64,000 bases of DNA from Polynucleobacter sp. AP-Latsch-80-C2. Its GTDB lineage: Bacteria > Pseudomonadota > Gammaproteobacteria > Burkholderiales > Burkholderiaceae. Shown here piece by piece: positions 1-64,000 of the stretch (positions are counted from its first letter, which is position 1; each line of letters starts with the position of its first letter). Both the position numbers and the translations under genes were made by a program. The notes below the pieces were generated by a model. The model worked only from the letters and a program-made list of their open reading frames with translations. It had not been told where the DNA came from and ran no database searches. The stretch spans positions 1 to 64,000 of the forward strand of contig NZ_JACVOY010000002.1 of the NCBI RefSeq assembly GCF_018882185.1. Direction: 5' to 3'.

Positions 1-148
1 CAGCGGCTCCGGCGGCTTTAGCGCGCTCGGAAGGCTCAAAACTGTCCACAAAAGGGTAAAGGGCTGCGGCTGCACCTACGCCACCAACCGCCGATGTGGC
101 GATCAGCCAATTACGGCGATCCTTGTCCATACTGGGCTTGTCACTCAT
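1..148 (-). CDS. petA: Ubiquinol-cytochrome c reductase iron-sulfur (Rieske) subunit, N-terminal part
   Basis: Only about 49 N-terminal codons are inside the window; the gene runs off the left edge. The translated start reads MSDKPSMDKDRRNWL, followed by a glycine/alanine-rich hydrophobic stretch and LYPFVDSFEPSERAKA. This is the twin-arginine (RRNWL) signal-anchor of the Rieske protein of the cytochrome bc1 complex, which passes electrons from ubiquinol to cytochrome c1 at the cytoplasmic membrane. The folded 2Fe-2S domain needs Tat export, and tatABC lies about 11 kb away. The 2Fe-2S ligands are outside the window, so the call rests on the N-terminus. An in-frame ATG six codons downstream is an alternative start. 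Confidence 0.85.
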   Translation of the reverse strand, partial: MSDKPSMDKDRRNWLIATSAVGGVGAAAALYPFVDSFEPSERAKAAGAA

Positions 149-237
149 TTACAAAATTCCTAGAAAGGGTATTTATGGGTGGAAATTGCTTAAAGGTAGG
201 ATTTTAAAGTAAAAAGTGGGGTAAGCAAGAAAGTTAT

Positions 238-259
238 GGGGTTAATCTCGGGTTAATCT
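238..259 (+). repeat. Tandem 10-bp direct repeat upstream of mscL
   Basis: GGGTTAATCT occurs at 238-247 and again at 250-259, a 12-base period. A TATACA hexamer follows at 261-266 and a good ribosome site (GAAAGGAAGG, 271-280) precedes the mscL ATG at 286. The pair sits where an activator or the -35 region would bind, and no good TTGACA-like -35 is present. A regulatory role is inferred only from position. Confidence 0.35.
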
Positions 260-285
260 GTATACAAGCAGAAAGGAAGGCAATT

Positions 286-708
286 ATGGGCGTTTTAAAG
301 GAGTTTCGGGACTTTGCCGTCAAGGGCAACGTCATTGATTTGGCCGTTGGTGTGATTATTGGTGGGGCTTTTGGAAAAATCGTCGATTCCCTGGTAAATG
401 ACATCGTGATGCCGGTTATTACGACCCTTTTGGGTGGTCACATTGACTTTACGAACCTGTTTATCGTTCTGGGTCACGTACCAGAGGGCGTACCCAGAAC
501 CTTTGACGCCCTCAAAAAGGCTGGGGTTCCCATATTTGCTTATGGCAATTTCATCACCATTTCCATTAATTTCATCATCTTGGCTTTTGTCATTTTTCAA
601 ATGATCAAAGTGGTTAACAAGATTCGCATCATCGATGCCCCACCAGCTCCGCCAACACCAGAAGATATTGTGTTGCTACGTGAAATTCGCGATAGCCTCA
701 AAAAATAA
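286..708 (+). CDS. mscL: Large-conductance mechanosensitive channel MscL
   Basis: Homopentameric inner-membrane channel that opens under membrane tension to release solutes after osmotic downshock. The 140-residue protein has the family layout: an N-terminal amphipathic helix ([14 protein letters not shown]), the pore-lining TM1 with its glycine/alanine pattern ([16 protein letters not shown], about residues 18-34), a periplasmic loop, TM2 (about residues 83-105) and a short charged C-terminal helix. Length is normal. A strong purine-rich ribosome site lies 6 bases upstream. The stop overlaps the next start as TAATG, so translation of mscL and the HtrA-like protease is probably coupled. Confidence 0.97.
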
Positions 709-1886
709 TGTTCAATCGACTTTGGTTACTCTTTGCCCAAGCAGTCACCATTTTTTTGGCTGCCTGGTTTATTGCAATTACGCTCAAGCCAAATTGGTTA
801 TCAGGCATTCAAAGCACCTCCTTAGTCGATAGCATTACCTTAAGAGAAGGTGCTTATGATGCAGGCAGCATTAGCCCCGGGTCCTATCATGATGCAGTTA
901 AAAAATCGATGCCAGCAGTCGTTAATATTTTTACGAGCAAAGCATCTAGCAAATCAAAAACTCGCAAAGGCAGTAATGGCAATCCTGCAGATCCTTTGTT
1001 TAAATTCTTTTTTGGTGATCAGCCTCCAGACGAGGAGCCCAGTTCCAGCCTAGGTTCTGGAGTATTGGTGAGTCCTGAAGGGCTCATTCTGACAAACCAT
1101 CACGTCATTAGTGATGCAAGTGATATTGATGTTGCATTGGCTGATGGTCGTAAATTAAAAGCGCAAGTCATTGGTAGCGATCCCGAAACAGACATTGCTG
1201 TTTTAAAGATTGAAGCAAAACATTTACCCACTCCAATCACGCTTGGAAAAATAGAGTCTGTTCATGTGGGCGATGTAGTGCTTGCCATCGGCAATCCATT
1301 TGGTGTTGGTCAAACGGTTACCTCAGGAATTGTTTCTGCGATGGGTCGTGATCATGTAGGTATCAATACCTTTGAAAATTTTATTCAAACGGATGCAGCA
1401 ATTAATCCCGGTAATTCGGGTGGCGCTCTCATTGATACCCGCGGCAATCTCATTGGAATTAATACCGCTATCTTTTCTAACAATGGCGGCTCGATGGGCA
1501 TTGGCTTTGCGATACCCGTCAATCTAGCTAAACAAGTAATGGAATCCATCCTCAGCAATGGCGCTGTCACACGCGGTTGGATTGGAGTCGAGCCCCAGAA
1601 CCTTTCTAAAGAGCTTGCAGAGTCTCTTGGCTTGGCAGGTAATACTGAGGGCGTAATACTGTCTGGAGTGCTTGAGGGTGGGCCTGCAGACCGGGGTGGA
1701 GCTAAGCCCGGAGATGTCCTTATCGCCGTGAACAATCAGACCACCAAAGACGTCCGGCAATTACTCAATCAAATTGCTCAGCTCGGGCCTGGTAATGAGG
1801 CCACAATTAAGGTTTTACGCAAGACGAAAGAATTGGAGCTCAAGGTCAGCATTGGCAAACGACCTAGGCCCAAAATGCACGGCTAG
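708..1886 (+). CDS. HtrA/DegS-type serine protease with one PDZ domain
   Basis: Envelope serine protease of the HtrA family (MEROPS S1C). The 392-residue protein begins with an uncleaved-looking hydrophobic segment (about residues 5-26) and no clear cleavage site, so it is probably anchored with its catalytic part in the periplasm. The triad is visible: His132 in TNHHV, Asp162 in TDIAVLK and Ser237 in GNSGGAL. A single C-terminal PDZ domain follows (about 285-385). One PDZ plus an anchor resembles DegS more than DegP/DegQ, which have two PDZ domains and a signal peptide. The start overlaps the mscL stop by one base. Whether it acts in sigma-E signalling or general quality control cannot be read from the sequence. 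Confidence 0.9.
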   Translation: MFNRLWLLFAQAVTIFLAAWFIAITLKPNWLSGIQSTSLVDSITLREGAYDAGSISPGSYHDAVKKSMPAVVNIFTSKASSKSKTRKGSNGNPADPLFKFFFGDQPPDEEPSSSLGSGVLVSPEGLILTNHHVISDASDIDVALADGRKLKAQVIGSDPETDIAVLKIEAKHLPTPITLGKIESVHVGDVVLAIGNPFGVGQTVTSGIVSAMGRDHVGINTFENFIQTDAAINPGNSGGALIDTRGNLIGINTAIFSNNGGSMGIGFAIPVNLAKQVMESILSNGAVTRGWIGVEPQNLSKELAESLGLAGNTEGVILSGVLEGGPADRGGAKPGDVLIAVNNQTTKDVRQLLNQIAQLGPGNEATIKVLRKTKELELKVSIGKRPRPKMHG

Positions 1887-1889
1887 AAT

Positions 1890-2624
1890 TTAGTTCGACA
1901 ATATCTTAGATAAAAAGTCTTTTGCCCTAGACGAGCGTGCCTCTGGATTGCCGAAGAATTCATCCTTACTGCAATCTTCAATAATTCTGCCCTGATCCAT
2001 AAAGATCACGCGATTACCTACTTTGCGCGCAAAACCCATTTCGTGCGTCACGCAGCACATCGTCATACCTTCATTGGCTAGCTTCACCATAACATCCAAC
2101 ACTTCTCCAACCATTTCTGGATCAAGCGCGGAAGTTGGCTCATCAAATAACATGAGGATAGGATCCATACTTAAAGCTCGCGCAATGGCTACCCGCTGTT
2201 GCTGACCCCCAGAAAGTTGGCCAGGATATTTATCTTTCTGCGCAATTAAGCCCACCCTTTCAAGATACTTCAGGCCATGGGTTTTGGCTTCATCAGCAGA
2301 ACGTCCTAATACTTTGATTTGAGCAAGTGTCAGGTTTTCCGTAATGCTTAAGTGTGGAAATAATTCAAAATTTTGAAATACCATACCAACACGTGAGCGT
2401 AATTTAGGAAGATTAGTTTTAGGGTTATGGAGATCAATTCCATCAACCGTAATTTCACCTGCCTGAAAAGGCTCCAAAGCATTGATCGTTTTAATCAGCG
2501 TTGATTTGCCTGATCCTGATGGACCGCAAATCACTACTACCTCACCTTTGTTGATTGAGGTGCTGCAATCCGTTAGAACCTGAAAGGAGCCATACCATTT
2601 CGAAACGTTTTGAAGTTCAATCAT
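1890..2624 (-). CDS. gltL: Glutamate/aspartate-type amino-acid ABC transporter, ATP-binding subunit
   Basis: ATPase of a polar amino-acid importer (PAAT family). Walker [10 protein letters not shown] lies at about residues 34-42, the signature LSGGQQQR and Walker [13 protein letters not shown] follow, and the switch histidine is in VTHEMGFA. At 244 residues the length is normal. It is the last gene of a four-gene minus-strand cluster with the binding protein and two permeases, in the canonical gltI-J-K-L order. Substrate is inferred from the cluster and family; other acidic or polar amino acids are possible. Confidence 0.92.
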
Positions 2625-2663
2625 GATGGTCTATGTAGTGTGTAACAAATATAGAAAAATAAA

Positions 2664-3332
2664 TTAGCGAATGATCGCAACTTTGGCCTGAATCTTACGA
2701 ACAATTTTAGAAAGCGAGAAGCAAATAACAAAATAAGTCGCAGCCGCCAAGATATAGGTCTCAATCGGACGACCATAGTTTTTGCCAGCAATTTCAAAGC
2801 CTTTAAGCAAGTCGTAGGCACCAATGGCATATACCAAAGAAGTGTCCTGGAACAAGATAATGGTTTGAGTCATAAACACTGGGATCATGTTCCGAAATGC
2901 TTGGGGCAAAACAATTAAGCGCATGTTTTGACCGTAGGTCATGCCCAATGCTTCACCAGCATAAGTTTGCCCTTTAGGTACCGACTGAATACCAGCGCGG
3001 ACAATCTCCGAAAAGAAGGCTGCCTCAAAAGCAATAAAGGTAATCGTTGCAGAAAGGTCGGCACCAATGGGTCTGCCAATCAGCATTGGAATAAGTAAGA
3101 AGAACCAGAGAATCACCATGACCAACGGAATCGAACGCATGGTGTTCACATAAATCGTTGCTGGATAGACTAAGGCCGGACGTCCAGATAAACGCATTAA
3201 GGCCAAGAAAGTACCCACCACAATGCCACCAACAGTAGCCAGTACGGTTAACTGCACACTAAATACCAATCCCTTGAGGATGTATCCGGTAAATAGTTCC
3301 CAGTTGTAGAAGCTTAGATCTAGACTCAACAT
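2664..3332 (-). CDS. gltK: Amino-acid ABC transporter permease (GltK-like)
   Basis: Inner-membrane permease with the His/Glu/Gln/Arg/opine transporter fold. Several hydrophobic helices are visible and the EAA loop contacting the ATPase is recognisable (GEALGMTYGQNMRLIVLPQAF). The N-terminus LSLDLSFYNWELFTGYILKGL is typical of GltK. At 222 residues it is full length. It is 11 bases downstream of gltJ and about 39 bases upstream of gltL, so all four genes are probably one transcript. Confidence 0.9.
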   Translation of the reverse strand: MLSLDLSFYNWELFTGYILKGLVFSVQLTVLATVGGIVVGTFLALMRLSGRPALVYPATIYVNTMRSIPLVMVILWFFLLIPMLIGRPIGADLSATITFIAFEAAFFSEIVRAGIQSVPKGQTYAGEALGMTYGQNMRLIVLPQAFRNMIPVFMTQTIILFQDTSLVYAIGAYDLLKGFEIAGKNYGRPIETYILAAATYFVICFSLSKIVRKIQAKVAIIR

Positions 3333-3343
3333 ATCAGATCCAT

Positions 3344-4132
3344 TTAATGTGCTACAGCATCGTTAGATGCACTGATAAAGCCTGGTATGCGACTTCTCTT
3401 TTCGATCAGCGCCATCACTCGGTTTACCCCGAAAGCAGAGAGCGCGTATAAGGCAGTCACTGCTAAATAAATTTCCACGCCATGAGATGTCTCTTCTTGC
3501 GCTTGCATTGCAAACAAGGTGAGCTCGGGAACAGATACCGCAAACGCCACTGAAGAATTTTTAACTGCGTTCATGCTCTCTGAAGTCAATGGTGGAATCA
3601 CAATCCGCAAAGCCATTGGCAAGATGATGTAACGATAGGTTTGCGCTGTAGTTAAACCTAAGGCAGTGGCTGCAGCGCGCTGACCACTAGGTAGTGACTG
3701 TATGCCCGCCCTCACTTGTTCCGCAATCCGTGCAGAAGTGTAAAAGCCCAAGGCAATACTGACTAACCAATAGGAGGGCAGCAACTTCAAAGGAACAATA
3801 AATGCGGGGATGACGTGATACCAAAGAAATACTTGAACTAAGACTGGGATATTTCTAAATAACTCTACCCAAGCAGTAGCAAAACGCACTAGCACTCTGC
3901 TGCCTCTGCCGGTATCCGGAAGGGTGCGTAACGTACCCATGACAGCGCCCACTATCAGCGCGATCGTCAGTCCTAGGCCAGCAACTGCCAAGGTCCAACC
4001 CCAGGCCTTCATTAACCAATCTAAATAACTTGGATCAGCGTTTTGGCCCAGCCCAAATAAAGCGGAGAAGCAGTGATCAACCACTTCTCCGTCTAAAGTG
4101 CTTTTACAAAAAATGCCTAAATCTAATGCCAT
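3344..4132 (-). CDS. gltJ: Amino-acid ABC transporter permease (GltJ-like)
   Basis: Second permease of the importer, 262 residues, with multiple transmembrane helices and the EAA motif around ATALGLTTAQTYRYIILP. GltJ proteins carry an extra N-terminal hydrophilic segment before the first helix, and this one has it (residues 1-45). It pairs with the downstream GltK to form the heterodimeric channel. The 56-base gap to the binding-protein gene is typical of operons where the binding protein is made in excess. I see no clear hairpin in that gap. Confidence 0.9.
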   Translation of the reverse strand: MALDLGIFCKSTLDGEVVDHCFSALFGLGQNADPSYLDWLMKAWGWTLAVAGLGLTIALIVGAVMGTLRTLPDTGRGSRVLVRFATAWVELFRNIPVLVQVFLWYHVIPAFIVPLKLLPSYWLVSIALGFYTSARIAEQVRAGIQSLPSGQRAAATALGLTTAQTYRYIILPMALRIVIPPLTSESMNAVKNSSVAFAVSVPELTLFAMQAQEETSHGVEIYLAVTALYALSAFGVNRVMALIEKRSRIPGFISASNDAVAH

Positions 4133-4188
4133 ATAGTTAGCTCGCCATTAAGAGGGTTTTTCTATGTTGACGAGCAACACTGGAAAAA

Positions 4189-5103
4189 TTATTTCTTCTG
4201 CTGATAATCTTCCGCCGGTTTGTCATTTGGGTTAGCCCAAGCATTTTTAGTCGCTGGAGATAACTCAAGACCCACTACGATATTTTTTGGTGGAATTGGC
4301 TTTAAGAACCACTTGTCCCACAACGCAGGCATTTTGCCATTTGCAACAATCTTCGCAATCGCAGCGTTTACAGCAGCTTTGAATTCTGGATCATTCTTTG
4401 GAACCATGATGGCGATTGGCTCTGTGCTCAACACTTCACCAACAATTTTGTAGTCTTTTGGATTTTTTGAGTTAGCGATGTTGCCTGCCAAGATGGAACC
4501 ATCCATCACGAATGCGTCAGCACGGCCAGACTCCAAGAGCAAGAAGCTATCAGCATGGTCTTTGCCATACACTTCATCGAAGTTCACGCCATTGGCTTTT
4601 TCATGTTTGCGCAATAACTGAACAGATGTAGTGCCTGTTGTTGTTGCTACTTTTTTGCCTGCCAACTGAGAAATAGAATTAATTCCAGAGTTTGCTTTAA
4701 CGGCAATACGCACTTCTTCAACATACAAAGTGTTAGCAAAACCAACATCTTTTGCACGACCTGCATTGTTCGTTGTTGTTCCGCACTCAATATCCACCGT
4801 ACCATTTTGAACCAAGGGCACACGATTTTGTGATGTGACTGGCTGGTAGTTAATACGCAATGTGCTCATGCCTAATTTGTCTTTAATATCACCCAAAATC
4901 ATGCGGCAGATTTCAACGTGATATCCATCAAAGCGGCTATCGCCAGTGGTGTAGGACATCGGAATAGAAGATTCGCGAACGCCCATGGTGACTGCGCCGG
5001 ATGATTTAATTTTGTCCATGGTGGCACTTGCAGCAACGGTAGCGCCTGAAATTGCCACGAGGGCTGTCAAAGCAAAAATCTGGCTTATTTGTTTCATTTT
5101 CAT
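4189..5103 (-). CDS. gltI: Periplasmic glutamate/aspartate-binding protein
   Basis: Solute-binding protein of the importer, 304 residues from the chosen ATG. An N-terminal signal peptide (KMKQISQIFALTALVAISG, ending near ATVAA) is followed by the bacterial extracellular solute-binding family 3 fold: MDKIKSSGAVTMGVRESSIPMSY, then GYHVEICRMI, then CGTTTNN and GTTSVQLL. The ORF can be extended to a TTG at 5118, but the ATG at 5103 has GGAAGAG about 6 bases ahead and gives a proper signal peptide. A second in-frame ATG lies two codons later. First gene of the cluster, so its promoter lies in 5104-5286. Confidence 0.93.
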   Translation of the reverse strand: MKMKQISQIFALTALVAISGATVAASATMDKIKSSGAVTMGVRESSIPMSYTTGDSRFDGYHVEICRMILGDIKDKLGMSTLRINYQPVTSQNRVPLVQNGTVDIECGTTTNNAGRAKDVGFANTLYVEEVRIAVKANSGINSISQLAGKKVATTTGTTSVQLLRKHEKANGVNFDEVYGKDHADSFLLLESGRADAFVMDGSILAGNIANSKNPKDYKIVGEVLSTEPIAIMVPKNDPEFKAAVNAAIAKIVANGKMPALWDKWFLKPIPPKNIVVGLELSPATKNAWANPNDKPAEDYQQKK

Positions 5104-5186
5104 GAGGTGCTCTTCCAATAATAAGTAAGGGGTGAACCAATTTAAATGGCTAAAAATGCCACATCGGTTTCAATCTAGCATTATCT

Positions 5187-5204
5187 ACAATTATTAACAA
5201 TTGT
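5187..5204. promoter_or_regulatory. Inverted repeat in the gltI / TPR-glycosyltransferase divergent region
   Basis: ACAATT (5187-5192) and AATTGT (5199-5204) form a perfect 6-bp inverted repeat with a 6-base AT spacer. It lies between two divergently transcribed genes, about 85 bases upstream of gltI. On the minus strand TAGATAAT-like sequence follows, which could be part of the gltI promoter. An operator role is inferred from position; AT-rich inverted repeats of this size also occur by chance. Confidence 0.3.
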
Positions 5205-5286
5205 CATCTCTACCAAGGCCGAATGTGCCCCAAAATCAAGCCTCCCAAAGAGCTCTGAATATATACAACATTCAAATATTGTTTTT

Positions 5287-7377
5287 ATGGACAATGGGCA
5301 TATGTCGCCATTCATTCTAAAAATCATTGAAACTCTTCGCCAAAGCAGTGCTGCTCTGCCGAAAGAGCTGATTTTGGAAGCCATCAGTGAAAATGCTGAA
5401 AATCTCGATACGCTATTTAATATTGCGATCGAATGCGCTCAAAACAACCGGCTTGAGCAAGCAATAGGCATATTGACCCAATTGGCCCAATTCAGAAAAG
5501 AGGATCCTGGGATTTTTTATAGCCTGGGGTTTATTGCCTCCCTCAAACACGAGCATGAAAAGGCGATTGAGCTTTATGACAGAGCCATTGAATTAGATCC
5601 GCAAGATCCAGCGGCGCTAATCAATAAGGGCGCCTCACTCAATGAGCTAAAGCGCTATGAAGAGGCCTTAATTGCCCTAGACAAGGCCATTGCCTTAAAT
5701 CCTGGCGCTGGACAAGCTTGGTCAAATAAGGGTACCGCACTAAATGCGCTGAAGCGCTATGAAGAGGCTCTCGCCCACTATGACAAAGCGCTCAAACTAA
5801 ATCCTGGCTATGTAGAGGCCTTACTCAACAAGGGCGTGACCTATGCCGAGCTGAAGCGCTATGAAGAGGCTCTCGCCCACTACAACCAGGCTCTTGCACT
5901 TCATCCTGGCGATGTAGAGGCCTGGTCTAACAAAGGTACTGCACTCCATGAGCTCAAGCACTATCAGGCTGCTGCGGAGAGTTTTAAAAGAGTCATAGAG
6001 CTAGATCCTCAATTCCCTTTTGGAAAGGGCGTTCTCCTACATGCCAAGTTGCACGCCTGTGATTGGGCCGACATTGACGATTTATACCGCAGCATTTGCA
6101 GGAATATCTCTGAAAATAAAAAATCAGCAGATCCCTTTGGGTTCCAAGGCATTTGTGATGATGAAGCTCTATTAAAAAAATGCGCAGAAATTTTCTCACT
6201 GGCCAAATTTCCGCCACAAAAAAAATTACATTCAGGGCAAGCCTCCAAAAATCATCCCAAAATTCGGATTGGCTATCTTTGCGGGGAGTTCAGAGAACAA
6301 GCCACTGCTATTTTGATGACTGAGCTCTGGGAGCTGCATGATAAAAAACAATTTGAAATTTATGCCTTTGATAATGGCTGGGACGATCAGAGCCCTAGGC
6401 GAAAAAGAATCGAAGATGCCTTTGATGGGCTGATAGACATCTCCCGAATGTCAGATGCGCAGGCAGCTAAGGCCATCTTAGATAAAGAAATCGATATTCT
6501 GGTCAATTTAAATGGCTTCTTTGGCAGACCAAGACAAGGCGTCTTTGCTAGAAAGCCCGCGCCCATTCAGGTGAATTACCTTGGCTTTCCTGGAACCATT
6601 GGCGCAGACTACATTGATTACCTCATTGCCGATAGCGTCGTCATTCCTGATGACAGCAGACAGCACTACTTTGAAAAAATCGTGCGCTTGCCGCATTGCT
6701 ACCAAACCAATGACTCCAAAAAGATCATTTCCGATAAGCAATTTACTCGGGAAGAATTAGGCTTGCCAAAAGAAGGTTTTGTATTTTGCTGTTTTAACAA
6801 TAGCTACAAAATTCTTCCGCAGACCTTTGATATCTGGATGAAGATACTGCACGCTGTTAAAGACAGCGTCTTATGGCTGATTGAAGATAACCAAGAAGCT
6901 AATCAAAATTTAAGAAAAGAAGCTCAGGCAAGAGGCATTGATCCAGCACGAATTATTTTTGCAAAACGCCTTTCGCTAGCCGATCATCTCGCAAGACATC
7001 GCTGCGCAGACTTATTCTTAGATACGCTTCCCTATAATGCACACACCACTGCGAGTGATGCACTTTGGGCTGGCCTTCCAGTCATTACATTAACGGGGAG
7101 CACTTTCCCCGGCCGAGTCGCTACAAGCCTACTGAAGTTCATCGATTTACCTGAGCTCATTACGAGCTCATCTGCAGCGTATGAAAACTTAGCGATTGAA
7201 TTGGCGAATAACCCAGAAAGACTTGGGCAAATCAAACAGCAGTTAGATCGAAATCGACTCACTGCCCCATTATTCGATGCGCCGCTATTCACGAAAAATA
7301 TGGAAGCGGCCTATGCAGCCATGCATCAACGCGATCTGGCGGGATTGCCGCCAGAGCATATCGATCTTAAAAACTAG
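5287..7377 (+). CDS. TPR-repeat protein with SPINDLY/O-GlcNAc transferase C-terminal domain
   Basis: Large soluble protein of 696 residues. Residues about 75-240 are five 34-residue tetratricopeptide repeats (for example YEEALAHYDKALKLNPG), several nearly identical in protein and DNA. Residues about 325-680 match the glycosyltransferase family 41 (SPINDLY/OGT) domain: IRIGYLCGEFREQAT, then IQVNYLGFPGTIGADYIDYLIAD, then FCCFNNSYKILPQTFDIW, then FLDTLPYNAHTTASDALWAGLPV. Such proteins transfer a sugar from a UDP-sugar to protein Ser/Thr; bacterial targets are mostly unknown (flagellin or adhesins in some). No signal peptide, so cytoplasmic. ATG at 5302 is an alternative start; neither has a strong ribosome site. 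No obvious substrate gene is adjacent. Confidence 0.88.
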   Translation: MDNGHMSPFILKIIETLRQSSAALPKELILEAISENAENLDTLFNIAIECAQNNRLEQAIGILTQLAQFRKEDPGIFYSLGFIASLKHEHEKAIELYDRAIELDPQDPAALINKGASLNELKRYEEALIALDKAIALNPGAGQAWSNKGTALNALKRYEEALAHYDKALKLNPGYVEALLNKGVTYAELKRYEEALAHYNQALALHPGDVEAWSNKGTALHELKHYQAAAESFKRVIELDPQFPFGKGVLLHAKLHACDWADIDDLYRSICRNISENKKSADPFGFQGICDDEALLKKCAEIFSLAKFPPQKKLHSGQASKNHPKIRIGYLCGEFREQATAILMTELWELHDKKQFEIYAFDNGWDDQSPRRKRIEDAFDGLIDISRMSDAQAAKAILDKEIDILVNLNGFFGRPRQGVFARKPAPIQVNYLGFPGTIGADYIDYLIADSVVIPDDSRQHYFEKIVRLPHCYQTNDSKKIISDKQFTREELGLPKEGFVFCCFNNSYKILPQTFDIWMKILHAVKDSVLWLIEDNQEANQNLRKEAQARGIDPARIIFAKRLSLADHLARHRCADLFLDTLPYNAHTTASDALWAGLPVITLTGSTFPGRVATSLLKFIDLPELITSSSAAYENLAIELANNPERLGQIKQQLDRNRLTAPLFDAPLFTKNMEAAYAAMHQRDLAGLPPEHIDLKN

Positions 7378-7394
7378 CTTGCGCTAGCCCTCAA

Positions 7395-7538
7395 TTAATT
7401 GCCGCCTATACAGGCAACCGGCATATCTAAAAATGGTGTGCCTTGAACGCAATTTACGCCCACAGGCGAAGTGCTCAAACATCCACTTAAAGCGACAGTG
7501 GTGATTGCCAATACAGTGAGGATTAGAGTCTTTTTCAT
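7395..7538 (-). CDS. Small predicted lipoprotein, 47 residues
   Basis: Short gene reading MKKTLILTVLAITTVALSGC and then a 27-residue tail with two more cysteines (VGVNCVQG and MPVACIGGN). A lysine-rich start, a hydrophobic stretch and the lipobox LSGC at residues 17-20 are a textbook lipoprotein signal, giving a mature peptide of 28 residues lipidated on Cys20. AAAGGTG lies 7 bases upstream of the ATG. The two extra cysteines (30 and 42) could form a disulfide. I do not recognise the family; entericidin-like small lipoproteins are comparable in size only. It stands alone, downstream of the porin terminator. Confidence 0.7.
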   Translation of the reverse strand: MKKTLILTVLAITTVALSGCLSTSPVGVNCVQGTPFLDMPVACIGGN

Positions 7539-7592
7539 AAGTGCACCTTTAGTTACCTGAATTTAATTCCCGCATAGAAGCTTCTAGGAATT

Positions 7593-7625
7593 AAAAAACC
7601 CACCGTGTTGCCACGGTGGGTTTTT
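7593..7625. terminator. Bidirectional rho-independent terminator after the porin gene
   Basis: A perfect 9-bp GC-rich stem, CCCACCGTG (7599-7607) and CACGGTGGG (7612-7620), with a 4-base loop, flanked by six A on the left and five T on the right. On the minus strand it ends about 45 bases after the porin stop codon, as expected for a highly expressed gene. It can also work in the plus direction. Confidence 0.93.
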
Positions 7626-7671
7626 GTACAACTGATTTCTAAATTCAATACTAGCTTACGCTAGCGTTAAA

Positions 7672-8856
7672 TTAGAAAGTGTGACGTACACCAACTGCGA
7701 ATGCTGAAACATTCAAAGATGGGTTAACTGGAGCAGCAGAGCTCTGGTTGTTTGAACCGTAGATACCATAAACGTTTGTACGCTTAGATAAATAGTAGTT
7801 CAAACCAGCTTGCCATGCTACAAAGTTAGATGATGGGTTGCTTGCACCGAAAGTAGTGATGCGACCGTTACCAACGTTAGCCCAACCTTCGATTGTTGGA
7901 GTAATGTATGAACGAACACCAATCTGTTGTGCACGACGTTGTGCGTAGTAGTTAGTGTTAACTGTATCTGTTGCTTTACGGTTCATGTATTGCAAGTAAG
8001 CCTTCAAGATACCGAAGTCATAAGTAGCTGCAGCATATGCTTGGTTGTCTTGTGTGTTTACGCCACCGTTAGGAGCAGACCAGAGTGATGGAGCTGGGTT
8101 TGTAACAGATGTTACGCCACCTTGTGTGTCGCTTGACTTGAGCTTGTTAGCAGCCAAAACAACATACAACTTGTTCCATGTGTAGTCAGCCTTAACGCCC
8201 CAACCAGTGTGGTTAGCTGATGTAGATGTTGTGTTTGTTGGAGTTACAGTTGTGCCGTTCTGTGTGTAAGAAGCGCCCAATGTGAAACCAGCAAAGTTGT
8301 CTGATTGTGCATTAACAGTGTTTGATGTACGAACTGTCAAACCGTCTGTTGCGCCGCCAGGACCACCAGCAGCTGCAAATGGTTTTGCACCAGCGTTACC
8401 GTTACTACCAGACATTGTCTGTGGGTAAACAGCAGAACCAGGCATGTTGTTAGTCTGACCTACGTCAGTTGCTGACAAAGCTTGGAAAGCTTGAGTGTAT
8501 TGTGTACCGATTGTGAATGTACCAGCGCCGTTCTTTTTCAAACCAACGAAAGATTGACGGTTGTTCCATACAGAAGCGGATTCGTTAGTTGGCTGTAAAC
8601 CAGTCTCAACTGTGAACAGAGCAGACATACCGCCGCCCAAATCTTCAGTACCTTTGAAACCCAAACGGCTTGTCTGCTCCATTGAAGAAGCGATGATGCT
8701 GTTTGAAGCTTTTGACTGCGCGTTTGTACCAGCACCGTCAGATTTTTGGTTTGCGTAACCAGCATCCAATACACCGTAGATTGTTACGCTGGATTGTGCT
8801 TGTGCTGCGCCAGCAATAGCTGAGAGCGCTGCAACTGCTAATAGCGATTTTTTCAT
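7672..8856 (-). CDS. Gram-negative trimeric porin (Burkholderia OmpC-like family)
   Basis: Outer-membrane general porin, 394 residues from the chosen ATG. A signal peptide with cleavage after AQA at residue 20 is followed by QSSVTIYGVLDAGY, the first beta strand of the family. The gene reads as alternating beta strands with long T/N/G-rich loops and ends in AFAVGVRHTF, with the terminal phenylalanine needed for BAM recognition. An upstream in-frame ATG at 8871 was rejected because GGAG sits 8 bases before the ATG at 8856. Codon choice looks strongly biased, consistent with high expression, and a strong terminator follows. A TTGACA hexamer on the minus strand (8975-8970) is a possible -35, but no good -10 pairs with it. 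Confidence 0.95.
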   Translation of the reverse strand: MKKSLLAVAALSAIAGAAQAQSSVTIYGVLDAGYANQKSDGAGTNAQSKASNSIIASSMEQTSRLGFKGTEDLGGGMSALFTVETGLQPTNESASVWNNRQSFVGLKKNGAGTFTIGTQYTQAFQALSATDVGQTNNMPGSAVYPQTMSGSNGNAGAKPFAAAGGPGGATDGLTVRTSNTVNAQSDNFAGFTLGASYTQNGTTVTPTNTTSTSANHTGWGVKADYTWNKLYVVLAANKLKSSDTQGGVTSVTNPAPSLWSAPNGGVNTQDNQAYAAATYDFGILKAYLQYMNRKATDTVNTNYYAQRRAQQIGVRSYITPTIEGWANVGNGRITTFGASNPSSNFVAWQAGLNYYLSKRTNVYGIYGSNNQSSAAPVNPSLNVSAFAVGVRHTF

Positions 8857-9064
8857 TCTGTAAATCTCCATAAATTAAAAGTAATGCCCGAATAAAACTG
8901 GGACCTGTGAATTTTGCTTGTTTTGCTAGCCCAATCTCGTGGTCAGGGCAATTAGGAGCTCTTTTTGCTTGTCAAAAGGTAGTTTTTTGGCTTTCTTCGT
9001 TGTATCACGGCAACAAGACCACTGTTTTCTGTCATTTTTGGGCTTTGAATGCCAAAATTGTCAT

Positions 9065-10546
9065 ATGGCAAGCCGTGAATTCTTAAAAATCCTGAGTTCC
9101 GCCCGAATGGGTGATGTATTTGCGCAACAAAAACTAGCCTCAGCTTACTTAACAGGGGAGTTTAAAACCCCAATTCAGCCCTCCAATGCCTTGATTTGGT
9201 TAGAAAAATCCTATATTTCCATTCAAAATCAAGGACTTAAAGAAAACATCTCAAATGAGGCTCAAATTTTGGAGCTTTGGGGCCAAGTTGCCACTATTCC
9301 ACTCATGGAGACCTTCAATTCCCCTTCATTCCAGTTTGGCTGGGAGGTTTTTTGGAAGCTTTCTACAAATGAAGTGGTGTCTGACGCCCAGCTTGCTGCG
9401 AAATGGCAGCTAGCCAACTTACTGATCAACCCTGAATACAGCGCGACACAATCTCAATTAGTAGATTGGCTGAAAAAACAAACAGCGATTTCTGTAGAGC
9501 AAATATCCAATTTGGATTTTGTGGGTTTGCAAAAACTCGCCAAGCAATTCTTGCAAGAACTTGCAGACAGCGAAACATCGCATTCGGTTGCAGCAAAAGA
9601 ACTTCTCATCAAACTACAACCCAAGAATGAGGCACTCTCTTCTCTCTGGGCGGCATGGATTGAAAATCAAAATGAAGAAGCGCTAGCCCAAGCTGCTGAA
9701 TTAGGTCTTACTAGCGCAAGATTCACCTTAGGTTTGCGTCTTGCACAGCTCGATGATGTCAGTATCACTCCGGATAATGTAAAAGCCTCCAAATCAAATG
9801 CCTCTCTTAAGAAAGCAGCTTACTGGCTAGAGCTCGCTGCTAAGGATGGAGATCGCGACGCGTGGTATGCGTTAGGTGAGATTTATCGTCGCCCCCAATT
9901 TTCTGGATACAACGCTGCAGAAAGTGATCGCTGCTTTGATAGTGCTGCTGATCTAGGTCATCCACAAGCCCAATTTCGTAAAGCGGCAAATTTATGGCGC
10001 AAACGCGAGAAGCTTGATGAAAAGGTGCGAGGACTCCAGGCATCGTATTGGGTATGGCATGCACACCAACAAGGTGTGGCTGAAGCAAAAGAACTACTCT
10101 CGAAAATTTTAGAGAGCTGCCCAGTCCCCAAGAAGAATGAATGGCGTGAATTAGCGCTTTGTGCTGAGCAGGCTTTAAATCATCATGCAGAACATAAATT
10201 AGATCTGGATTGGATTTTGTTGTGCCATCGACTCATCATCGCCAATCAATTTAATTTCACCAAGGCGGAATTACTGCTTTCTGATGTTGGTCAACTTCAA
10301 CATGAGCACTGTGTCGTAGTAGATATCCGCTGGGAGTTACCCAAAATATTGCCGCGTCTGATTCAGATTGAAACGATTCAGCAACGACGCGCCCTACTTG
10401 CTGCAGGCAAGATCTTTGCTGGCTCAGAATTAGATATTGAGGGGAACTTACGCCAGAGACGCTATCGCTTTGATCGCGTTACTCAATGGCTGACGTCTAC
10501 CTTCTCAAAAAACCTCGTAAATCAAGAAGACGCTGAGTTGGCCTGA
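9065..10546 (+). CDS. Sel1-like repeat protein of unknown function
   Basis: Predicted soluble protein of 493 residues with alpha-helical Sel1/TPR-like repeats. The clearest are near the start (MGDVFAQQKLASAYLTGEF, then ALIWLEKSY) and in the middle (AAELGLTSARFTLGLRL, AAYWLELAAKDGDRDAWYALGEIY, DSAADLGHPQAQFRKAANLW). Sel1 repeats mediate protein-protein contacts. No catalytic motif, signal peptide or membrane segment is seen. The frame is open from a GTG at 8939, but that extension is not protein-like and covers the porin upstream region; the ATG at 9065 begins sensible repeat sequence. Its 3' end overlaps tatC convergently by 25 bases. Function unknown. Confidence 0.75.
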   Translation: MASREFLKILSSARMGDVFAQQKLASAYLTGEFKTPIQPSNALIWLEKSYISIQNQGLKENISNEAQILELWGQVATIPLMETFNSPSFQFGWEVFWKLSTNEVVSDAQLAAKWQLANLLINPEYSATQSQLVDWLKKQTAISVEQISNLDFVGLQKLAKQFLQELADSETSHSVAAKELLIKLQPKNEALSSLWAAWIENQNEEALAQAAELGLTSARFTLGLRLAQLDDVSITPDNVKASKSNASLKKAAYWLELAAKDGDRDAWYALGEIYRRPQFSGYNAAESDRCFDSAADLGHPQAQFRKAANLWRKREKLDEKVRGLQASYWVWHAHQQGVAEAKELLSKILESCPVPKKNEWRELALCAEQALNHHAEHKLDLDWILLCHRLIIANQFNFTKAELLLSDVGQLQHEHCVVVDIRWELPKILPRLIQIETIQQRRALLAAGKIFAGSELDIEGNLRQRRYRFDRVTQWLTSTFSKNLVNQEDAELA

Positions 10547-11313
10547 GAATCTGCAGTATCGTCTTCAGAGGGTTTTGGAACGTATAAGCGCGCAACCAAC
10601 AAACCCAGTTCATATAGCAAGGTCATCGGGACCGCTAAGAGCAGCTGGGATAAAACGTCTGGGGGCGTTACAACTGCCGAGATCACAAAAGCCCCAACGA
10701 TTACATAAGGACGAATTTCTCTAAGCTTGGCCAATGGGACGATCCCCATGCGCACCAGCACCACAACCACTACTGGAACCTCGAAGGTAATGCCGAAAGC
10801 CAAAAAGGTTGTCATGGCAAAGCTAAGATAGTTATCAATATCTGTAGACATCTCCGCACCTAAGGGTGCGTTGTAGCTAGCCATGAATTTAAATATGGTT
10901 GGGAAGACTAAGAAGTAAGCAAACGCCATGCCGATGATGAATAAGGTGTAGCTACTAACGACCAAAGGCAAAATTAGTTTGCGCTCATGCAGATAAAGTC
11001 CGGGCGCAATGAATGCCCAGATCTGATACATCACTACCGGCAGCGCAATCAAGAATGCCACCAACATCGTCACTTTCATTGGTACAAAAAATGAGCCAGT
11101 TACATCGGTCACGATCATCTTGCCGCCAGCAGGCAATGCCTCTAAAAGCGGCTGTGCGAATAGATGAAAAATATCTGGCGCCCAATACACCAAGCAAATA
11201 AAGACGGTGATGATGGCCAAGGCGGCCTTAATGACGCGATCGCGCAACTCAAATAGGTGCGAAAGGAAGGATTCTTGTAAACCTGAATCTTCAGTGGAAT
11301 TATCTTGCGTCAT
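10522..11313 (-). CDS. tatC: Sec-independent protein translocase subunit TatC
   Basis: Polytopic membrane core of the Tat system, which recognises twin-arginine signals and exports folded proteins such as the Rieske subunit. The 263-residue protein starts with the TatC motif ESFLSHLFELRDRVIKA and shows six hydrophobic helices. The conserved FxxxFAYFLVFP segment and the conserved glutamate in TFLAFGITFEVPVVV are visible. It ends with a polar tail. Order is tatA-tatB-tatC on the minus strand with an 8-base gap from tatB. The last 25 bases overlap the convergent Sel1 gene. Confidence 0.97.
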   Translation of the reverse strand: MTQDNSTEDSGLQESFLSHLFELRDRVIKAALAIITVFICLVYWAPDIFHLFAQPLLEALPAGGKMIVTDVTGSFFVPMKVTMLVAFLIALPVVMYQIWAFIAPGLYLHERKLILPLVVSSYTLFIIGMAFAYFLVFPTIFKFMASYNAPLGAEMSTDIDNYLSFAMTTFLAFGITFEVPVVVVVLVRMGIVPLAKLREIRPYVIVGAFVISAVVTPPDVLSQLLLAVPMTLLYELGLLVARLYVPKPSEDDTADSQANSASS

Positions 11314-11320
11314 GAATTAA

Positions 11321-11797
11321 TTATTTGCCTGCTGTGTGATGAAAGCGCTTCATTCTGGCTGCGCCTGATTGCACACGAGTACGAATTCCTGCTGAGCGCT
11401 TGAACCAAACCGGCCTAGCAGCTCGGCGCACACCCCAACTACTCCTACCCTGACGTTTTGTTTTACGCAAAACCTCCTGCTCATCGAGCGGCGTTTTTTC
11501 AAAGGTCGTTTCAAAAATATCTGCTTGATCGCTCAGATGCGTGCCAGCCTCTTGAACGGTTGAGTTAATACTGTTTTCAACTTCTTTGAGCGCTGAGGCG
11601 CTTTCTTCTCGGAGCTTTTTAAATTCCTCAATCTCCATTTGGCGATTGACTTCCGATTTGACGTCGGCCATATAGCGTTGAGCTCGGCCAAAGAGATTAC
11701 CGGCCATACGCGCTACCTTTGGTAGGCGCTCTGGTCCAACTACAACTAATGCCACAACTGCAATCAGCGCAAGTTTTGAAACTCCAAGATCAATCAT
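11321..11797 (-). CDS. tatB: Sec-independent protein translocase subunit TatB
   Basis: Single-span Tat receptor subunit, 158 residues. The N-terminus MIDLGVSKLALIAVVALVVVGPERLPKVAR carries the TatB membrane helix, with a glycine-proline hinge and the PERLP motif, followed by an amphipathic helix and a charged coiled region (about 40-100). The C-terminal 45 residues are unusually basic (KTKRQGRSSWGVRRAARP, then KRSAGIRTRV), where many TatB tails are acidic or neutral. This may be a lineage feature. Gene order and spacing support the assignment. Confidence 0.93.
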   Translation of the reverse strand: MIDLGVSKLALIAVVALVVVGPERLPKVARMAGNLFGRAQRYMADVKSEVNRQMEIEEFKKLREESASALKEVENSINSTVQEAGTHLSDQADIFETTFEKTPLDEQEVLRKTKRQGRSSWGVRRAARPVWFKRSAGIRTRVQSGAARMKRFHHTAGK

Positions 11798-11834
11798 TTA
11801 AGAACCGCATGAATTTCTATCTGCGCAATGGCAA

Positions 11835-12068
11835 TTATTTATTTACATCTTTAGCGTGAACATCAACTGTCTTATCTGCAGAAGCAGCGCTTTGTTGAAG
11901 TTGTTCGGCTGTTTGATCTTTAGATTCCTCAGATGCCTTCATGCCATCTTTAAAACCTTTAACAGCACCACCCAAGTCTTGGCCAATATTGCGCAATTTC
12001 TTGGTGCCAAACACCAACATCACGATGACCAACACAATTAACCAATGCCAAATGCTAAATGAACCCAT
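11835..12068 (-). CDS. tatA: Sec-independent protein translocase subunit TatA
   Basis: Pore-forming Tat subunit, 77 residues. [27 protein letters not shown] is the typical short membrane helix followed by the FGTKKL hinge. The amphipathic helix [16 protein letters not shown] comes next, then a polar tail. Length is normal. First of the tatABC genes, 16 bases after the HIT-family gene, so the tat genes and the HIT gene probably share a transcript with the upstream his genes. Confidence 0.96.
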
Positions 12069-12084
12069 TCTTAATCTCCTAGGA

Positions 12085-12441
12085 TTATTTGTTCCAAGGA
12101 CGCGGACCGCCCATCACATGCAAATGCAAGTGATAAACCTCCTGCCCTCCATCTGCTCCATTATTTACCATTAATTTAAAGCCACCATCCTTACCCGGAC
12201 GGCAACCTTGCTCTTTGGCAAGACGGGACGCTAATTCCATCATTCTACCCAGCAAAGGTGCATCTATGCTTTCCACAGACTCCAACATGGGGATATGTTT
12301 TTTGGGAATCATCAAGAAATGCACGGGTGCTGCTGGGTGGATATCTTTAAATGCGTAGATTTCCTCGTCCTCATAGACCTTTTGTGACGGGATCAAACCC
12401 TGCGAAATCTTACAAAACAGGCAATTTGGATCATGACTCAT
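12085..12441 (-). CDS. hinT: HIT-family nucleotide-binding protein (HinT-like)
   Basis: Purine nucleoside phosphoramidase of the histidine-triad superfamily, 118 residues. It starts with [12 protein letters not shown], continues with [21 protein letters not shown] and has the histidine triad HLHLHVMGG near the C-terminus, the catalytic His-x-His-x-His. It lies 3 bases after hisE, the arrangement hisE-HIT-tatA often seen in beta- and alphaproteobacteria. The exact cellular substrate of such enzymes is not settled. Confidence 0.92.
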
Positions 12442-12444
12442 GGC

Positions 12445-12846
12445 CTATTCCTTGCCAGATGCTTTGCGTGCTGCCTTTTCCTCAATGCCTGAGGTGCCTA
12501 AACGACGATCCAGTTCTTCAATGACATCCTCTGGGCGCAAATTGAACTGAGATAGAGCAATGAGGCAGTGAAACCACAAATCCGCCATTTCGCCCACCAG
12601 CAGCTTTTTTTGCTCAGAAGCGAGATGAGAGCTGCGAACATCTTTAGCAGCCATCACTGTTTCAGTGGCTTCTTCACCAATCTTTTTCAAGATGCCATCA
12701 TCGCCCTTAGAAAAGAGTAAGGCGGTATATGAAGTCTTGGGGTCTGCCTGACCAGATTTAAATGCATCACGGCGTTTGTCAACTACATCAGCCAGATGCG
12801 CGAAAGCGGAATCCAAATTTTTAGGTGTTTTATTGGTGCTATCCAT
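12445..12846 (-). CDS. hisE: Phosphoribosyl-ATP pyrophosphatase HisE
   Basis: Second step of histidine synthesis: hydrolyses phosphoribosyl-ATP to phosphoribosyl-AMP and pyrophosphate. An all-alpha MazG-like fold is evident: FAHLADVVDKRR, then SYTALLFSKGDDGILKKIGEEATETVMAAK with the metal-binding glutamates in EEATE, then EMADLWFHCLIAL. The frame opens at a TTG (12873) overlapping the upstream toxin gene, but the ATG at 12846 gives a normal 133-residue enzyme. The ATG lacks a convincing ribosome site (an A-rich run precedes it). The gene is cut off from hisI by an inserted vapBC module. Confidence 0.93.
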   Translation of the reverse strand: MDSTNKTPKNLDSAFAHLADVVDKRRDAFKSGQADPKTSYTALLFSKGDDGILKKIGEEATETVMAAKDVRSSHLASEQKKLLVGEMADLWFHCLIALSQFNLRPEDVIEELDRRLGTSGIEEKAARKASGKE

Positions 12847-12863
12847 CGTTATTTTTTGAACAA

Positions 12864-13256
12864 CTATGTCCAATCTTCAACTTTCAATTTTTTGACTCTT
12901 GTAAAAGCCTTGTCATTTGTTACTAAGATGGCGCCTATTGAACATGCATGTGCTGCTATCAGCATATCAAGAGCTCCAAGACTATCGCCTTTAGCCTCTA
13001 GCTCTGCCCTCAAGTTACCATAATGCTGAGCCGCATCGCTGCTCCAAGTTAGTACATCAACTCTTTTTAAAAATTCTTGCACAACCTTATGAAGATTTTT
13101 AGCTTCTGGCTTACGAGCCAATCCGTAGCGCAGCTCTCCCTCGGAAATCACTGACAAGCATAGACTATTCAAGGGTAGCTCAGTAATTCTTTTGGTAACG
13201 CCTGGATGTTGCTTCAGAAAATAACTTACCGTATTCGTGTCCAACATATATGTCAT
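12864..13256 (-). CDS. vapC: VapC-family PIN-domain toxin
   Basis: Ribonuclease toxin of a type II toxin-antitoxin pair, 130 residues from the ATG at 13256. PIN-domain acidic residues are all present: Asp6 in YMLDTN, Glu41 in ISEGELRYG, Asp97 in LGALDMLIAAHA and Asp115 in VTNDKAF, so it looks catalytically intact. FitB/VapC proteins of this subgroup cleave RNA, often initiator tRNA. The start overlaps the antitoxin stop as TGATG, so translation is coupled. A GTG one codon upstream is possible. Its stop lies 17 bases before hisE. Confidence 0.93.
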   Translation of the reverse strand: MTYMLDTNTVSYFLKQHPGVTKRITELPLNSLCLSVISEGELRYGLARKPEAKNLHKVVQEFLKRVDVLTWSSDAAQHYGNLRAELEAKGDSLGALDMLIAAHACSIGAILVTNDKAFTRVKKLKVEDWT

Positions 13257-13513
13257 CACTTAAGTCCATCCAAAGGATCGCGATTTTGTACTCCTTGCTG
13301 ACGATCTTGGGGGCTCAAGAAATCCGCCGGAACCTCGGCCTGCTGCAGGGCTAGGAAAAAGTCACTCCAGTTATCTGGTTTACGCGAGAGAATGAGGTCG
13401 CCAGTAGCGGGATCGCGCCGAATAAATACCTCCCGTCCCTCAAAGCGAAATTCGGCAGGCAAACGTACGGCCTGGCTCCGCCCATTCATAAATATCTTTG
13501 CAGTTTGACCCAT
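13256..13513 (-). CDS. vapB: VapB/VagC-type AbrB-fold antitoxin
   Basis: Antitoxin partner of VapC, 85 residues. The N-terminal half ([22 protein letters not shown], then [17 protein letters not shown]) is the SpoVT/AbrB swapped-hairpin DNA-binding domain of the VagC/VapB family. The C-terminal half (about 46-85) is the acidic, probably flexible toxin-binding tail. Upstream at 13527-13550 is a perfect inverted repeat that fits an autoregulatory operator. The module lies between hisI (ending 13600) and hisE, in the same orientation. Confidence 0.92.
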
Positions 13514-13526
13514 CGCTTAAACTCCT

Positions 13527-13550
13527 TGGTATATATCAAAGTATATACCA
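13527..13550. promoter_or_regulatory. Probable VapB operator: perfect inverted repeat
   Basis: TGGTATATA (13527-13535) and TATATACCA (13542-13550) are a perfect 9-bp inverted repeat with a 6-base spacer, 14 bases upstream of the vapB start codon at 13513. AbrB-type antitoxins bind such AT-rich palindromes over their own promoters. TATATA inside the arms could also supply a -10 element. The role is inferred from position and symmetry. Confidence 0.75.
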
Positions 13551-13599
13551 TTTTATCAAATCAGCTCGGCAATATCTACCTTTTATAAGGTCTATTGGG

Positions 13600-13995
13600 T
13601 CAGTCTTTGCTGATTTTGCTCCAATTGGATTGCCCACTATCCCATTGCCTAAAGAAGCAACTGTGCTCCCCAGTATGGCAAGCAATGCCATCCTTCTGCT
13701 CAACCATCAGGACGATCGTATCGCCGTCACAATCTAAACGAATTTCTTTTACTTTTTGCGTATGGCCAGACTCTTCGCCCTTGTGCCATAACTTTTGTCT
13801 TGAGCGAGTCCAATAAACAGCCTCACCTAAACGCAAGGTTGCTAATAAAGCATCGCGATTCATCCAAGCCATCATCAAAATATCTTTGCTACCGACTTCT
13901 TGTGCAATGACTGGAACCAAACCTTGCTCATTCCAGGTGACCGCGTCTAGCCATGGGCCAGCTGGTAAAGAGGCAATAGGGGTAAATGTGCTCAT
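13600..13995 (-). CDS. hisI: Phosphoribosyl-AMP cyclohydrolase HisI
   Basis: Third step of histidine synthesis: opens the adenine ring of phosphoribosyl-AMP. The 131-residue monofunctional enzyme shows the conserved runs [30 protein letters not shown] and [16 protein letters not shown] with the metal-binding aspartates and cysteines (DCDGD, then [10 protein letters not shown]). It is 21 bases downstream of hisF. The expected next gene hisE is displaced by the vapBC module. Confidence 0.96.
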
Positions 13996-14016
13996 GGATT
14001 AACTTTACCGCGATTT

Positions 14017-14775
14017 TTAAATGCGGACTGGAATACCTTGCGACGCCATGTATTCCTTGGCTTGCTGTACCGTATATTCACCATAGTGAAAAATACTTGC
14101 AGCTAATACTGCATCTGCGTGGCCCTTAGTGATCCCATCGACTAAATGCTGTAAGTTACCAACACCCCCCGATGCAATCACCGGCACAGATACAGCATCA
14201 CTAACAGCAGCAGTGAGCGCTAAATCAAATCCATCTTTACTACCATCACGGTTCATACTGGTTAACAAAATTTCTCCAGCGCCACGCTGTGTAACTTCTT
14301 TAGCCCACTCCACGACATCTTTGCCCGTAGCCGTGCGGCCGCCATGGGTAAACACCTCCCAATTGCCCGCCTCAGTTTGCTTGGCATCAATTGCCACCAC
14401 GATGCATTGCGAACCGTAATAAGCTGCCGCATCAGATACTAAATCAGGGTTAGCCACCGCAGAAGAATTCATACTTACTTTATCGGCACCGGCATTGAGT
14501 AAGCGACGCACATCCGCTACAGCACGTACGCCACCGCCAACAGTGAGCGGAATGAAGACTTGAGATGCAACATCTTCAATGATGTGTAAAATGAGATCGC
14601 GCCCATCGGAAGTTGCAGTGATATCTAAAAAGGTAAGTTCGTCTGCGCCTTGAGTGTCATAACGCTTAGCAATTTCTACAGGATCACCTGCATCGCGTAA
14701 TCCAATAAAGTTGACGCCCTTAACTACACGTCCTGCTGTGACATCAAGGCAAGGAATAATTCTTTTGGTTAACAC
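14017..14775 (-). CDS. hisF: Imidazole glycerol phosphate synthase cyclase subunit HisF
   Basis: Beta/alpha barrel that closes the imidazole ring with ammonia from HisH. Catalytic aspartates are in the expected places: [15 protein letters not shown] (Asp11 type) and [13 protein letters not shown] (Asp130 type). Phosphate-binding loops [11 protein letters not shown] and [11 protein letters not shown] are visible. Length of 252 residues is normal. The gene overlaps the hisA stop by one base. Confidence 0.97.
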
Positions 14776-15536
14776 TAGATAATTTTCTTTGCGTACTTGA
14801 GCGTTAACTCATCAGCATATTTTTGCGCAGCTGCGAGATCCAGATCGCCGGCATAAATAGAACGCCCTGCAATCACACCCATCACACCCTCTTCTTCAGC
14901 TTTGCATAGTGCTTCGATATCTTGATTATTCGATAGGCCACCACTGGCAATTACCGGAATACGAATGGCTTGAGCCAATTTAATGGTAGCTTCAATATTG
15001 ACGCCCTTGAGCATGCCATCTCGACCAATGTCAGTATAGATAATGGCTTCAACGCCCCAATCTTCAAATTTCTTGGCCAGATCAATCACTTCATGGCCTG
15101 TAATCTTGCTCCAACCATCGGTTGCTACCTTGCCATCACGTGCATCCAAGCCAACCATGACATGACCAGGAAATGCAGTGCAAGCATCTTGTACAAAGCC
15201 TGGATTTTTAACAGCGGCCGTTCCAATAATGACGGTACTAATACCATCATCAAGTAAGCGCTCAATCGTTTCGAGGTCACGAATGCCACCACCCAATTGC
15301 ACCGGAATTTCATTGCCCACTGCCTTCAGAATAGATTTAATAGCAGATTCATTTTTTAGTTTGCCGGCAAATGCACCATTCAAATCGACTAGGTGTAAGC
15401 GACGCGCACCTTTGCTAATCCAATGGGCTGCCATAGCACCCGGGTCTTCAGAGAAAACCGTGGCTTTATCCATGTCACCTTGTTCCAATCGAACACAGTG
15501 GCCATCTTTAAGATCAATTGCGGGAATGAGCAGCAT
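14775..15536 (-). CDS. hisA: Phosphoribosylformimino-5-aminoimidazole carboxamide ribotide isomerase HisA
   Basis: Amadori-type isomerase, the fourth step of the pathway and paralogue of HisF. The N-terminus [20 protein letters not shown] carries catalytic Asp8, the second aspartate is in [13 protein letters not shown], and the phosphate loops are [11 protein letters not shown] and ASGGLSN. At 253 residues the length is normal. It lies 20 bases after hisH and overlaps hisF by one base, so hisHAF are one translational unit. Confidence 0.97.
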
Positions 15537-15556
15537 AGAGAGACGTTAGTAATAAA

Positions 15557-16216
15557 TTAAGGTTGCCAAGAAACAAAATTTTTATAAAGCTTTAAACCGT
15601 ATTCCGCACTTTTTTCCGGATGAAATTGTGTTGCAAAAATATTACCCCGCGCCACCGCAGAAGTAAACCAATCACCATATTCAGTAGAACCCGCACAATC
15701 TTCTTGGCGCTGCGGTACAACATAGTAGCTATGGACAAAGTAAAAACTGCTTAAATCTGGAATGCCTTCCCAAAGGGGGTGTTTGCCATCCTGACGTACT
15801 TGATTCCAGCCCATATGGGGAACCTTATAAGCAGATCCGTCAACCTGTTTTTTACCAAGCAACTCAAAGCGACGCACCTCACCTGGAATCAGGCCTAAAC
15901 AAGGTGTCCACTGCTCTTGGCTAGAACGCACTTCAGCACTCTGATCAAAAAGCATTTGTTCGCCGACACATACCCCTAAGAGTGGCTTGCTTTTTGAAGC
16001 CTCAAGCAATGCTTCTAACAAGCCAGACTCTTCGAGATGTTTCATGCAATCGGGCATCGCGCCTTGACCAGGCAACACCACACGATCTGCTGAGCGAATA
16101 TCTTCAGGCTTGTGCGCAATCAAAACATTGTCATCAGGAGCGACATGATGAAATGCCTGATACACGGAACGTAAGTTACCCATTCCGTAATCGACGATCG
16201 CAATGGTTTGCGCCAA
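15557..16216 (-). CDS. hisH: Imidazole glycerol phosphate synthase glutaminase subunit HisH
   Basis: Class I glutamine amidotransferase feeding ammonia to HisF, 219 residues. The N-terminus [16 protein letters not shown] is intact, the nucleophile cysteine is in [11 protein letters not shown] and the His-Glu pair is in TQFHPEKS. The start must be the TTG at 16216: no ATG lies between it and the in-frame TAG upstream (16243-16241), and AGG sits 6 bases before it. A TTG start may lower HisH output. Confidence 0.95.
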
Positions 16217-16267
16217 AGTTAGCCTATTGTCTGCTGTTGTCTACTGGGCAACTAGGGGGTGTCTAAA

Positions 16268-16855
16268 TTAGAGACTACCTTTAGTTGAAGGAACGGCACC
16301 AGAAGCACGTGGGTCAATTTCTAAAGCCATACGCAATGCGCGGCCAAATGCCTTGAACACGGTTTCAATCTGGTGGTGCGCGTTAATGCCGCGCAAATTA
16401 TCGATGTGTAAAGTCACGCCAGCATGGTTCACAAAACCTCGGAAGAACTCAATACTGAGATCAACGTCGAAGTCCCCCACGCGGGAACGGGTAAAGGGCA
16501 CATTAAATTCCAATCCAGGACGCCCAGAAAAATCGATTACGACTCGAGATAGGGTTTCGTCCAAGGGAACATAAGAATGGCCATAACGGGTAATACCAGC
16601 TTTATCACCTACTGCCTTGGCAAAAGCCTGACCTAGGGTGATGCCAACATCCTCAACTGTATGGTGATCATCAATATGTGTGTCGCCTTTGGCGACCACT
16701 TTTAGGTCGATCATGCCGTGACGGGCAATCTGATCGAGCATATGATCCAAAAATGGGACTCCAGAGGCTAAATCAGCCTTACCGGTGCCATCCAGATTGA
16801 TGGCAATTTGAATTTTGGTTTCCGAAGTGTTTCGGGTAACGTCGGCTTGCCGCAT
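16268..16855 (-). CDS. hisB: Imidazoleglycerol-phosphate dehydratase HisB
   Basis: Monofunctional dehydratase of 195 residues, without the phosphatase domain fused to it in enterobacteria. The conserved metal-binding motifs are clear: [34 protein letters not shown] and later [26 protein letters not shown]. Because hisC upstream is inverted, hisB should be the first gene of a separate transcript starting in 16856-16971. Confidence 0.97.
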
Positions 16856-16971
16856 GCTTCATTGCGCCGCGAGGCGAAGTGTTGATTGAAGCCTCATAAT
16901 ATCATTCCTAGAAGACTTACAAATGCAGATATTGCCTCACTTTCTTTCTGATTTTTGACCCGAGTACCCTC

Positions 16972-18039
16972 ATGAGCCGTTTTTGGAGCCCTGTTGTTCA
17001 AACCTTAACCCCCTACGTTCCCGGGGAGCAGCCGCAAATGCAGCGGCTAGTAAAGCTCAACACCAATGAGAGCCCCTATGGGCCCTCCCCAAAAGCACTT
17101 GCTGCAATTGGCGACCAAAACACTGCGGATTTACGTCTTTATCCAGATCCAGAAGGTGCAAAGCTCAAACAAGCGATCGCTAATTTGCATGGCTTAAATC
17201 CAAACCAAGTGTTTTTAGGTAATGGCTCCGACGAAGTATTGGCCCATGTTTTTGCTGGCCTACTGAAACAAAGTAAGCCAGTGCATTTTCCAGATATCAC
17301 CTATAGCTTTTATCCGGTGTACTGCAAGCTCTTTGGCATTGATTACCAAACCATTCCGCTTGGCAAAGATTTTGAAATCAATCTAGCCGATTACAAAACA
17401 TCGAATGGTGGAATTATTTTCCCTAATCCGAATGCGCCAACCGGCAGAGCAATTACTCGTTCAGAAATTGAAACACTTCTGGCGCGCAATACAGATTCAA
17501 TGCTGGTGATTGATGAGGCTTACGTAGATTACGGAACTGAATCTTGCATCCCGCTTTTACAAGGTGCGCAATGCCCAGAAAATCTATTGGTGGTGCATAC
17601 ACTATCAAAGTCACGGGCACTGGCGGGACTCCGCGTTGGATTTGCGGTAGGTCACCCCGCCTTAATTGAAGGCTTAGAGCGAGTCAAAAATAGCTTTAAC
17701 TCCTATCCACTGGGGCGCCTGGCGCTTGCAGGCGCTACTGCTGCCATTGAAGATCAAGCCCATCTAGAAGCTAGCTGTGCAAAAGTGATTCAAACGCGAC
17801 AGACCTTAGTAGCCGCACTAGATAAGCTGGGATTTGTCACACTACCTTCAACGGCAAATTTTATTTTTACGCGCCATCCTCAACATGCTGGCGCAAAAAT
17901 CTATCAAGCCTTGCGTGATCGCGGCATTATCGTGCGCCATTTCAAATTGGCACGTATCGAAGAATTTCTGCGCATCACCATCGGTACAGATGAGCAGAGT
18001 CAAGAATTGATTTCTGCCCTACAAGAAATTCTGGCTTAG
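16972..18039 (+). CDS. hisC: Histidinol-phosphate aminotransferase HisC
   Basis: PLP-dependent aminotransferase turning imidazole acetol phosphate into histidinol phosphate. The 355-residue protein has [12 protein letters not shown] near the N-terminus, [10 protein letters not shown], the NPNAPTGR motif, VIDEAYVDY and the PLP lysine Lys213 in THTLSKSR-like context ([19 protein letters not shown]). All key residues are present. Unusually it is on the plus strand while hisG, hisD and hisB-HAFIE are all on the minus strand, so it is divergent from hisB and convergent with hisD, with a 14-base gap. Confidence 0.96.
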
Positions 18040-18053
18040 TTTCTTTTCTGAAT

Positions 18054-19379
18054 TTACTTTTTGAGACGCATCTCAGCAGCACGAGCATGCGCTTGCAAGC
18101 CCTCGCCGTGAGCTAGGGTACTGGCTACTGCGCCTAAGGTTTGCGCACCAGCTTCGCTGACTTCAATCATGCTCGAGCGCTTAATAAAATCATAAACACC
18201 CAGTGGCGATGAGAAACGTGCCGTGCGTGCTGTAGGTAAAACATGATTCGGGCCAGCGCAATAATCTCCGAGGGATTCGCTGGTGTAATTACCCATAAAA
18301 ATGGCGCCAGCATGACGAATTTTCTCAGCCCACTTGCGTGGCTCTGCTGCACAGATCTCTAAGTGCTCAGCAGCGATGTCATTGGCAATATCGCAAGCTT
18401 CATTCATGTCTTTTACCTGAATCAATAAAGCGCGATTTATCAGCGAGGCTTCTATAACCTTGGCTCTAGGCATTTCAGGAAGTAGCTTGTTAATACTCGC
18501 TTGCACTTGCTCAATAAAGGCTGCATCAGGGCACAACAAAATAGATTGGGCCTGCTCATCATGTTCAGCTTGTGAGAACAAATCCATGGCTACCCAATCT
18601 GGATTACTCGTGCCATCGCACAGAACCAAAATTTCTGATGGGCCAGCAATCATGTCAATGCCAACAGTGCCAAATACTCTGCGCTTTGCGGCTGCAACAT
18701 AGGCATTGCCAGGACCAACAATCTTATCGACAGCAGGAATCGTCTGTGTACCAAAAGCTAGCGCACCAACAGCTTGAGCACCACCAATAGTGAATACGCG
18801 ATCAACGCCTGCCAAGTAGGCAGCAGCCAAGACCAGCGGGTTACGAGCGCCCTCAGGAGTAGGCACTACCATGATGACCTCTTTAACGCCCGCCACTTTT
18901 GCGGGAATTGCGTTCATTAATACAGAAGAGGGATAAGCCGCTTTGCCGCCAGGAACATAAATCCCCACACGATCAAGTGCAGTCACTTTTTGACCTAGAC
19001 GCGTACCATCCGCTTCTTCATATTCCCAAGAATGACAACCCGCTTCAATTTTTTGCTTTTCGTGATATGCCCGCACCCTTTGCGCAGCTGTATCTAAAGC
19101 GATTTTTTGATCTGCAGGCAAGGCCACGTAAGCTTGCTCTAAATCTTTGCGAGAAATTTCTAATTCGGAAACGCTAGCAGTATTTAAACGATCAAACTGC
19201 TTAGTGAAATTGAGTACTGCCTCATCACCCTGAGCCTTGACTGCTGCCAAGATCTTCAAGACTGCAGCATCAATGGCCTCATCATCTGCCATTGGCAATG
19301 AAAGACTAGACAATAAAGTATCTTTAAAGCCTGGCTCCAGACTATTGAGACGCTTTACTTGAATGGGAGTAGAAGACAT
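18054..19379 (-). CDS. hisD: Histidinol dehydrogenase HisD
   Basis: Zinc- and NAD-dependent enzyme performing the last two oxidations to histidine. The 441-residue protein shows [56 protein letters not shown] with zinc ligands, and [19 protein letters not shown] with the catalytic histidine. Length is normal. It follows hisG by 11 bases. The 3' end faces hisC. Confidence 0.97.
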
Positions 19380-19390
19380 TTAAATGGGGC

Positions 19391-20017
19391 TTATTTCAGC
19401 AACTCAAAAATTGGCTGCAGCTGTGCATGCTTCCGCTTATACGAAGCTTGATTGACCACTAAACGCGCACTGATATCAGCAATCGGCTCAACCTCAACCA
19501 AGCCGTTTGCACGCAACGTATTTCCGGTAGAAACCAAATCCACAATCGCATCTGCTAAGCCCACTAAAGGCGCAAGCTCCATCGATCCATAAAGGTGGAT
19601 CGTATCAATATGGACGCCTTTATTCGCAAAGTGTTCTTGCGCGCAATTGACATACTTGGTGGCCACTTTTAAACGAGAGCCTTGTTTCACTGCCGCAGCA
19701 TAATCAAAACCTTCGCGTACGGCCACTGACATACGACATTTCGCAATGCCCAAATCAAATGGCACATAGAGACCCGCAGTGCCCTTTTCCATCAATACAT
19801 CAAGGCCGGCAACCCCAAAGTCTGCTCCACCAAATTGCACATAAGTCGGCACATCTGAAGCGCGCACAATAATTAAACGCACATCCGGATTGGTTGTTTC
19901 AATAATGAGCTTGCGTGACTTTTCTGGATCCTCGAGCGGCACAATACCGACCTTCGATAGGATCTCTGCTGTTTCTTCAAAGATGCGCCCCTTCGATAGG
20001 GCTAGAGTCAATTTCAT
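19391..20017 (-). CDS. hisG: ATP phosphoribosyltransferase catalytic subunit HisG, short form
   Basis: First committed step: joins PRPP and ATP. At 208 residues it is the short form, lacking the C-terminal histidine-sensing domain. Short-form enzymes need the HisZ regulatory subunit, which is not in this window. Visible motifs are [34 protein letters not shown], and the PRPP loop region [21 protein letters not shown]. It is 20 bases downstream of murA and probably read from the same transcript. Confidence 0.96.
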
Positions 20018-20037
20018 GGACTAATTATCCACTAGGC

Positions 20038-21312
20038 TTACTTTATGCGCTGAATATTGGCCCCTAAGAGGGTCAACTTTTGCTCCATACGGTCATAACC
20101 ACGGTCTAAATGGTAAATCCGATCCACCTGAGTTTCGCCTTGAGCAGCCAAACCAGCAATCACCAAACTTGCTGATGCCCTCAAATCGGTCGCCATCACA
20201 ATAGCCCCGGAAAGCTTTTCTTCGCCCTGCACAATTGCAGTATTGCCCTCAATTGCAATTTCAGCTCCGAGGCGATTGAGCTCTTGAACGTGCATGAAGC
20301 GATTCTCAAAAATGGTTTCAGTAATCGTCGAGCTTCCATTGGCTATTGCGTTTACCGCCATGAGCTGAGCCTGCATATCCGTTGGAAACGCGGGGTATTC
20401 AGAAGTACGAAAGCTCACAGCTTTAGGACGCCCTTGCATGGACGCTTTAATCCAGTCGGGCCCAACTTCCATTTCTAAACCAGCATCTTTGAGTTTGACA
20501 ATGACTGCATCCAAGGTATCAGGACGGCAATGCTTTACCAATATCTCACCACCAGCAGCAGCTACCGCGCATAAAAAGGTTCCTGCTTCAATGCGGTCAG
20601 GAATGACTGAGTGTTCTGCACCGTGCAGTTTTTCTACTCCTTCAATGACTAAACGATCGCTACCAATTCCTGAAATCTTCGCGCCCATCTTCACTAGCAG
20701 TTCTGCTAGGTCACCAACCTCTGGTTCGCGCGCTGCATTTTCTAAAACGGTTGTTCCTGATGCAAGGGTTGCTGCCATCAGTAAATTTTCTGTTCCCGTC
20801 ACCGTAATCATGTCGGTCAAAATAGAAGCGCCTTTTAATCGACCAAGCGGTGGCTTCGTTTCTGCTTGTATATAGCCACTCTTGATCTTAATGGTGGCCC
20901 CCATAGTCTTGAGGCCTTTGATGTGCTGGTCAACAGGGCGGGCACCAATAGCACAGCCACCTGGTAAAGACACCTTGGCACTATGCATTCTAGTGAGCAA
21001 GGGGCCCAACACTAGAATGGAAGCACGCATGGTTTTCACCATCTCATAGGTTGCTTCAGAACTTTTGATAACGCCGGCATTTAAAACTAAATGGCTGTGA
21101 TCGGCCTGATCAGGAAATGTTACTGTCACGCCAATTTCTTGCAAAAGCTTGAGCATCGTGCGCACATCTTGCAGATCTGGAACATTGCGCAAAACAATGG
21201 GCTGGTCCGTTAACAAGCATGCGCATAGAATGGGGAGTGCTGCGTTCTTAGCGCCAGCAATGACAACCTCACCCTTCAGTGGGGTTCCGCCAACCATTCT
21301 TAATTTGTCCAT
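20038..21312 (-). CDS. murA: UDP-N-acetylglucosamine 1-carboxyvinyltransferase MurA
   Basis: First committed step of peptidoglycan synthesis: adds enolpyruvate from PEP to UDP-GlcNAc in the cytoplasm. The 424-residue protein has the N-terminal [16 protein letters not shown] (substrate lysine-asparagine pair) and the catalytic cysteine Cys120 in [15 protein letters not shown], the residue attacked by fosfomycin. The order mlaB - (ABC exporter) - ibaG - murA parallels the enterobacterial mla-ibaG-murA cluster. Confidence 0.97.
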
Positions 21313-21359
21313 GAAACGATTCCAGTAAAAACTTTTATGTAATAAAGAGTCAAGCTATT

Positions 21360-21608
21360 TTATGCGGCAGGATTTTGCGCAAATTCTTCTGGGGTATATG
21401 CCTTAATGGATAAAGCATGCACTTCTGCCTTCATACGATCGCCCATTGCCCCGTATACCAACTGATGGCGCTGAATCAAGCGCTTACCCTCAAACTGGGG
21501 GCTGACAATTGTGGCAAAAAAATGTTGTCCATCTCCCTCTACCTTAATGTGGGTGCACTCTATCCCTTGCTGGATATAGCCCTCAATCTGTTCTGGGGTT
21601 GGCAACAT
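21360..21608 (-). CDS. ibaG: BolA/IbaG-family protein
   Basis: Small BolA-like protein of 82 residues with the family pattern IEGYIQQGIECTHIKVEGDGQHFFATIVSPQFEGKRLIQRHQLVYGAMG. BolA proteins partner monothiol glutaredoxins and help iron-sulfur handling. Position directly before murA matches IbaG (YrbA) rather than BolA. It lies 11 bases after the ABC-2 permease gene. Confidence 0.85.
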   Translation of the reverse strand: MLPTPEQIEGYIQQGIECTHIKVEGDGQHFFATIVSPQFEGKRLIQRHQLVYGAMGDRMKAEVHALSIKAYTPEEFAQNPAA

Positions 21609-21619
21609 CTACTTCTCCT

Positions 21620-22408
21620 TTAATGTCTGAGCTTATAGCCCTTTTGTAGCATCCGTAAAGCAATAGCCGCAACCACTACAAAGAAAGAGCCTACGATCAA
21701 TAAACTTGTCCATGGGGAAATATCAGACACCCCAAAGAACCCATAACGGAATCCATCAATCATGTAGAAAAAGGGATTGAAATGCGACACCGCTTGCCAC
21801 GCTGGTGGCAAAGAATGAATGGAATAAAAAACGCCCGACAGCATCGTAGCAGGCATGATGAAAAAGTTTTGAAAAGCGGCTAGCTGATCATACTTATCCG
21901 CCCAAATACCAGCGATCAAACCCAAGCTTCCTAAAATTGCTGCACCCAGGAAAGCAAATATAAAAATCCATAGAGGATATTCAAGGCCAGGCAAACCATA
22001 CCAAGCGGTAATGAGAAAAACACCTAAACCGACCACGATCCCACGAAATACTGCAGCTAGGATGTAGGCAGCATAAAACTCAAAGTGGCTTAATGGGGCT
22101 AGCAATACAAAGACTAAGTTACCAGTAACCTTCGATTGAATCAAGGAGGATGAGGTATTGGCAAAAGCGTTTTGCAACACCGTCATCATGACTAAACCCG
22201 GAATCAAAAAGGCGGTGTAACTCAGACGCCCATAAATTTCTTTACCTTCAAGCACATGACCAAAAATCATGAGGTACAAAATTGCTGTGAGTACTGGTGC
22301 TGCTACCGTCTGAAAAGCAACCTTATAAAAGCGCTTGATTTCTTTACGCAATAAAGTCGGAAAGCCACTGCCGTATTCCAAAACAGGCTTATTCAGTGCA
22401 TTTTTCAT
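21620..22408 (-). CDS. ABC-2 type transporter permease (YadH-like)
   Basis: Inner-membrane permease of 262 residues with six predicted helices, including AAPVLTAILYLMIFGHVL and the ABC-2 signature region around MLSGVFYSIHSLPPAWQAVSHFNPFFYMIDGFRYGFFG. This is the YadH/NodJ-like exporter family. Its ATG overlaps the partner ATPase stop by 4 bases (ATGA). Substrate unknown; the location inside the mla-murA cluster suggests an envelope lipid or glycan, which is only inference. Confidence 0.88.
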   Translation of the reverse strand: MKNALNKPVLEYGSGFPTLLRKEIKRFYKVAFQTVAAPVLTAILYLMIFGHVLEGKEIYGRLSYTAFLIPGLVMMTVLQNAFANTSSSLIQSKVTGNLVFVLLAPLSHFEFYAAYILAAVFRGIVVGLGVFLITAWYGLPGLEYPLWIFIFAFLGAAILGSLGLIAGIWADKYDQLAAFQNFFIMPATMLSGVFYSIHSLPPAWQAVSHFNPFFYMIDGFRYGFFGVSDISPWTSLLIVGSFFVVVAAIALRMLQKGYKLRH

Positions 22409-23157
22409 CTAGCACCTCCCGACATGATGTTCACAAACACATCTTCTAAATCGGTTTTACCTTCGCCATCCTTCTTCACAGAACCATAACGAGTCAATAA
22501 GTTTGCAGTGGTATCCAAGGCAACAATCTTGCCTTGCTTAAGCATGGCAATGCGTTGGCACAAAGCTTCCGCCTCTTCTAAATAGTGAGTGGTCAACACA
22601 ATCGTGTGGCCGTCTTGATTAAGTCTGCTAATAAATTGCCACAAGGATTGACGCAACTCAACGTCCACCCCTGCAGTAGGCTCATCCAAAATAATGACTG
22701 GGGGGCGATGTACCAAAGCCTGAGCAACTAAGACTCGACGCTTCATACCGCCCGATAAGGAGCGCATATTACTATCGGCTTTATTGGTGAGATCCAGGTT
22801 AGCCATAATCTCATCAATCCAAGCATCATTATTCTTAATGCCAAAGTAGCCTGACTGAAAGTGCAAAGTCTCACGCACAGTAAAGAAGGGATCAAAGACT
22901 AACTCTTGCGGCACAACACCCAACATACGGCGGGCATCACGAAAATTCTTTTGTACGTCGGCACCCATGATGGCGGCATGCCCATGATCTGGTCTGACCA
23001 AACCAGCCAAGATAGAAATTAAAGTAGTTTTACCAGCGCCATTGGGGCCAAGTAAACCAAAAAACTCGCCCGGCTCAATAGCCAATGAAACATCATTTAG
23101 GGCCTGAAGCGCGCCATAGTTTTTGGAAATACTCCGTATAGAAATTGCTGAGTGCAT
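22405..23157 (-). CDS. ABC transporter ATP-binding protein (YadG-like)
   Basis: ATPase partner of the ABC-2 permease, 250 residues. Walker A GPNGAGKTT lies at about residues 38-46, the signature is LSGGMKRR, Walker B is VIILDEPTAGVD and the switch is LTTHYLEEAE. The C-terminal DLEDVFVNIM motif is typical of YadG-type exporter ATPases. It is 4 bases downstream of the STAS gene, so it belongs to the mla transcript. Confidence 0.92.
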   Translation of the reverse strand: MHSAISIRSISKNYGALQALNDVSLAIEPGEFFGLLGPNGAGKTTLISILAGLVRPDHGHAAIMGADVQKNFRDARRMLGVVPQELVFDPFFTVRETLHFQSGYFGIKNNDAWIDEIMANLDLTNKADSNMRSLSGGMKRRVLVAQALVHRPPVIILDEPTAGVDVELRQSLWQFISRLNQDGHTIVLTTHYLEEAEALCQRIAMLKQGKIVALDTTANLLTRYGSVKKDGEGKTDLEDVFVNIMSGGAR

Positions 23158-23161
23158 GCTG

Positions 23162-23419
23162 TTACAAACCTAGCAATGCAGAGACGCCATAGACGCCAGA
23201 CAAGACTTTTAATTTTTCAGGTGCATGCACTACAGAAATAGATTGACCTTGAGCTTGCAAGGTTTTCTGCCAAGACAATAAAACTGTCAGAACGGTTGAA
23301 TCAAAATCTTTCAGGGAAGAGCAATCAATATATGTCAACGTCGCAAGATTAGATAAGCCCTCTTGTTGAATTTGCAGGGCATTTTCCTGCGTGACTACCT
23401 GAGGCAAAAAGAAGGGCAT
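23162..23419 (-). CDS. mlaB: STAS-domain protein, MlaB-like
   Basis: Short STAS-domain protein of 85 residues, the cytoplasmic accessory subunit that stabilises the MlaFE ATPase complex. The family core is visible in TLTYIDCSSLKDFDSTVLTVLLSWQ, with the conserved Asp-Ser turn. Sequence is divergent, so the call leans on position immediately after mlaC. It is followed after 4 bases by the YadG-like ATPase. Confidence 0.82.
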   Translation of the reverse strand: MPFFLPQVVTQENALQIQQEGLSNLATLTYIDCSSLKDFDSTVLTVLLSWQKTLQAQGQSISVVHAPEKLKVLSGVYGVSALLGL

Positions 23420-23445
23420 GTTTATCTATTTCTAAAGGTAGGTGA

Positions 23446-24078
23446 TTATTTGCCAGTCGCCAACTGCTTGTTGCGATCTTGTAAAAACTTAACTAAGCCA
23501 TCGATACCATTTTGGCTAATCTGATTAGAAAATTGATTACGGTAAGCCTCAACTAGCCAAGCACCCATGATGTTCATGTCATAAACCTTCCAGCCATTGG
23601 CGCCTTTTTCCAAGCGGTAATCTAAAGGTACTGGATCGCCACGACCAATCACAACGGTTTTAACAATAACTTCTTTGTCATCAGGGGCGGCACGCAGCGC
23701 TTTAAATTGCACCGTCTGGTCACGCAGTTGACTCAATGCTCCAGAGTATGTGCGCATCAATAAATTTTTAAATTCAGCCGTAAGAATGGCCTGCTGCTCA
23801 GGCGTTGCTTTTTTCCAATTAGGACCCATCGCCATCTCAGTAGTGCGGCGCATATCGGTAAAAGGAACAATCTTCTTCTCAACCAAATCCATGACTTTGG
23901 GGATATTGCCTTTTTGAATATCAGGATCTGATTTCACAGAACTCATAACATCAGACACGACCATTTTGATCAAAGCATCAGGAGGGGTATTTTGATCAGG
24001 AACTTGAGCAAAGAGCGCCCCAGAAGACAGGATTAATCCTGCAGCAATCCATTGAAAAATTGTTTTAGTGATTTTCAT
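23446..24078 (-). CDS. mlaC: Phospholipid-binding periplasmic protein MlaC
   Basis: Periplasmic carrier shuttling phospholipids between MlaA in the outer membrane and MlaFEDB in the inner membrane. From ATG 24078 it is 210 residues with a signal peptide (MKITKTIFQWIAAGLILSSG, cleavage near LFAQ). The MlaC core includes FTDMRRTTEMAMGPNWKKATPEQQAILTAEFKNLLMRTYSGAL. The frame is open to an ATG at 24132, but GGAC upstream and a proper signal peptide favour 24078. Confidence 0.95.
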   Translation of the reverse strand: MKITKTIFQWIAAGLILSSGALFAQVPDQNTPPDALIKMVVSDVMSSVKSDPDIQKGNIPKVMDLVEKKIVPFTDMRRTTEMAMGPNWKKATPEQQAILTAEFKNLLMRTYSGALSQLRDQTVQFKALRAAPDDKEVIVKTVVIGRGDPVPLDYRLEKGANGWKVYDMNIMGAWLVEAYRNQFSNQISQNGIDGLVKFLQDRNKQLATGK

Positions 24079-24142
24079 AAGCTTTCGTCCGATTAACGCT
24101 ATGTACATTAAGGCTAATTTTAGCCCTTTCAAGGCGCAACAG

Positions 24143-24892
24143 TTATTCGTAAGGATTTTCGTAAACCGGCATCAAAGGCTCTTCATCTTCGCGACCTTCT
24201 TTAATCTGATACTCACGACGCTGCAGATAGGCATCGCGCATAAAGCTATATTTATCAATAGCGGCACCGTCCAATAGATCGCCCGCTTCGTAATAGGTGT
24301 TGCGCGTATTTACAACCCGCAAACCAGTGATGCTATTGCGTAGACCAACATCAGGAATGTACTTAAACAAGTAATCAGACTCTAAATCGGCGCCCGTACC
24401 AAAAGTGTCACGCACCGTGCTGGGCCCAAAAAATGGCAGCACAACATAAGGACCGGCGGGGATACCCCAGACACCAAAAGTTTGACCCCAATCTTCTTTA
24501 TGCTTCTCCAGACCCCCAGGTGTTGCCACATCCATCAAACCACCAATACCAAATATGGTATTGACGGCGACGCGCATGATGTCATTGAAGGCATAGTCAG
24601 GTTTGCCTTGTAAAAGATTTTGCAAGGCGGTGTAAATATCGCTGTAGTTACTAAAAAAGTTATAAATGCCCTCGCGCACAATCTCTGGCAAGATAAACCG
24701 ATAAGCCGCCACTACAGGCTTTAGCAGATATGCATCAAGTCCTTCGTTAAATTCAAATACCGAGCGATTGAAGGGCTCCCAAGGATCATTCGGGGACGGC
24801 TCAACACCAGCAGGTATCGATGCGCAGCCTACAACGAGGCAGGTCATGCTAAGCAATAGCAAGCGCTTTAGTCTAACCATCCAAGGAATCAC
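24143..24892 (-). CDS. mlaA: Outer-membrane lipoprotein MlaA (VacJ)
   Basis: Lipoprotein that removes misplaced phospholipids from the outer leaflet. The 249-residue protein has a lipoprotein signal with lipobox VVGC (lipidated Cys23), then DPWEPFNRSVFEFNEGLD and GIYNFFSNYSDIYTALQNLLQGK typical of MlaA, and GPYVVLPFFGPSTVRDTFG. The ATG overlaps the mlaD stop by 4 bases, which supports this start. In enterobacteria mlaA is elsewhere; here it sits between mlaD and mlaC. Confidence 0.96.
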   Translation of the reverse strand: MIPWMVRLKRLLLLSMTCLVVGCASIPAGVEPSPNDPWEPFNRSVFEFNEGLDAYLLKPVVAAYRFILPEIVREGIYNFFSNYSDIYTALQNLLQGKPDYAFNDIMRVAVNTIFGIGGLMDVATPGGLEKHKEDWGQTFGVWGIPAGPYVVLPFFGPSTVRDTFGTGADLESDYLFKYIPDVGLRNSITGLRVVNTRNTYYEAGDLLDGAAIDKYSFMRDAYLQRREYQIKEGREDEEPLMPVYENPYE

Positions 24893-25371
24893 TTTGCTGC
24901 GCCCTTATCTTGGCCACTATCAGCAGCCTTGTTATAGAGGAACTGACTAATTAAATTTTCAAGCACTACTGCAGATTGCGTCTGGCTAATTTTTCCGCCT
25001 TCTGCCAACATATCGTCAGAGCCACCAGCTTCGAGACCAACGTATTGCTCACCCAATAAACCAGAGGTCAAAATTTTTGCTGCAGAATCTTTTGGAAATT
25101 TATAAGAATCTTCAATGGTCATCACCACAGTAGCTTGATATGTTTTGTCATCAAAGGAAATATTGGCAATCCTTCCAACAACGACACCAGCACTCTTGAC
25201 TGGTGCGCGAGGCTTCAGGCCGCCAATGTTGTCAAATCGTGCAGAAATTTTATAAGTAGGTGCAAATGACACAGCGTTCATATTGCCTACTTTTAATGCC
25301 AGAAAGAAAGCTGCCAACAAACCAATAGCAACGAATAATCCGACCCAAACATCAATTGCACTTTTTCTCAT
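24889..25371 (-). CDS. mlaD: MCE-domain lipid-transport protein MlaD
   Basis: Single-span inner-membrane protein of 160 residues whose periplasmic MCE domain forms the hexameric ring of the MlaFEDB complex. The N-terminal helix (DVWVGLFVAIGLLAAFFLALKVG) is followed by YKISARFDNIGGLKPRAPVKSAGVVVGRI, the MCE signature, and a GLLGEQYVGLEAGG strand. Overlaps mlaA by 4 bases. Confidence 0.96.
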   Translation of the reverse strand: MRKSAIDVWVGLFVAIGLLAAFFLALKVGNMNAVSFAPTYKISARFDNIGGLKPRAPVKSAGVVVGRIANISFDDKTYQATVVMTIEDSYKFPKDSAAKILTSGLLGEQYVGLEAGGSDDMLAEGGKISQTQSAVVLENLISQFLYNKAADSGQDKGAAK

Positions 25372-25392
25372 AAGAACCTCAGTTTATTCTTT

Positions 25393-26190
25393 CTAATTTG
25401 AGAACATCATGGCAGTTAGCAAGAAATCTAATGCTAAAACCGCTAATGATGAAATCACTACCGTACGTGTTGTTGCTTGCGAAACACCCTCTGGTGTTGG
25501 TCGTGCTTCGTAGCCTTGATAAAGTGCGATAAATGTCACAGCCACCCCAAACACAATGCTCTTAATGAGGCCATTACCAATATCAGAAAATAGGTCAACG
25601 CCGCCTTGCATCTGAGACCAAAACGCCCCGGAATCTACGCCAATCAAAGGAACGCCCACAAAGTAACCGCCGATGACGCCCACAGCTGTAAAGATAGTTG
25701 CCAGGATTGGCATAGAAATAATGCCAGCCCATAATCTTGGCGCAATCACACGTGCCAAAGGATCTACCGCCATCATTTCCATTGCGCTAAGTTGCTCGCC
25801 CGCTTTCATCAAACCAATTTCTGCAGTCAATGAAGTTCCTGCGCGACCCGCAAACAATAGTGCGGTTATTACAGGACCTAATTCTCGAGTCAAAGACAGG
25901 GCCACCAATAGACCCAAGGCCTGTTCAGAGCCATAACGATTTAAGGTGTAGTAACCCTGAAGCCCTAATACAAAACCAACAAATAATCCGGAGACAGCAA
26001 TGATGACAAAGGAGTGATTGCCAACAAATAAAATTTGATCGATCACTAAACGCGGTCTTTTCAGTAAAAATCCAGAGCGCCAAATAACTGCAAAAAATAC
26101 TCGTGCTGCAAGACCCAAAGCGCTGATATTGCTGCGAATAAAAAATCCGAGGTTGCCCAGCACATCCAAAATTTTAGATAGCGCCATCAT
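25393..26190 (-). CDS. mlaE: Phospholipid ABC transporter permease MlaE
   Basis: Inner-membrane permease of 265 residues (MlaE/YrbE family). Conserved stretches are GNHSFVIIAVSGLFVGFVLGLQGYYTL, LGPVITALLFAGRAGTSLTAEIGLMKAGEQLSAMEMM and VFGVAVTFIALYQGYEARPTPEGVSQATTRTVV. Start overlaps the mlaF stop as TGATG. A second ATG follows at once. Confidence 0.97.
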   Translation of the reverse strand: MMALSKILDVLGNLGFFIRSNISALGLAARVFFAVIWRSGFLLKRPRLVIDQILFVGNHSFVIIAVSGLFVGFVLGLQGYYTLNRYGSEQALGLLVALSLTRELGPVITALLFAGRAGTSLTAEIGLMKAGEQLSAMEMMAVDPLARVIAPRLWAGIISMPILATIFTAVGVIGGYFVGVPLIGVDSGAFWSQMQGGVDLFSDIGNGLIKSIVFGVAVTFIALYQGYEARPTPEGVSQATTRTVVISSLAVLALDFLLTAMMFSN

Positions 26191-27041
26191 CAGACCTTCA
26201 CTCCAAAATCTTCTTCCAAGGTATTTCCTGGGTAGTGGAACGGTACTGGACCATCCGGTGAAGCATCTAAAAACTGTCTTACGAAAGGATCTGAAGAGCG
26301 GCTGAGTTCTTCGGGAGTGCCTTCTGCACCAATACGGCCATTGGCAATAAAGTAAACGTAGTCCGCAATTTCAAAGGTTTCTTCAACGTCATGCGTGACC
26401 AACAAACTGGTAGCACCCAGGGCGTTATTGAGATCACGAATTAAGCGCGCCGTAATGCCAAGTGAAATCGGATCCAAGCCAGCAAAAGGTTCGTCATACA
26501 TAATCAAAGGGGGATCTAGAGCAATCGCTCTAGCAAGGGCAACGCGTCTTGCCATCCCGCCAGAAATTTGGGAAGGCATTAAATCACGCGCACCGCGTAA
26601 ACCGACTGCATGCAATTTCATAAGCACCAAAGAGCGCAATAACTCTTCACTCAAATTGGTATGCTCGCGCAAAGGAAAAGCAACATTCTCAAAAACACTG
26701 AGGTCAGTAAATAAAGCGCCAAACTGAAACAGCATTCCCATACGGCGTCGAGCTGCCATAAGCTCAACGGTGTTCATCTTGCCAATATCATGACCTTCGA
26801 ATAAAACCTGACCTGATTGCGCTGTGAATTGACCGCCGATGAGGCGAAGAATAGTAGTCTTGCCGCAACCCGATCCACCCATAACCGCCACAACTTGACC
26901 TCGTCTGAACTCCATGTTGAGTCCAGACAAGATTTGGCGACCGCCAGGGGAGTAGGAAAAGTCAACGTCCTTGATGGCGACAACGACTTCGCCAGCGACT
27001 TTTTTACCTAAATCCAAAGAGTTTGACTGACCACTGTTCAT
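26190..27041 (-). CDS. mlaF: Phospholipid ABC transporter ATP-binding protein MlaF
   Basis: ATPase of the MlaFEDB complex, 283 residues. Walker A GGSGCGKTT, the MlaF-type signature ISGGMARRVALARA, Walker B LIMYDEPFAGLD and switch LLVTHDVEE are present. The C-terminal extension after about residue 245 (DPFVRQFLDASPDGPVPFHYPG) is characteristic of MlaF. It starts 9 bases after gltD with no promoter space, so transcription may run through from gltBD. Confidence 0.96.
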   Translation of the reverse strand: MNSGQSNSLDLGKKVAGEVVVAIKDVDFSYSPGGRQILSGLNMEFRRGQVVAVMGGSGCGKTTILRLIGGQFTAQSGQVLFEGHDIGKMNTVELMAARRRMGMLFQFGALFTDLSVFENVAFPLREHTNLSEELLRSLVLMKLHAVGLRGARDLMPSQISGGMARRVALARAIALDPPLIMYDEPFAGLDPISLGITARLIRDLNNALGATSLLVTHDVEETFEIADYVYFIANGRIGAEGTPEELSRSSDPFVRQFLDASPDGPVPFHYPGNTLEEDFGVKV

Positions 27042-27050
27042 ATCTCCCTA

Positions 27051-28514
27051 TTATCTAGGCAAAACAGATGACCCCATTAAATACTGGTCTACTGCTTGGG
27101 CACACTGACGACCCTCGCGAATGGCCCAAACCACCAGGGATTGGCCGCGACGCATATCGCCTGCAGCAAATACCTTCGGAACGTTCGTTTGATAGGCATT
27201 TTGACCCTCAACAGTCGCTTTTGCATTGCCGCGGGCATCTTTTTCAACACCAAAGGCATTTAACACTTGCTGCACTGGAGACACAAATCCCATCGCTAAA
27301 AGCACTAAGTCGGCCTTAATCTCAAATTCAGAATTTGCCACTTCTGCCATTTTTCCGTCTTTCCACTCCAGGCGGACGCCAATGAGCTTCTCGACTTTGC
27401 CATTTTTACCTTCAAAACGCTTGGTTCCTACGGACCAGTCACGCTCACAACCTTCCTCATGGGATGAAGAAGTGCGTAACTTGGTTGGCCAATATGGCCA
27501 GACCAAAGGCTTGTTTTCTACTTCTGGTGGCTGTGGCAACAATTCAAATTGGGTAACTTGTGTAGCACCATGACGGTTAGATGTACCAACGCAATCAGAT
27601 CCCGTATCGCCACCACCAATAACCACCACATGCTTATCCGTTGCACGAATTTCATTTTTAAAGTCGCCGGCATTCTCTTTGTTCTGCGGAATTAAAAATT
27701 CCAAAGCATAGTGAACGCCAGATAATTCACGACCAGGCACAGGCAAATCACGTGGCTGCTCAGCGCCACCTGTAATTACCACGGCATCAAAATCTTTCAT
27801 CAACTGTTCAGGTGAAACAGTCTTGGTGGAGTAATTCTTGACCTCAACACCCATTGCTTCTTTGCCAACAAAGACGCCTGTTTCAAATTTGACGCCCTCA
27901 GCTTGCATCTGCTCAACACGACGATCAATCAACCACTTTTCCATTTTGAAATCGGGAATACCGTAACGAAGTAATCCACCAACGCGATCGTTCTTTTCAA
28001 ATACCGTTACATCGTGTCCAACGCGCGCGAGTTGTTGAGCTGCCGCCATACCAGCAGGGCCGCCACCGACAATCGCTACTTTTTTTCCGGTCTTGGTTTT
28101 AGAAGGTTGTGGTTTAACCCAGCCGCTTTCCCAGCCCTTATCAATAATTGCATGCTCAATAGACTTAATGCCCACCGGCGCACGGTTGATGCCCAAAGTA
28201 CAAGCCGCTTCACAAGGTGCTGGACAAATACGGCCAGTGAACTCAGGGAAGTTATTGGTTGATTGCAAAACATCTAAGGCATTTTTCCAGTCATTATGGA
28301 AAACCAGATCATTGAAATCAGGAATGATGTTGTTGACTGGACAACCGTTATTACAAAACGGAATACCGCAGTCCATGCAACGCGCGCCTTGAACCTTTGC
28401 TTCCTCGTCCGTTAATGCAGCAACGAATTCTTTGTAGTGATGGAGACGTTTAACGGGCGCTTCGTATGTTTCATCGACACGCTCAAACTCCATAAATCCA
28501 GTGACCTTACCCAT
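27051..28514 (-). CDS. gltD: Glutamate synthase (NADPH) small subunit GltD
   Basis: Electron-input subunit of glutamate synthase, 487 residues. The N-terminal iron-sulfur domain has cysteines at 46, 49, 54 and 58 ([17 protein letters not shown]) and a second CPAPCEAAC cluster motif. FAD binding follows ([21 protein letters not shown]) and NADPH binding ([21 protein letters not shown]). It moves electrons from NADPH to GltB. It is 38 bases downstream of gltB. Confidence 0.97.
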
Positions 28515-28552
28515 ATCTAATCCTTAGTATCTTTTCTTAATAGCCGTATTAA

Positions 28553-31500
28553 TTAAGCAGCAACTGTTTTGTTTTGAGTCTTTTCCCACAGCTCACCTAA
28601 AGCACGCTTGTACTCGGTTGGGAGAACTTTGATAAAGCGACCACGAGCATTTTCCCAATCAGCCAAGAGCGCTTTTGCACGCTCTGAACCAGTGTGACGG
28701 AAATGACGCTCAATCAATGTTTTCAAAATTTGCTCATCGGTTAAACGCTCGCCACCATCTTTGACATCAAGTGGGGCATGCCATTGCGCCTGAGGCATCT
28801 TGGCAATTTGCTCAGCAGAAGGCAATACTTTTTCTAAAGTGGCCATGCTGGTATTGCAACGCTTCTCAAACAAGCCATCCTCGTCATAGACATAAGCGAT
28901 ACCGCCACTCATACCGGCAGCAAAGTTACGACCAGTTGTACCCAGTACCACCACGGTTCCACCAGTCATGTATTCACAACCGTGGTCGCCCGTACCTTCG
29001 ACAACCGTAGTAGCGCCAGAGTTACGAACCGCAAAACGCTCACCTGCAACGCCGTTGAAGAAAGCCTCACCAGCAATCGCACCATACAAAACGGTATTGC
29101 CAACGATGATGTTCTTCGCAGTATCGCCACGGAACTCATGTGGCGCGCGGACAATCACACGTCCGCCAGATAAGCCCTTACCTACATAGTCATTGCCATC
29201 GCCTACTAAATCCAAAGTGATGCCATGCGCCAAGAAGGCTGCGAAGCTTTGTCCAGCGGTGCCATTTAATTGAATATGAATGGTGTCATCAGGCAAACCG
29301 GCATGACCATAACGTTGAGCAACTTCTCCTGAGAGCATTGCACCTACAGTACGGTTTACGTTCTTCACAGGAACAATAAAGGAGACCTTTTCGCCACGCT
29401 CAATCGCCGGCTCGCTCTTCTCAATCAAAATATTGTCGAGTGCGCTAGCCAGGCCATGATCTTGAGTAAGCACTTGATAACGTGGCACATCAGCAGCCAC
29501 CTTCGGCTCAGCAAAAATCTTGGTGAAATCTAAGCCATGAACTTTCCAGTTATCAATACCCTTGCGAGCATCCAAGAAATCAACACGTCCAATTAAGTCA
29601 TCAAACTTACGGATACCCAATTGCGCCATGATTTCACGAGCCTCTTCCGCAATAAAGAAGAAGAAATTCACAACATGCTCTGGCTTGCCAGAAAACTTCT
29701 TACGCAATTCTGGATCTTGTGTAGCAACACCGACAGGGCAAGTATTCAAATGGCACTTACGCATCATGATGCAACCCTCAACCACCAATGGGGCTGTCGC
29801 AAAACCAAACTCGTCAGCACCCAAGAGGGCACCAATGACTACGTCACGACCGGTCTTCATCTGACCATCAGCTTGAACCCGAATGCGGCTACGCAAGCCA
29901 TTGAGAACCAAGGTTTGCTGTGTTTCAGCCAAACCCAACTCCCATGGTGAACCAGCGTGCTTGATTGATGACAAAGGAGAAGCCCCAGTACCGCCATCAT
30001 GACCAGCAATCACAACGTGATCAGCTTTAGCCTTGGCAACACCCGCAGCAATCGTGCCAACACCCACTTCAGACACCAACTTCACAGAGACGTCCGCTTT
30101 TGGATTGACGTTCTTTAAGTCATGAATCAGTTGGGCAATATCTTCAATCGAATAAATATCGTGGTGTGGAGGAGGTGAAATCAAACCGACACCTGGTACT
30201 GAGAAGCGTAACTTACCAATATAGTCAGTCACTTTACCGCCTGGTAATTGACCACCCTCACCTGGCTTAGCACCTTGTGCCATCTTGATCTGCAATTGAT
30301 CAGCAGAACGCAAGTATTCAGCAGTGACGCCAAAGCGACCAGAAGCAACCTGTTTAATTTTGGAGCGCAATGAATCGCCATCCAACAATGGGATATTGGC
30401 CTCAACAACATCGCTTCCCAAAATACTCGATAAGGTTTCACCCTTCTTAATGGGAATACCCTTAAGTTCATTCACGTAGCGATTTGGATCTTCGCCACCC
30501 TCACCAGTATTAGACTTACCGCCGATACGGTTCATCGCAATCGCAAGTGTTGCATGCGCTTCGGTAGAAATAGAACCTAATGACATCGCGCCCGTAGCAA
30601 AACGTTTGACGATTTCTTTAGCTGGCTCTACTTCATCCAATGGAATTGCTTTTGCTGGATCAATCTTGAACTCAAACAAACCGCGCAAAGTCATCTGGCG
30701 CTTAGTTTGATCATTAATGATGTTCGCGTACTCTTTATAAGTCTGATAGCCCTTATCCGCACCGATACGAGTCGAATGCTGCAATTTAGCAATGGTGTCT
30801 GGAGTCCACATATGGTTCTCACCACGAATGCGGAAAGCATACTCACCACCAGCATCTAACATATTGGTCAAGACTGGATCGCTACCAAACGCTGCGCTAT
30901 GCATACGCAGCGCTTCTTCAGCCACTTCAAATACACCAATACCACCCACATTGGACGGGGTACCTTTGAAATACTGATCAATCACATCATGATTCAAACC
31001 AATGGCTTCAAATATCTGCGAACCGGTATAGGACATATAAGTCGAGATGCCCATCTTGGACATGACTTTTTGCAAGCCCTTACCAACTGCTTTAACGAAG
31101 TTCTTAACAGCCTTTTCACCAGACAACTCACCTGACAAACCTTTTGCCATCTCTGCCAATGTTTCCATTGCGAGGTATGGATGAACTGCTTCAGCGCCAT
31201 ATCCAGCCAAGAGTGCAAAGTGATGTGTCTCGCGAGCGCTACCAGTTTCAACCACCAGACCAACGCTCGTACGCAAACCTTTTTGTACCAAATGCTGATG
31301 AATTGCTGAGGTTGCCAACAAAGCAGGAATAGCTACATGGTTCTCATCAACCTGACGATCACTCACAATCAAGATGTTGTAGCCAGAACGCACTGCATCC
31401 GCTGCCTCTGCGCACAAAGAAGCTAGGCGAGCTTCAATACCAGCCTTGCCCCAAGATGCTGGGTAGCAAATATCCAATTCATATGAGCGGAATTTACCGT

Positions 31501-33298
31501 TTGTGTAATGCCCAATATGACGGATCTTAGTGATGTCATCAAAATCTAGAATTGGCTGACTCACTTCCAAGCGCATTGGAGGGTTGATGTTGTTTGTGTC
31601 TAACAGGTTCGGCTTAGGCCCAATGAAAGACACCAAAGACATCACCATGTTTTCGCGGATAGAGTCAATCGGAGGATTGGTCACTTGCGCAAACAATTGC
31701 TTAAAGTAGTTATAGAGTGGCTTGTTCTTGTTAGATAGCACCGCCAATGGGCTATCGTTGCCCATTGATCCAATTGCCTCTTCACCATTCATCGCCATTG
31801 GCGCCATGAGGTATTTAATATCTTCTTGGGTGTAACCAAAAGCCTGCTGACGATCAAGTAATTTTGCTGCTGGACGAATATTGGTTTTCTCGTCTACCAA
31901 ATCCGCTTTGCTTGCGTCCACTTCGTCAAGCTTCACACGAACTGCATCAATCCAGCTCTTATAAGGCTTGGCTTTTGATACTGCATTCTTGAGCTCAACG
32001 TCATCAATAATGCGACCTTGCTCCATGTCAATCATGAACATCTTGCCAGGCTGCAAACGCCACTTTTGAACAATCTTGCTTTCCGGAATAGGCAGTACAC
32101 CTGCCTCAGATGCCATGATCACTAAATCATCATCCGTTACGTAATAGCGCGCTGGACGCAAACCATTGCGATCTAAAGTTGCACCAATTTGACGACCATC
32201 GGTAAATGCCATTGCAGCTGGGCCATCCCATGGCTCCATCATGGCAGCGTGATATTCATAGAAAGCACGGCGATTGTCATCCATCAATGCATGCTGTTCC
32301 CATGCCTCTGGAATCATCATCATCATGGCTTGAGCCAATGGATAACCTGCCATTACCAATAACTCTAAACAGTTATCAAAGCATGCTGTGTCTGACTGAC
32401 CTGGATAAATTAATGGCCACAATTTTTTTAAATCATCGCCCAATACTGGGGAACTAATAGCACCTTCACGGGCGTTCACCCAGTTCACGTTTCCTTTAAC
32501 AGTATTGATCTCACCGTTGTGCGCAATCATGCGATACGGGTGAGCTAATTCCCATGCAGGGAACGTATTGGTAGAAAAACGCTGATGCACTAAGGCTAGT
32601 GCGGATACGGTGCGCTTATCTTGCAGATCTTGGTAATAAGCACCTACTTGATTTGCTAAGAGCAAACCTTTGTAAACAATCGTACGCGCTGACATAGATG
32701 CAACAAAATATTCTTTGCCATGCTTCAAATGCAAATCTTGAATCGCATGACTTGCTGTTTTACGAATCACATATAACTTACGCTCAAGTGCATCGGTCGT
32801 CATGATGTCGCGGCCACGACCAATAAAAATTTGCCGAATAAAAGGTTCAGTCATCTGTACAGTTGGGGACATCGGCAACTTCACATCCACCGGAACATCT
32901 CTCCAACCCAACACAACCTGACCCTCTAAACGGACTGTGCGCTCTAATTCTTGTTCGCATGCTAAACGGGAGGCATGCTCCTTAGGCAAGAAAATCATAC
33001 CGACGCCATACTCACCGAAGGGTGGCAATGTAACGCCCTGCTTAGCCATCTCTTCGCGATAGAGCGTGTCAGGAATCTGAATCAAGATTCCGGCACCGTC
33101 ACCCATCAAAGGATCGGCGCCGACTGCACCGCGGTGATCTAAGTTCTCAAGAATCTTCAAGCCTTGAGCAACAATCTCGTGCGATTTTTTGCCTTTGATG
33201 TGGGCAACGAATCCTACGCCACAAGCGTCATGCTCATTTTGGGGATCATATAAACCATGAGCGATTGGACGAAGATCTGAATTGAATTGTGTAGTCAT
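28553..33298 (-). CDS. gltB: Glutamate synthase (NADPH) large subunit GltB
   Basis: Converts 2-oxoglutarate and glutamine to two glutamates. From ATG 33298 it is 1581 residues. Residue Cys26 in HDACGVGF is the amidotransferase nucleophile after removal of a short propeptide. Domains in order: class II glutaminase (about 26-440), central linker, FMN synthase barrel ([68 protein letters not shown]), 3Fe-4S cysteines ([15 protein letters not shown]) and the C-terminal beta-helix GXGXG domain. An upstream in-frame start at 33418 was rejected: it adds 40 non-homologous residues across the promoter. Confidence 0.97.
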
Positions 33299-33344
33299 AG
33301 TATTTCCGAGGGGCGACAAAGGCCTGATTACTTTTGGAGGATCA

Positions 33345-33373
33345 AATATAGGTGAATACCCATGCTGATGCAA
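33345..33373 (-). promoter_or_regulatory. Probable sigma-70 promoter of gltBD
   Basis: On the minus strand TTGCAT (33373-33368) and TATATT (33350-33345) are separated by exactly 17 bases, close to the sigma-70 consensus. A transcript from here would have a leader of about 40 bases before the gltB ATG at 33298, with GGAAA near the start codon. Not tested beyond inspection. Confidence 0.6.
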
Positions 33374-33389
33374 TAGAAATAAAATTAAT

Positions 33390-33442
33390 CTGTCCCATTT
33401 AATTATGTGCCGCACCAAAATGAATTACTGAAAAAGGGACAG
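33390..33442. repeat. Inverted repeat between the RAYT gene and gltB (possible REP-like element)
   Basis: CTGTCCC (33390-33396) and GGGACAG (33436-33442) are perfect inverted 7-mers; extended into the adjoining T/A runs they match over about 11 bases with one mismatch. The 39-base interior is AT-rich and contains a small GTGC/GCAC palindrome. It lies about 50 bases beyond the 3' end of the RAYT transposase gene. RAYT proteins act on nearby REP hairpins, so this may be its substrate or relic; only one copy is visible here. Confidence 0.4.
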
Positions 33443-33493
33443 AGTCAAGAAAATCACCTCGGCAAGGTAAATTTAGTACAACTTAAAAGCTTT

Positions 33494-34198
33494 CTAAGCT
33501 TTTGAATTTAAAGTAATTATTTTTCTCGGGCGCCCACGGTGACGAATTTGGGCCAGCTCAGGGCTGTCTTTAAAGAGCTTTTGGGCGTAAATATCACTCA
33601 CCCAAGGTTTGGAACGAACCAAGGACTCGGTGATTTGCCTGTCTTCCCAATGGGGTGCGCCCTCTTTTACAAAGGTAGCCCAACCCATTTGCCTTTCAAA
33701 AGGCGTATTACCTAATCGCCAAAAGTTCTGATGATCGACTAACCAGGGTTCAGAGTTTCCGCCAATGTGACTAACAAAACTTGTCCAACTGGAGTCTTGT
33801 GGACTGGATTCATAACCAGATCTCACTGGATTTAATTCAATGTAACGCTGGCAACGTAAAAAATAATCAGGATCAATTAAGGACGAGCGATAGCGTCCTT
33901 CCCAAATAGTTCCTGATCGTTTGTGCTGTTGATTGAAATATTGCGCATAGCGCCTTCCCAAAGACTGCATGGTTTTTGCAAGTGAATCTTCTTTTTGCGG
34001 GGTTAACAATAAATGCACATGATTGGGCATTAATGCAAAAGCATGTACTGAGCAAGAAAATTGCTTAGCAGCTTCTCGCAGCCACTCTAAATAAATACGG
34101 CGATCTTCTTCGCTAAAAAAAAGTACTTCTCGATTATTACCACGCACCATGACATGCATTGCCTGACCTGGTATGACCGTGCGCGCTTGCCGAGCCAT
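33494..34198 (-). CDS. REP-associated tyrosine transposase (RAYT / IS200-like, Y1_Tnp)
   Basis: Single-strand-DNA HUH nuclease of the IS200/RAYT superfamily, 234 residues. The opening MARQARTVIPGQAMHVMVRGNNRE and the HUH motif PNHVHLLL (His60, His62) are clear, the catalytic tyrosine is in YAQYFNQQ (Tyr84 or Tyr87), and the family motif GTIWEGRYRSSLI plus RYIELNPVR follow. The C-terminus is a basic GRPRK tail. No second IS gene and no obvious ends flank it, so it is more like a domesticated RAYT than a mobile IS. It starts 12 bases after the mrcA stop. Confidence 0.9.
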   Translation of the reverse strand: MARQARTVIPGQAMHVMVRGNNREVLFFSEEDRRIYLEWLREAAKQFSCSVHAFALMPNHVHLLLTPQKEDSLAKTMQSLGRRYAQYFNQQHKRSGTIWEGRYRSSLIDPDYFLRCQRYIELNPVRSGYESSPQDSSWTSFVSHIGGNSEPWLVDHQNFWRLGNTPFERQMGWATFVKEGAPHWEDRQITESLVRSKPWVSDIYAQKLFKDSPELAQIRHRGRPRKIITLNSKA

Positions 34199-34210
34199 GA
34201 TGTCAATACG

Positions 34211-36544
34211 CTACTGAAGTTCGCGTACGCCGCCGCCGTTAGAGAACTCAGGGATAAACCAATCGCCATCGACCTGTGTTACTCCACTGGGCACTTCACG
34301 TGCCTCTTGTGGCACATCCTTCAAGGCAATACCCATATAAGAAATCCACATAGGCAAAGCCAAGCCACCACCAGTTTCACGATCACCTAAGCTCGCTGGC
34401 TTATCAAAACCAATCCACGCGATCGCTACAACTTTAGGGTTGTAGCCAGCAAACCAAGCATCATGTGATTCATTGGTTGTACCGGTTTTTCCAGCAATAT
34501 CATTACGGCCTAACTTAGCACGAGCGGATGCTGCAGTTCCCGTCTTCGTTACCTCTTGCAGCATGCTATCCATCACAAAGGCAGTGCGAGCGTCTAAGAC
34601 TCTTGTTGCATCTTCGCGAGCATGGGTTGGCTTCGCTTCAAATAAAACTACGCCTTTGGAGTCGACCATCTTGTCAATCAGAAATGGGTCAACGCGATAG
34701 CCGCCATTGGCAAATACGCTATAGGCTGATGCCATTTGTAGTGGAGTAACAGATCCCGCGCCCAATGCCATTGTCAAATAGGGTGGGTGCTTTTCTGGTT
34801 CGAAACCAAAACGCTGAATATATTCCTGTGCATAAGAGGGGCCAATAGCGCGAATGATGCGTACTGAAACTAAGTTTTTAGATTTAGCTAAGGCATTGCG
34901 TAAACGCATCATGCCGTCATACTTCCCATCGTAATTCTTTGGCTCCCAAGCTTGGCTGCCAGTCTCCATGCTGCCGATAGATAGAGGTGCATCATTTACG
35001 ACAGTGCTTGGAGAAAAACCTTTTTCAATTGCGGCTGCATAAATAAAAGGCTTGAAGGAGGAACCTGGCTGACGCAGGGCTTGAGTAACGTGATTGAATT
35101 GATTGCGGCGGAAATCAAAGCCACCTACCAAAGACAGGATGGCTCCGGTTTCAGCGTTCATAGAGACAAAAGCAGCCTCTACTTGCGGCAACTGCGCCAA
35201 CTTCCACACTCCACCATCTGATAGCAATCTCACGATCGCGCCTGGACGTAAACGTTTTTTAGGCTGAGCGCTATCAGTGAGCGATGCTGTAGCCAACTTC
35301 AGACCTTCGCCTTTAATTGCAATCACATCACCTGTTGAAATCATGACCTGCATTTCTTTTGGTTTGACATCGAGCACAACACCAGACTGCAAATCATCTA
35401 ACTGTGGGTAAGCCAAAAGAGCTTCATCGATTGCGCGTTGACGTTTTACGGGATCCTCAGGCAGTGTGATGAATCCCTCTGGTCCGCGATAGGCATGACG
35501 TAAGTCGTACTCAAAAATGCCACGGCGCACTGCTTTATAAGCCGCTTCCTGATCAGCCTTCAAGATCGTCGTATACACATCGATACCTTGAGAGTAGATT
35601 GCATCGCCATACTGCGTAAAGAGTAATTGCCGAACCATTTCAGCAGGGAAATCTGCCCGCACACTGAATTCATTGCCTAGGCCGCGAATATGTAACTCCT
35701 CAGCGATCGCCTTTTGATAATCCTCTTGTGAGATATAGGACAAATCGCGCATCCGCTGCAAGATATATTCTTGACGAATCTTGGCGCGCCGGAAATTGGT
35801 CACGGGGTTATAGGCTGATGGCGCCTTAGGCAATCCTGCCAACATAGCCGATTCTGCAATAGTGATGTCTTTTAGTTCTTTACCAAAGTAAATTTGCGCC
35901 GCACTAGAAAATCCGTAAGCCCTTTGGCCCAAGAAAATCTGATTCATATAGATCTCAAGGATCTTGTCTTTGGTCAGTTGTGATTCAATTTCCCAAGACA
36001 ATAAGACTTCATATATTTTGCGGCTAAATGTTTTCTCATTGCTGAGAAAGAAATTTCGTGCGACTTGCATCGTGATAGTGGAGGCGCCCTGAGAAAGGTT
36101 GCCACGCAGATTGGTCACTGCCGCCCTAAGGATGCCAACATAATCAACACCCCCATGTGAATAAAAACGATCATCCTCAATAGCGAGAACTGCATTACGC
36201 ATACTTTGTGGAATCTCATTCAAAGGAATCACCTTACGGCGCTCCTCACCAAACTCACCAATCAAAACCTTATCCGCTGTATAGATCCGCAAAGGCGTTT
36301 TCGGGTTGTAATCCGTTAAGGCAGAAATCTTGGGCAAATTGGGTTTAGCAATTAAAAATGCATAGCCCATTAATAGCGCCACCACCACTGCAAACACCAC
36401 GCCAATAATGAGTAGGGCTTTGACTAATGGATTGCTAGAAGATCTTTGAGGATGTGCTTGTGCCCCATATTGCCGAGGACGTCTGTCAGGCTGACGGGGG
36501 GTTCGCTGATTGATCGGCGGCTTGTCTTTAGGGGGTAGAGCCAT
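34211..36544 (-). CDS. mrcA: Penicillin-binding protein 1A, bifunctional peptidoglycan synthase
   Basis: Class A PBP of 777 residues. A basic cytoplasmic tail (1-40) and one membrane anchor (about 41-66) precede the glycosyltransferase domain with Glu123 in AIEDDRFYSHGG. The transpeptidase domain has the SxxK motif at Ser495-Lys498 in QPGSSFKPF, an SKN motif in AKSKNLVS and KTG in AGKTGTTNE. An OB-like insert (about 390-450) fits PBP1A. The protein polymerises and cross-links peptidoglycan. It is divergent from the secretin gene pair, the usual mrcA-pil layout of Burkholderiales. Confidence 0.96.
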   Translation of the reverse strand: MALPPKDKPPINQRTPRQPDRRPRQYGAQAHPQRSSSNPLVKALLIIGVVFAVVVALLMGYAFLIAKPNLPKISALTDYNPKTPLRIYTADKVLIGEFGEERRKVIPLNEIPQSMRNAVLAIEDDRFYSHGGVDYVGILRAAVTNLRGNLSQGASTITMQVARNFFLSNEKTFSRKIYEVLLSWEIESQLTKDKILEIYMNQIFLGQRAYGFSSAAQIYFGKELKDITIAESAMLAGLPKAPSAYNPVTNFRRAKIRQEYILQRMRDLSYISQEDYQKAIAEELHIRGLGNEFSVRADFPAEMVRQLLFTQYGDAIYSQGIDVYTTILKADQEAAYKAVRRGIFEYDLRHAYRGPEGFITLPEDPVKRQRAIDEALLAYPQLDDLQSGVVLDVKPKEMQVMISTGDVIAIKGEGLKLATASLTDSAQPKKRLRPGAIVRLLSDGGVWKLAQLPQVEAAFVSMNAETGAILSLVGGFDFRRNQFNHVTQALRQPGSSFKPFIYAAAIEKGFSPSTVVNDAPLSIGSMETGSQAWEPKNYDGKYDGMMRLRNALAKSKNLVSVRIIRAIGPSYAQEYIQRFGFEPEKHPPYLTMALGAGSVTPLQMASAYSVFANGGYRVDPFLIDKMVDSKGVVLFEAKPTHAREDATRVLDARTAFVMDSMLQEVTKTGTAASARAKLGRNDIAGKTGTTNESHDAWFAGYNPKVVAIAWIGFDKPASLGDRETGGGLALPMWISYMGIALKDVPQEAREVPSGVTQVDGDWFIPEFSNGGGVRELQ

Positions 36545-36552
36545 ATGTCCAA

Positions 36553-36581
36553 ATTATAGGGCGCTTAAGCAATTCCCTTAA
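36553..36581 (-). promoter_or_regulatory. Possible mrcA promoter very close to the start codon
   Basis: A perfect TATAAT (36558-36553, minus strand) lies only 8 bases before the mrcA ATG, with TTAAGG (36581-36576) 17 bases further upstream. If used, the mRNA would be leaderless or nearly so. A GGA at about -6 could instead be a weak ribosome site for a longer transcript. The -35 match is poor (3 of 6). Confidence 0.35.
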
Positions 36582-36649
36582 AAGCTCCAAAACCCTGGTT
36601 TTAGAGTTTCCCAAAAGGCGCTTTCCGATCCCAATTTAAGCTTTAGCCG

Positions 36650-37378
36650 ATGGTTTTTATATTCCAAGAAATGAAGAATATTGCCATGCCATCACGCCAT
36701 ATTTCCCCACAATCTTTTGACTCTATTTTGAGCGAACTCGGTGATGATCCAGCCATCCCAGATCCCCATGGAATTCGTAAATCTGGCGCCCCAAAGACCG
36801 CCATTCCTCAAGCCCCAAACCCTTCAAAATCTCCCTCTTTTTTCGATCCCGTACGTCAGCCTGAACTCCTCAATCAAGTAAAAAAATTAGGGGCTTTCTT
36901 AGCTTTAGCCCTGTGTTTTGTGGGCTTGATCTTCGGCTTATTTTTGGCTTACGACAGCTCTAAAAGCAGCTCAGATACACAAGCCGGGGACTCCAATATC
37001 CAGATATTGAAACTACAAACGGAATTGGCCTTAATGCGCAAGGAGCTTGATGAAGATTTTGATTCTCTATATGAGGAAATAGAATTATTAGAAGTGAGTA
37101 TTCACTCATTAAAGGAGATAAAGCCCAATTCCAAGGCATTCACAAAGCCAAAACCCCATCCTCATGAGCAGGAGTTACGTCGTTGGCGTTATTTAGGCAG
37201 CAGTCAAATGGGGGACATCCAGCAGGCCCTTTTCCATCAGGGCAAATCTCATGCCCTGTTTTCTAAAGGCGCTTTGGTTCTAGGTGAATGGCGTCTTACT
37301 TCAATCGAAAAAGAGCTTGTCACCCTTACTCACCCACAAGGCAAATCTCTTGTTCTTCACACCATGAAAAGCGAATGA
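36650..37378 (+). CDS. Inner-membrane coiled-coil protein with PilP-like C-terminal domain
   Basis: Protein of 242 residues that I do not recognise as a whole. Residues 1-79 are polar and proline-rich, about 80-101 form one transmembrane helix, about 116-156 look like a coiled coil (TELALMRKELDEDFDSLYEE), and about 178-238 resemble the small beta domain of PilP/GspC that contacts a secretin (LGSSQMGDIQQAL, GALVLGEWRLTSIEKELVTL, GKSLVL). The stop overlaps the start of the secretin gene by 4 bases. It stands where pilM, pilN, pilO and pilP are usually found between mrcA and pilQ. ATGs at 36671 and 36686 are alternative starts. The function as inner-membrane partner of the secretin is inference. 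Confidence 0.65.
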   Translation: MVFIFQEMKNIAMPSRHISPQSFDSILSELGDDPAIPDPHGIRKSGAPKTAIPQAPNPSKSPSFFDPVRQPELLNQVKKLGAFLALALCFVGLIFGLFLAYDSSKSSSDTQAGDSNIQILKLQTELALMRKELDEDFDSLYEEIELLEVSIHSLKEIKPNSKAFTKPKPHPHEQELRRWRYLGSSQMGDIQQALFHQGKSHALFSKGALVLGEWRLTSIEKELVTLTHPQGKSLVLHTMKSE

Positions 37379-38484
37379 CTAAAACCCAAAAAAGATGGCT
37401 TCACCTACTGCTGACCCTGGTCATTTCTATCTCCTTTTTAGGGCGCCCAAGCTACGGAAATATGCCAAGCCAAAACTTGGCACAAATGCCAGTTAGCTTA
37501 CATTTCTCAGATATCGAAGTTACCGAGCTTTTACAGGTTTTGGCAAAGCTTGGTGGCAGCAACTTTTTACTGAGTGATTCCATCAAAGGGAAGGTTTCTA
37601 TCAACCTTAACAACACCCCTTGGCAAACCGCACTTCACTCCATTTTGGCTAGCAGGGGTTTGCGCATTATTCGTAATGGCGATATTTATTGGATTGGACC
37701 ACATGCTGAAATCCTGGCTTTTCAAAAATATCGTCGTGAGGATGCAGCACTTCCTTTTGGAGGAGATCACATTCATAGCCCAAGACAAATTTTGATCGAA
37801 GCTCGGATTGTTGAGGCGGATGAGCGCTTTGCAAAGGAGCTTGGGGTTAAGCTGGGATCTCAGGCCAATGCCCTTGGTGGCAATACCGATCGAAACATCG
37901 TTGGCAGCCTAGATTTGAGTGGTGCTGGTCTGAGTGGATTTAACCCTGCGAGCATGGCGGCAACCCTGGTTTCTAAAAATGCTCAGCGGCTTTTGCAGAT
38001 CGAACTCTCCGCCCTGGAGTCAGAGGGACAAGGCAAGATTTTGTCCAACCCGCGCATCATGACAGGGGATCAGGTAAAGGCCACGATTGAACAAGGTACT
38101 GAGCTACCCTATCAAACGACCTCACAAAGCGGCAGCAAACTCCAGTTCCGAAAGGCCAACTTACGTTTAGAGGTACTTCCGAAGATTCATCCAGATGGAA
38201 AAATTTCCATGCTCGTTGGGATCAATAAAGACACTATTGGCATGAAAACTGAGCAGGGATATGCCATTGATACCAAAAGCCTGAGTTCAGAGGTGACCGT
38301 AGAAAACGGGGGCACCGCCATTATTGGCGGAATATTTCAAACTACAGAGCGGGAGGATGAGGTGAAGGTTCCGCTCTTAGGAGATATTCCTATTATTGGT
38401 CACTTATTTCGCCATAAATCCACATTACAAGATAAAACGGAGCTACTAGTCTTCTTAACACCCACCGTTCTAGACAAACCCTAA
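37375..38484 (+). CDS. Short secretin, PilQ/HofQ-like
   Basis: Outer-membrane secretin of 369 residues, about half the length of full PilQ. A signal peptide (MTKTQKRWLHLLLTLVISIS, cleavage near SYG) is followed by one STN/N0 domain (about 41-110: VSLHFSDIEVTELLQVLAKLGG). The secretin core then starts directly at about 137 with RQILIEARIVEADERFAKELGV and ends with VPLLGDIPIIGHLFRHK and LLVFLTP. AMIN domains and the N1 domain of PilQ are missing. Size and layout match HofQ/ComE competence secretins. The frame is open from 37288, but the ATG at 37375 overlaps the upstream stop and gives the signal peptide. Confidence 0.88.
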   Translation: MTKTQKRWLHLLLTLVISISFLGRPSYGNMPSQNLAQMPVSLHFSDIEVTELLQVLAKLGGSNFLLSDSIKGKVSINLNNTPWQTALHSILASRGLRIIRNGDIYWIGPHAEILAFQKYRREDAALPFGGDHIHSPRQILIEARIVEADERFAKELGVKLGSQANALGGNTDRNIVGSLDLSGAGLSGFNPASMAATLVSKNAQRLLQIELSALESEGQGKILSNPRIMTGDQVKATIEQGTELPYQTTSQSGSKLQFRKANLRLEVLPKIHPDGKISMLVGINKDTIGMKTEQGYAIDTKSLSSEVTVENGGTAIIGGIFQTTEREDEVKVPLLGDIPIIGHLFRHKSTLQDKTELLVFLTPTVLDKP

Positions 38485-38496
38485 TAAAATCGAAGG

Positions 38497-39021
38497 GTGA
38501 ACTCTTCAACCAACAATATCTTCCTGATTGGCCTCATGGGCGCCGGAAAGTCGACCGTTGGTAAAGTGCTGGCAAAAAAATTAGGGCGCCGATTTTTAGA
38601 TGCTGACCATCTGATTGAAGATCGTTGTGGCGTGAAGATTCCCGTTATCTTCGAAATGGAAGGTGAAGAAGGATTTCGCAAACGCGAAGCACAAACCATT
38701 CGTGAAGTGACTGCCGAACATGACATTATTTTGGCAACAGGTGGTGGTGCTGTTCTTCTGCCAGAAAATCGTCAAGCACTCAGCGAACAGGGCACCGTCA
38801 TTTATTTGCACGCTAATCCCATTGAACTATGGCATCGCACTAAGGGTGGCGAGGGACGTCCTTTATTAAAAAGTGGTGACCCTAAAAAAATTCTAGAAAA
38901 CTTATATGCGGTTCGCGACCCTCTCTATCGTGAAATTGCTGACCATGTCATTGAAACTGGAAAACCCAGCGTTAATCAATTGGTCAACACCTTAATCATG
39001 CAGCTTGAACTTTCGAACTAA
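38497..39021 (+). CDS. aroK: Shikimate kinase AroK
   Basis: Phosphorylates shikimate at the 3-hydroxyl in aromatic amino-acid synthesis. The 174-residue P-loop enzyme has Walker [12 protein letters not shown] at its N-terminus, the substrate motif [11 protein letters not shown], and FRKREAQ and ATGGGAVLL. The start must be the GTG at 38497: an in-frame TAA lies four codons upstream and there is no other start between. GAAGG abuts this GTG with almost no spacing, so it may rely on reinitiation after the secretin stop 12 bases before. Confidence 0.95.
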
Positions 39022-39026
39022 ATACG

Positions 39027-40112
39027 ATGATGAAAACACTTGAAGTTGATCTTGGTAGCCGTAGTTATCCTATTTACATTGGGGCTGACTTAATTGATCA
39101 ACCCGCTTTATTTAGCGCCTGTGAAAAAGCAACTTCCATCTACATTGTTACCAATACCACCGTTGCCCCACTGTATGCAGAGCGGCTTACGAAAACCTTA
39201 GCAAGCTTTGGTAAAGCGGTAAAAACAATTGTCTTGCCAGATGGGGAGTCTTACAAAGACTGGAAAAACCTTCAACTCATATTTGATGATCTTTTAAAGT
39301 TTGGTGCTGATCGCCAAACCATGTTGGTGGCATTAGGTGGTGGTGTGATTGGGGATATGACTGGCTTTGCTGCGGCGAGCTTTATGCGGGGCGTGCGCTT
39401 CATTCAGGTGCCTACGACATTATTAGCGCAGGTAGATTCTTCAGTCGGCGGAAAAACGGGCATCAATCATCCGCTTGGGAAAAATATGATTGGCGCGTTT
39501 CATCAGCCAGCCGCAGTGATTGCCGATTTAAATACCTTAAAGACATTGCCTGCCCGCGAACTCTCTGCTGGACTAGCTGAAGTAGTAAAGCATGGCGCTA
39601 TTGCTGATGCCGTCTTTTTAGATTGGATTGAGGCCAATGCAAGTGCTTTGTTGGCATGCGATACCGATGCTATGGCTCATGCTGTTTTACGCTCCTGCGA
39701 AATTAAATCTGCTGTGGTCTCCGCCGACGAGCGTGAGGGAGGCATTCGAGCGACTTTAAATTTTGGCCACACTTTTGGTCATGCTATCGAAGCAGGCATG
39801 GGCTATGGCGAATGGTTACATGGTGAAGCCGTAGGTTGCGGCATGGTCATGGGCGCCAATCTATCCTGCCGACTCAATCACATTAGTCAAGACGATGTAG
39901 CACGGTTGACCAAGATTATTCAGTCCATGAACTTACCGATCGTGCCCCCCAAATTTGGCGCAGCCCGATATATGGAATTGATGCAAGTTGATAAAAAAAC
40001 AGAGGGCGGACAAATTCGCTATGTGATTCTTGAGAAGATCGGCAAAGCACAAATTAAGAGTGTGCCCGATGCACAGGTGATTGAAACTTTAGCAGCCACA
40101 GGGGCTGCTTAA
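39027..40112 (+). CDS. aroB: 3-dehydroquinate synthase AroB
   Basis: Second shikimate-pathway enzyme, NAD- and metal-dependent, 361 residues. Motifs [54 protein letters not shown] and [14 protein letters not shown] with the metal-binding histidine are present. It follows aroK by 5 bases, the conserved aroKB pair. Two ATG codons in a row open the frame. Confidence 0.97.
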
Positions 40113-40118
40113 AAGAGC

Positions 40119-40502
40119 TTAGTTTTTTTCCAATTCAATATTGATAGCCTGACCTGCTTGAGCACTAGCAAACTGCGACAGATCACTCAATAGCTCGCAT
40201 CCCGTTTTAGTATCGAGCCATAAAGGTTGAGCCATAGATCCAGCCCAGCGATAGTGATACCCACCCGATTTAGCGGCAACCCAAATCTCGTGTAAAGGCG
40301 GCTGGGTATTGACTACGATGACGCTTTTATCCCGAAAGCGAATATTGATGACATTGCCACCTTGACGCTCAACATCTAAATCCAGATCCAGCGCATCATC
40401 TGCCGACTCAAGCGCCATTTCTATAGAGTGTAATAAATGGGCTCCTAACTGATGGAATTGCTTGTCATCAATGCTTTCAACGCTTAAATTATTTGGATTC
40501 AT
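40119..40502 (-). CDS. cyaY: Frataxin homologue CyaY
   Basis: Iron-binding regulator of iron-sulfur cluster assembly, 127 residues from ATG 40502. The acidic first helix (FHQLGAHLLHSIEMALES), then DDALDLDLDVERQGGNVINIRF and PLHEIWVAAKSGGYHYRW are the frataxin fold. The frame extends upstream to 40547, but AGGG lies about 9 bases before 40502 and the longer version lacks homology. It is divergent from lptM, as in enterobacteria. Confidence 0.93.
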   Translation of the reverse strand: MNPNNLSVESIDDKQFHQLGAHLLHSIEMALESADDALDLDLDVERQGGNVINIRFRDKSVIVVNTQPPLHEIWVAAKSGGYHYRWAGSMAQPLWLDTKTGCELLSDLSQFASAQAGQAINIELEKN

Positions 40503-40549
40503 CCCAGAGCCCTGCATGCTATATTCAATCATTCGTTTTAGAGACATTC

Positions 40550-40744
40550 ATGATAGCGATTATTCATAGAGCCCTTGGCATTAGTTTCCTAATATCCCTT
40601 GTTGGATGTGGGGTTAGGGGTCCATTGGTTTTGCCAATTATTCCGCCAGTTCCTCCAGCGCCCACCGCGCCCGAACCCAAGGGAATCCTCTATCCACCCC
40701 AGGCTCCTGAAGCCGCCCAAACACCAACAAGCAATGACAAGTAA
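40550..40744 (+). CDS. lptM: LptM-like small lipoprotein (YifL family)
   Basis: Small lipoprotein of 64 residues. A hydrophobic signal (AIIHRALGISFLISLVGC) ends in the lipobox LVGC, and the mature protein starts CGVRGPLVLP, the CGxxGPLxxP pattern of LptM, which helps assemble the LptD LPS translocon. The rest is proline-rich (PIIPPVPPAPTAPEPKG). Position between cyaY and the lysine gene matches E. coli cyaY-yifL-dapF. It overlaps lysA by 11 bases. Confidence 0.85.
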   Translation: MIAIIHRALGISFLISLVGCGVRGPLVLPIIPPVPPAPTAPEPKGILYPPQAPEAAQTPTSNDK

Positions 40745-42032
40745 AGCCATACCACTACCACAATTAGCTGGATTTACGGAGCGTAATGGCTCTTGGTATG
40801 CTGAAGAAGTTCCTTTGGCAGATTTAGCGAATGAATTTGGCACCCCGCTTTACGTCTATAGCCGTAAAGCCCTCACCGAAGCCTATCAAGCGTATGACCG
40901 CGCATGCGTAGATGCAAGCGGTAAGCGTCGCGCACGAGTTCATTACGCCATGAAAGCCAATAGCAATTTAGCGGTAATTGATTGCTTTAAAAAATTAGGC
41001 GCTGGCTTTGACTTAGTGAGTGGCGGAGAGCTGGCTCGTGCTTTAGCAGTTGGCGCCGATCCTAAAAGTCTGGTCTTTGCAGGCGTTGGTAAATCAGCTG
41101 CAGAAATTGCACAGGCTCTTGAGGCCGGTGTGAAATGTATCAACGTGGAATCGATCGCTGAGCTTCATCAGATTAATCGCGTTGCTAGCAAGCTCAATTG
41201 TCGCGCGCCGATTTCCATACGAGTCAATCCAGATGTGGATGCACAAACACATCCTTATATTTCCACGGGATTAAAGGGGAATAAATTTGGTATTGCGTAT
41301 CACGAAGTTTTAAATACTTATCGTGAAGCGACTCAACTCTCTCAGATTGATGTTGTTGGAATTGATTGTCATATTGGCTCTCAAATTACGACTACTGCAC
41401 CCTACTTGGATGCTCTAGATAAAGTCTTGGACTTAGTAGAGCATTTAAAGAAAGAGGGCATTGTCATTCACCACCTTGATCTTGGTGGTGGGCTGGGCAT
41501 TTCTTATAGCGATGAAACGCCGCCTGATATCACCGAGTTCACCAATACCTTGCTCAATCGCGTAGCCGAGCGTGGTTTTGGACATCTCGATGTTGTATTA
41601 GAACCCGGTAGATCTCTTGTAGGTAATGCCGGCATCTTGCTAACCAAGGTGGAGTATTTAAAGCCTGGTGTTGAAAAGAATTTTTGCATTGTGGATGCAG
41701 CGATGACTGAGCTCATGCGCCCCGCTCTTTACGAAGCGCATCATGGCATTGTTCCAGTGCAAAAAAAGGCGGCGAAGGCCTCTACTTATGATGTCGTTGG
41801 CCCCGTTTGCGAATCTGGCGACTGGCTTGGAAGAGACCGTAATCTTGCAGTGGAAGAAGGTGATCTGCTCGCAATTCTATCGGCAGGTGCTTATGGCTTT
41901 GTAATGGCCTCTAACTACAACACCCGTCCAAAACCTGCTGAAGTCATGGTCGACGGAAAAAATGTTTATGTCATTCGAAAGCGTGAAAACACCAAAGACT
42001 TATTTGCTAGCGAGACAGTGCTACCAAAATAA
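40734..42032 (+). CDS. lysA: Diaminopimelate decarboxylase LysA
   Basis: PLP enzyme making lysine from meso-diaminopimelate, 432 residues. The PLP lysine is Lys74 in HYAMKANSN; GGELARAL, HIGSQI, HLDLGGGLGI, EPGRSLVGNAG and CESGDWLGRDR are all family motifs. The frame is open back to 40599, but that part is lptM in another frame; the ATG at 40734 begins the true N-terminus and overlaps lptM by 11 bases. A strong terminator follows. Confidence 0.96.
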   Translation: MTSKAIPLPQLAGFTERNGSWYAEEVPLADLANEFGTPLYVYSRKALTEAYQAYDRACVDASGKRRARVHYAMKANSNLAVIDCFKKLGAGFDLVSGGELARALAVGADPKSLVFAGVGKSAAEIAQALEAGVKCINVESIAELHQINRVASKLNCRAPISIRVNPDVDAQTHPYISTGLKGNKFGIAYHEVLNTYREATQLSQIDVVGIDCHIGSQITTTAPYLDALDKVLDLVEHLKKEGIVIHHLDLGGGLGISYSDETPPDITEFTNTLLNRVAERGFGHLDVVLEPGRSLVGNAGILLTKVEYLKPGVEKNFCIVDAAMTELMRPALYEAHHGIVPVQKKAAKASTYDVVGPVCESGDWLGRDRNLAVEEGDLLAILSAGAYGFVMASNYNTRPKPAEVMVDGKNVYVIRKRENTKDLFASETVLPK

Positions 42033-42052
42033 AACTGAAAAAAATTGGCAAT

Positions 42053-42082
42053 AAAAAACCCCGCTACATCAGCGGGGTTTTT
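42053..42082. terminator. Bidirectional rho-independent terminator between lysA and the cytochrome gene
   Basis: A perfect 7-bp stem CCCCGCT (42059-42065) and AGCGGGG (42071-42077) with a 5-base loop, six A on the left and five T on the right. It lies between convergent genes and can stop both transcripts. Confidence 0.93.
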
Positions 42083-42099
42083 GTTTTTTACTGAGTGGC

Positions 42100-42825
42100 T
42101 TAACGCAAACCAGCCATGTAATCAGAAACAGCCTTCATTTCTAAATCAGACATTTTGCCCGCAATCGTCGTCATCATCGGACCATTTTTACGAGTGCCAT
42201 TACCAAACGCAAGCAATTGGGTATATGAATACTCAGCCCATTGCCCACCCAAACGTGGATACTGATTTGGAATACCAGCACCAGTTGGGCTATGACAAGC
42301 AGCACACGCTGGCACGCCTTTAGCAGCGATACCGCCGCGATAAATACTTTGACCTAATTCGATCGTGTCTTTATTTTGAGCAACGCCTAATGATGGCTCT
42401 TGCTTAACTAAGAAAGCAGCAATATTGTTCATATCTTGCTCAGTCAAAGTAGCAGCCATACCCATCATGACTGGATTTGCACGAGTGCCTTCTTTAAAGT
42501 TTCTGAGTTGCTTTGCAGTATAGGCAGCATGTTGAGCAGATAACTTAGGCCATGTTCCTGTGGCGCTCTGACCCTTAGGGCCATGACACGTAATACAAGC
42601 AACTACGCCACGGCTTGCGTCACCAGCAGAATACAGAGCCTCACCGGCAGCTGGATCGACTTTAGGCTTGCCTGGAACTGCAGCTTTAGCTTCAGCCATA
42701 GGTGCTGCGGGCGCAGCATCTGCAGCATTCGCAAGACCAGCAATACCTGTCAATGCAAAAAATGAGAGGGCTACAAATCCAGCGCGTAAGCTAGTTAATT
42801 TGGAGATTTGGGAGGTTTGACGCAT
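42100..42825 (-). CDS. Periplasmic diheme cytochrome c (c4 type)
   Basis: Electron carrier of 241 residues with two heme c sites: CITCH (Cys77, Cys80, His81) and CAACH (Cys174, Cys177, His178). Each is followed by a methionine-containing segment that can provide the sixth ligand (NPVMMGMAA and NGPMMTTIAG). A signal peptide spans about residues 1-35 (cleavage near NAADA), then an alanine-rich linker. The two-domain layout is that of cytochrome c4, which feeds terminal oxidases. It is divergent from engB. Confidence 0.93.
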   Translation of the reverse strand: MRQTSQISKLTSLRAGFVALSFFALTGIAGLANAADAAPAAPMAEAKAAVPGKPKVDPAAGEALYSAGDASRGVVACITCHGPKGQSATGTWPKLSAQHAAYTAKQLRNFKEGTRANPVMMGMAATLTEQDMNNIAAFLVKQEPSLGVAQNKDTIELGQSIYRGGIAAKGVPACAACHSPTGAGIPNQYPRLGGQWAEYSYTQLLAFGNGTRKNGPMMTTIAGKMSDLEMKAVSDYMAGLR

Positions 42826-42940
42826 TATGTTTACCTTGGCAAAAATTCCTAAAAGTGTTTGGGCCCTACATTTACAACCTTTTTACCCAACACCATGAGA
42901 TATTTCATGATTTTGCGTGATTTTACAATAGCTTCTGGAC

Positions 42941-44609
<1,669 letters not shown>

Positions 44610-44616
44610 TTCAGGT

Positions 44617-46290
44617 TTACTGCGACTCAGATATCTTTTTGAGTCGCTCAACAAAGCGTTGTGGAGGCATATAACCAATCACACGCTGATCTTGTAACTC
44701 CTGGGAATCTTGATTGAATATCAAAATTCCGGGTGGCCCAAACAATCCAAAACGTTTTAATAAAGCCTGATTGTCCGGGCTATTTTTAGTGACATCAGCT
44801 TGTAGCAATACAAACTGTTGCAAGACCTTACTCACCTCAGGATTTGAAAAGGTATTGACTTCCATTTCTTTACAACTGATACACCAGTCTGCATAAAAAT
44901 CTAGGAGTACTAATTTTTTTGCTTCTTTTGCTGTACGCAGTTGTGCTTCAAGTTGGGTCGGAGACTGAATCACTACAAAAGACAAATCCCCCACCTGATG
45001 AACGCGCTGACCATTTACTGTTTTGGCTGAATCAGCAACATTGTTTTTTTGGAGCAAAGGTGAAGCAATCCAAGCTGCAGTAGCGACCAACAAAACACCT
45101 AAGGTGCGTTGTAACCAGATCATCCAAATCCCTGTTGAGGGAATTAAAATTCGGGCCTCAACAGCAATAAAGAGTAATGGCAGTCCCATACCCAAAGCCA
45201 TGATGAAGAGCAGGCCTGCTCCCAAGCTGATAGAGCCTGTTTGCGCAATAAAGGCCAAAACACCTGCTAAAGGCGCTGTAATACAGGGACTGGCCACCAG
45301 CGTGGAAATACCCCCCAAGGCAAAAGCCCCTATGACATTGCCACCTTGATGGCGCCCTGCTAACCTATCTACCTGCTGATGCCAAGAATGAGGCAACCTG
45401 AGCTCATACAGACCAAATAAACTGCCTGACAGGGCTAAGAGCAGTACAGAGAAGGCGACCAAAGCAATTGGGCTCTGTAAAGCTCTTTGAACGCTAGCAC
45501 CGAGCGCCGCCATCAAGACGCCAGCCAAAGCGTAGACCAGAGCCATCCCCAAAACATAAGACAGCGCCAAAACACTGGCACGAGACTTAGAAACAGTTTT
45601 GCCACCTTGTGATCCAAAGATCACGCTCGACAAAATCGGCAACATGGGCAATACGCAGGGTGTGAATGCCAAGGCCAAACCCAAAATAAAGAATGCTAAA
45701 AATAAATAGGTTGTTGACGTGCCCTCTAAGAATCGGCCAATAGCATTAACGTCATCACGCTCACGCCACAAGTCTGCCAAACCAAAATTTCCGGGCGTGC
45801 TTTGAACTGGTGGATTTTCCAGCAGCTCAGGTATAGGTGCGGCTTTGACGCCAGGGCCCGCGAGTAAAAATTTTAGGGTCATTGGCGGATAGCAAATACC
45901 CGCTTCAGCACAACCTTGAAGTGATACTTCAATATGGATAGGCTTGCCCGGTAGCGGCTTCACTTCCAATAAAACCATGAAAGGCTGCTTGTAGATCTGT
46001 AATTTTTTCTGAAAAGTTTCATCAAACTTTTCGATTCCCATAGGCAGAGAGGGCTTTATATTCATTAGCTTCTCAGCTTGCGAGCCAGCCTCAAATTTTA
46101 AGGACTCTTGATAAATGTAATAGCCCTTGGCTGGAAGAAATTCAATTTCAATTTGATTGGAATTCTCAAGCCAAGTCGCTTCGACCCGAAAGGCTTTTTC
46201 TGGCGGCAGAAAATCTTGTGCGGCAAATACATGGACTGACACCAACACCAGTAATGCAAAAACTAATTTAAGGAATGATCGAATTCTCAT
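44617..46290 (-). CDS. dsbD: Thiol:disulfide interchange protein DsbD
   Basis: Membrane reductase carrying electrons from cytoplasmic thioredoxin to the periplasm, 557 residues. A signal peptide (residues 1-23) is followed by the N-terminal immunoglobulin-like domain with CAEAGICYPP, then eight predicted transmembrane helices with FTPCVLPMLPI and SPCITAPLAG providing the membrane cysteine pair, and a C-terminal thioredoxin domain with the CxxC in DFYADWCISCKEME. It overlaps cutA by 4 bases. The function supports cytochrome c maturation and disulfide repair. Confidence 0.95.
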   Translation of the reverse strand: MRIRSFLKLVFALLVLVSVHVFAAQDFLPPEKAFRVEATWLENSNQIEIEFLPAKGYYIYQESLKFEAGSQAEKLMNIKPSLPMGIEKFDETFQKKLQIYKQPFMVLLEVKPLPGKPIHIEVSLQGCAEAGICYPPMTLKFLLAGPGVKAAPIPELLENPPVQSTPGNFGLADLWRERDDVNAIGRFLEGTSTTYLFLAFFILGLALAFTPCVLPMLPILSSVIFGSQGGKTVSKSRASVLALSYVLGMALVYALAGVLMAALGASVQRALQSPIALVAFSVLLLALSGSLFGLYELRLPHSWHQQVDRLAGRHQGGNVIGAFALGGISTLVASPCITAPLAGVLAFIAQTGSISLGAGLLFIMALGMGLPLLFIAVEARILIPSTGIWMIWLQRTLGVLLVATAAWIASPLLQKNNVADSAKTVNGQRVHQVGDLSFVVIQSPTQLEAQLRTAKEAKKLVLLDFYADWCISCKEMEVNTFSNPEVSKVLQQFVLLQADVTKNSPDNQALLKRFGLFGPPGILIFNQDSQELQDQRVIGYMPPQRFVERLKKISESQ

Positions 46291-46637
46291 ACCTTTGAAT
46301 TTACCTCAGCTTGCACCCACTTGCCGTATTGCTGTGCATATTGCTCTGGCGAAAATGCGAGGATCTCTGGAAGATCGTAGGGATGATGTTCTTGGATATA
46401 TTTAGTAATCTCTGGCCACTTGCTCTCGGTAGTTTTTGCGGACAAGAGAACTTCATGGTCTTCGCAAACATTACCTTCCCAACGATAAACAGATTGCATG
46501 CCATCCACCAGTTGCACACAAGCTGCCAATCTCGCCTCCACTAATGCACGGGCCAATTCCTTAGCAGCCACCATATCAGGCAGGCTTGTAACTACCACGA
46601 GCAGCTTATTGGGATTAACCGGAGGGTTTTGAGACAT
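46287..46637 (-). CDS. cutA: Divalent-cation tolerance protein CutA
   Basis: Small trimeric PII-like-fold protein of 116 residues. Family motifs LVVVTSLPDMVAAKELARALVEARLAACVQL, SVYRWEGNVCEDHEVLLSAKT and HPYDLPEILAF are present. Its role is poorly defined; in E. coli it lies next to dsbD, as here, and was linked to copper tolerance. It overlaps dsbD by 4 bases. Confidence 0.93.
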   Translation of the reverse strand: MSQNPPVNPNKLLVVVTSLPDMVAAKELARALVEARLAACVQLVDGMQSVYRWEGNVCEDHEVLLSAKTTESKWPEITKYIQEHHPYDLPEILAFSPEQYAQQYGKWVQAEVNSKV

Positions 46638-46661
46638 ACCGTATTTATAAACCTATCAATG

Positions 46662-46689
46662 AAAAAAGCCAGACCGAAGCCTGGCTTTT
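46662..46689 (-). terminator. Rho-independent terminator of the alpha ribosomal operon
   Basis: On the minus strand AAAAGCCAG (46689-46681 onward) and CTGGCTTTTTT pair through GCCAG/CTGGC plus flanking A-T pairs around an 8-base loop, ending in a run of six T (46667-46662). It lies 18 bases after the rplQ stop. It ends the long ribosomal superoperon. Confidence 0.88.
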
Positions 46690-46706
46690 CAACGCAACTG
46701 AAAGAC

Positions 46707-47102
46707 TTAAGCCTCTTCAGCTACTACTGCTGTTTCATCCACTTCTGGGCGATCAACCAACTCAACCAAAGCCATTGGCGCGTTATCGCCATGACGGAAG
46801 CCAAACTTCAAGATACGAAGGTAGCCACCTGGACGTGTTGCATAACGTGGGCCGAGCTCTGTAAAGAGTTTGGTCACGATATCGCGATCACGTGTGCGAT
46901 TGAATGCCAAGCGACGGTTTGCCAAGTTGTCTTTTTTACCCAAGGTAATCAAAGGCTCAACAACCATGCGCAATTCTTTTGCTTTTGGCAAAGTCGTTTT
47001 AATGACTTCGTGCTCCAAAAGTGAATTGGACATGTTGCGCAGCATCGCCAAGCGATGTGAAGATGTTCTATTTAGTTTGCGTAAGCCGTTTCCGTGACGC
47101 AT
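46707..47102 (-). CDS. rplQ: 50S ribosomal protein L17
   Basis: Large-subunit protein of 131 residues at the peptide exit side. [24 protein letters not shown] and [13 protein letters not shown]-type sequence ([23 protein letters not shown]) are diagnostic. The C-terminal tail after about 117 is acidic ([15 protein letters not shown]). Last gene of the alpha operon, 16 bases after rpoA. Confidence 0.98.
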
Positions 47103-47118
47103 GATGCTTCCTTTCTAA

Positions 47119-48099
47119 TTATTTCTCGAGGTTAGCTGGAGGCCAGCTTTCGAGTTTCATGCCAAGACTTAAGCCACGAGCAGCCAATACATCTTTGATT
47201 TCATTCAAAGATTTACGACCCAAATTAGGCGTCTTCAACAATTCATTCTCTGTACGTTGAATCAAGTCACCGATGTAGTAAATGTTCTCAGCCTTCAAGC
47301 AGTTTGCAGAGCGAACTGTGAGCTCGAGATCATCAACCGGACGCATCAACATTGGATCAACCATTGAAGAGCGGCTTGGTGCGAGATCACCAGAAACTTC
47401 GCTGCTTTCGAGGGCTGCGAATACAACTAACTGATCAACTAAGATGCTAGCTGCTTGACGAATTGCTTCCTCAGGAGACAACACACCGTTAGTTTCGATA
47501 GTCATTACGAGACGATCGAGGTCGGTACGTTGCTCAACACGAGCAGACTCAACAGCATAGCTAACACGACTTACTGGACTAAATGAAGCATCCAATACGA
47601 TGCGACCAATGATCTTAGTAGTTTCGTCGTTGTATTGACGAACGTTACCAGGAACATAGCCACGGCCTTTTTCAACCTTGATCTGCATGTCCAACTTACC
47701 ACCAGCAGATAAGTGAGCAATAACGTGATCAGGATTAATGATTTCTACGTCATGTGGCAAATCGATATCTTTTGCGGTAACAACGCCTGGGCCTTCTTTG
47801 CGCAAATTGATAGTAACTTCGTCACGTGACTGCAACTTAAATACGATACCTTTGAGGTTGAGCAAAAGGTTTACAACGTCCTCTTGAACACCATCTAATG
47901 TGGAGTACTCATGAACTACACCTGCAATAGCTACTTCAGTTGGCGCATAACCAACCATCGAGGACAAAAGTACGCGACGTAATGCGTTTCCGAGTGTGTG
48001 GCCATAGCCACGCTCGAACGGCTCCATAACAACCTTAGCTTGGTTGGCGGTAAGCGCTTCAACAGAAATAATTTTTGGCTTGAGCAAATTTGTTTGCAT
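47119..48099 (-). CDS. rpoA: DNA-directed RNA polymerase alpha subunit
   Basis: Assembly platform of RNA polymerase, 326 residues. The N-terminal dimerisation domain has [21 protein letters not shown] and the C-terminal domain, which binds UP elements and activators, has [44 protein letters not shown]. Length is normal. It lies 23 bases after rpsD. Confidence 0.98.
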
Positions 48100-48122
48100 A
48101 TTTTTTCCTTGAGAGTGCCTAA

Positions 48123-48746
48123 TTAGCGTGAATACAATTCGACGATCAAACTTTCATTAATTTCACCGCTGATATCTTCGCGGTCAGGCACTTGCTTAAA
48201 TGTTCCTTCGAGCTTAGTTGCATCAACTGACACCCAAGTAATGGCGGCCATTTGTCCAACTAAATTCAGTGATTCAGTAATACGTGCTTGCTTCTTCGCT
48301 TTTTCACGAATAGCAACAACATCACCAGGCTTAACCTGAATAGATGGAATATTCACTGGGCTACCATTGAGCAAGATTGCGCAATGGGATACCAACTGAC
48401 GTGCTTCAGCGCGTGTTGAACCAAAGCCCATGCGATAAACCACGTTGTCTAAACGTGACTCAAGCAACTGGAGCAATGTTTCGCCAGTGTTGCCCTTACG
48501 ACGCTCAGCTTCTGCGAAGTAACGACGGAATTGACGCTCTAATATTCCATAGATACGCTTAACCTTTTGCTTTTCACGCAATTGATTACCGTAATCAGAT
48601 GTTCTTGAGCCAGATGTACGACCATGCTGACCAGGCTTAGTATCTAACTTGCACTTGTCTGACAGGGCGCGACGTGCGCTCTTTAAAAATAAGTCGGTAC
48701 CTTCCCGACGTGCTAATTTGGCCTTAGGCCCTAAGTAACGTGCCAC
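48123..48746 (-). CDS. rpsD: 30S ribosomal protein S4
   Basis: Primary 16S-binding protein and translational regulator of the alpha operon, 207 residues. The start is the GTG at 48746, giving the family N-terminus (M)[15 protein letters not shown] with AAGGAAAG just upstream; a 16-residue upstream extension was rejected. The S4 RNA-binding domain is at about 97-160 ([27 protein letters not shown]). A 117-base gap with a hairpin separates it from rpsK. Confidence 0.96.
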
Positions 48747-48763
48747 GATGCTTTCCTTTCTTT

Positions 48764-48783
48764 GCCGCAGTCTTTCGACCGGC
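48764..48783 (-). promoter_or_regulatory. RNA hairpin just upstream of rpsD
   Basis: On the minus strand GCCGGTC (48783-48777), loop GAAA (48776-48773) and GAC-TG-CGGC (48772-48764) form a stem with a GNRA tetraloop and a 2-base bulge, ending 5 bases before the purine-rich rpsD ribosome site. It lies within the largest gap inside the alpha operon. A translational control element for rpsD is plausible but inferred. Confidence 0.45.
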
Positions 48784-48863
48784 GGTGAGTTCACCCTTTT
48801 AAATCAGGCGAACAGTGGGCTTTAATAAAAAACTACTAAAACTTGTACTGCCTACTTCCTAGC

Positions 48864-49271
48864 TTAGATACGACGACGCTTAGGAGGACGGCAACCATTG
48901 TGTGGAACTGGAGTAACGTCTTGAATCTCAGTGATCTTGATACCCAATGAGTTCAATGCACGAACAGCGGATTCACGACCTGGGCCTGGACCCTTGATCT
49001 GAACTTCCAAGTTCTTGATACCGCATTCAACGGCTGCTTTACCAGCAACTTCAGCAGCTACCTGAGCAGCAAAAGGTGTTGATTTACGTGAGCCCTTGAA
49101 GCCCTGGCCGCCAGAAGTTGCCCATGAAAGCGCATTTCCCTGACGATCAGTAATCGTAATAATGGTGTTGTTAAAAGAAGCGTGAACGTGTGCAATACCG
49201 TCAGCAACGTTCTTTTTAACCTTCTTACGAGCGCGCTGTGAAGCGGCAGAAGCGGATTGTTGTTTTGCCAT
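48864..49271 (-). CDS. rpsK: 30S ribosomal protein S11
   Basis: Platform protein of the small subunit, 135 residues. Contains [46 protein letters not shown] and ends [12 protein letters not shown] lysine/alanine-rich N-terminus precedes the fold. It lies 18 bases after rpsM, the usual alpha-operon order. Confidence 0.98.
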
Positions 49272-49289
49272 GTCAATAAACTTTCTTGA

Positions 49290-49655
49290 TTATTTCTTCA
49301 GTTGCACGCCAGACTTGCGTGGGCCCTTACGGGTGCGCGCATTAGTCTTAGTACGTTGACCACGTACAGGCAAGCCCTTACGATGACGTACGCCACGGTA
49401 GCAACCTAAGTCCATCAAACGCTTGATGCTCATAGTTACTTCACGACGAAGGTCACCTTCAGTGATGAACTTACCTACTTCATCACGCAACTTTTCCAAG
49501 TCAGCGTCAGTAAGATCTTTTACTTTTTTGTCGATAGCAACACCTGTGGTTTTGCAAATTTTGTTAGCACGAGTAGTGCCAATGCCAAAAATTGCTGTCA
49601 AACCGATGACAGTGTGTTGATGATTTGGGATATTTACCCCAGCGATACGTGCCAT
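49290..49655 (-). CDS. rpsM: 30S ribosomal protein S13
   Basis: Head protein of the small subunit contacting the P-site tRNA and 50S bridges, 121 residues. It begins [29 protein letters not shown] and contains [22 protein letters not shown]. First gene of the alpha operon; only 24 bases separate it from rpmJ. Confidence 0.98.
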
Positions 49656-49679
49656 GAGATTTCCTCTTAATTAACCAGA

Positions 49680-49796
49680 TCAGCCTTGACGCTGCTTATG
49701 ACGTGCATCTGAAGAACAGATCACACGCACAACACGTTTGCGCTTAATGATCTTGCAATTTCTGCAAATACACTTAACGGATGCTAAAACTTTCAT
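49680..49796 (-). CDS. rpmJ: 50S ribosomal protein L36
   Basis: Very short gene of 38 residues: [22 protein letters not shown], then [16 protein letters not shown]. It keeps the zinc-ribbon ligands C-x2-C (Cys11/Cys14 region), Cys27 and His33, so this is the zinc-binding C+ form. It lies between infA and rpsM in the usual place for betaproteobacteria. Confidence 0.96.
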
Positions 49797-49830
49797 AACT
49801 CACCTCTTAAAAATAGGTACTACTTAATCT

Positions 49831-50049
49831 TTACTTCGCGCGGAAAATAATTCTGGCTCGCGTCAGGTCGTAAGGAGTCATCTCCACCGTCACCTTGTCT
49901 CCCGGCAAAATTCGGATGTAATGCATCCGCATCTTTCCGGAAATGTGGCCTAGAACTACATGTCCGTTTTCCAGCTTCACGCGAAACATCGCGTTCGGCA
50001 AATTCTCTACAACTTCTCCCGCCATCTGAATGACATCGTCTTTTGACAT
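49831..50049 (-). CDS. infA: Translation initiation factor IF-1
   Basis: OB-fold factor of 72 residues blocking the ribosomal A site during initiation. The core reads [63 protein letters not shown] in outline, a close family match. It lies 4 bases after secY, a spc-operon arrangement common in betaproteobacteria. Confidence 0.97.
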
Positions 50050-50053
50050 TCAG

Positions 50054-51391
50054 TTAAGCGCCCATCTTAAAGTTAGCTTTTTTCATCAAAGAGCCGTACT
50101 GCTGTTGCATAACAAATGACTGAACTTGCGCCATGAAATCCATTGCAACAACAACAATAATCAACAACGAAGTGCCGCCAAAATAAAACGGCACGTTGTA
50201 CTTTAAGACCAAGAATTCTGGCAACAAACAAACCAAAACCATATAAATAGAACCAGCCAGGGTTAAACGCACCAAAATCTTATCGATATAACGCGCTGTC
50301 TGATCACCAGGACGAATACCTGGAACAAATGCACCACTCTTCTTCAAGTTATCTGCAGTCTCACGGCTGTTAAAGACCAGTGCGGTGTAGAAAAAACAGA
50401 AGAAAATGATTGCAGCTGCGTACAAAATTGTATAAACCGGTTGTCCTGGGGCCAATGTTGCTGCCAAATCTTTAATAATTCTGCTGAACATATTGGTTGG
50501 CTCGCCAGAAGTAAACCAGCCGGCAATCGTTGCAGGGAACAAAATAATCGATGAAGCAAAAATTGGAGGAATAACACCGGCCATATTTAACTTCAATGGG
50601 AAGTAAGAAGATTGGCCACCATAAATCTTGTTGCCAACTTGGCGTTTAGCGTAGTTCACTAAGATACGACGCTGACCACGCTCTACAAACACCACAAAAT
50701 AAGTCACTGCTACGCAAATAACAACGATGAGCAATGCAGAAATAATATTCATTGAACCAGTACGTACCAGCTCTAACAAGCTAGCTAATGCATTTGGCAA
50801 GCCAGAAACAATACCGCCAAAAATAATGATGGAGATACCGTTGCCTAAGCCGCGCTCAGTAATTTGCTCACCAAGCCACATCAAGAACATCGTGCCGGTT
50901 ACCAAAGTAACTACAGTATTTACTTCAAACATTAAGCCTGGGTTAATTACTAAACCTGGTTGCGCTTGCAATGCAACGGAAATTCCTAAAGCCTGGAAAG
51001 TTGCCAACAACACAGTACCGTAACGGGTGTATTGGGTAATCTTACGTTGACCAGCTTGACCTTCTTTTTTCAAAGACTCCAAAGAAGGAACAACAATCGT
51101 CATCAACTGCATGATGATCGATGCAGAGATATAAGGCATGATTCCCAAAGCGAAAACCGTAAAGCGTGACAACGCTCCGCCTGAGAACAAGTTAAACATT
51201 CCCAAAATACCGTCTTTTTGGCCAGCAAATAATTGCGCCAACTGATCAGGGTCGATACCAGGAACTGGAATATGAGCACCCAAACGGAACACGAGCAGGG
51301 CCAACACCAGGAAAATCAAGCGATGGCGTAATTCGCCAAACTTGCCTCCTGCTGCTGCAGTGCTTGCGTTATTGGTAGGTGCTAATGCCAT
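50054..51391 (-). CDS. secY: Protein translocase subunit SecY
   Basis: Channel of the SecYEG translocon, 445 residues with ten predicted transmembrane helices. Motifs include [40 protein letters not shown], plug region sequence and [33 protein letters not shown], and the terminal cytoplasmic loop with [17 protein letters not shown]. It lies 18 bases after rplO. Confidence 0.98.
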
Positions 51392-51409
51392 ATTTATTAA
51401 AGTGACCTA

Positions 51410-51850
51410 TTAAGCCAATTCAACCAATTTGCCGCCAGCTGCTTCAATAGCTGCTTTTGCGCCAGCAGTTGCTGTGATGCCCTTTAGGGTCACAGCAATC
51501 TTGAGTTCACCAGTTTTAATAACTTTAATAGCGTTGATTTGCTCACCAGCAAAGCCATGAGCCTTCAATACCAAGAGATCTACCTCTGGCAAGTTGATTT
51601 TTGCTAAGTCGTTCAAAGTAATTTGACCAACGTGACGACGTGTCAAAGACACGAAACCGCGTTTTGGCAAACGACGATACATAGGCATCTGACCGCCCTC
51701 GAATCCGACCTTATGGAAACCACCAGAACGGGATTTTTGACCTTTGTGACCACGGCCAGCAGTTTTACCAAGACCAGAACCAATGCCGCGTCCAACGCGA
51801 CGACGGTTTTTCTTGGAGCCTTCTGCAGGTTTGATTGTGTTGAGTTGCAT
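51410..51850 (-). CDS. rplO: 50S ribosomal protein L15
   Basis: Large-subunit assembly protein of 146 residues. The glycine/arginine-rich N-terminal extension ([31 protein letters not shown] in outline) threads into 23S rRNA; the globular part follows. It lies between rpmD and secY. Confidence 0.98.
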
Positions 51851-51874
51851 ATTCTTCGCCTATTTACTTGCTAG

Positions 51875-52066
51875 TTATGAGCCAATGACTTTAACTAGAT
51901 AAGAAACTTTATTAATCATGCCGCGAACAGCTGGGGTGTCTTCCAATTCAGAAACTGAATTGATACGACCTAGGCCTAAGCCACGTACAGTTGCACGATG
52001 GCTTTCGCGTGTACCGATCAAGCTGCGTACTAATTGCAGTTTGACTTTGGAGTTAGATGTTGTCAT
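51875..52066 (-). CDS. rpmD: 50S ribosomal protein L30
   Basis: Small large-subunit protein of 63 residues with [26 protein letters not shown] and a conserved [11 protein letters not shown] end. It lies 24 bases after rpsE and before rplO. Confidence 0.97.
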
Positions 52067-52090
52067 TTGTATATTCCTAATCTTTTGGTC

Positions 52091-52609
52091 TTAGCCGAGA
52101 ATCTCTTCAACTGACTTACCGCGCTTAGCAGCAATCTCAGCAGGAGTACTCATCTTGCTCAAACCATCAATCGTTGCACGAACCAAGTTGTATGGGTTTG
52201 TAGAGCCAAGTGACTTAGCAACCACGTTTGTAACGCCCATTACGTCGAAGATCGCGCGCATTGGGCCGCCGGCAATAATTCCAGTACCGTCTTTAGCAGG
52301 TGAAATCAAAACACGTGATGCGCCATGCTGGCCAGTAACCGTGTGTTGCAAAGTACCCTTGCGCAAGGAAACTTTGATCATCTTGCGACGAGCTTCGTCC
52401 ATTGCCTTTTGAACAGCAACTGGAACTTCTTTTGATTTGCCCTTACCCATGCCGATGCGACCATCGCCATCGCCAACTACAGTGAGAGCAGCGAAGCCGA
52501 GAATACGGCCACCCTTAACCACTTTAGTCACACGATTAACAGCGATCATCTTCTCGCGAAGACCATCATCACGCTCTTCGTTTTGCATCTTAGTTTGCAT
52601 TTTTGCCAT
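52091..52609 (-). CDS. rpsE: 30S ribosomal protein S5
   Basis: Decoding-fidelity protein of 172 residues. The double-stranded RNA-binding-like domain ([39 protein letters not shown] in outline) and the [29 protein letters not shown] region are clear. Spectinomycin-binding loop residues around VVKGGR are intact. Confidence 0.98.
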
Positions 52610-52627
52610 GTTTTTTCCTAAACCCTA

Positions 52628-52981
52628 TTAGAACTTCAGGCCGGCTTCACGCGCAGCTTCAGCTAAGGCCTTAATACGGCCGTGGTAACGATGACCGGAA
52701 CGATCAAAAGCAACATCAACAACGCCTGCCTTAACAGCACGCTCAGCAACTAACTTGCCGATTTGTTTTGCCGCTTCAGCGTTGCCGCCGTTTTTGATCG
52801 CTTGGCGCAAATCTTTTTCCATTGTTGAAGCAGCTGCTACAACTTTGGTTCCGCATGGGCTATAAACCTGAGCAGAAATATGTGTATTGCTACGGATAAC
52901 TGTTAAGCGATTTGCCAATGCTTCGGCAATGCGAATACGAGTCTGCCGAGCACGTCTTTGTCTGGATTCGTCTTTATTCAT
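52628..52981 (-). CDS. rplR: 50S ribosomal protein L18
   Basis: 5S rRNA-binding protein of 117 residues. It begins with a basic RNA-binding tail ([17 protein letters not shown]) and ends [26 protein letters not shown], the family signature. It lies between rplF and rpsE. Confidence 0.98.
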
Positions 52982-52994
52982 TTTCTAATCTCGC

Positions 52995-53528
52995 TTACTT
53001 CTTCTTGGTTTCTTTCAGATGCACAACTTCGTCAACGTAGCGAACACCTTTGCCTTTGTATGGCTCTGGTGAACGGTATGCGCGAACTTCAGCAGCGACC
53101 TGGCCAACTTGCTGCTTGTTGGAGCCTTTAATAATGATTTCAGTTTGCGATGGAGTCTCCGCTTTTACACCCTTTGGCAGGTTGTAAATAATGTCGTGTG
53201 AGAAACCCAACTGCAATTTCAATGTTTCGCCTTGGGCAGCAGCACGGTATCCAACGCCTACTAAACTGAGCTTGCGCTCAAAGCCAGTAGTTACGCCAAC
53301 AACCATGTTGTTAACCAAAGCACGTACTGTACCTGACTGAGCACCAGCTTCTGGTGAGTCGTTATTTAAAACAACTGTCAATACGCCATCTTCTTGTTTC
53401 AAACCAACAGAAGGATGCAAGTTATGAGTCAAAGTACCCAATGGGCCTTTAACAGTAACGGTTGCACCGTTGATGTTGATTTCAGCGCCCTTAGGAACTG
53501 TAATTGGTGATTTACCTACGCGGGACAT
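52995..53528 (-). CDS. rplF: 50S ribosomal protein L6
   Basis: Large-subunit protein near the GTPase centre, 177 residues. [35 protein letters not shown] and the terminal [16 protein letters not shown] are diagnostic. It lies 10 bases after rpsH. Confidence 0.98.
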
Positions 53529-53538
53529 ATTTCGCTCC

Positions 53539-53934
53539 TTAAGCTACGTAGCAAATAACTTCGCCGCCCACGCCTGTTGCACGTGCTTTACGGTCTGTCA
53601 TTACGCCTTGAGGGGTTGAAATAATTGCAATGCCCAAGCCATTCATTACTTCTGGAATGTCATGACGGCCTTTATAGATACGTAGACTTGGTGTTGAAAC
53701 ACGGTCAATACGCTCAATAACAGGACGGCCTGCATAGTATTTGAGATCAATATGGAGCACTGGCTTAGCTGCTTCACCTTTGATTTCAAAATTCTCGATA
53801 TAGCCTTCATCTTGCAACACTTTTGCGATGGCTACTTTAACTTTTGACGACGGCATCAAGACTACGGGTTTCTGCACTGCTTGCGCATTGCGGATCCTTG
53901 TCAACATGTCGGCGATTGGATCGCTGATACTCAT
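53539..53934 (-). CDS. rpsH: 30S ribosomal protein S8
   Basis: Primary 16S central-domain binder of 131 residues; in E. coli also the translational repressor of the spc operon. Begins [17 protein letters not shown] and ends [32 protein letters not shown]. Spc-operon order is conserved. Confidence 0.98.
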
Positions 53935-53958
53935 GAGTTCTCCTAATTCTTTCGCCGC

Positions 53959-54264
53959 TTACCAGCTGGCCTTGGTTAAACCGGGGATTTCGCCACGGAA
54001 GGCGATTTCACGAATCTTGCTACGAGCCAAACCGAATTTACGGAATGTGCCACGTGGGCGACCGGTTAATGAACAACGATTTCTTTGACGAATCGGGCTT
54101 GCATTACGTGGAAGTGCTTGTAGCTTCAAGCGTGCTTCGTAGCGCTCTTCATCGCTACGAGCTTGATCAGCAATGATCGCTTTCAGTTCAGCACGCTTGG
54201 CAGCGTACTTCTCTACAGTTTTTGCGCGCTTATTCTCGCGCTCAATCAGGGATAGTTTTGCCAC
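53959..54264 (-). CDS. rpsN: 30S ribosomal protein S14 (zinc-free form)
   Basis: Small-subunit head protein of 101 residues. This is the long C- form without the CxxC zinc ligands: [31 protein letters not shown]. It lies 9 bases after rplE. Confidence 0.98.
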
Positions 54265-54273
54265 GTTAGCCTC

Positions 54274-54816
54274 TTAATTGCGGAAAGGGAATTTGAATGC
54301 TGCCAACAAAGCTTTTGCTTCTTCGTCGGTTTTAGCAGTCGTCGTAATACTGATATTGAGGCCGCGAAGCGCATCAATTTTGTCGTATTCGATTTCAGGG
54401 AAAATAATCTGCTCTTTAACGCCGATGTTGTAGTTACCACGGCCGTCAAATGCCTTACCGGAGATTCCACGGAAGTCACGTACGCGTGGCAATGCAACAG
54501 TAACGAAACGATCCAAAAATTCGTACATGCGCTGACCGCGCAATGTCACCATGGCACCAATTGGGTAGCCTTGACGAATTTTGAAACCTGCAATAGCCTT
54601 TTTAGCTTTAGTTACTACTGGCTTTTGGCCTGCAACTTTAGTTAAATCACCAACTGCATTTTCGATAATCTTCTTGTCGTTCACTGCATCGCCTAGGCCC
54701 ATATTTAGGGTTACCTTGGTGATACGTGGAACTTCCATTACTGACTTGTAGCCAAACTTAGCGATCAAATCAGCAACAACTTTAGCTTGATAGTGCTCTT
54801 GAAAACGTGTGCTCAT
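54274..54816 (-). CDS. rplE: 50S ribosomal protein L5
   Basis: 5S rRNA-binding central-protuberance protein of 180 residues. Contains [37 protein letters not shown] and [27 protein letters not shown]. Normal length; 16 bases after rplX. Confidence 0.98.
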
Positions 54817-54832
54817 AATTTCTCCGTGCCCC

Positions 54833-55141
54833 TTATGCGCTTAACGTTGCGCCGGTGGTTTTGAGGAAACGCTGTTTTTTACCATCAACGAGTTTGATAC
54901 CAACACGTGATGGCTTGCCGTTACCGTCAACCACTGCCACATTAGAAATGTGAACAGGCATAGTCTTGTCAATCATGCCGCCGGTTACACCTGCAGCTGG
55001 GTTTGGCTTAACGCTCTTTTTATAAATATTTACGCCTTCGATCACTAATTTGTTCTCGAGAACGGCCGTTACTGTTCCTTGCTTGCCCTTATCGCGGCCA
55101 GTCAACAGAACTACGGAATCACCTTTACGAATCTTTTTCAT
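54833..55141 (-). CDS. rplX: 50S ribosomal protein L24
   Basis: Assembly initiator of the large subunit, 102 residues. The KOW motif [23 protein letters not shown] opens the protein. It follows rplN by 9 bases. Confidence 0.98.
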
Positions 55142-55150
55142 ATCAGCCTC

Positions 55151-55519
55151 TTAAATAACTTCGGGGGCGAGAGAAACGATCTTCATGAACTTTTCAGTAC
55201 GCAACTCGCGCGTCACTGGTCCAAAGATACGTGTGCCAATTGGCTCTAACTTAGCGTTGAGCAATACCGCAGCGTTTGCATCGAACTTAATCAATGAACC
55301 GTCTGGACGGCGAACACCCTTAGCAGTTCTCACTACTACGGCGTTATAAATGTCACCTTTTTTTACACGGCCACGTGGAGCAGCGGATTTCACGCTTACT
55401 TTGATGACATCACCGATACTGGCGTAACGACGCTTAGAGCCGCCCAATACCTTGATGCACAAAACTTCACTGGCGCCAGTATTATCGGCAACCTGTAATC
55501 TACTTTCGGTTTGTATCAT
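55151..55519 (-). CDS. rplN: 50S ribosomal protein L14
   Basis: Large-subunit protein of 122 residues at the subunit interface. [24 protein letters not shown] and the terminal [19 protein letters not shown] are diagnostic. First gene of the spc operon, preceded by a 183-base gap with two hairpins, so a promoter before rplN is likely, although I could not pick out clear -35/-10 boxes. Confidence 0.98.
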
Positions 55520-55613
55520 TTCTAATCCCCAACTTATTGGCCAAAGGCAAACAGTCTTGGTTCCGTCTATGGGCTTTAACGAAAGTTAGAGCCCGGAATT
55601 AATGAAAAACACT

Positions 55614-55638
55614 GCTTCTCCAATAAAACTAGAGAAGC
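55614..55638 (-). terminator. Probable terminator between the S10 and spc operons
   Basis: On the minus strand GCTTCTC (55638-55632) and GAGAAGC (55620-55614) form a perfect 7-bp stem with an 11-base loop, followed by AGTGTTTTT. It lies about 65 bases after the rpsQ stop and 95 bases before rplN, at the S10/spc boundary. The T run is offset by 4 bases, so it may be a partial terminator. Confidence 0.6.
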
Positions 55639-55661
55639 CTTCTATTCTACTACGCAAAACA

Positions 55662-55692
55662 GGGATTTGGGAAGAAACTTCGCCAAAATCCC
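55662..55692 (-). other. Hairpin directly after rpsQ
   Basis: On the minus strand GGGATTTTGG (55692-55683) pairs with CCAAATCCC (55670-55662) with one bulge around a 12-base interior; TGTTTT follows. It begins about 10 bases after the rpsQ stop codon. Together with the hairpin at 55614-55638 it makes a tandem pair in the S10/spc gap. Confidence 0.45.
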
Positions 55693-55702
55693 CAATATTT
55701 CT

Positions 55703-55972
55703 TTAAATACCTTTTGAAGCTTCAACTAAACGGGTCACAACCCAAGATTTAGTACGTGAAATTGGCTTAGATTCAGCAATTTCAACGGTATCACCCATCT
55801 TGTATGTGCCAGCTTCGTCATGAGCATGGTACTTTTTGGATTGGCCAACATACTTACCAATCACTGGATGCTTAACTTGACGCTCAACTAATACCGTCAC
55901 AGTTTTTTGCATTTTGTCACTAACAACGCGGCCCACGAGGGTGCGGCGCAAGGGTTTAGATAATTCTGTCAT
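55703..55972 (-). CDS. rpsQ: 30S ribosomal protein S17
   Basis: OB-fold 16S-binding protein of 89 residues. [29 protein letters not shown] and [21 protein letters not shown] are diagnostic. Last gene of the S10 operon, 12 bases after rpmC. Confidence 0.98.
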
Positions 55973-55984
55973 ATCCCTTTTTCC

Positions 55985-56179
55985 TTATTTCTGTGCAGTC
56001 TTTTGGGCGATAAAAGTCTTCACACGAGCGATGTCGCGCTTATTTTTACCCAATTGGCTGGTATTTGTGAGTTGCTGAGTGCCTTTTTGCATGCGGAGCT
56101 TGAAACCGGTCTTAAGCAACTCGGTTAACTCTGCATTCAAAGCAGTCAGATCTTTTGAAGCTAATTCTGTATTTTTCAT
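55985..56179 (-). CDS. rpmC: 50S ribosomal protein L29
   Basis: Small helical protein near the exit tunnel, 64 residues from ATG 56179: [24 protein letters not shown], then [32 protein letters not shown] in outline. The frame extends six codons upstream over the rplP stop, but ATAGAG precedes the 56179 ATG. Confidence 0.96.
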
Positions 56180-56193
56180 AATCTCTATCCCGA

Positions 56194-56607
56194 TCAACCT
56201 AAGTGGCGAATCACGAAAGTGGTCTGTAAAGGCAACTTAGCAGCAGCAAGCTTAAACGCTTCGCGCGCCAAAGTTTCGTCCACTCCATCCATCTCGTACA
56301 AAATCTTGCCTGGTTGAATTTCAGCTACGTAGTACTCTGGATTACCTTTACCGTTACCCATACGTACTTCAGCAGGTTTTTGTGAAATTGGCTTATCTGG
56401 GAAAATGCGAATCCAAATACGGCCACCACGTTTAATGTGACGAGTCATTGCACGACGTGCTGACTCGATTTGACGCGCAGTTAAACGACCGCGTCCAACG
56501 GCTTTTAATCCAAAGTCACCAAAGGCTACAGAACTACCGCGTGTTGCTACGCCAGTGTTACGACCTTTTTGTTCCTTACGATACTTACGACGCTTTGGTT
56601 GTAGCAT
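56194..56607 (-). CDS. rplP: 50S ribosomal protein L16
   Basis: Large-subunit protein of 137 residues that helps shape the A-site tRNA path. [40 protein letters not shown] and [21 protein letters not shown] are diagnostic. It lies 2 bases after rpsC. Confidence 0.98.
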
Positions 56608-56609
56608 GC

Positions 56610-57437
56610 TTACTCTCCTGACTTCTGCGTATCTGCGGCAGGTGTTTCAACCTTGCGCACACGCTTTACTGCTGGCTTAGCAGCAACTAATGGCTTGTCA
56701 GCGCCAGCAGCTGGTTTACGAGCAGCTGTTTTGCTTGGAGCACGACGAGTTTTCTTTTCTTCGGCAGCAGGTTCAGCGGATGGAGTTGCTACTTGAGCTT
56801 CTGCACCACGACCTAATGTGTCGCCTTTGTAAACCCAAACTTTTACACCAATAATGCCGTATGTTGTTTCAGCTTCTGATGTTGCGTAATCAATGTCAGC
56901 CTTCAATGTATGAAGCGGAACACGACCTTCACGGTACCATTCGCGACGAGCAATTTCAGCGCCGTTCAAACGACCAGAAGACATGATCTTGATACCTTGT
57001 GCACCAAGACGCATTGCGCTTTGCATCGCACGCTTCATTGCACGACGGAACATGATGCGCTTCTCTAACTGTTGAGTAATAGAGTCAGCAATCAATTGCG
57101 CGTCAACTTCAGGCTTACGAATTTCTTCGATATTCACATGAACTGGAACGCCCATACGCTTTTGTAATTCGCGGCGGAGAACTTCAATATCTTCGCCTTT
57201 TTTACCGATTACAACACCTGGACGTGAGCTATAGATAGTGATGCGTGCATTCTTTGCAGGACGCTCGATAACTACTTTGCTTACTGATGCATTCTTCAAC
57301 TTCTTCTTGAGATAGATGCGGACATCTACGTCCTCTTTCAGCATCTTTGCGAAGTCAGTATTGTTTGCATACCAACGTGATGTCCAATTCTTCGTTACCG
57401 CGAGTCGGAATCCGGTGGGGTTTATCTTTTGGCCCAT
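56610..57437 (-). CDS. rpsC: 30S ribosomal protein S3
   Basis: mRNA-entry protein with KH domain, 275 residues. The core ([52 protein letters not shown]) ends near residue 212. A 60-residue Ala/Pro/Lys-rich tail follows ([20 protein letters not shown]), longer than in E. coli (233 residues) but of a kind common in Burkholderiales. The tail is probably disordered. Confidence 0.97.
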
Positions 57438-57445
57438 ATATTTCC

Positions 57446-57775
57446 TTAGTTACTCAAGGTCACGCTAATGTGACAAGTTTGTTTTTCAATTTGATTGCCA
57501 CGACCCTTAGCGCGTGCGGTAAAGCGCTTCAATGAAGTGCCTTTATCAACAATAATTGCTGAAACCTTGAGCTCATCAATATCAGCACCAGAATTGTGTT
57601 CAGCGTTGGCCATTGCGGACTCAACAACTTTCTTCACAATGAAGGCAGCTTTCTTAGGGCTGAATTGCAAAATGTTTAATGCGCGAGCAATTGGCAAACC
57701 ACGAATTTGGTCGGCGACCAAACGTGTCTTTTGCGCAGAAATGCGGGCACCCTTGTGAATAGCTTTAACTTCCAT
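57446..57775 (-). CDS. rplV: 50S ribosomal protein L22
   Basis: Exit-tunnel protein of 109 residues starting [26 protein letters not shown]. Three ATG codons in a row open the frame (57781, 57778, 57775); the third has AAGGGG at proper spacing, so I choose it. The beta-hairpin lining the tunnel is [18 protein letters not shown]. Confidence 0.95.
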
Positions 57776-57785
57776 CATCATCCCC

Positions 57786-58064
57786 TTACTTCTTCGTTAC
57801 TTTCTTGTCAGCAGCGTGACCTTTGAAAGTACGGGTCAAGGCAAATTCGCCTAACTTATGACCCACCATGTTTTCTGATACATAAACCGGAACGTGCTGA
57901 CGACCGTTATGAACAGCAATTGTCAGACCAATAAAGTCTGGAAGAATTGTTGAACGGCGTGACCATGTTTTGATCGGCTTCTTGTCTTTGTTGGCTTGTG
58001 CGACTTCAACTTTGTTTACCAAGCTGGCTTCGCAAAATGGGCCTTTTTTAGCTGAACGTGTCAT
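57786..58064 (-). CDS. rpsS: 30S ribosomal protein S19
   Basis: Head protein of 92 residues. [61 protein letters not shown] in outline are diagnostic. It lies between rplB and rplV. Confidence 0.98.
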
Positions 58065-58084
58065 ATCTATTTTTCCTTAATCGC

Positions 58085-58915
58085 TTAGCGCTTTTGACGG
58101 CGTTGAACGATCATCGATGTTGTACGCTTGTTACGACGTGTACGATAACCTTTGGTTGGAGTGCCCCATGGAGATACAGGTACACGGCCTTCGCCAGTTT
58201 TACCTTCACCACCACCGTGTGGGTGATCTACTGGGTTCATTGCCACACCGCGAACGGTTGGGCGAATACCACGCCAGCGATTTGCACCTGCTTTACCGAT
58301 AACTCTCAGGCTATGCTCTTCGTTACCAACTTCACCAATGGTGGCGCGGCACACAATCAGAACACGGCGAACTTCACCGGAACGCAAACGAACCTGAGCG
58401 TATACACCTTCACGCGCTAACAATACTGCTGAACCACCAGCAGAACGGGCTACTTGAGCACCCTTACCCGGCATGATTTCTACGCAGTGAATTGTGCTAC
58501 CAACTGGAATATTGCGAATTGGCAAATTGTTTCCAGATTTAATTGGCGCTTCTGAACCGCTCATTAAAGATTGGCCAACAGTCATACCTTTAGCAGCAGG
58601 AATATAACGACGCTCACCATCAGCAAACACGATCAACGCAATGTTTGCGCTGCGGTTTGGATCGTATTCCAAGCGTTCAACTTTTGCTGGAATACCATCT
58701 TTGTCGTTGCGTTTGAAGTCAACAACACGATAGTGATGCTTATGACCACCACCTTTATGACGGGTAGTGATGTGACCGTTATTATTACGGCCCGCTTTTT
58801 GGAACTGTGGCTCTAGCAATGGTGCAAAAGGTTTACCTTTATGGAGGTCAGGATTGACCACCTTTACCATTGAACGACGACCTGGTGAGGTCGGTTTTGT
58901 CTTCATCAAAGGCAT
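58085..58915 (-). CDS. rplB: 50S ribosomal protein L2
   Basis: Core peptidyl-transferase-region protein, 276 residues. Contains [19 protein letters not shown] and the catalytic-region loop [19 protein letters not shown] with the conserved histidine. An ATG three codons in is a possible alternative start. It lies 2 bases after rplW. Confidence 0.98.
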
Positions 58916-58917
58916 GA

Positions 58918-59232
58918 TTAATTCGCCTCCGCTTCAAAGTTAATTTCTTGACCTGGCTTCAAATTCACGTAGGCCTTCTTAGTGTGGTCACGACGACCTT
59001 CAAAACGGCCATAGCGCTTAGGCTTACCCTTTTGATTTACGATTTGAACTGAGTCAACTTGCACTTTGAAGAGCAATTCAACTGCCTGTTTTACATCGCT
59101 CTTGTTTGCGTCGCGAGCTACTTGGAAAACTACTTGTTCGTTCTTCTCTGCAACCATAGTGGCTTTTTCAGAGATAACCGGTCCAAGCAGAACCCTCATC
59201 AGGTTGTGATCGTTTTTACGGACTTGGCTCAT
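58918..59232 (-). CDS. rplW: 50S ribosomal protein L23
   Basis: Exit-tunnel protein that docks trigger factor and SRP, 104 residues. The conserved [42 protein letters not shown] region is present. The start overlaps the rplD stop by 4 bases. Confidence 0.97.
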
Positions 59233-59849
59233 TTCAGCAACTCCTCAATTTTTGCGATCGCAGCTTTGCTTACTAATACTTTTTTGTATTGAACCAAAGC
59301 TAATGGATCAGCATGCTGTGGCTCACATACAGCAACCTTATGCAGATTGCGTGATGCCAAGTACAAATTCTCGCTAACCTGATCAACAATAATCAAGACT
59401 GAATCCAAGCCCATTGCTTTAACTTTGTCAGCCAAAACTTTAGTCTTTGGAGCGTCAAGAGAAAATTGATCAACTACATTCAAACGACCTTCGCGAGCTA
59501 ACTGAGACAAAATAGATCTCATACCAGCGCGGTACATTTTCTTGTTTACTTTTTGGCTGAAATTCTCTTCTGGAGAATTCGGGAATATACGACCACCCCC
59601 ACGCCACAGCGGGGAAGAGCTCATACCAGCACGTGCACGACCAGTACCCTTTTGACGCCAAGGTTTTTTGGTTGTGTGCTTAACTTGCTCACGGTCTTTT
59701 TGCGCACGGTTACCACTACGTGCATTTGCTTGATAAGCCACTACAACTTGGTGTACCAATGCTTCGTTATATTCACGTTCGAATACTTCTGGTGAAGCTT
59801 GTACGCCTGCACCTAAAGTACCGTTGTCTTGGAGAAGCTTAAGTTCCAT
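59229..59849 (-). CDS. rplD: 50S ribosomal protein L4
   Basis: Large-subunit protein of 206 residues; in E. coli it also represses the S10 operon by binding its leader. [37 protein letters not shown]-like tunnel loop and [22 protein letters not shown] are present. It lies 11 bases after rplC. Confidence 0.98.
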
Positions 59850-59860
59850 ATTCGCTCTCC

Positions 59861-60517
59861 TTATTTCTTCTTCAACGGTGTCTTCACCGCTGGAGTAACA
59901 ATAACTTTACCGCCTGGGGCGCCTGGAATAGCGCCTTTAACCATGATGAGATTACGTTCTGCATCAATGCGTGCGATGACTAAATTTTGAACTGTTTTGG
60001 TAACGTCACCCAAGTGACCAGTCATGCGCTTACCAGGGAAAACACGACCTGGATCTTGCGCCATACCGATTGAGCCTGGTACGTTATGTGAACGTGAGTT
60101 ACCGTGGGATGCGCGACCAGAAGCGAAGTGATAACGCTTAATGGTTCCGGCGTAGCCCTTACCGATAGATACGCCTTGCACGTCCACTTTTTGACCAGCA
60201 GTAAAAGCAGCTTCAGCAGGAATTACTTGTCCTGGTGTCATTTCTGCGATTTTTGCTGCATCTAATGTGAATTCGTTGAGACCGTTACCAGCCATCACCC
60301 CTGCTTTAGCGAAGTGACCAGCCATTGCTTTGGTAACGCGAGTAGCTCTACGTGTGCCATGTGCCAACTGGATAGCATCATAGCCATCAGTTGCCTGGGT
60401 CTTGATTTGAGCGATTCTGTTGTCGCTCACGTCAATTACGGTTACAGGGATTGAATCCCCTTCGTCCGTAAATAGACGGGTCATGCCGACCTTGCGGCCG
60501 ATTAAGCCTAAGCTCAT
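59861..60517 (-). CDS. rplC: 50S ribosomal protein L3
   Basis: Assembly-initiating large-subunit protein of 218 residues. [20 protein letters not shown] opens it; [36 protein letters not shown] contains the glutamine methylated by PrmB in many bacteria. GGAG has good spacing for the ATG at 60517 and too little for the one at 60523. Confidence 0.96.
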
Positions 60518-60678
60518 ATTCATGCTCCACGCCGACTTCGATTGGTCGGCAAAATTAATTTAAGTGATTTACAAGTAAAAGTACTTCTAAATCAATAACT
60601 TATAACGTTTTTAATGCTGATAAAACCTTCAAATTCGCCCAAATAATTGAGTGAAGCCTTAGATTCTATCCCGAAAAG

Positions 60679-60704
60679 CCAGTCTTGACAAGCAAAAAGA
60701 CTGG
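60679..60704 (-). promoter_or_regulatory. Hairpin in the rpsJ-rplC gap
   Basis: A perfect 8-bp stem CCAGTCTT (60679-60686) and AAGACTGG (60697-60704) with a 10-base loop, starting 10 bases after the rpsJ stop on the minus strand and followed by CTTTTCGGG. The T run is short. The gap to rplC is about 197 bases, the largest in the S10 operon, and is AT-rich. It could be an attenuator, processing site or ribosomal-protein (L4) control leader; which one is unknown. Confidence 0.5.
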
Positions 60705-60714
60705 AAACAACAAA

Positions 60715-61026
60715 TTACTGCAACTTAATTTCGACGTCCACACCTGCTGGAAGATCTAATTTCATCAAAGCATCTACAGTTTTCTCTGTAGGATCAACGA
60801 TATCCATCAAACGGAGATGGGTACGGATCTCTAACTGATCACGGGATGTCTTGTTCACGTGTGGTGAACGCAAGATATCAAAACGCTCAATACGGGTTGG
60901 CAAAGGTACTGGACCCTTAACAACTGCACCGGTACGCTTAGCTGTATCAACGATTTCAGCTGCAGACTGGTCAATTAAACGGTAATCAAATGCTTTAAGG
61001 CGAATACGAATTTTTTGGTTTTGCAT
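60715..61026 (-). CDS. rpsJ: 30S ribosomal protein S10
   Basis: Small-subunit head protein of 103 residues, also the NusE antitermination factor. [42 protein letters not shown] and [24 protein letters not shown] in outline are diagnostic. It is separated from tuf and from rplC by gaps with hairpins. Confidence 0.98.
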
Positions 61027-61077
61027 ATTAATTCCAAAGAGCGTTGTGGTGCTGCCACGTTATACATCTAAAGAGCT

Positions 61078-61106
61078 CGGTGACATCAGCAGCACTGATG
61101 TCACCG
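61078..61106. other. Strong 12-bp hairpin between tuf and rpsJ
   Basis: CGGTGACATCAG (61078-61089) and CTGATGTCACCG (61095-61106) are a perfect 12-bp inverted repeat around a 5-base loop, about 36 bases after the tuf stop on the minus strand. No T run follows directly (GAGCTCTTTAG), so it is not a classical terminator. It may stabilise the tuf 3' end, slow polymerase or be a processing site. Confidence 0.6.
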
Positions 61107-61141
61107 GTTAGCAAACCGCTAAATAATTTAATACTGACTAC

Positions 61142-62332
61142 TTAAGCCAAAATCTTTGCAACCACGCCGGCGCCAACAGTACGGCCACCTTCACGGATCG
61201 CAAAACGTAAACCTTCTTCCATCGCGATTGGTGCGATGAGTTTTACGGTAATTGTGACGTTATCACCAGGCATCACCATTTCTTTGTCTTTTGGCAACTC
61301 GATTGAACCCGTTACGTCCGTTGTACGGAAGTAAAACTGTGGACGATAGTTGTTAAAGAATGGTGTATGACGACCACCTTCATCTTTACCCAAGATGTAA
61401 ACCTCGGCTGTAAAGTGAGTATGTGGGGTGATTGAACCTGGCTTAGCCAATACTTGGCCACGCTCAACTTCTTCACGTTTTGTACCGCGCAATAAGATAC
61501 CAACGTTATCGCCTGCTTGACCTTGGTCGAGCAATTTGCGGAACATTTCAACACCAGTACAAGTGGTCTTGAGTGTTGGCTTGATACCAATAATTTCAAT
61601 CTCTTCACCAACCTTAACGATACCGCGCTCGATACGACCTGTAACAACAGTACCGCGACCAGAGATAGAGAACACGTCCTCTACTGGCATCAAGAACGCA
61701 CCGTCAATAGCACGCTCTGGAGTTGGGATGTAGGTATCTAAAGCTTCAGCCAATTTCATGATGGCTTCTTTACCCATTGGGCCTTCGTCGCCTTCTAAAG
61801 CTAACTTAGCAGAACCTTGAATGATTGGTGTGTCATCGCCTGGGAAGTCGTATTTAGATAGAAGTTCACGAACTTCCATTTCTACGAGTTCTAACAATTC
61901 AGCGTCATCAACCATGTCGCACTTGTTCAAGAAAACAACGATGTAAGGAACACCAACTTGGCGTGCCAAGAGGATGTGCTCACGAGTTTGTGGCATTGGG
62001 CCGTCAGCAGCAGAGCAAACTAAAATTGCGCCGTCCATCTGAGCAGCACCAGTAATCATGTTCTTAACGTAGTCAGCATGTCCTGGGCAATCGACGTGAG
62101 CGTAGTGACGGTTTGCTGTCTCGTACTCAACGTGCGCTGTATTAATCGTAATACCGCGTGCTTTTTCTTCAGGAGCAGCATCGATCTGATCGTATGCTTT
62201 AGCTTCGCCACCGAATGCTTTTGAAAGCACGGTTGCAATTGCTGCTGTCAAAGTCGTTTTACCGTGGTCAACGTGACCGATGGTGCCTACGTTTACGTGC
62301 GGTTTTGTCCGCTCGAATTTTTCTTTTGCCAT
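61142..62332 (-). CDS. tuf: Translation elongation factor Tu
   Basis: GTPase delivering aminoacyl-tRNA, 396 residues. G1 [11 protein letters not shown]2 [15 protein letters not shown]3 [13 protein letters not shown]4 NKCDMVDD and the terminal [14 protein letters not shown] are present. Bias toward preferred codons fits very high expression. It follows fusA by about 50 bases. A second tuf copy elsewhere is common in this lineage but cannot be seen here. Confidence 0.98.
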
Positions 62333-62382
62333 TTTTGTCTGCCTTCTTTAGCTAGTCAATATTCAAAATTAATGTGGATAGA

Positions 62383-64000
62383 TTACTTCGCTTTAGCAGC
62401 CATGACTGCTTCAGCAACGTTCTTAGGTGCTTCGGAATAATGCTTAAATTCCATGGTGTAGGTAGCGCGACCTTGGGTCAACGAGCGCAAGCCAGTTGAG
62501 TAACCAAACATCTCTGCCAATGGCACTTCAGCACGAACGATCTTGCCGCCGCCTGGAATGTCATCCATACCTTGCAAAATACCGCGACGTGATGAGAGGT
62601 CACCCATTACGTTACCCATGAAATCTTCTGGTGTTTCTACTTCAACAGCCATCATTGGTTCTAGCAACACTGGTGCTGCTTTGCGCATACCGTCTTTGAA
62701 TGCCATTGAACCCGCCATCTTAAATGCGTTTTCATTGGAGTCAACGTCATGGTATGAACCGAAAAATAATGTTGCTTTGATATCTACAACTGGATAGCCA
62801 GCCAAAATACCGGAGTTCAATGTTTCGCGAATTCCTTTTTCTACTGCAGGGATGTATTCACGTGGAACTACACCGCCCTTAATAGCATCAATAAATTCAA
62901 AACCTTTTCCTGGCTCTTGTGGCTCAAGCTTCAATACCACGTGACCATATTGACCACGACCACCAGATTGCTTAACGAATTTACCTTCGATTTCTTCGCA
63001 AACCTTGCGAATAGTTTCGCGGTAAGCAACTTGCGGCTTACCAACAGTAGCCTCAACGCCAAATTCACGACGCATACGGTCAACCAAAATTTCCAAATGG
63101 AGCTCGCCCATTCCAGAAATAATTGTCTGGCCAGACTCTTCATCTGTCTTAACGCGGAAAGAAGGGTCTTCTTGTGCCAAGCGGTTCAAAGCAAGGCCCA
63201 TTTTTTCTTGGTCAGGCTTAGTTTTTGGCTCAACAGCCTGTGAAATCACTGGCTCTGGGAATACCATGCGCTCCAAAATCACGATGCTATCTGGATCACA
63301 CAAAGTTTCACCAGTAGTTGCGTCTTTTAGACCAACTGCTGCAGCGATATCGCCTGCGTAAACTTCTTTAATTTCTTCACGTTGGTTTGCGTGCATTTGC
63401 AACAAACGACCAACACGCTCTTTCTTACCCTTGATAGGGTTGTAGATAGTGTCGCCAGATTTCATTACGCCTGAGTAAACACGGAAGAAGATGAGCTGGC
63501 CAACAAATGGGTCAGTCATGATCTTAAATGCCAATGCAGAGAATTTCTCAGCATCATCAGCTTTACGGGTTGTTGGTGTCCCATCTTCCAATTCACAAGG
63601 AACTGGTGGAACATCCAATGGGGATGGCAACAACTCAACCACCGCATCCAACATCGCCTGAACGCCTTTGTTTTTGAAAGCAGTTCCACACATCATTGGA
63701 ATGATTTCGTTAGCAATCGTGCGTTGACGCAATGCTGTTTTGATTTCTTCTTCAGTCAGCTCTTCACCGCCGAGATACTTTTCCATCAACTCTTCTGAAC
63801 TTTCGGCGGCGGCTTCAACCATCTTTTCGCGCCACTCATCTGCAGATGCTTTTAATTCAGCAGGAATTTCTTCGTAGGTAAATTTAGTTCCTTGTGAAGC
63901 CTCATCCCAATAGATAGCCTTCATCTTTACCAAATCCACAACGCCTTTGAAGTTTTCTTCTGCGCCGATAGGAATTTGGATCAAGATAGGGTTTGCCTTC
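62383..64000 (-). CDS. fusA: Translation elongation factor G, C-terminal part
   Basis: GTPase catalysing ribosomal translocation; the gene continues beyond the right edge, so the N-terminal GTPase core is missing here. About 539 residues are visible, starting within [14 protein letters not shown] of domain G'. Domain II ([26 protein letters not shown]), domain III ([22 protein letters not shown]), domain IV ([25 protein letters not shown]) and domain V ([26 protein letters not shown]) are in order. It precedes tuf as in the str operon. Confidence 0.97.

Follow-up and report, generated by a model that had tools for sequence, protein, structure and literature searches.

The interval between mrcA and aroK in this Polynucleobacter genome (G000; 2.53 Mb in 59 contigs) is filled by two open reading frames on the plus strand. 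The first encodes a predicted PilP/GspC-like protein and the second a short secretin. The features of the locus are given by their positions in the window, which is the whole 64,000-nucleotide stretch of DNA that was analysed.

34211-36544, minus strand: mrcA (penicillin-binding protein 1A), the divergent neighbour that marks the pilMNOPQ slot
36686-37378, plus strand: open reading frame for a PilP/GspC-like bitopic inner-membrane protein of 230 aa; start kept in relatives
36686-36781, plus strand: conserved N-terminal peptide, residues 1-32, from the alignment of relatives; predicted to be cytoplasmic by topology
36881-36952, plus strand: transmembrane segment, about residues 66-89; hydropathy maximum in a 19-residue window from residue 70
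36953-37117, plus strand: long helix and possible coiled coil, residues 90-144, from the AlphaFold2 model; predicted to be periplasmic by topology
37163-37366, plus strand: PilP/GspC-HR-like beta domain, residues 160-227, from hhalign, AlphaFold2 and fold matches
37375-38484, plus strand: open reading frame for a short PilQ-type secretin of 369 aa; 309.6 bits against PilQ model TIGR02515 (cut-off 284.35)
37501-37701, plus strand: N0 (STN) domain, secretin residues 43-109, a Pfam domain match
37702-37782, plus strand: 27-residue linker where outgroup secretins have Secretin_N, from alignment A7
37783-38472, plus strand: secretin core, residues 137-366, from domain matches
38497-39021, plus strand: aroK, the downstream neighbour that marks the slot

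The earlier note on this DNA had counted only two genes between mrcA and aroK, overlapping by 4 bases. The open frames bear out the count; the overlap is the ATGA at 37375-37378, in which the start of the secretin gene meets the stop of the first gene. The open frame described for the first gene is also present, but its start had been placed at 36650, giving 242 aa; the ATG at 36686 (230 aa) appears to be the better start. It is preferred because relatives share an MPxR N-terminus, and several of them have no in-frame start upstream of the conserved ATG. The 32-residue N-terminus is common to 62 of 65 sequences from the genus, among them that of the window; the other three are two cut sequences and L023, which begins MATR. 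Among the 62, the pattern is M-P-x-R-[HQ]-I-..., with 18 of the 32 positions invariant and 26 at least 95% identical. Four deep-branching genomes keep it in the first ~12 residues only. The AlphaFold2 model predicts a short helix at residues 8-17, with low confidence.

In four outgroup genomes (G128, G080, G110 and G104), the interval between the penicillin-binding protein gene and aroK holds pilM-N-O-P-secretin genes, and the secretins are about 480-560 aa long. The two Polynucleobacter genes thus stand in the pilMNOPQ slot, as had been proposed. In G104, Pfam cut-offs are passed by PilM, PilN and PilO, and also by PilP when it is counted together with its neighbours in the frame; in G080, PilM and PilN pass within one frame and PilP also passes. 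PilM alone passes in G110 and PilP alone in G128; the other slot genes of these two genomes were assigned by position and topology. The G080 frame (L186:8094-9644, minus strand) is a PilM-PilN fusion of 516 aa with both Pfam families over cut-off, and in this it resembles GspL from type II secretion.

Other features of the window were also examined. A Y1/IS200-like transposase gene (PF01797; 33494-34198, minus strand), presumably of the kind called RAYT, is flanked by gltB and mrcA. On the opposite side of this locus, next to dgt, a scanned relative occurs in L190 and look-alikes occur in L191 and L192. The 16-mers seen at least three times in the window represent one tandem repeat only; no target repeats therefore stand out. 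A 696-aa protein encoded at 5287-7377 (plus strand) contains an internal tandem repeat of 102 bp in 2.6 copies and is otherwise ordinary; by eye, it consists of TPR repeats followed by an O-GlcNAc-transferase-like part.

The first-gene protein and the secretin

Hydropathy and the AlphaFold2 model agree with the earlier description of the first protein as one membrane helix, a long helix or coil and a beta domain. The model has one helix from residue 62 to 144, followed by seven strands between residues 168 and 226. Confidence is high in both parts (block pLDDT 79-96 for residues 91-140, and mostly above 90 in the seven-strand region).

Used alone as a query, the first gene had no useful sequence match in Pfam, NCBIfam or the PDB. 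The protein does not match Pfam PilP, a model that matched only one of 14 controls, and that below cut-off; nor does it match Pfam T2SSC, for which the best E-value was 0.015 in one of 27 relatives. In profile comparison by hhalign, the match to PilP reached 87.6% (E 3.5e-6 for that single comparison). The top four Foldseek matches of the model are GspC with GspD, two PilP domains and M. xanthus chain Pa; the best E-value is only 6e-3, and none of the four is under 0.001. VIA Z is 9.3 against P. aeruginosa PilP (2.5 A over 68 residues), 9.3 against chain Pa, labelled as PilP, of the M. xanthus T4aP model and 8.4 against GspC bound to GspD (3oss_C). A structural likeness of the C-terminal domain to PilP or GspC had been named beforehand as the point on which the proposal could fall; PilP and GspC-HR domains lead the fold matches.

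The transmembrane segment, linker and HR domain that characterise GspC all appear in the modelled protein. A lipobox was looked for by eye in the first-gene sequence and none was seen; a transmembrane helix is present instead. By profile and predicted fold, the first-gene protein is a PilP/GspC relative. These fold matches suggest a tether of the PilP/GspC type, in which the transmembrane segment and long helix would replace the lipid anchor.

Among relevant families, HofP is matched most often in a Pfam scan of 27 relatives (four of 27, best E 0.05), and it also appears in three members of a scan of 18 relatives; it is kept as a weak lead. TssO, seen in five members of these two scans (best E 0.0058), and various coiled-coil families were taken as chance matches.

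The first protein had been described as the functions of PilN, PilO and PilP condensed into one chain. A true condensation would mean that PilN- and PilO-derived transmembrane and coil segments are fused to PilP, and the topology of a short tail, a transmembrane segment and a helix does resemble PilN and PilO. However, hhalign gives 9.5% against PilN (over 7 columns) and 8.6% against PilO (over 17 columns), and the model shows a helix alone between the transmembrane segment and the beta domain, with no PilN/PilO-type alpha-beta domain. Kinship to PilP alone is seen; since hhalign found no PilN or PilO homology, the description is unsupported, and condensation is a very improbable origin for this protein. 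A PilP-like tether that was kept while PilM, PilN and PilO went from the locus fits better.

The secretin had been described as having a single N0 domain and neither AMIN nor N1 domains. The single N0 domain and the absence of AMIN stand, as does the absence of the third domain, but the label N1 does not: the missing domain is Pfam's Secretin_N, which corresponds to N3 in a V. cholerae PilQ paper (PMC7545093). A domain scan of the 369-aa protein matched neither AMIN nor Secretin_N. Secretin_N lies between N0 and the core in three outgroup secretins scanned singly, and it was matched in four of the 18 members of alignment A7, which holds four outgroup rows. In a survey of T4aP secretins, the dominant order is a variable AMIN, N0, Secretin_N and secretin, and 27 sequences are without AMIN (PMC7545093). 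Against that survey, a secretin that also lacks Secretin_N is unusual. The protein passes the PilQ model, falls far under the cut-off of the GspD model (183.2 against 351.35) and is under cut-off for both NCBIfam HofQ models (201.4 against 554 and 164.8 against 598).

Conservation and selection in the genus

Scanning named genomes yielded 71 loci; the relatives of the secretin belong to Polynucleobacter or to beta-proteobacterial/Burkholderiaceae bins. In 69 of the 71 loci the secretin frame is open over 355 aa or more, and contig ends truncate the remaining two. For the first gene, 65 loci have an intact copy (62 by script; L045, L063 and L064 by reading the printed frames). Five loci cut by contig ends were dropped for this gene (L004, L012, L039, L062 and L072). 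The one broken copy is in L066 (P. necessarius PPGSP2), where the first gene has an in-frame stop while the secretin frame is open.

Values of dN/dS are 0.16-0.30 for the first gene and 0.04-0.10 for the secretin, with purifying selection in nine of nine pairs for each gene; the pairs are non-independent, and dS is above 1 in some. The pair is, by these sequence comparisons, a genus trait under purifying selection. The statement that both genes are intact and do not represent simple decay therefore holds for most of the genus. Decay does occur locally: the pair is broken in genomes G016 and G145, and to these is added the in-frame stop in L066. As a general explanation, a relic under decay is hardly credible, and it is refuted for most of the genus by the 65 intact first genes among the 71 named loci and by dN/dS values well under 1.

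A profile built from 18 first-gene proteins matched 28 of 249 family genomes, all in one genus of 25. Four genus members without a profile match (G005, G028, G178 and G252) have the same arrangement, with a diverged first gene that is shorter (171-199 aa, counted from its first start codon) and a secretin of 356-369 aa. It is shared by five more diverged genomes (G246, G014, G039, G009 and G046). Since the diverged genomes keep the arrangement, the two-gene form is found in each genus locus opened, broken in G016 and G145.

Of 399 genomes of the order searched with a first-gene profile, 85 matched at E up to 0.01. Near-full matches (positions 1-226) and the fragmented match of G145 are confined to the genus. 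Matches to positions about 137-211 in G302, G472, G553, G442 and G624 are PilP-like proteins of T2SS-like clusters, which by eye adjoin PilN/PilO-looking genes; a few more C-terminal matches occur in G321, G325 and G371. Most other order-level matches align the transmembrane and coil region only and were treated as chance. The T2SS-like clusters of the order (L219-L223) comprise a PilP-like protein, PilN/PilO-looking genes and a secretin, and the beta domain has relatives in them, beyond the genus.

The rest of the pilus machine

The locus had been called a two-gene system. This is misleading, as genes for the remaining parts of a type IV pilus machine lie at other places in the genome: those for PilA and ComEC, pseudopilin-like genes and a pilB-pilC-pilD cluster. 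The genome search that the earlier note proposed recovered pilB, comEC and a pilin, but neither PilT nor PilM in G000.

The cluster order in G000 is pilB(359)-pilC(350)-pilD(166)-coaE-zapD. The outgroup G110 has the same gene order with longer proteins (PilB 563, PilC 402 and PilD 271 aa), and the short PilB of G000 aligns from about residue 173 of the G110 protein. It contains the T2SSE domain and scores 388.7 bits against NCBIfam PilB (cut-off 675.65), matching 175-510 of 564. Among the matches listed, this 359-aa protein is the one T2SSE ATPase over cut-off in G000; a comparable frame of 339-405 aa occurs in at least 58 of 61 genus genomes (with an internal stop in G006), the exceptions being G010, which reads 815, G016, where it is broken, and G042, which has none.

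PilC of G000 carries PF00482 and PilD carries PF01478. PF06750 is present in the outgroup PilD (L233) and unmatched in that of G000. The G000 prepilin peptidase (L085:11264-11764, plus strand; 166 aa) consists of the catalytic domain only. In eight other genus loci opened, PilD is 151-167 aa long and by its length lacks the N-terminal domain, which we take to be the methylase part.

PilA of G000 carries PF00114 (E 7.8e-16; frame at G000:C56, L109). Four small frames also lie in a row; three have an N_methyl match, one of them over cut-off, and they are pseudopilin-like. The N_methyl cut-off is exceeded in 60 of 61 genus genomes. PilC and the pilin score best against the HofC and prepilin-peptidase-dependent-pilin models, under the equivalog cut-offs. 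ComEC is present in G000 and was found in 56 of the 61 genomes.

No PilT was found in G000, where the one T2SSE match over cut-off among those listed is the short extension-type ATPase; the outgroup PilT of G110 (L236) is over its NCBIfam cut-off. By score and length, PilT-type frames among the matches listed seem confined to the five genus genomes that match PilM. The only PilM match in G000 (18.4 bits) is MreB, and the ~18-bit matches in most of the genus were set aside once this was clear; frames of 409-429 aa in the same search are presumably FtsA. Five of 61 genus genomes have PilM matches of 62-75 bits, and extra ATPases lie in the same region. These five (G002, G020, G032, G057 and G058; L096-L100) have an additional pilus-like cluster with the PilM-like protein in a frame of 538-580 aa. 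Large and PilT-sized ATPase frames lie in the same region; those of G020 contain stops.

PilO is over cut-off in none of the 61 genus genomes, with a model that misses the E. coli control and the two PilOs scanned in outgroup genus g21. No PilN-like gene is present at the locus of the pair. The PilP model, itself insensitive, passes its cut-off in 34 of 150 family genomes, but not in any of the 15 genus members named; PilN and PilO of g21 fall partly below the Pfam cut-offs. As the Pfam models for PilN, PilO and PilP are weak, absence is judged mostly from reading the locus.

A different reading is that the locus belongs to a reduced type II-like secretion machine with GspC as the partner, a short pseudopilus and a protein cargo. 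The short PilB scores about equally against the GspE and PilB models (390.4 and 388.7 bits, both below cut-off), the transmembrane segment, linker and HR domain of the partner are GspC-like (3oss_C, as above) and, among the matches listed, G000 has no PilT. On the other hand, the slot and the gene orders are those of the outgroup pilM-Q and pilB-C-D, the secretin passes the PilQ cut-off and is far under that of GspD, and the major pilin carries PF00114. Among the matches listed, a further ATPase frame of 469-515 aa (442-468 bits) occurs in at least 16 of 61 genomes, in 15 of them alongside the short ATPase; judged by length and score only, these are taken for separate GspE-like systems. A type II-like machine is therefore improbable.

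Parts of the machine have decayed together. In both G016 and G145, breaks affect the partner gene, the secretin gene, pilB and pilC, while pilD is open; G016 is the only one of the 61 genomes without N_methyl over cut-off, and it is also among the five without ComEC. The other four (G001, G028, G033 and G058) retain both the ATPase and N_methyl proteins, and G028 has an intact pair; DNA uptake is thus not the sole use everywhere. Some of the pilins may come from other clusters in G058 and, judging by their larger ATPases, in G001 and G033, which are fragmented assemblies. These four genomes, together with the lack of PilT in G000 among the matches listed, are compatible with a periplasmic or surface adhesion pilus that takes up no DNA. 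Such a pilus is an unlikely explanation for the genus, given ComEC in 56 of 61 genomes and the presence of G016, with its broken pair, pilB and pilC, among the five without it.

A probable streamlined type IVa machine and known systems

The pair is probably that half of a streamlined type IVa (competence-type) pilus machine which spans the envelope. Its HR-like domain would dock on the N0 ring of the secretin, as PilP does with PilQ, and the long helix would be a spacer across the periplasm. The conserved cytoplasmic peptide would grip either the motor (the short PilB) or the platform (PilC); from its conservation, it is a candidate docking site for the motor. According to a review, PilQ is joined to the PilMNO complex through PilP (PMC10191384); PilM is reported to be cytoplasmic, to lie on the tail of PilN and to be linked to PilB by genetics (PMC3724824). 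With tethering by both tail and HR domain, a single protein would do directly what PilM-N-O do elsewhere. PilB is without the N-terminal region found ahead of the ATPase core in the outgroup, in step with the absence of PilM, and this joint absence fits a contact between tail and motor.

PilA would be assembled by PilB, PilC and a peptidase-only PilD. With no PilT, retraction would be either absent or motor-independent. DNA uptake into ComEC is a plausible role and would be the likeliest use. A stronger version of the proposal is held more tentatively, at somewhat short of an even chance. It states that one GspC-like protein replaces the whole of PilM-N-O-P, its tail recruiting a PilB shorn of its N-terminus and its HR domain holding an N0-only secretin; with no retraction motor and a peptidase-only PilD, this would be a genus-wide, natural minimal machine.

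Such a machine would be drastically shortened, with one small protein for the usual four, and may show how little the machine needs. Several of its parts lack domains found in the outgroup: the PilB N-terminal region together with PilM, Secretin_N, and the PilD N-terminal domain. PilMNOP count as essential to type IVa pili, yet the review argues that stabilising the motor and platform may be all they do (PMC10191384). A cultured lake genus with an outer membrane, a secretin, a pilin and, as far as found, a PilP-like tether only is a natural test of the need for PilMNOP. High rates of homologous recombination with short tracts are reported for 'P. pan.' (taken as P. paneuropaeus) (PMC11283720); the route of DNA entry therefore matters for freshwater ecology.

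No published description of the Polynucleobacter two-gene locus was found in the open-licence literature. The locus is classed as a variant of the type IVa pilus machine, with no published case like it found in the same literature.

The E. coli Hof/Ppd system includes HofB, HofC, HofMNOPQ and PpdD. It resembles the Polynucleobacter machine in that the HofC and prepilin-peptidase-dependent-pilin models are the best for PilC and the pilin, and HofP is a weak Pfam match. Unlike the Polynucleobacter locus, it retains HofM, HofN, HofO and HofP.

GspC of type II secretion shares the bitopic layout, the linker and an HR domain like that solved with GspD in 3oss. In contrast to the GspC system, the Polynucleobacter locus has no GspL/M-like genes; the protein has a long helix between the transmembrane segment and HR domain, and the filament subunit is a PF00114 pilin.

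The type IVa pilus of N. meningitidis, P. aeruginosa and M. xanthus shares the PilP-like beta domain, the N0 domain and secretin core, and the pilMNOPQ genomic slot; PilA, PilB, PilC and PilD are also present in Polynucleobacter. The differences are that no PilM or PilO was found here and no PilT in G000, that the secretin is without AMIN and Secretin_N, and that PilB and PilD are without their N-terminal regions. PilP of the type IVa pilus is an inner-membrane lipoprotein (PMC3724824) and lacks the transmembrane segment and long helix of the Polynucleobacter protein.

PilW of Thermus thermophilus is encoded in the pilP slot, has a GspC-HR-like C-terminal domain and is proposed to bridge PilQ and the inner membrane; Thermus retains PilM, PilN and PilO, unlike the Polynucleobacter locus (PMC13039148). 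The Com pilus of monoderms likewise functions without PilMNOP; it differs in having neither an outer membrane nor a secretin (PMC10191384).
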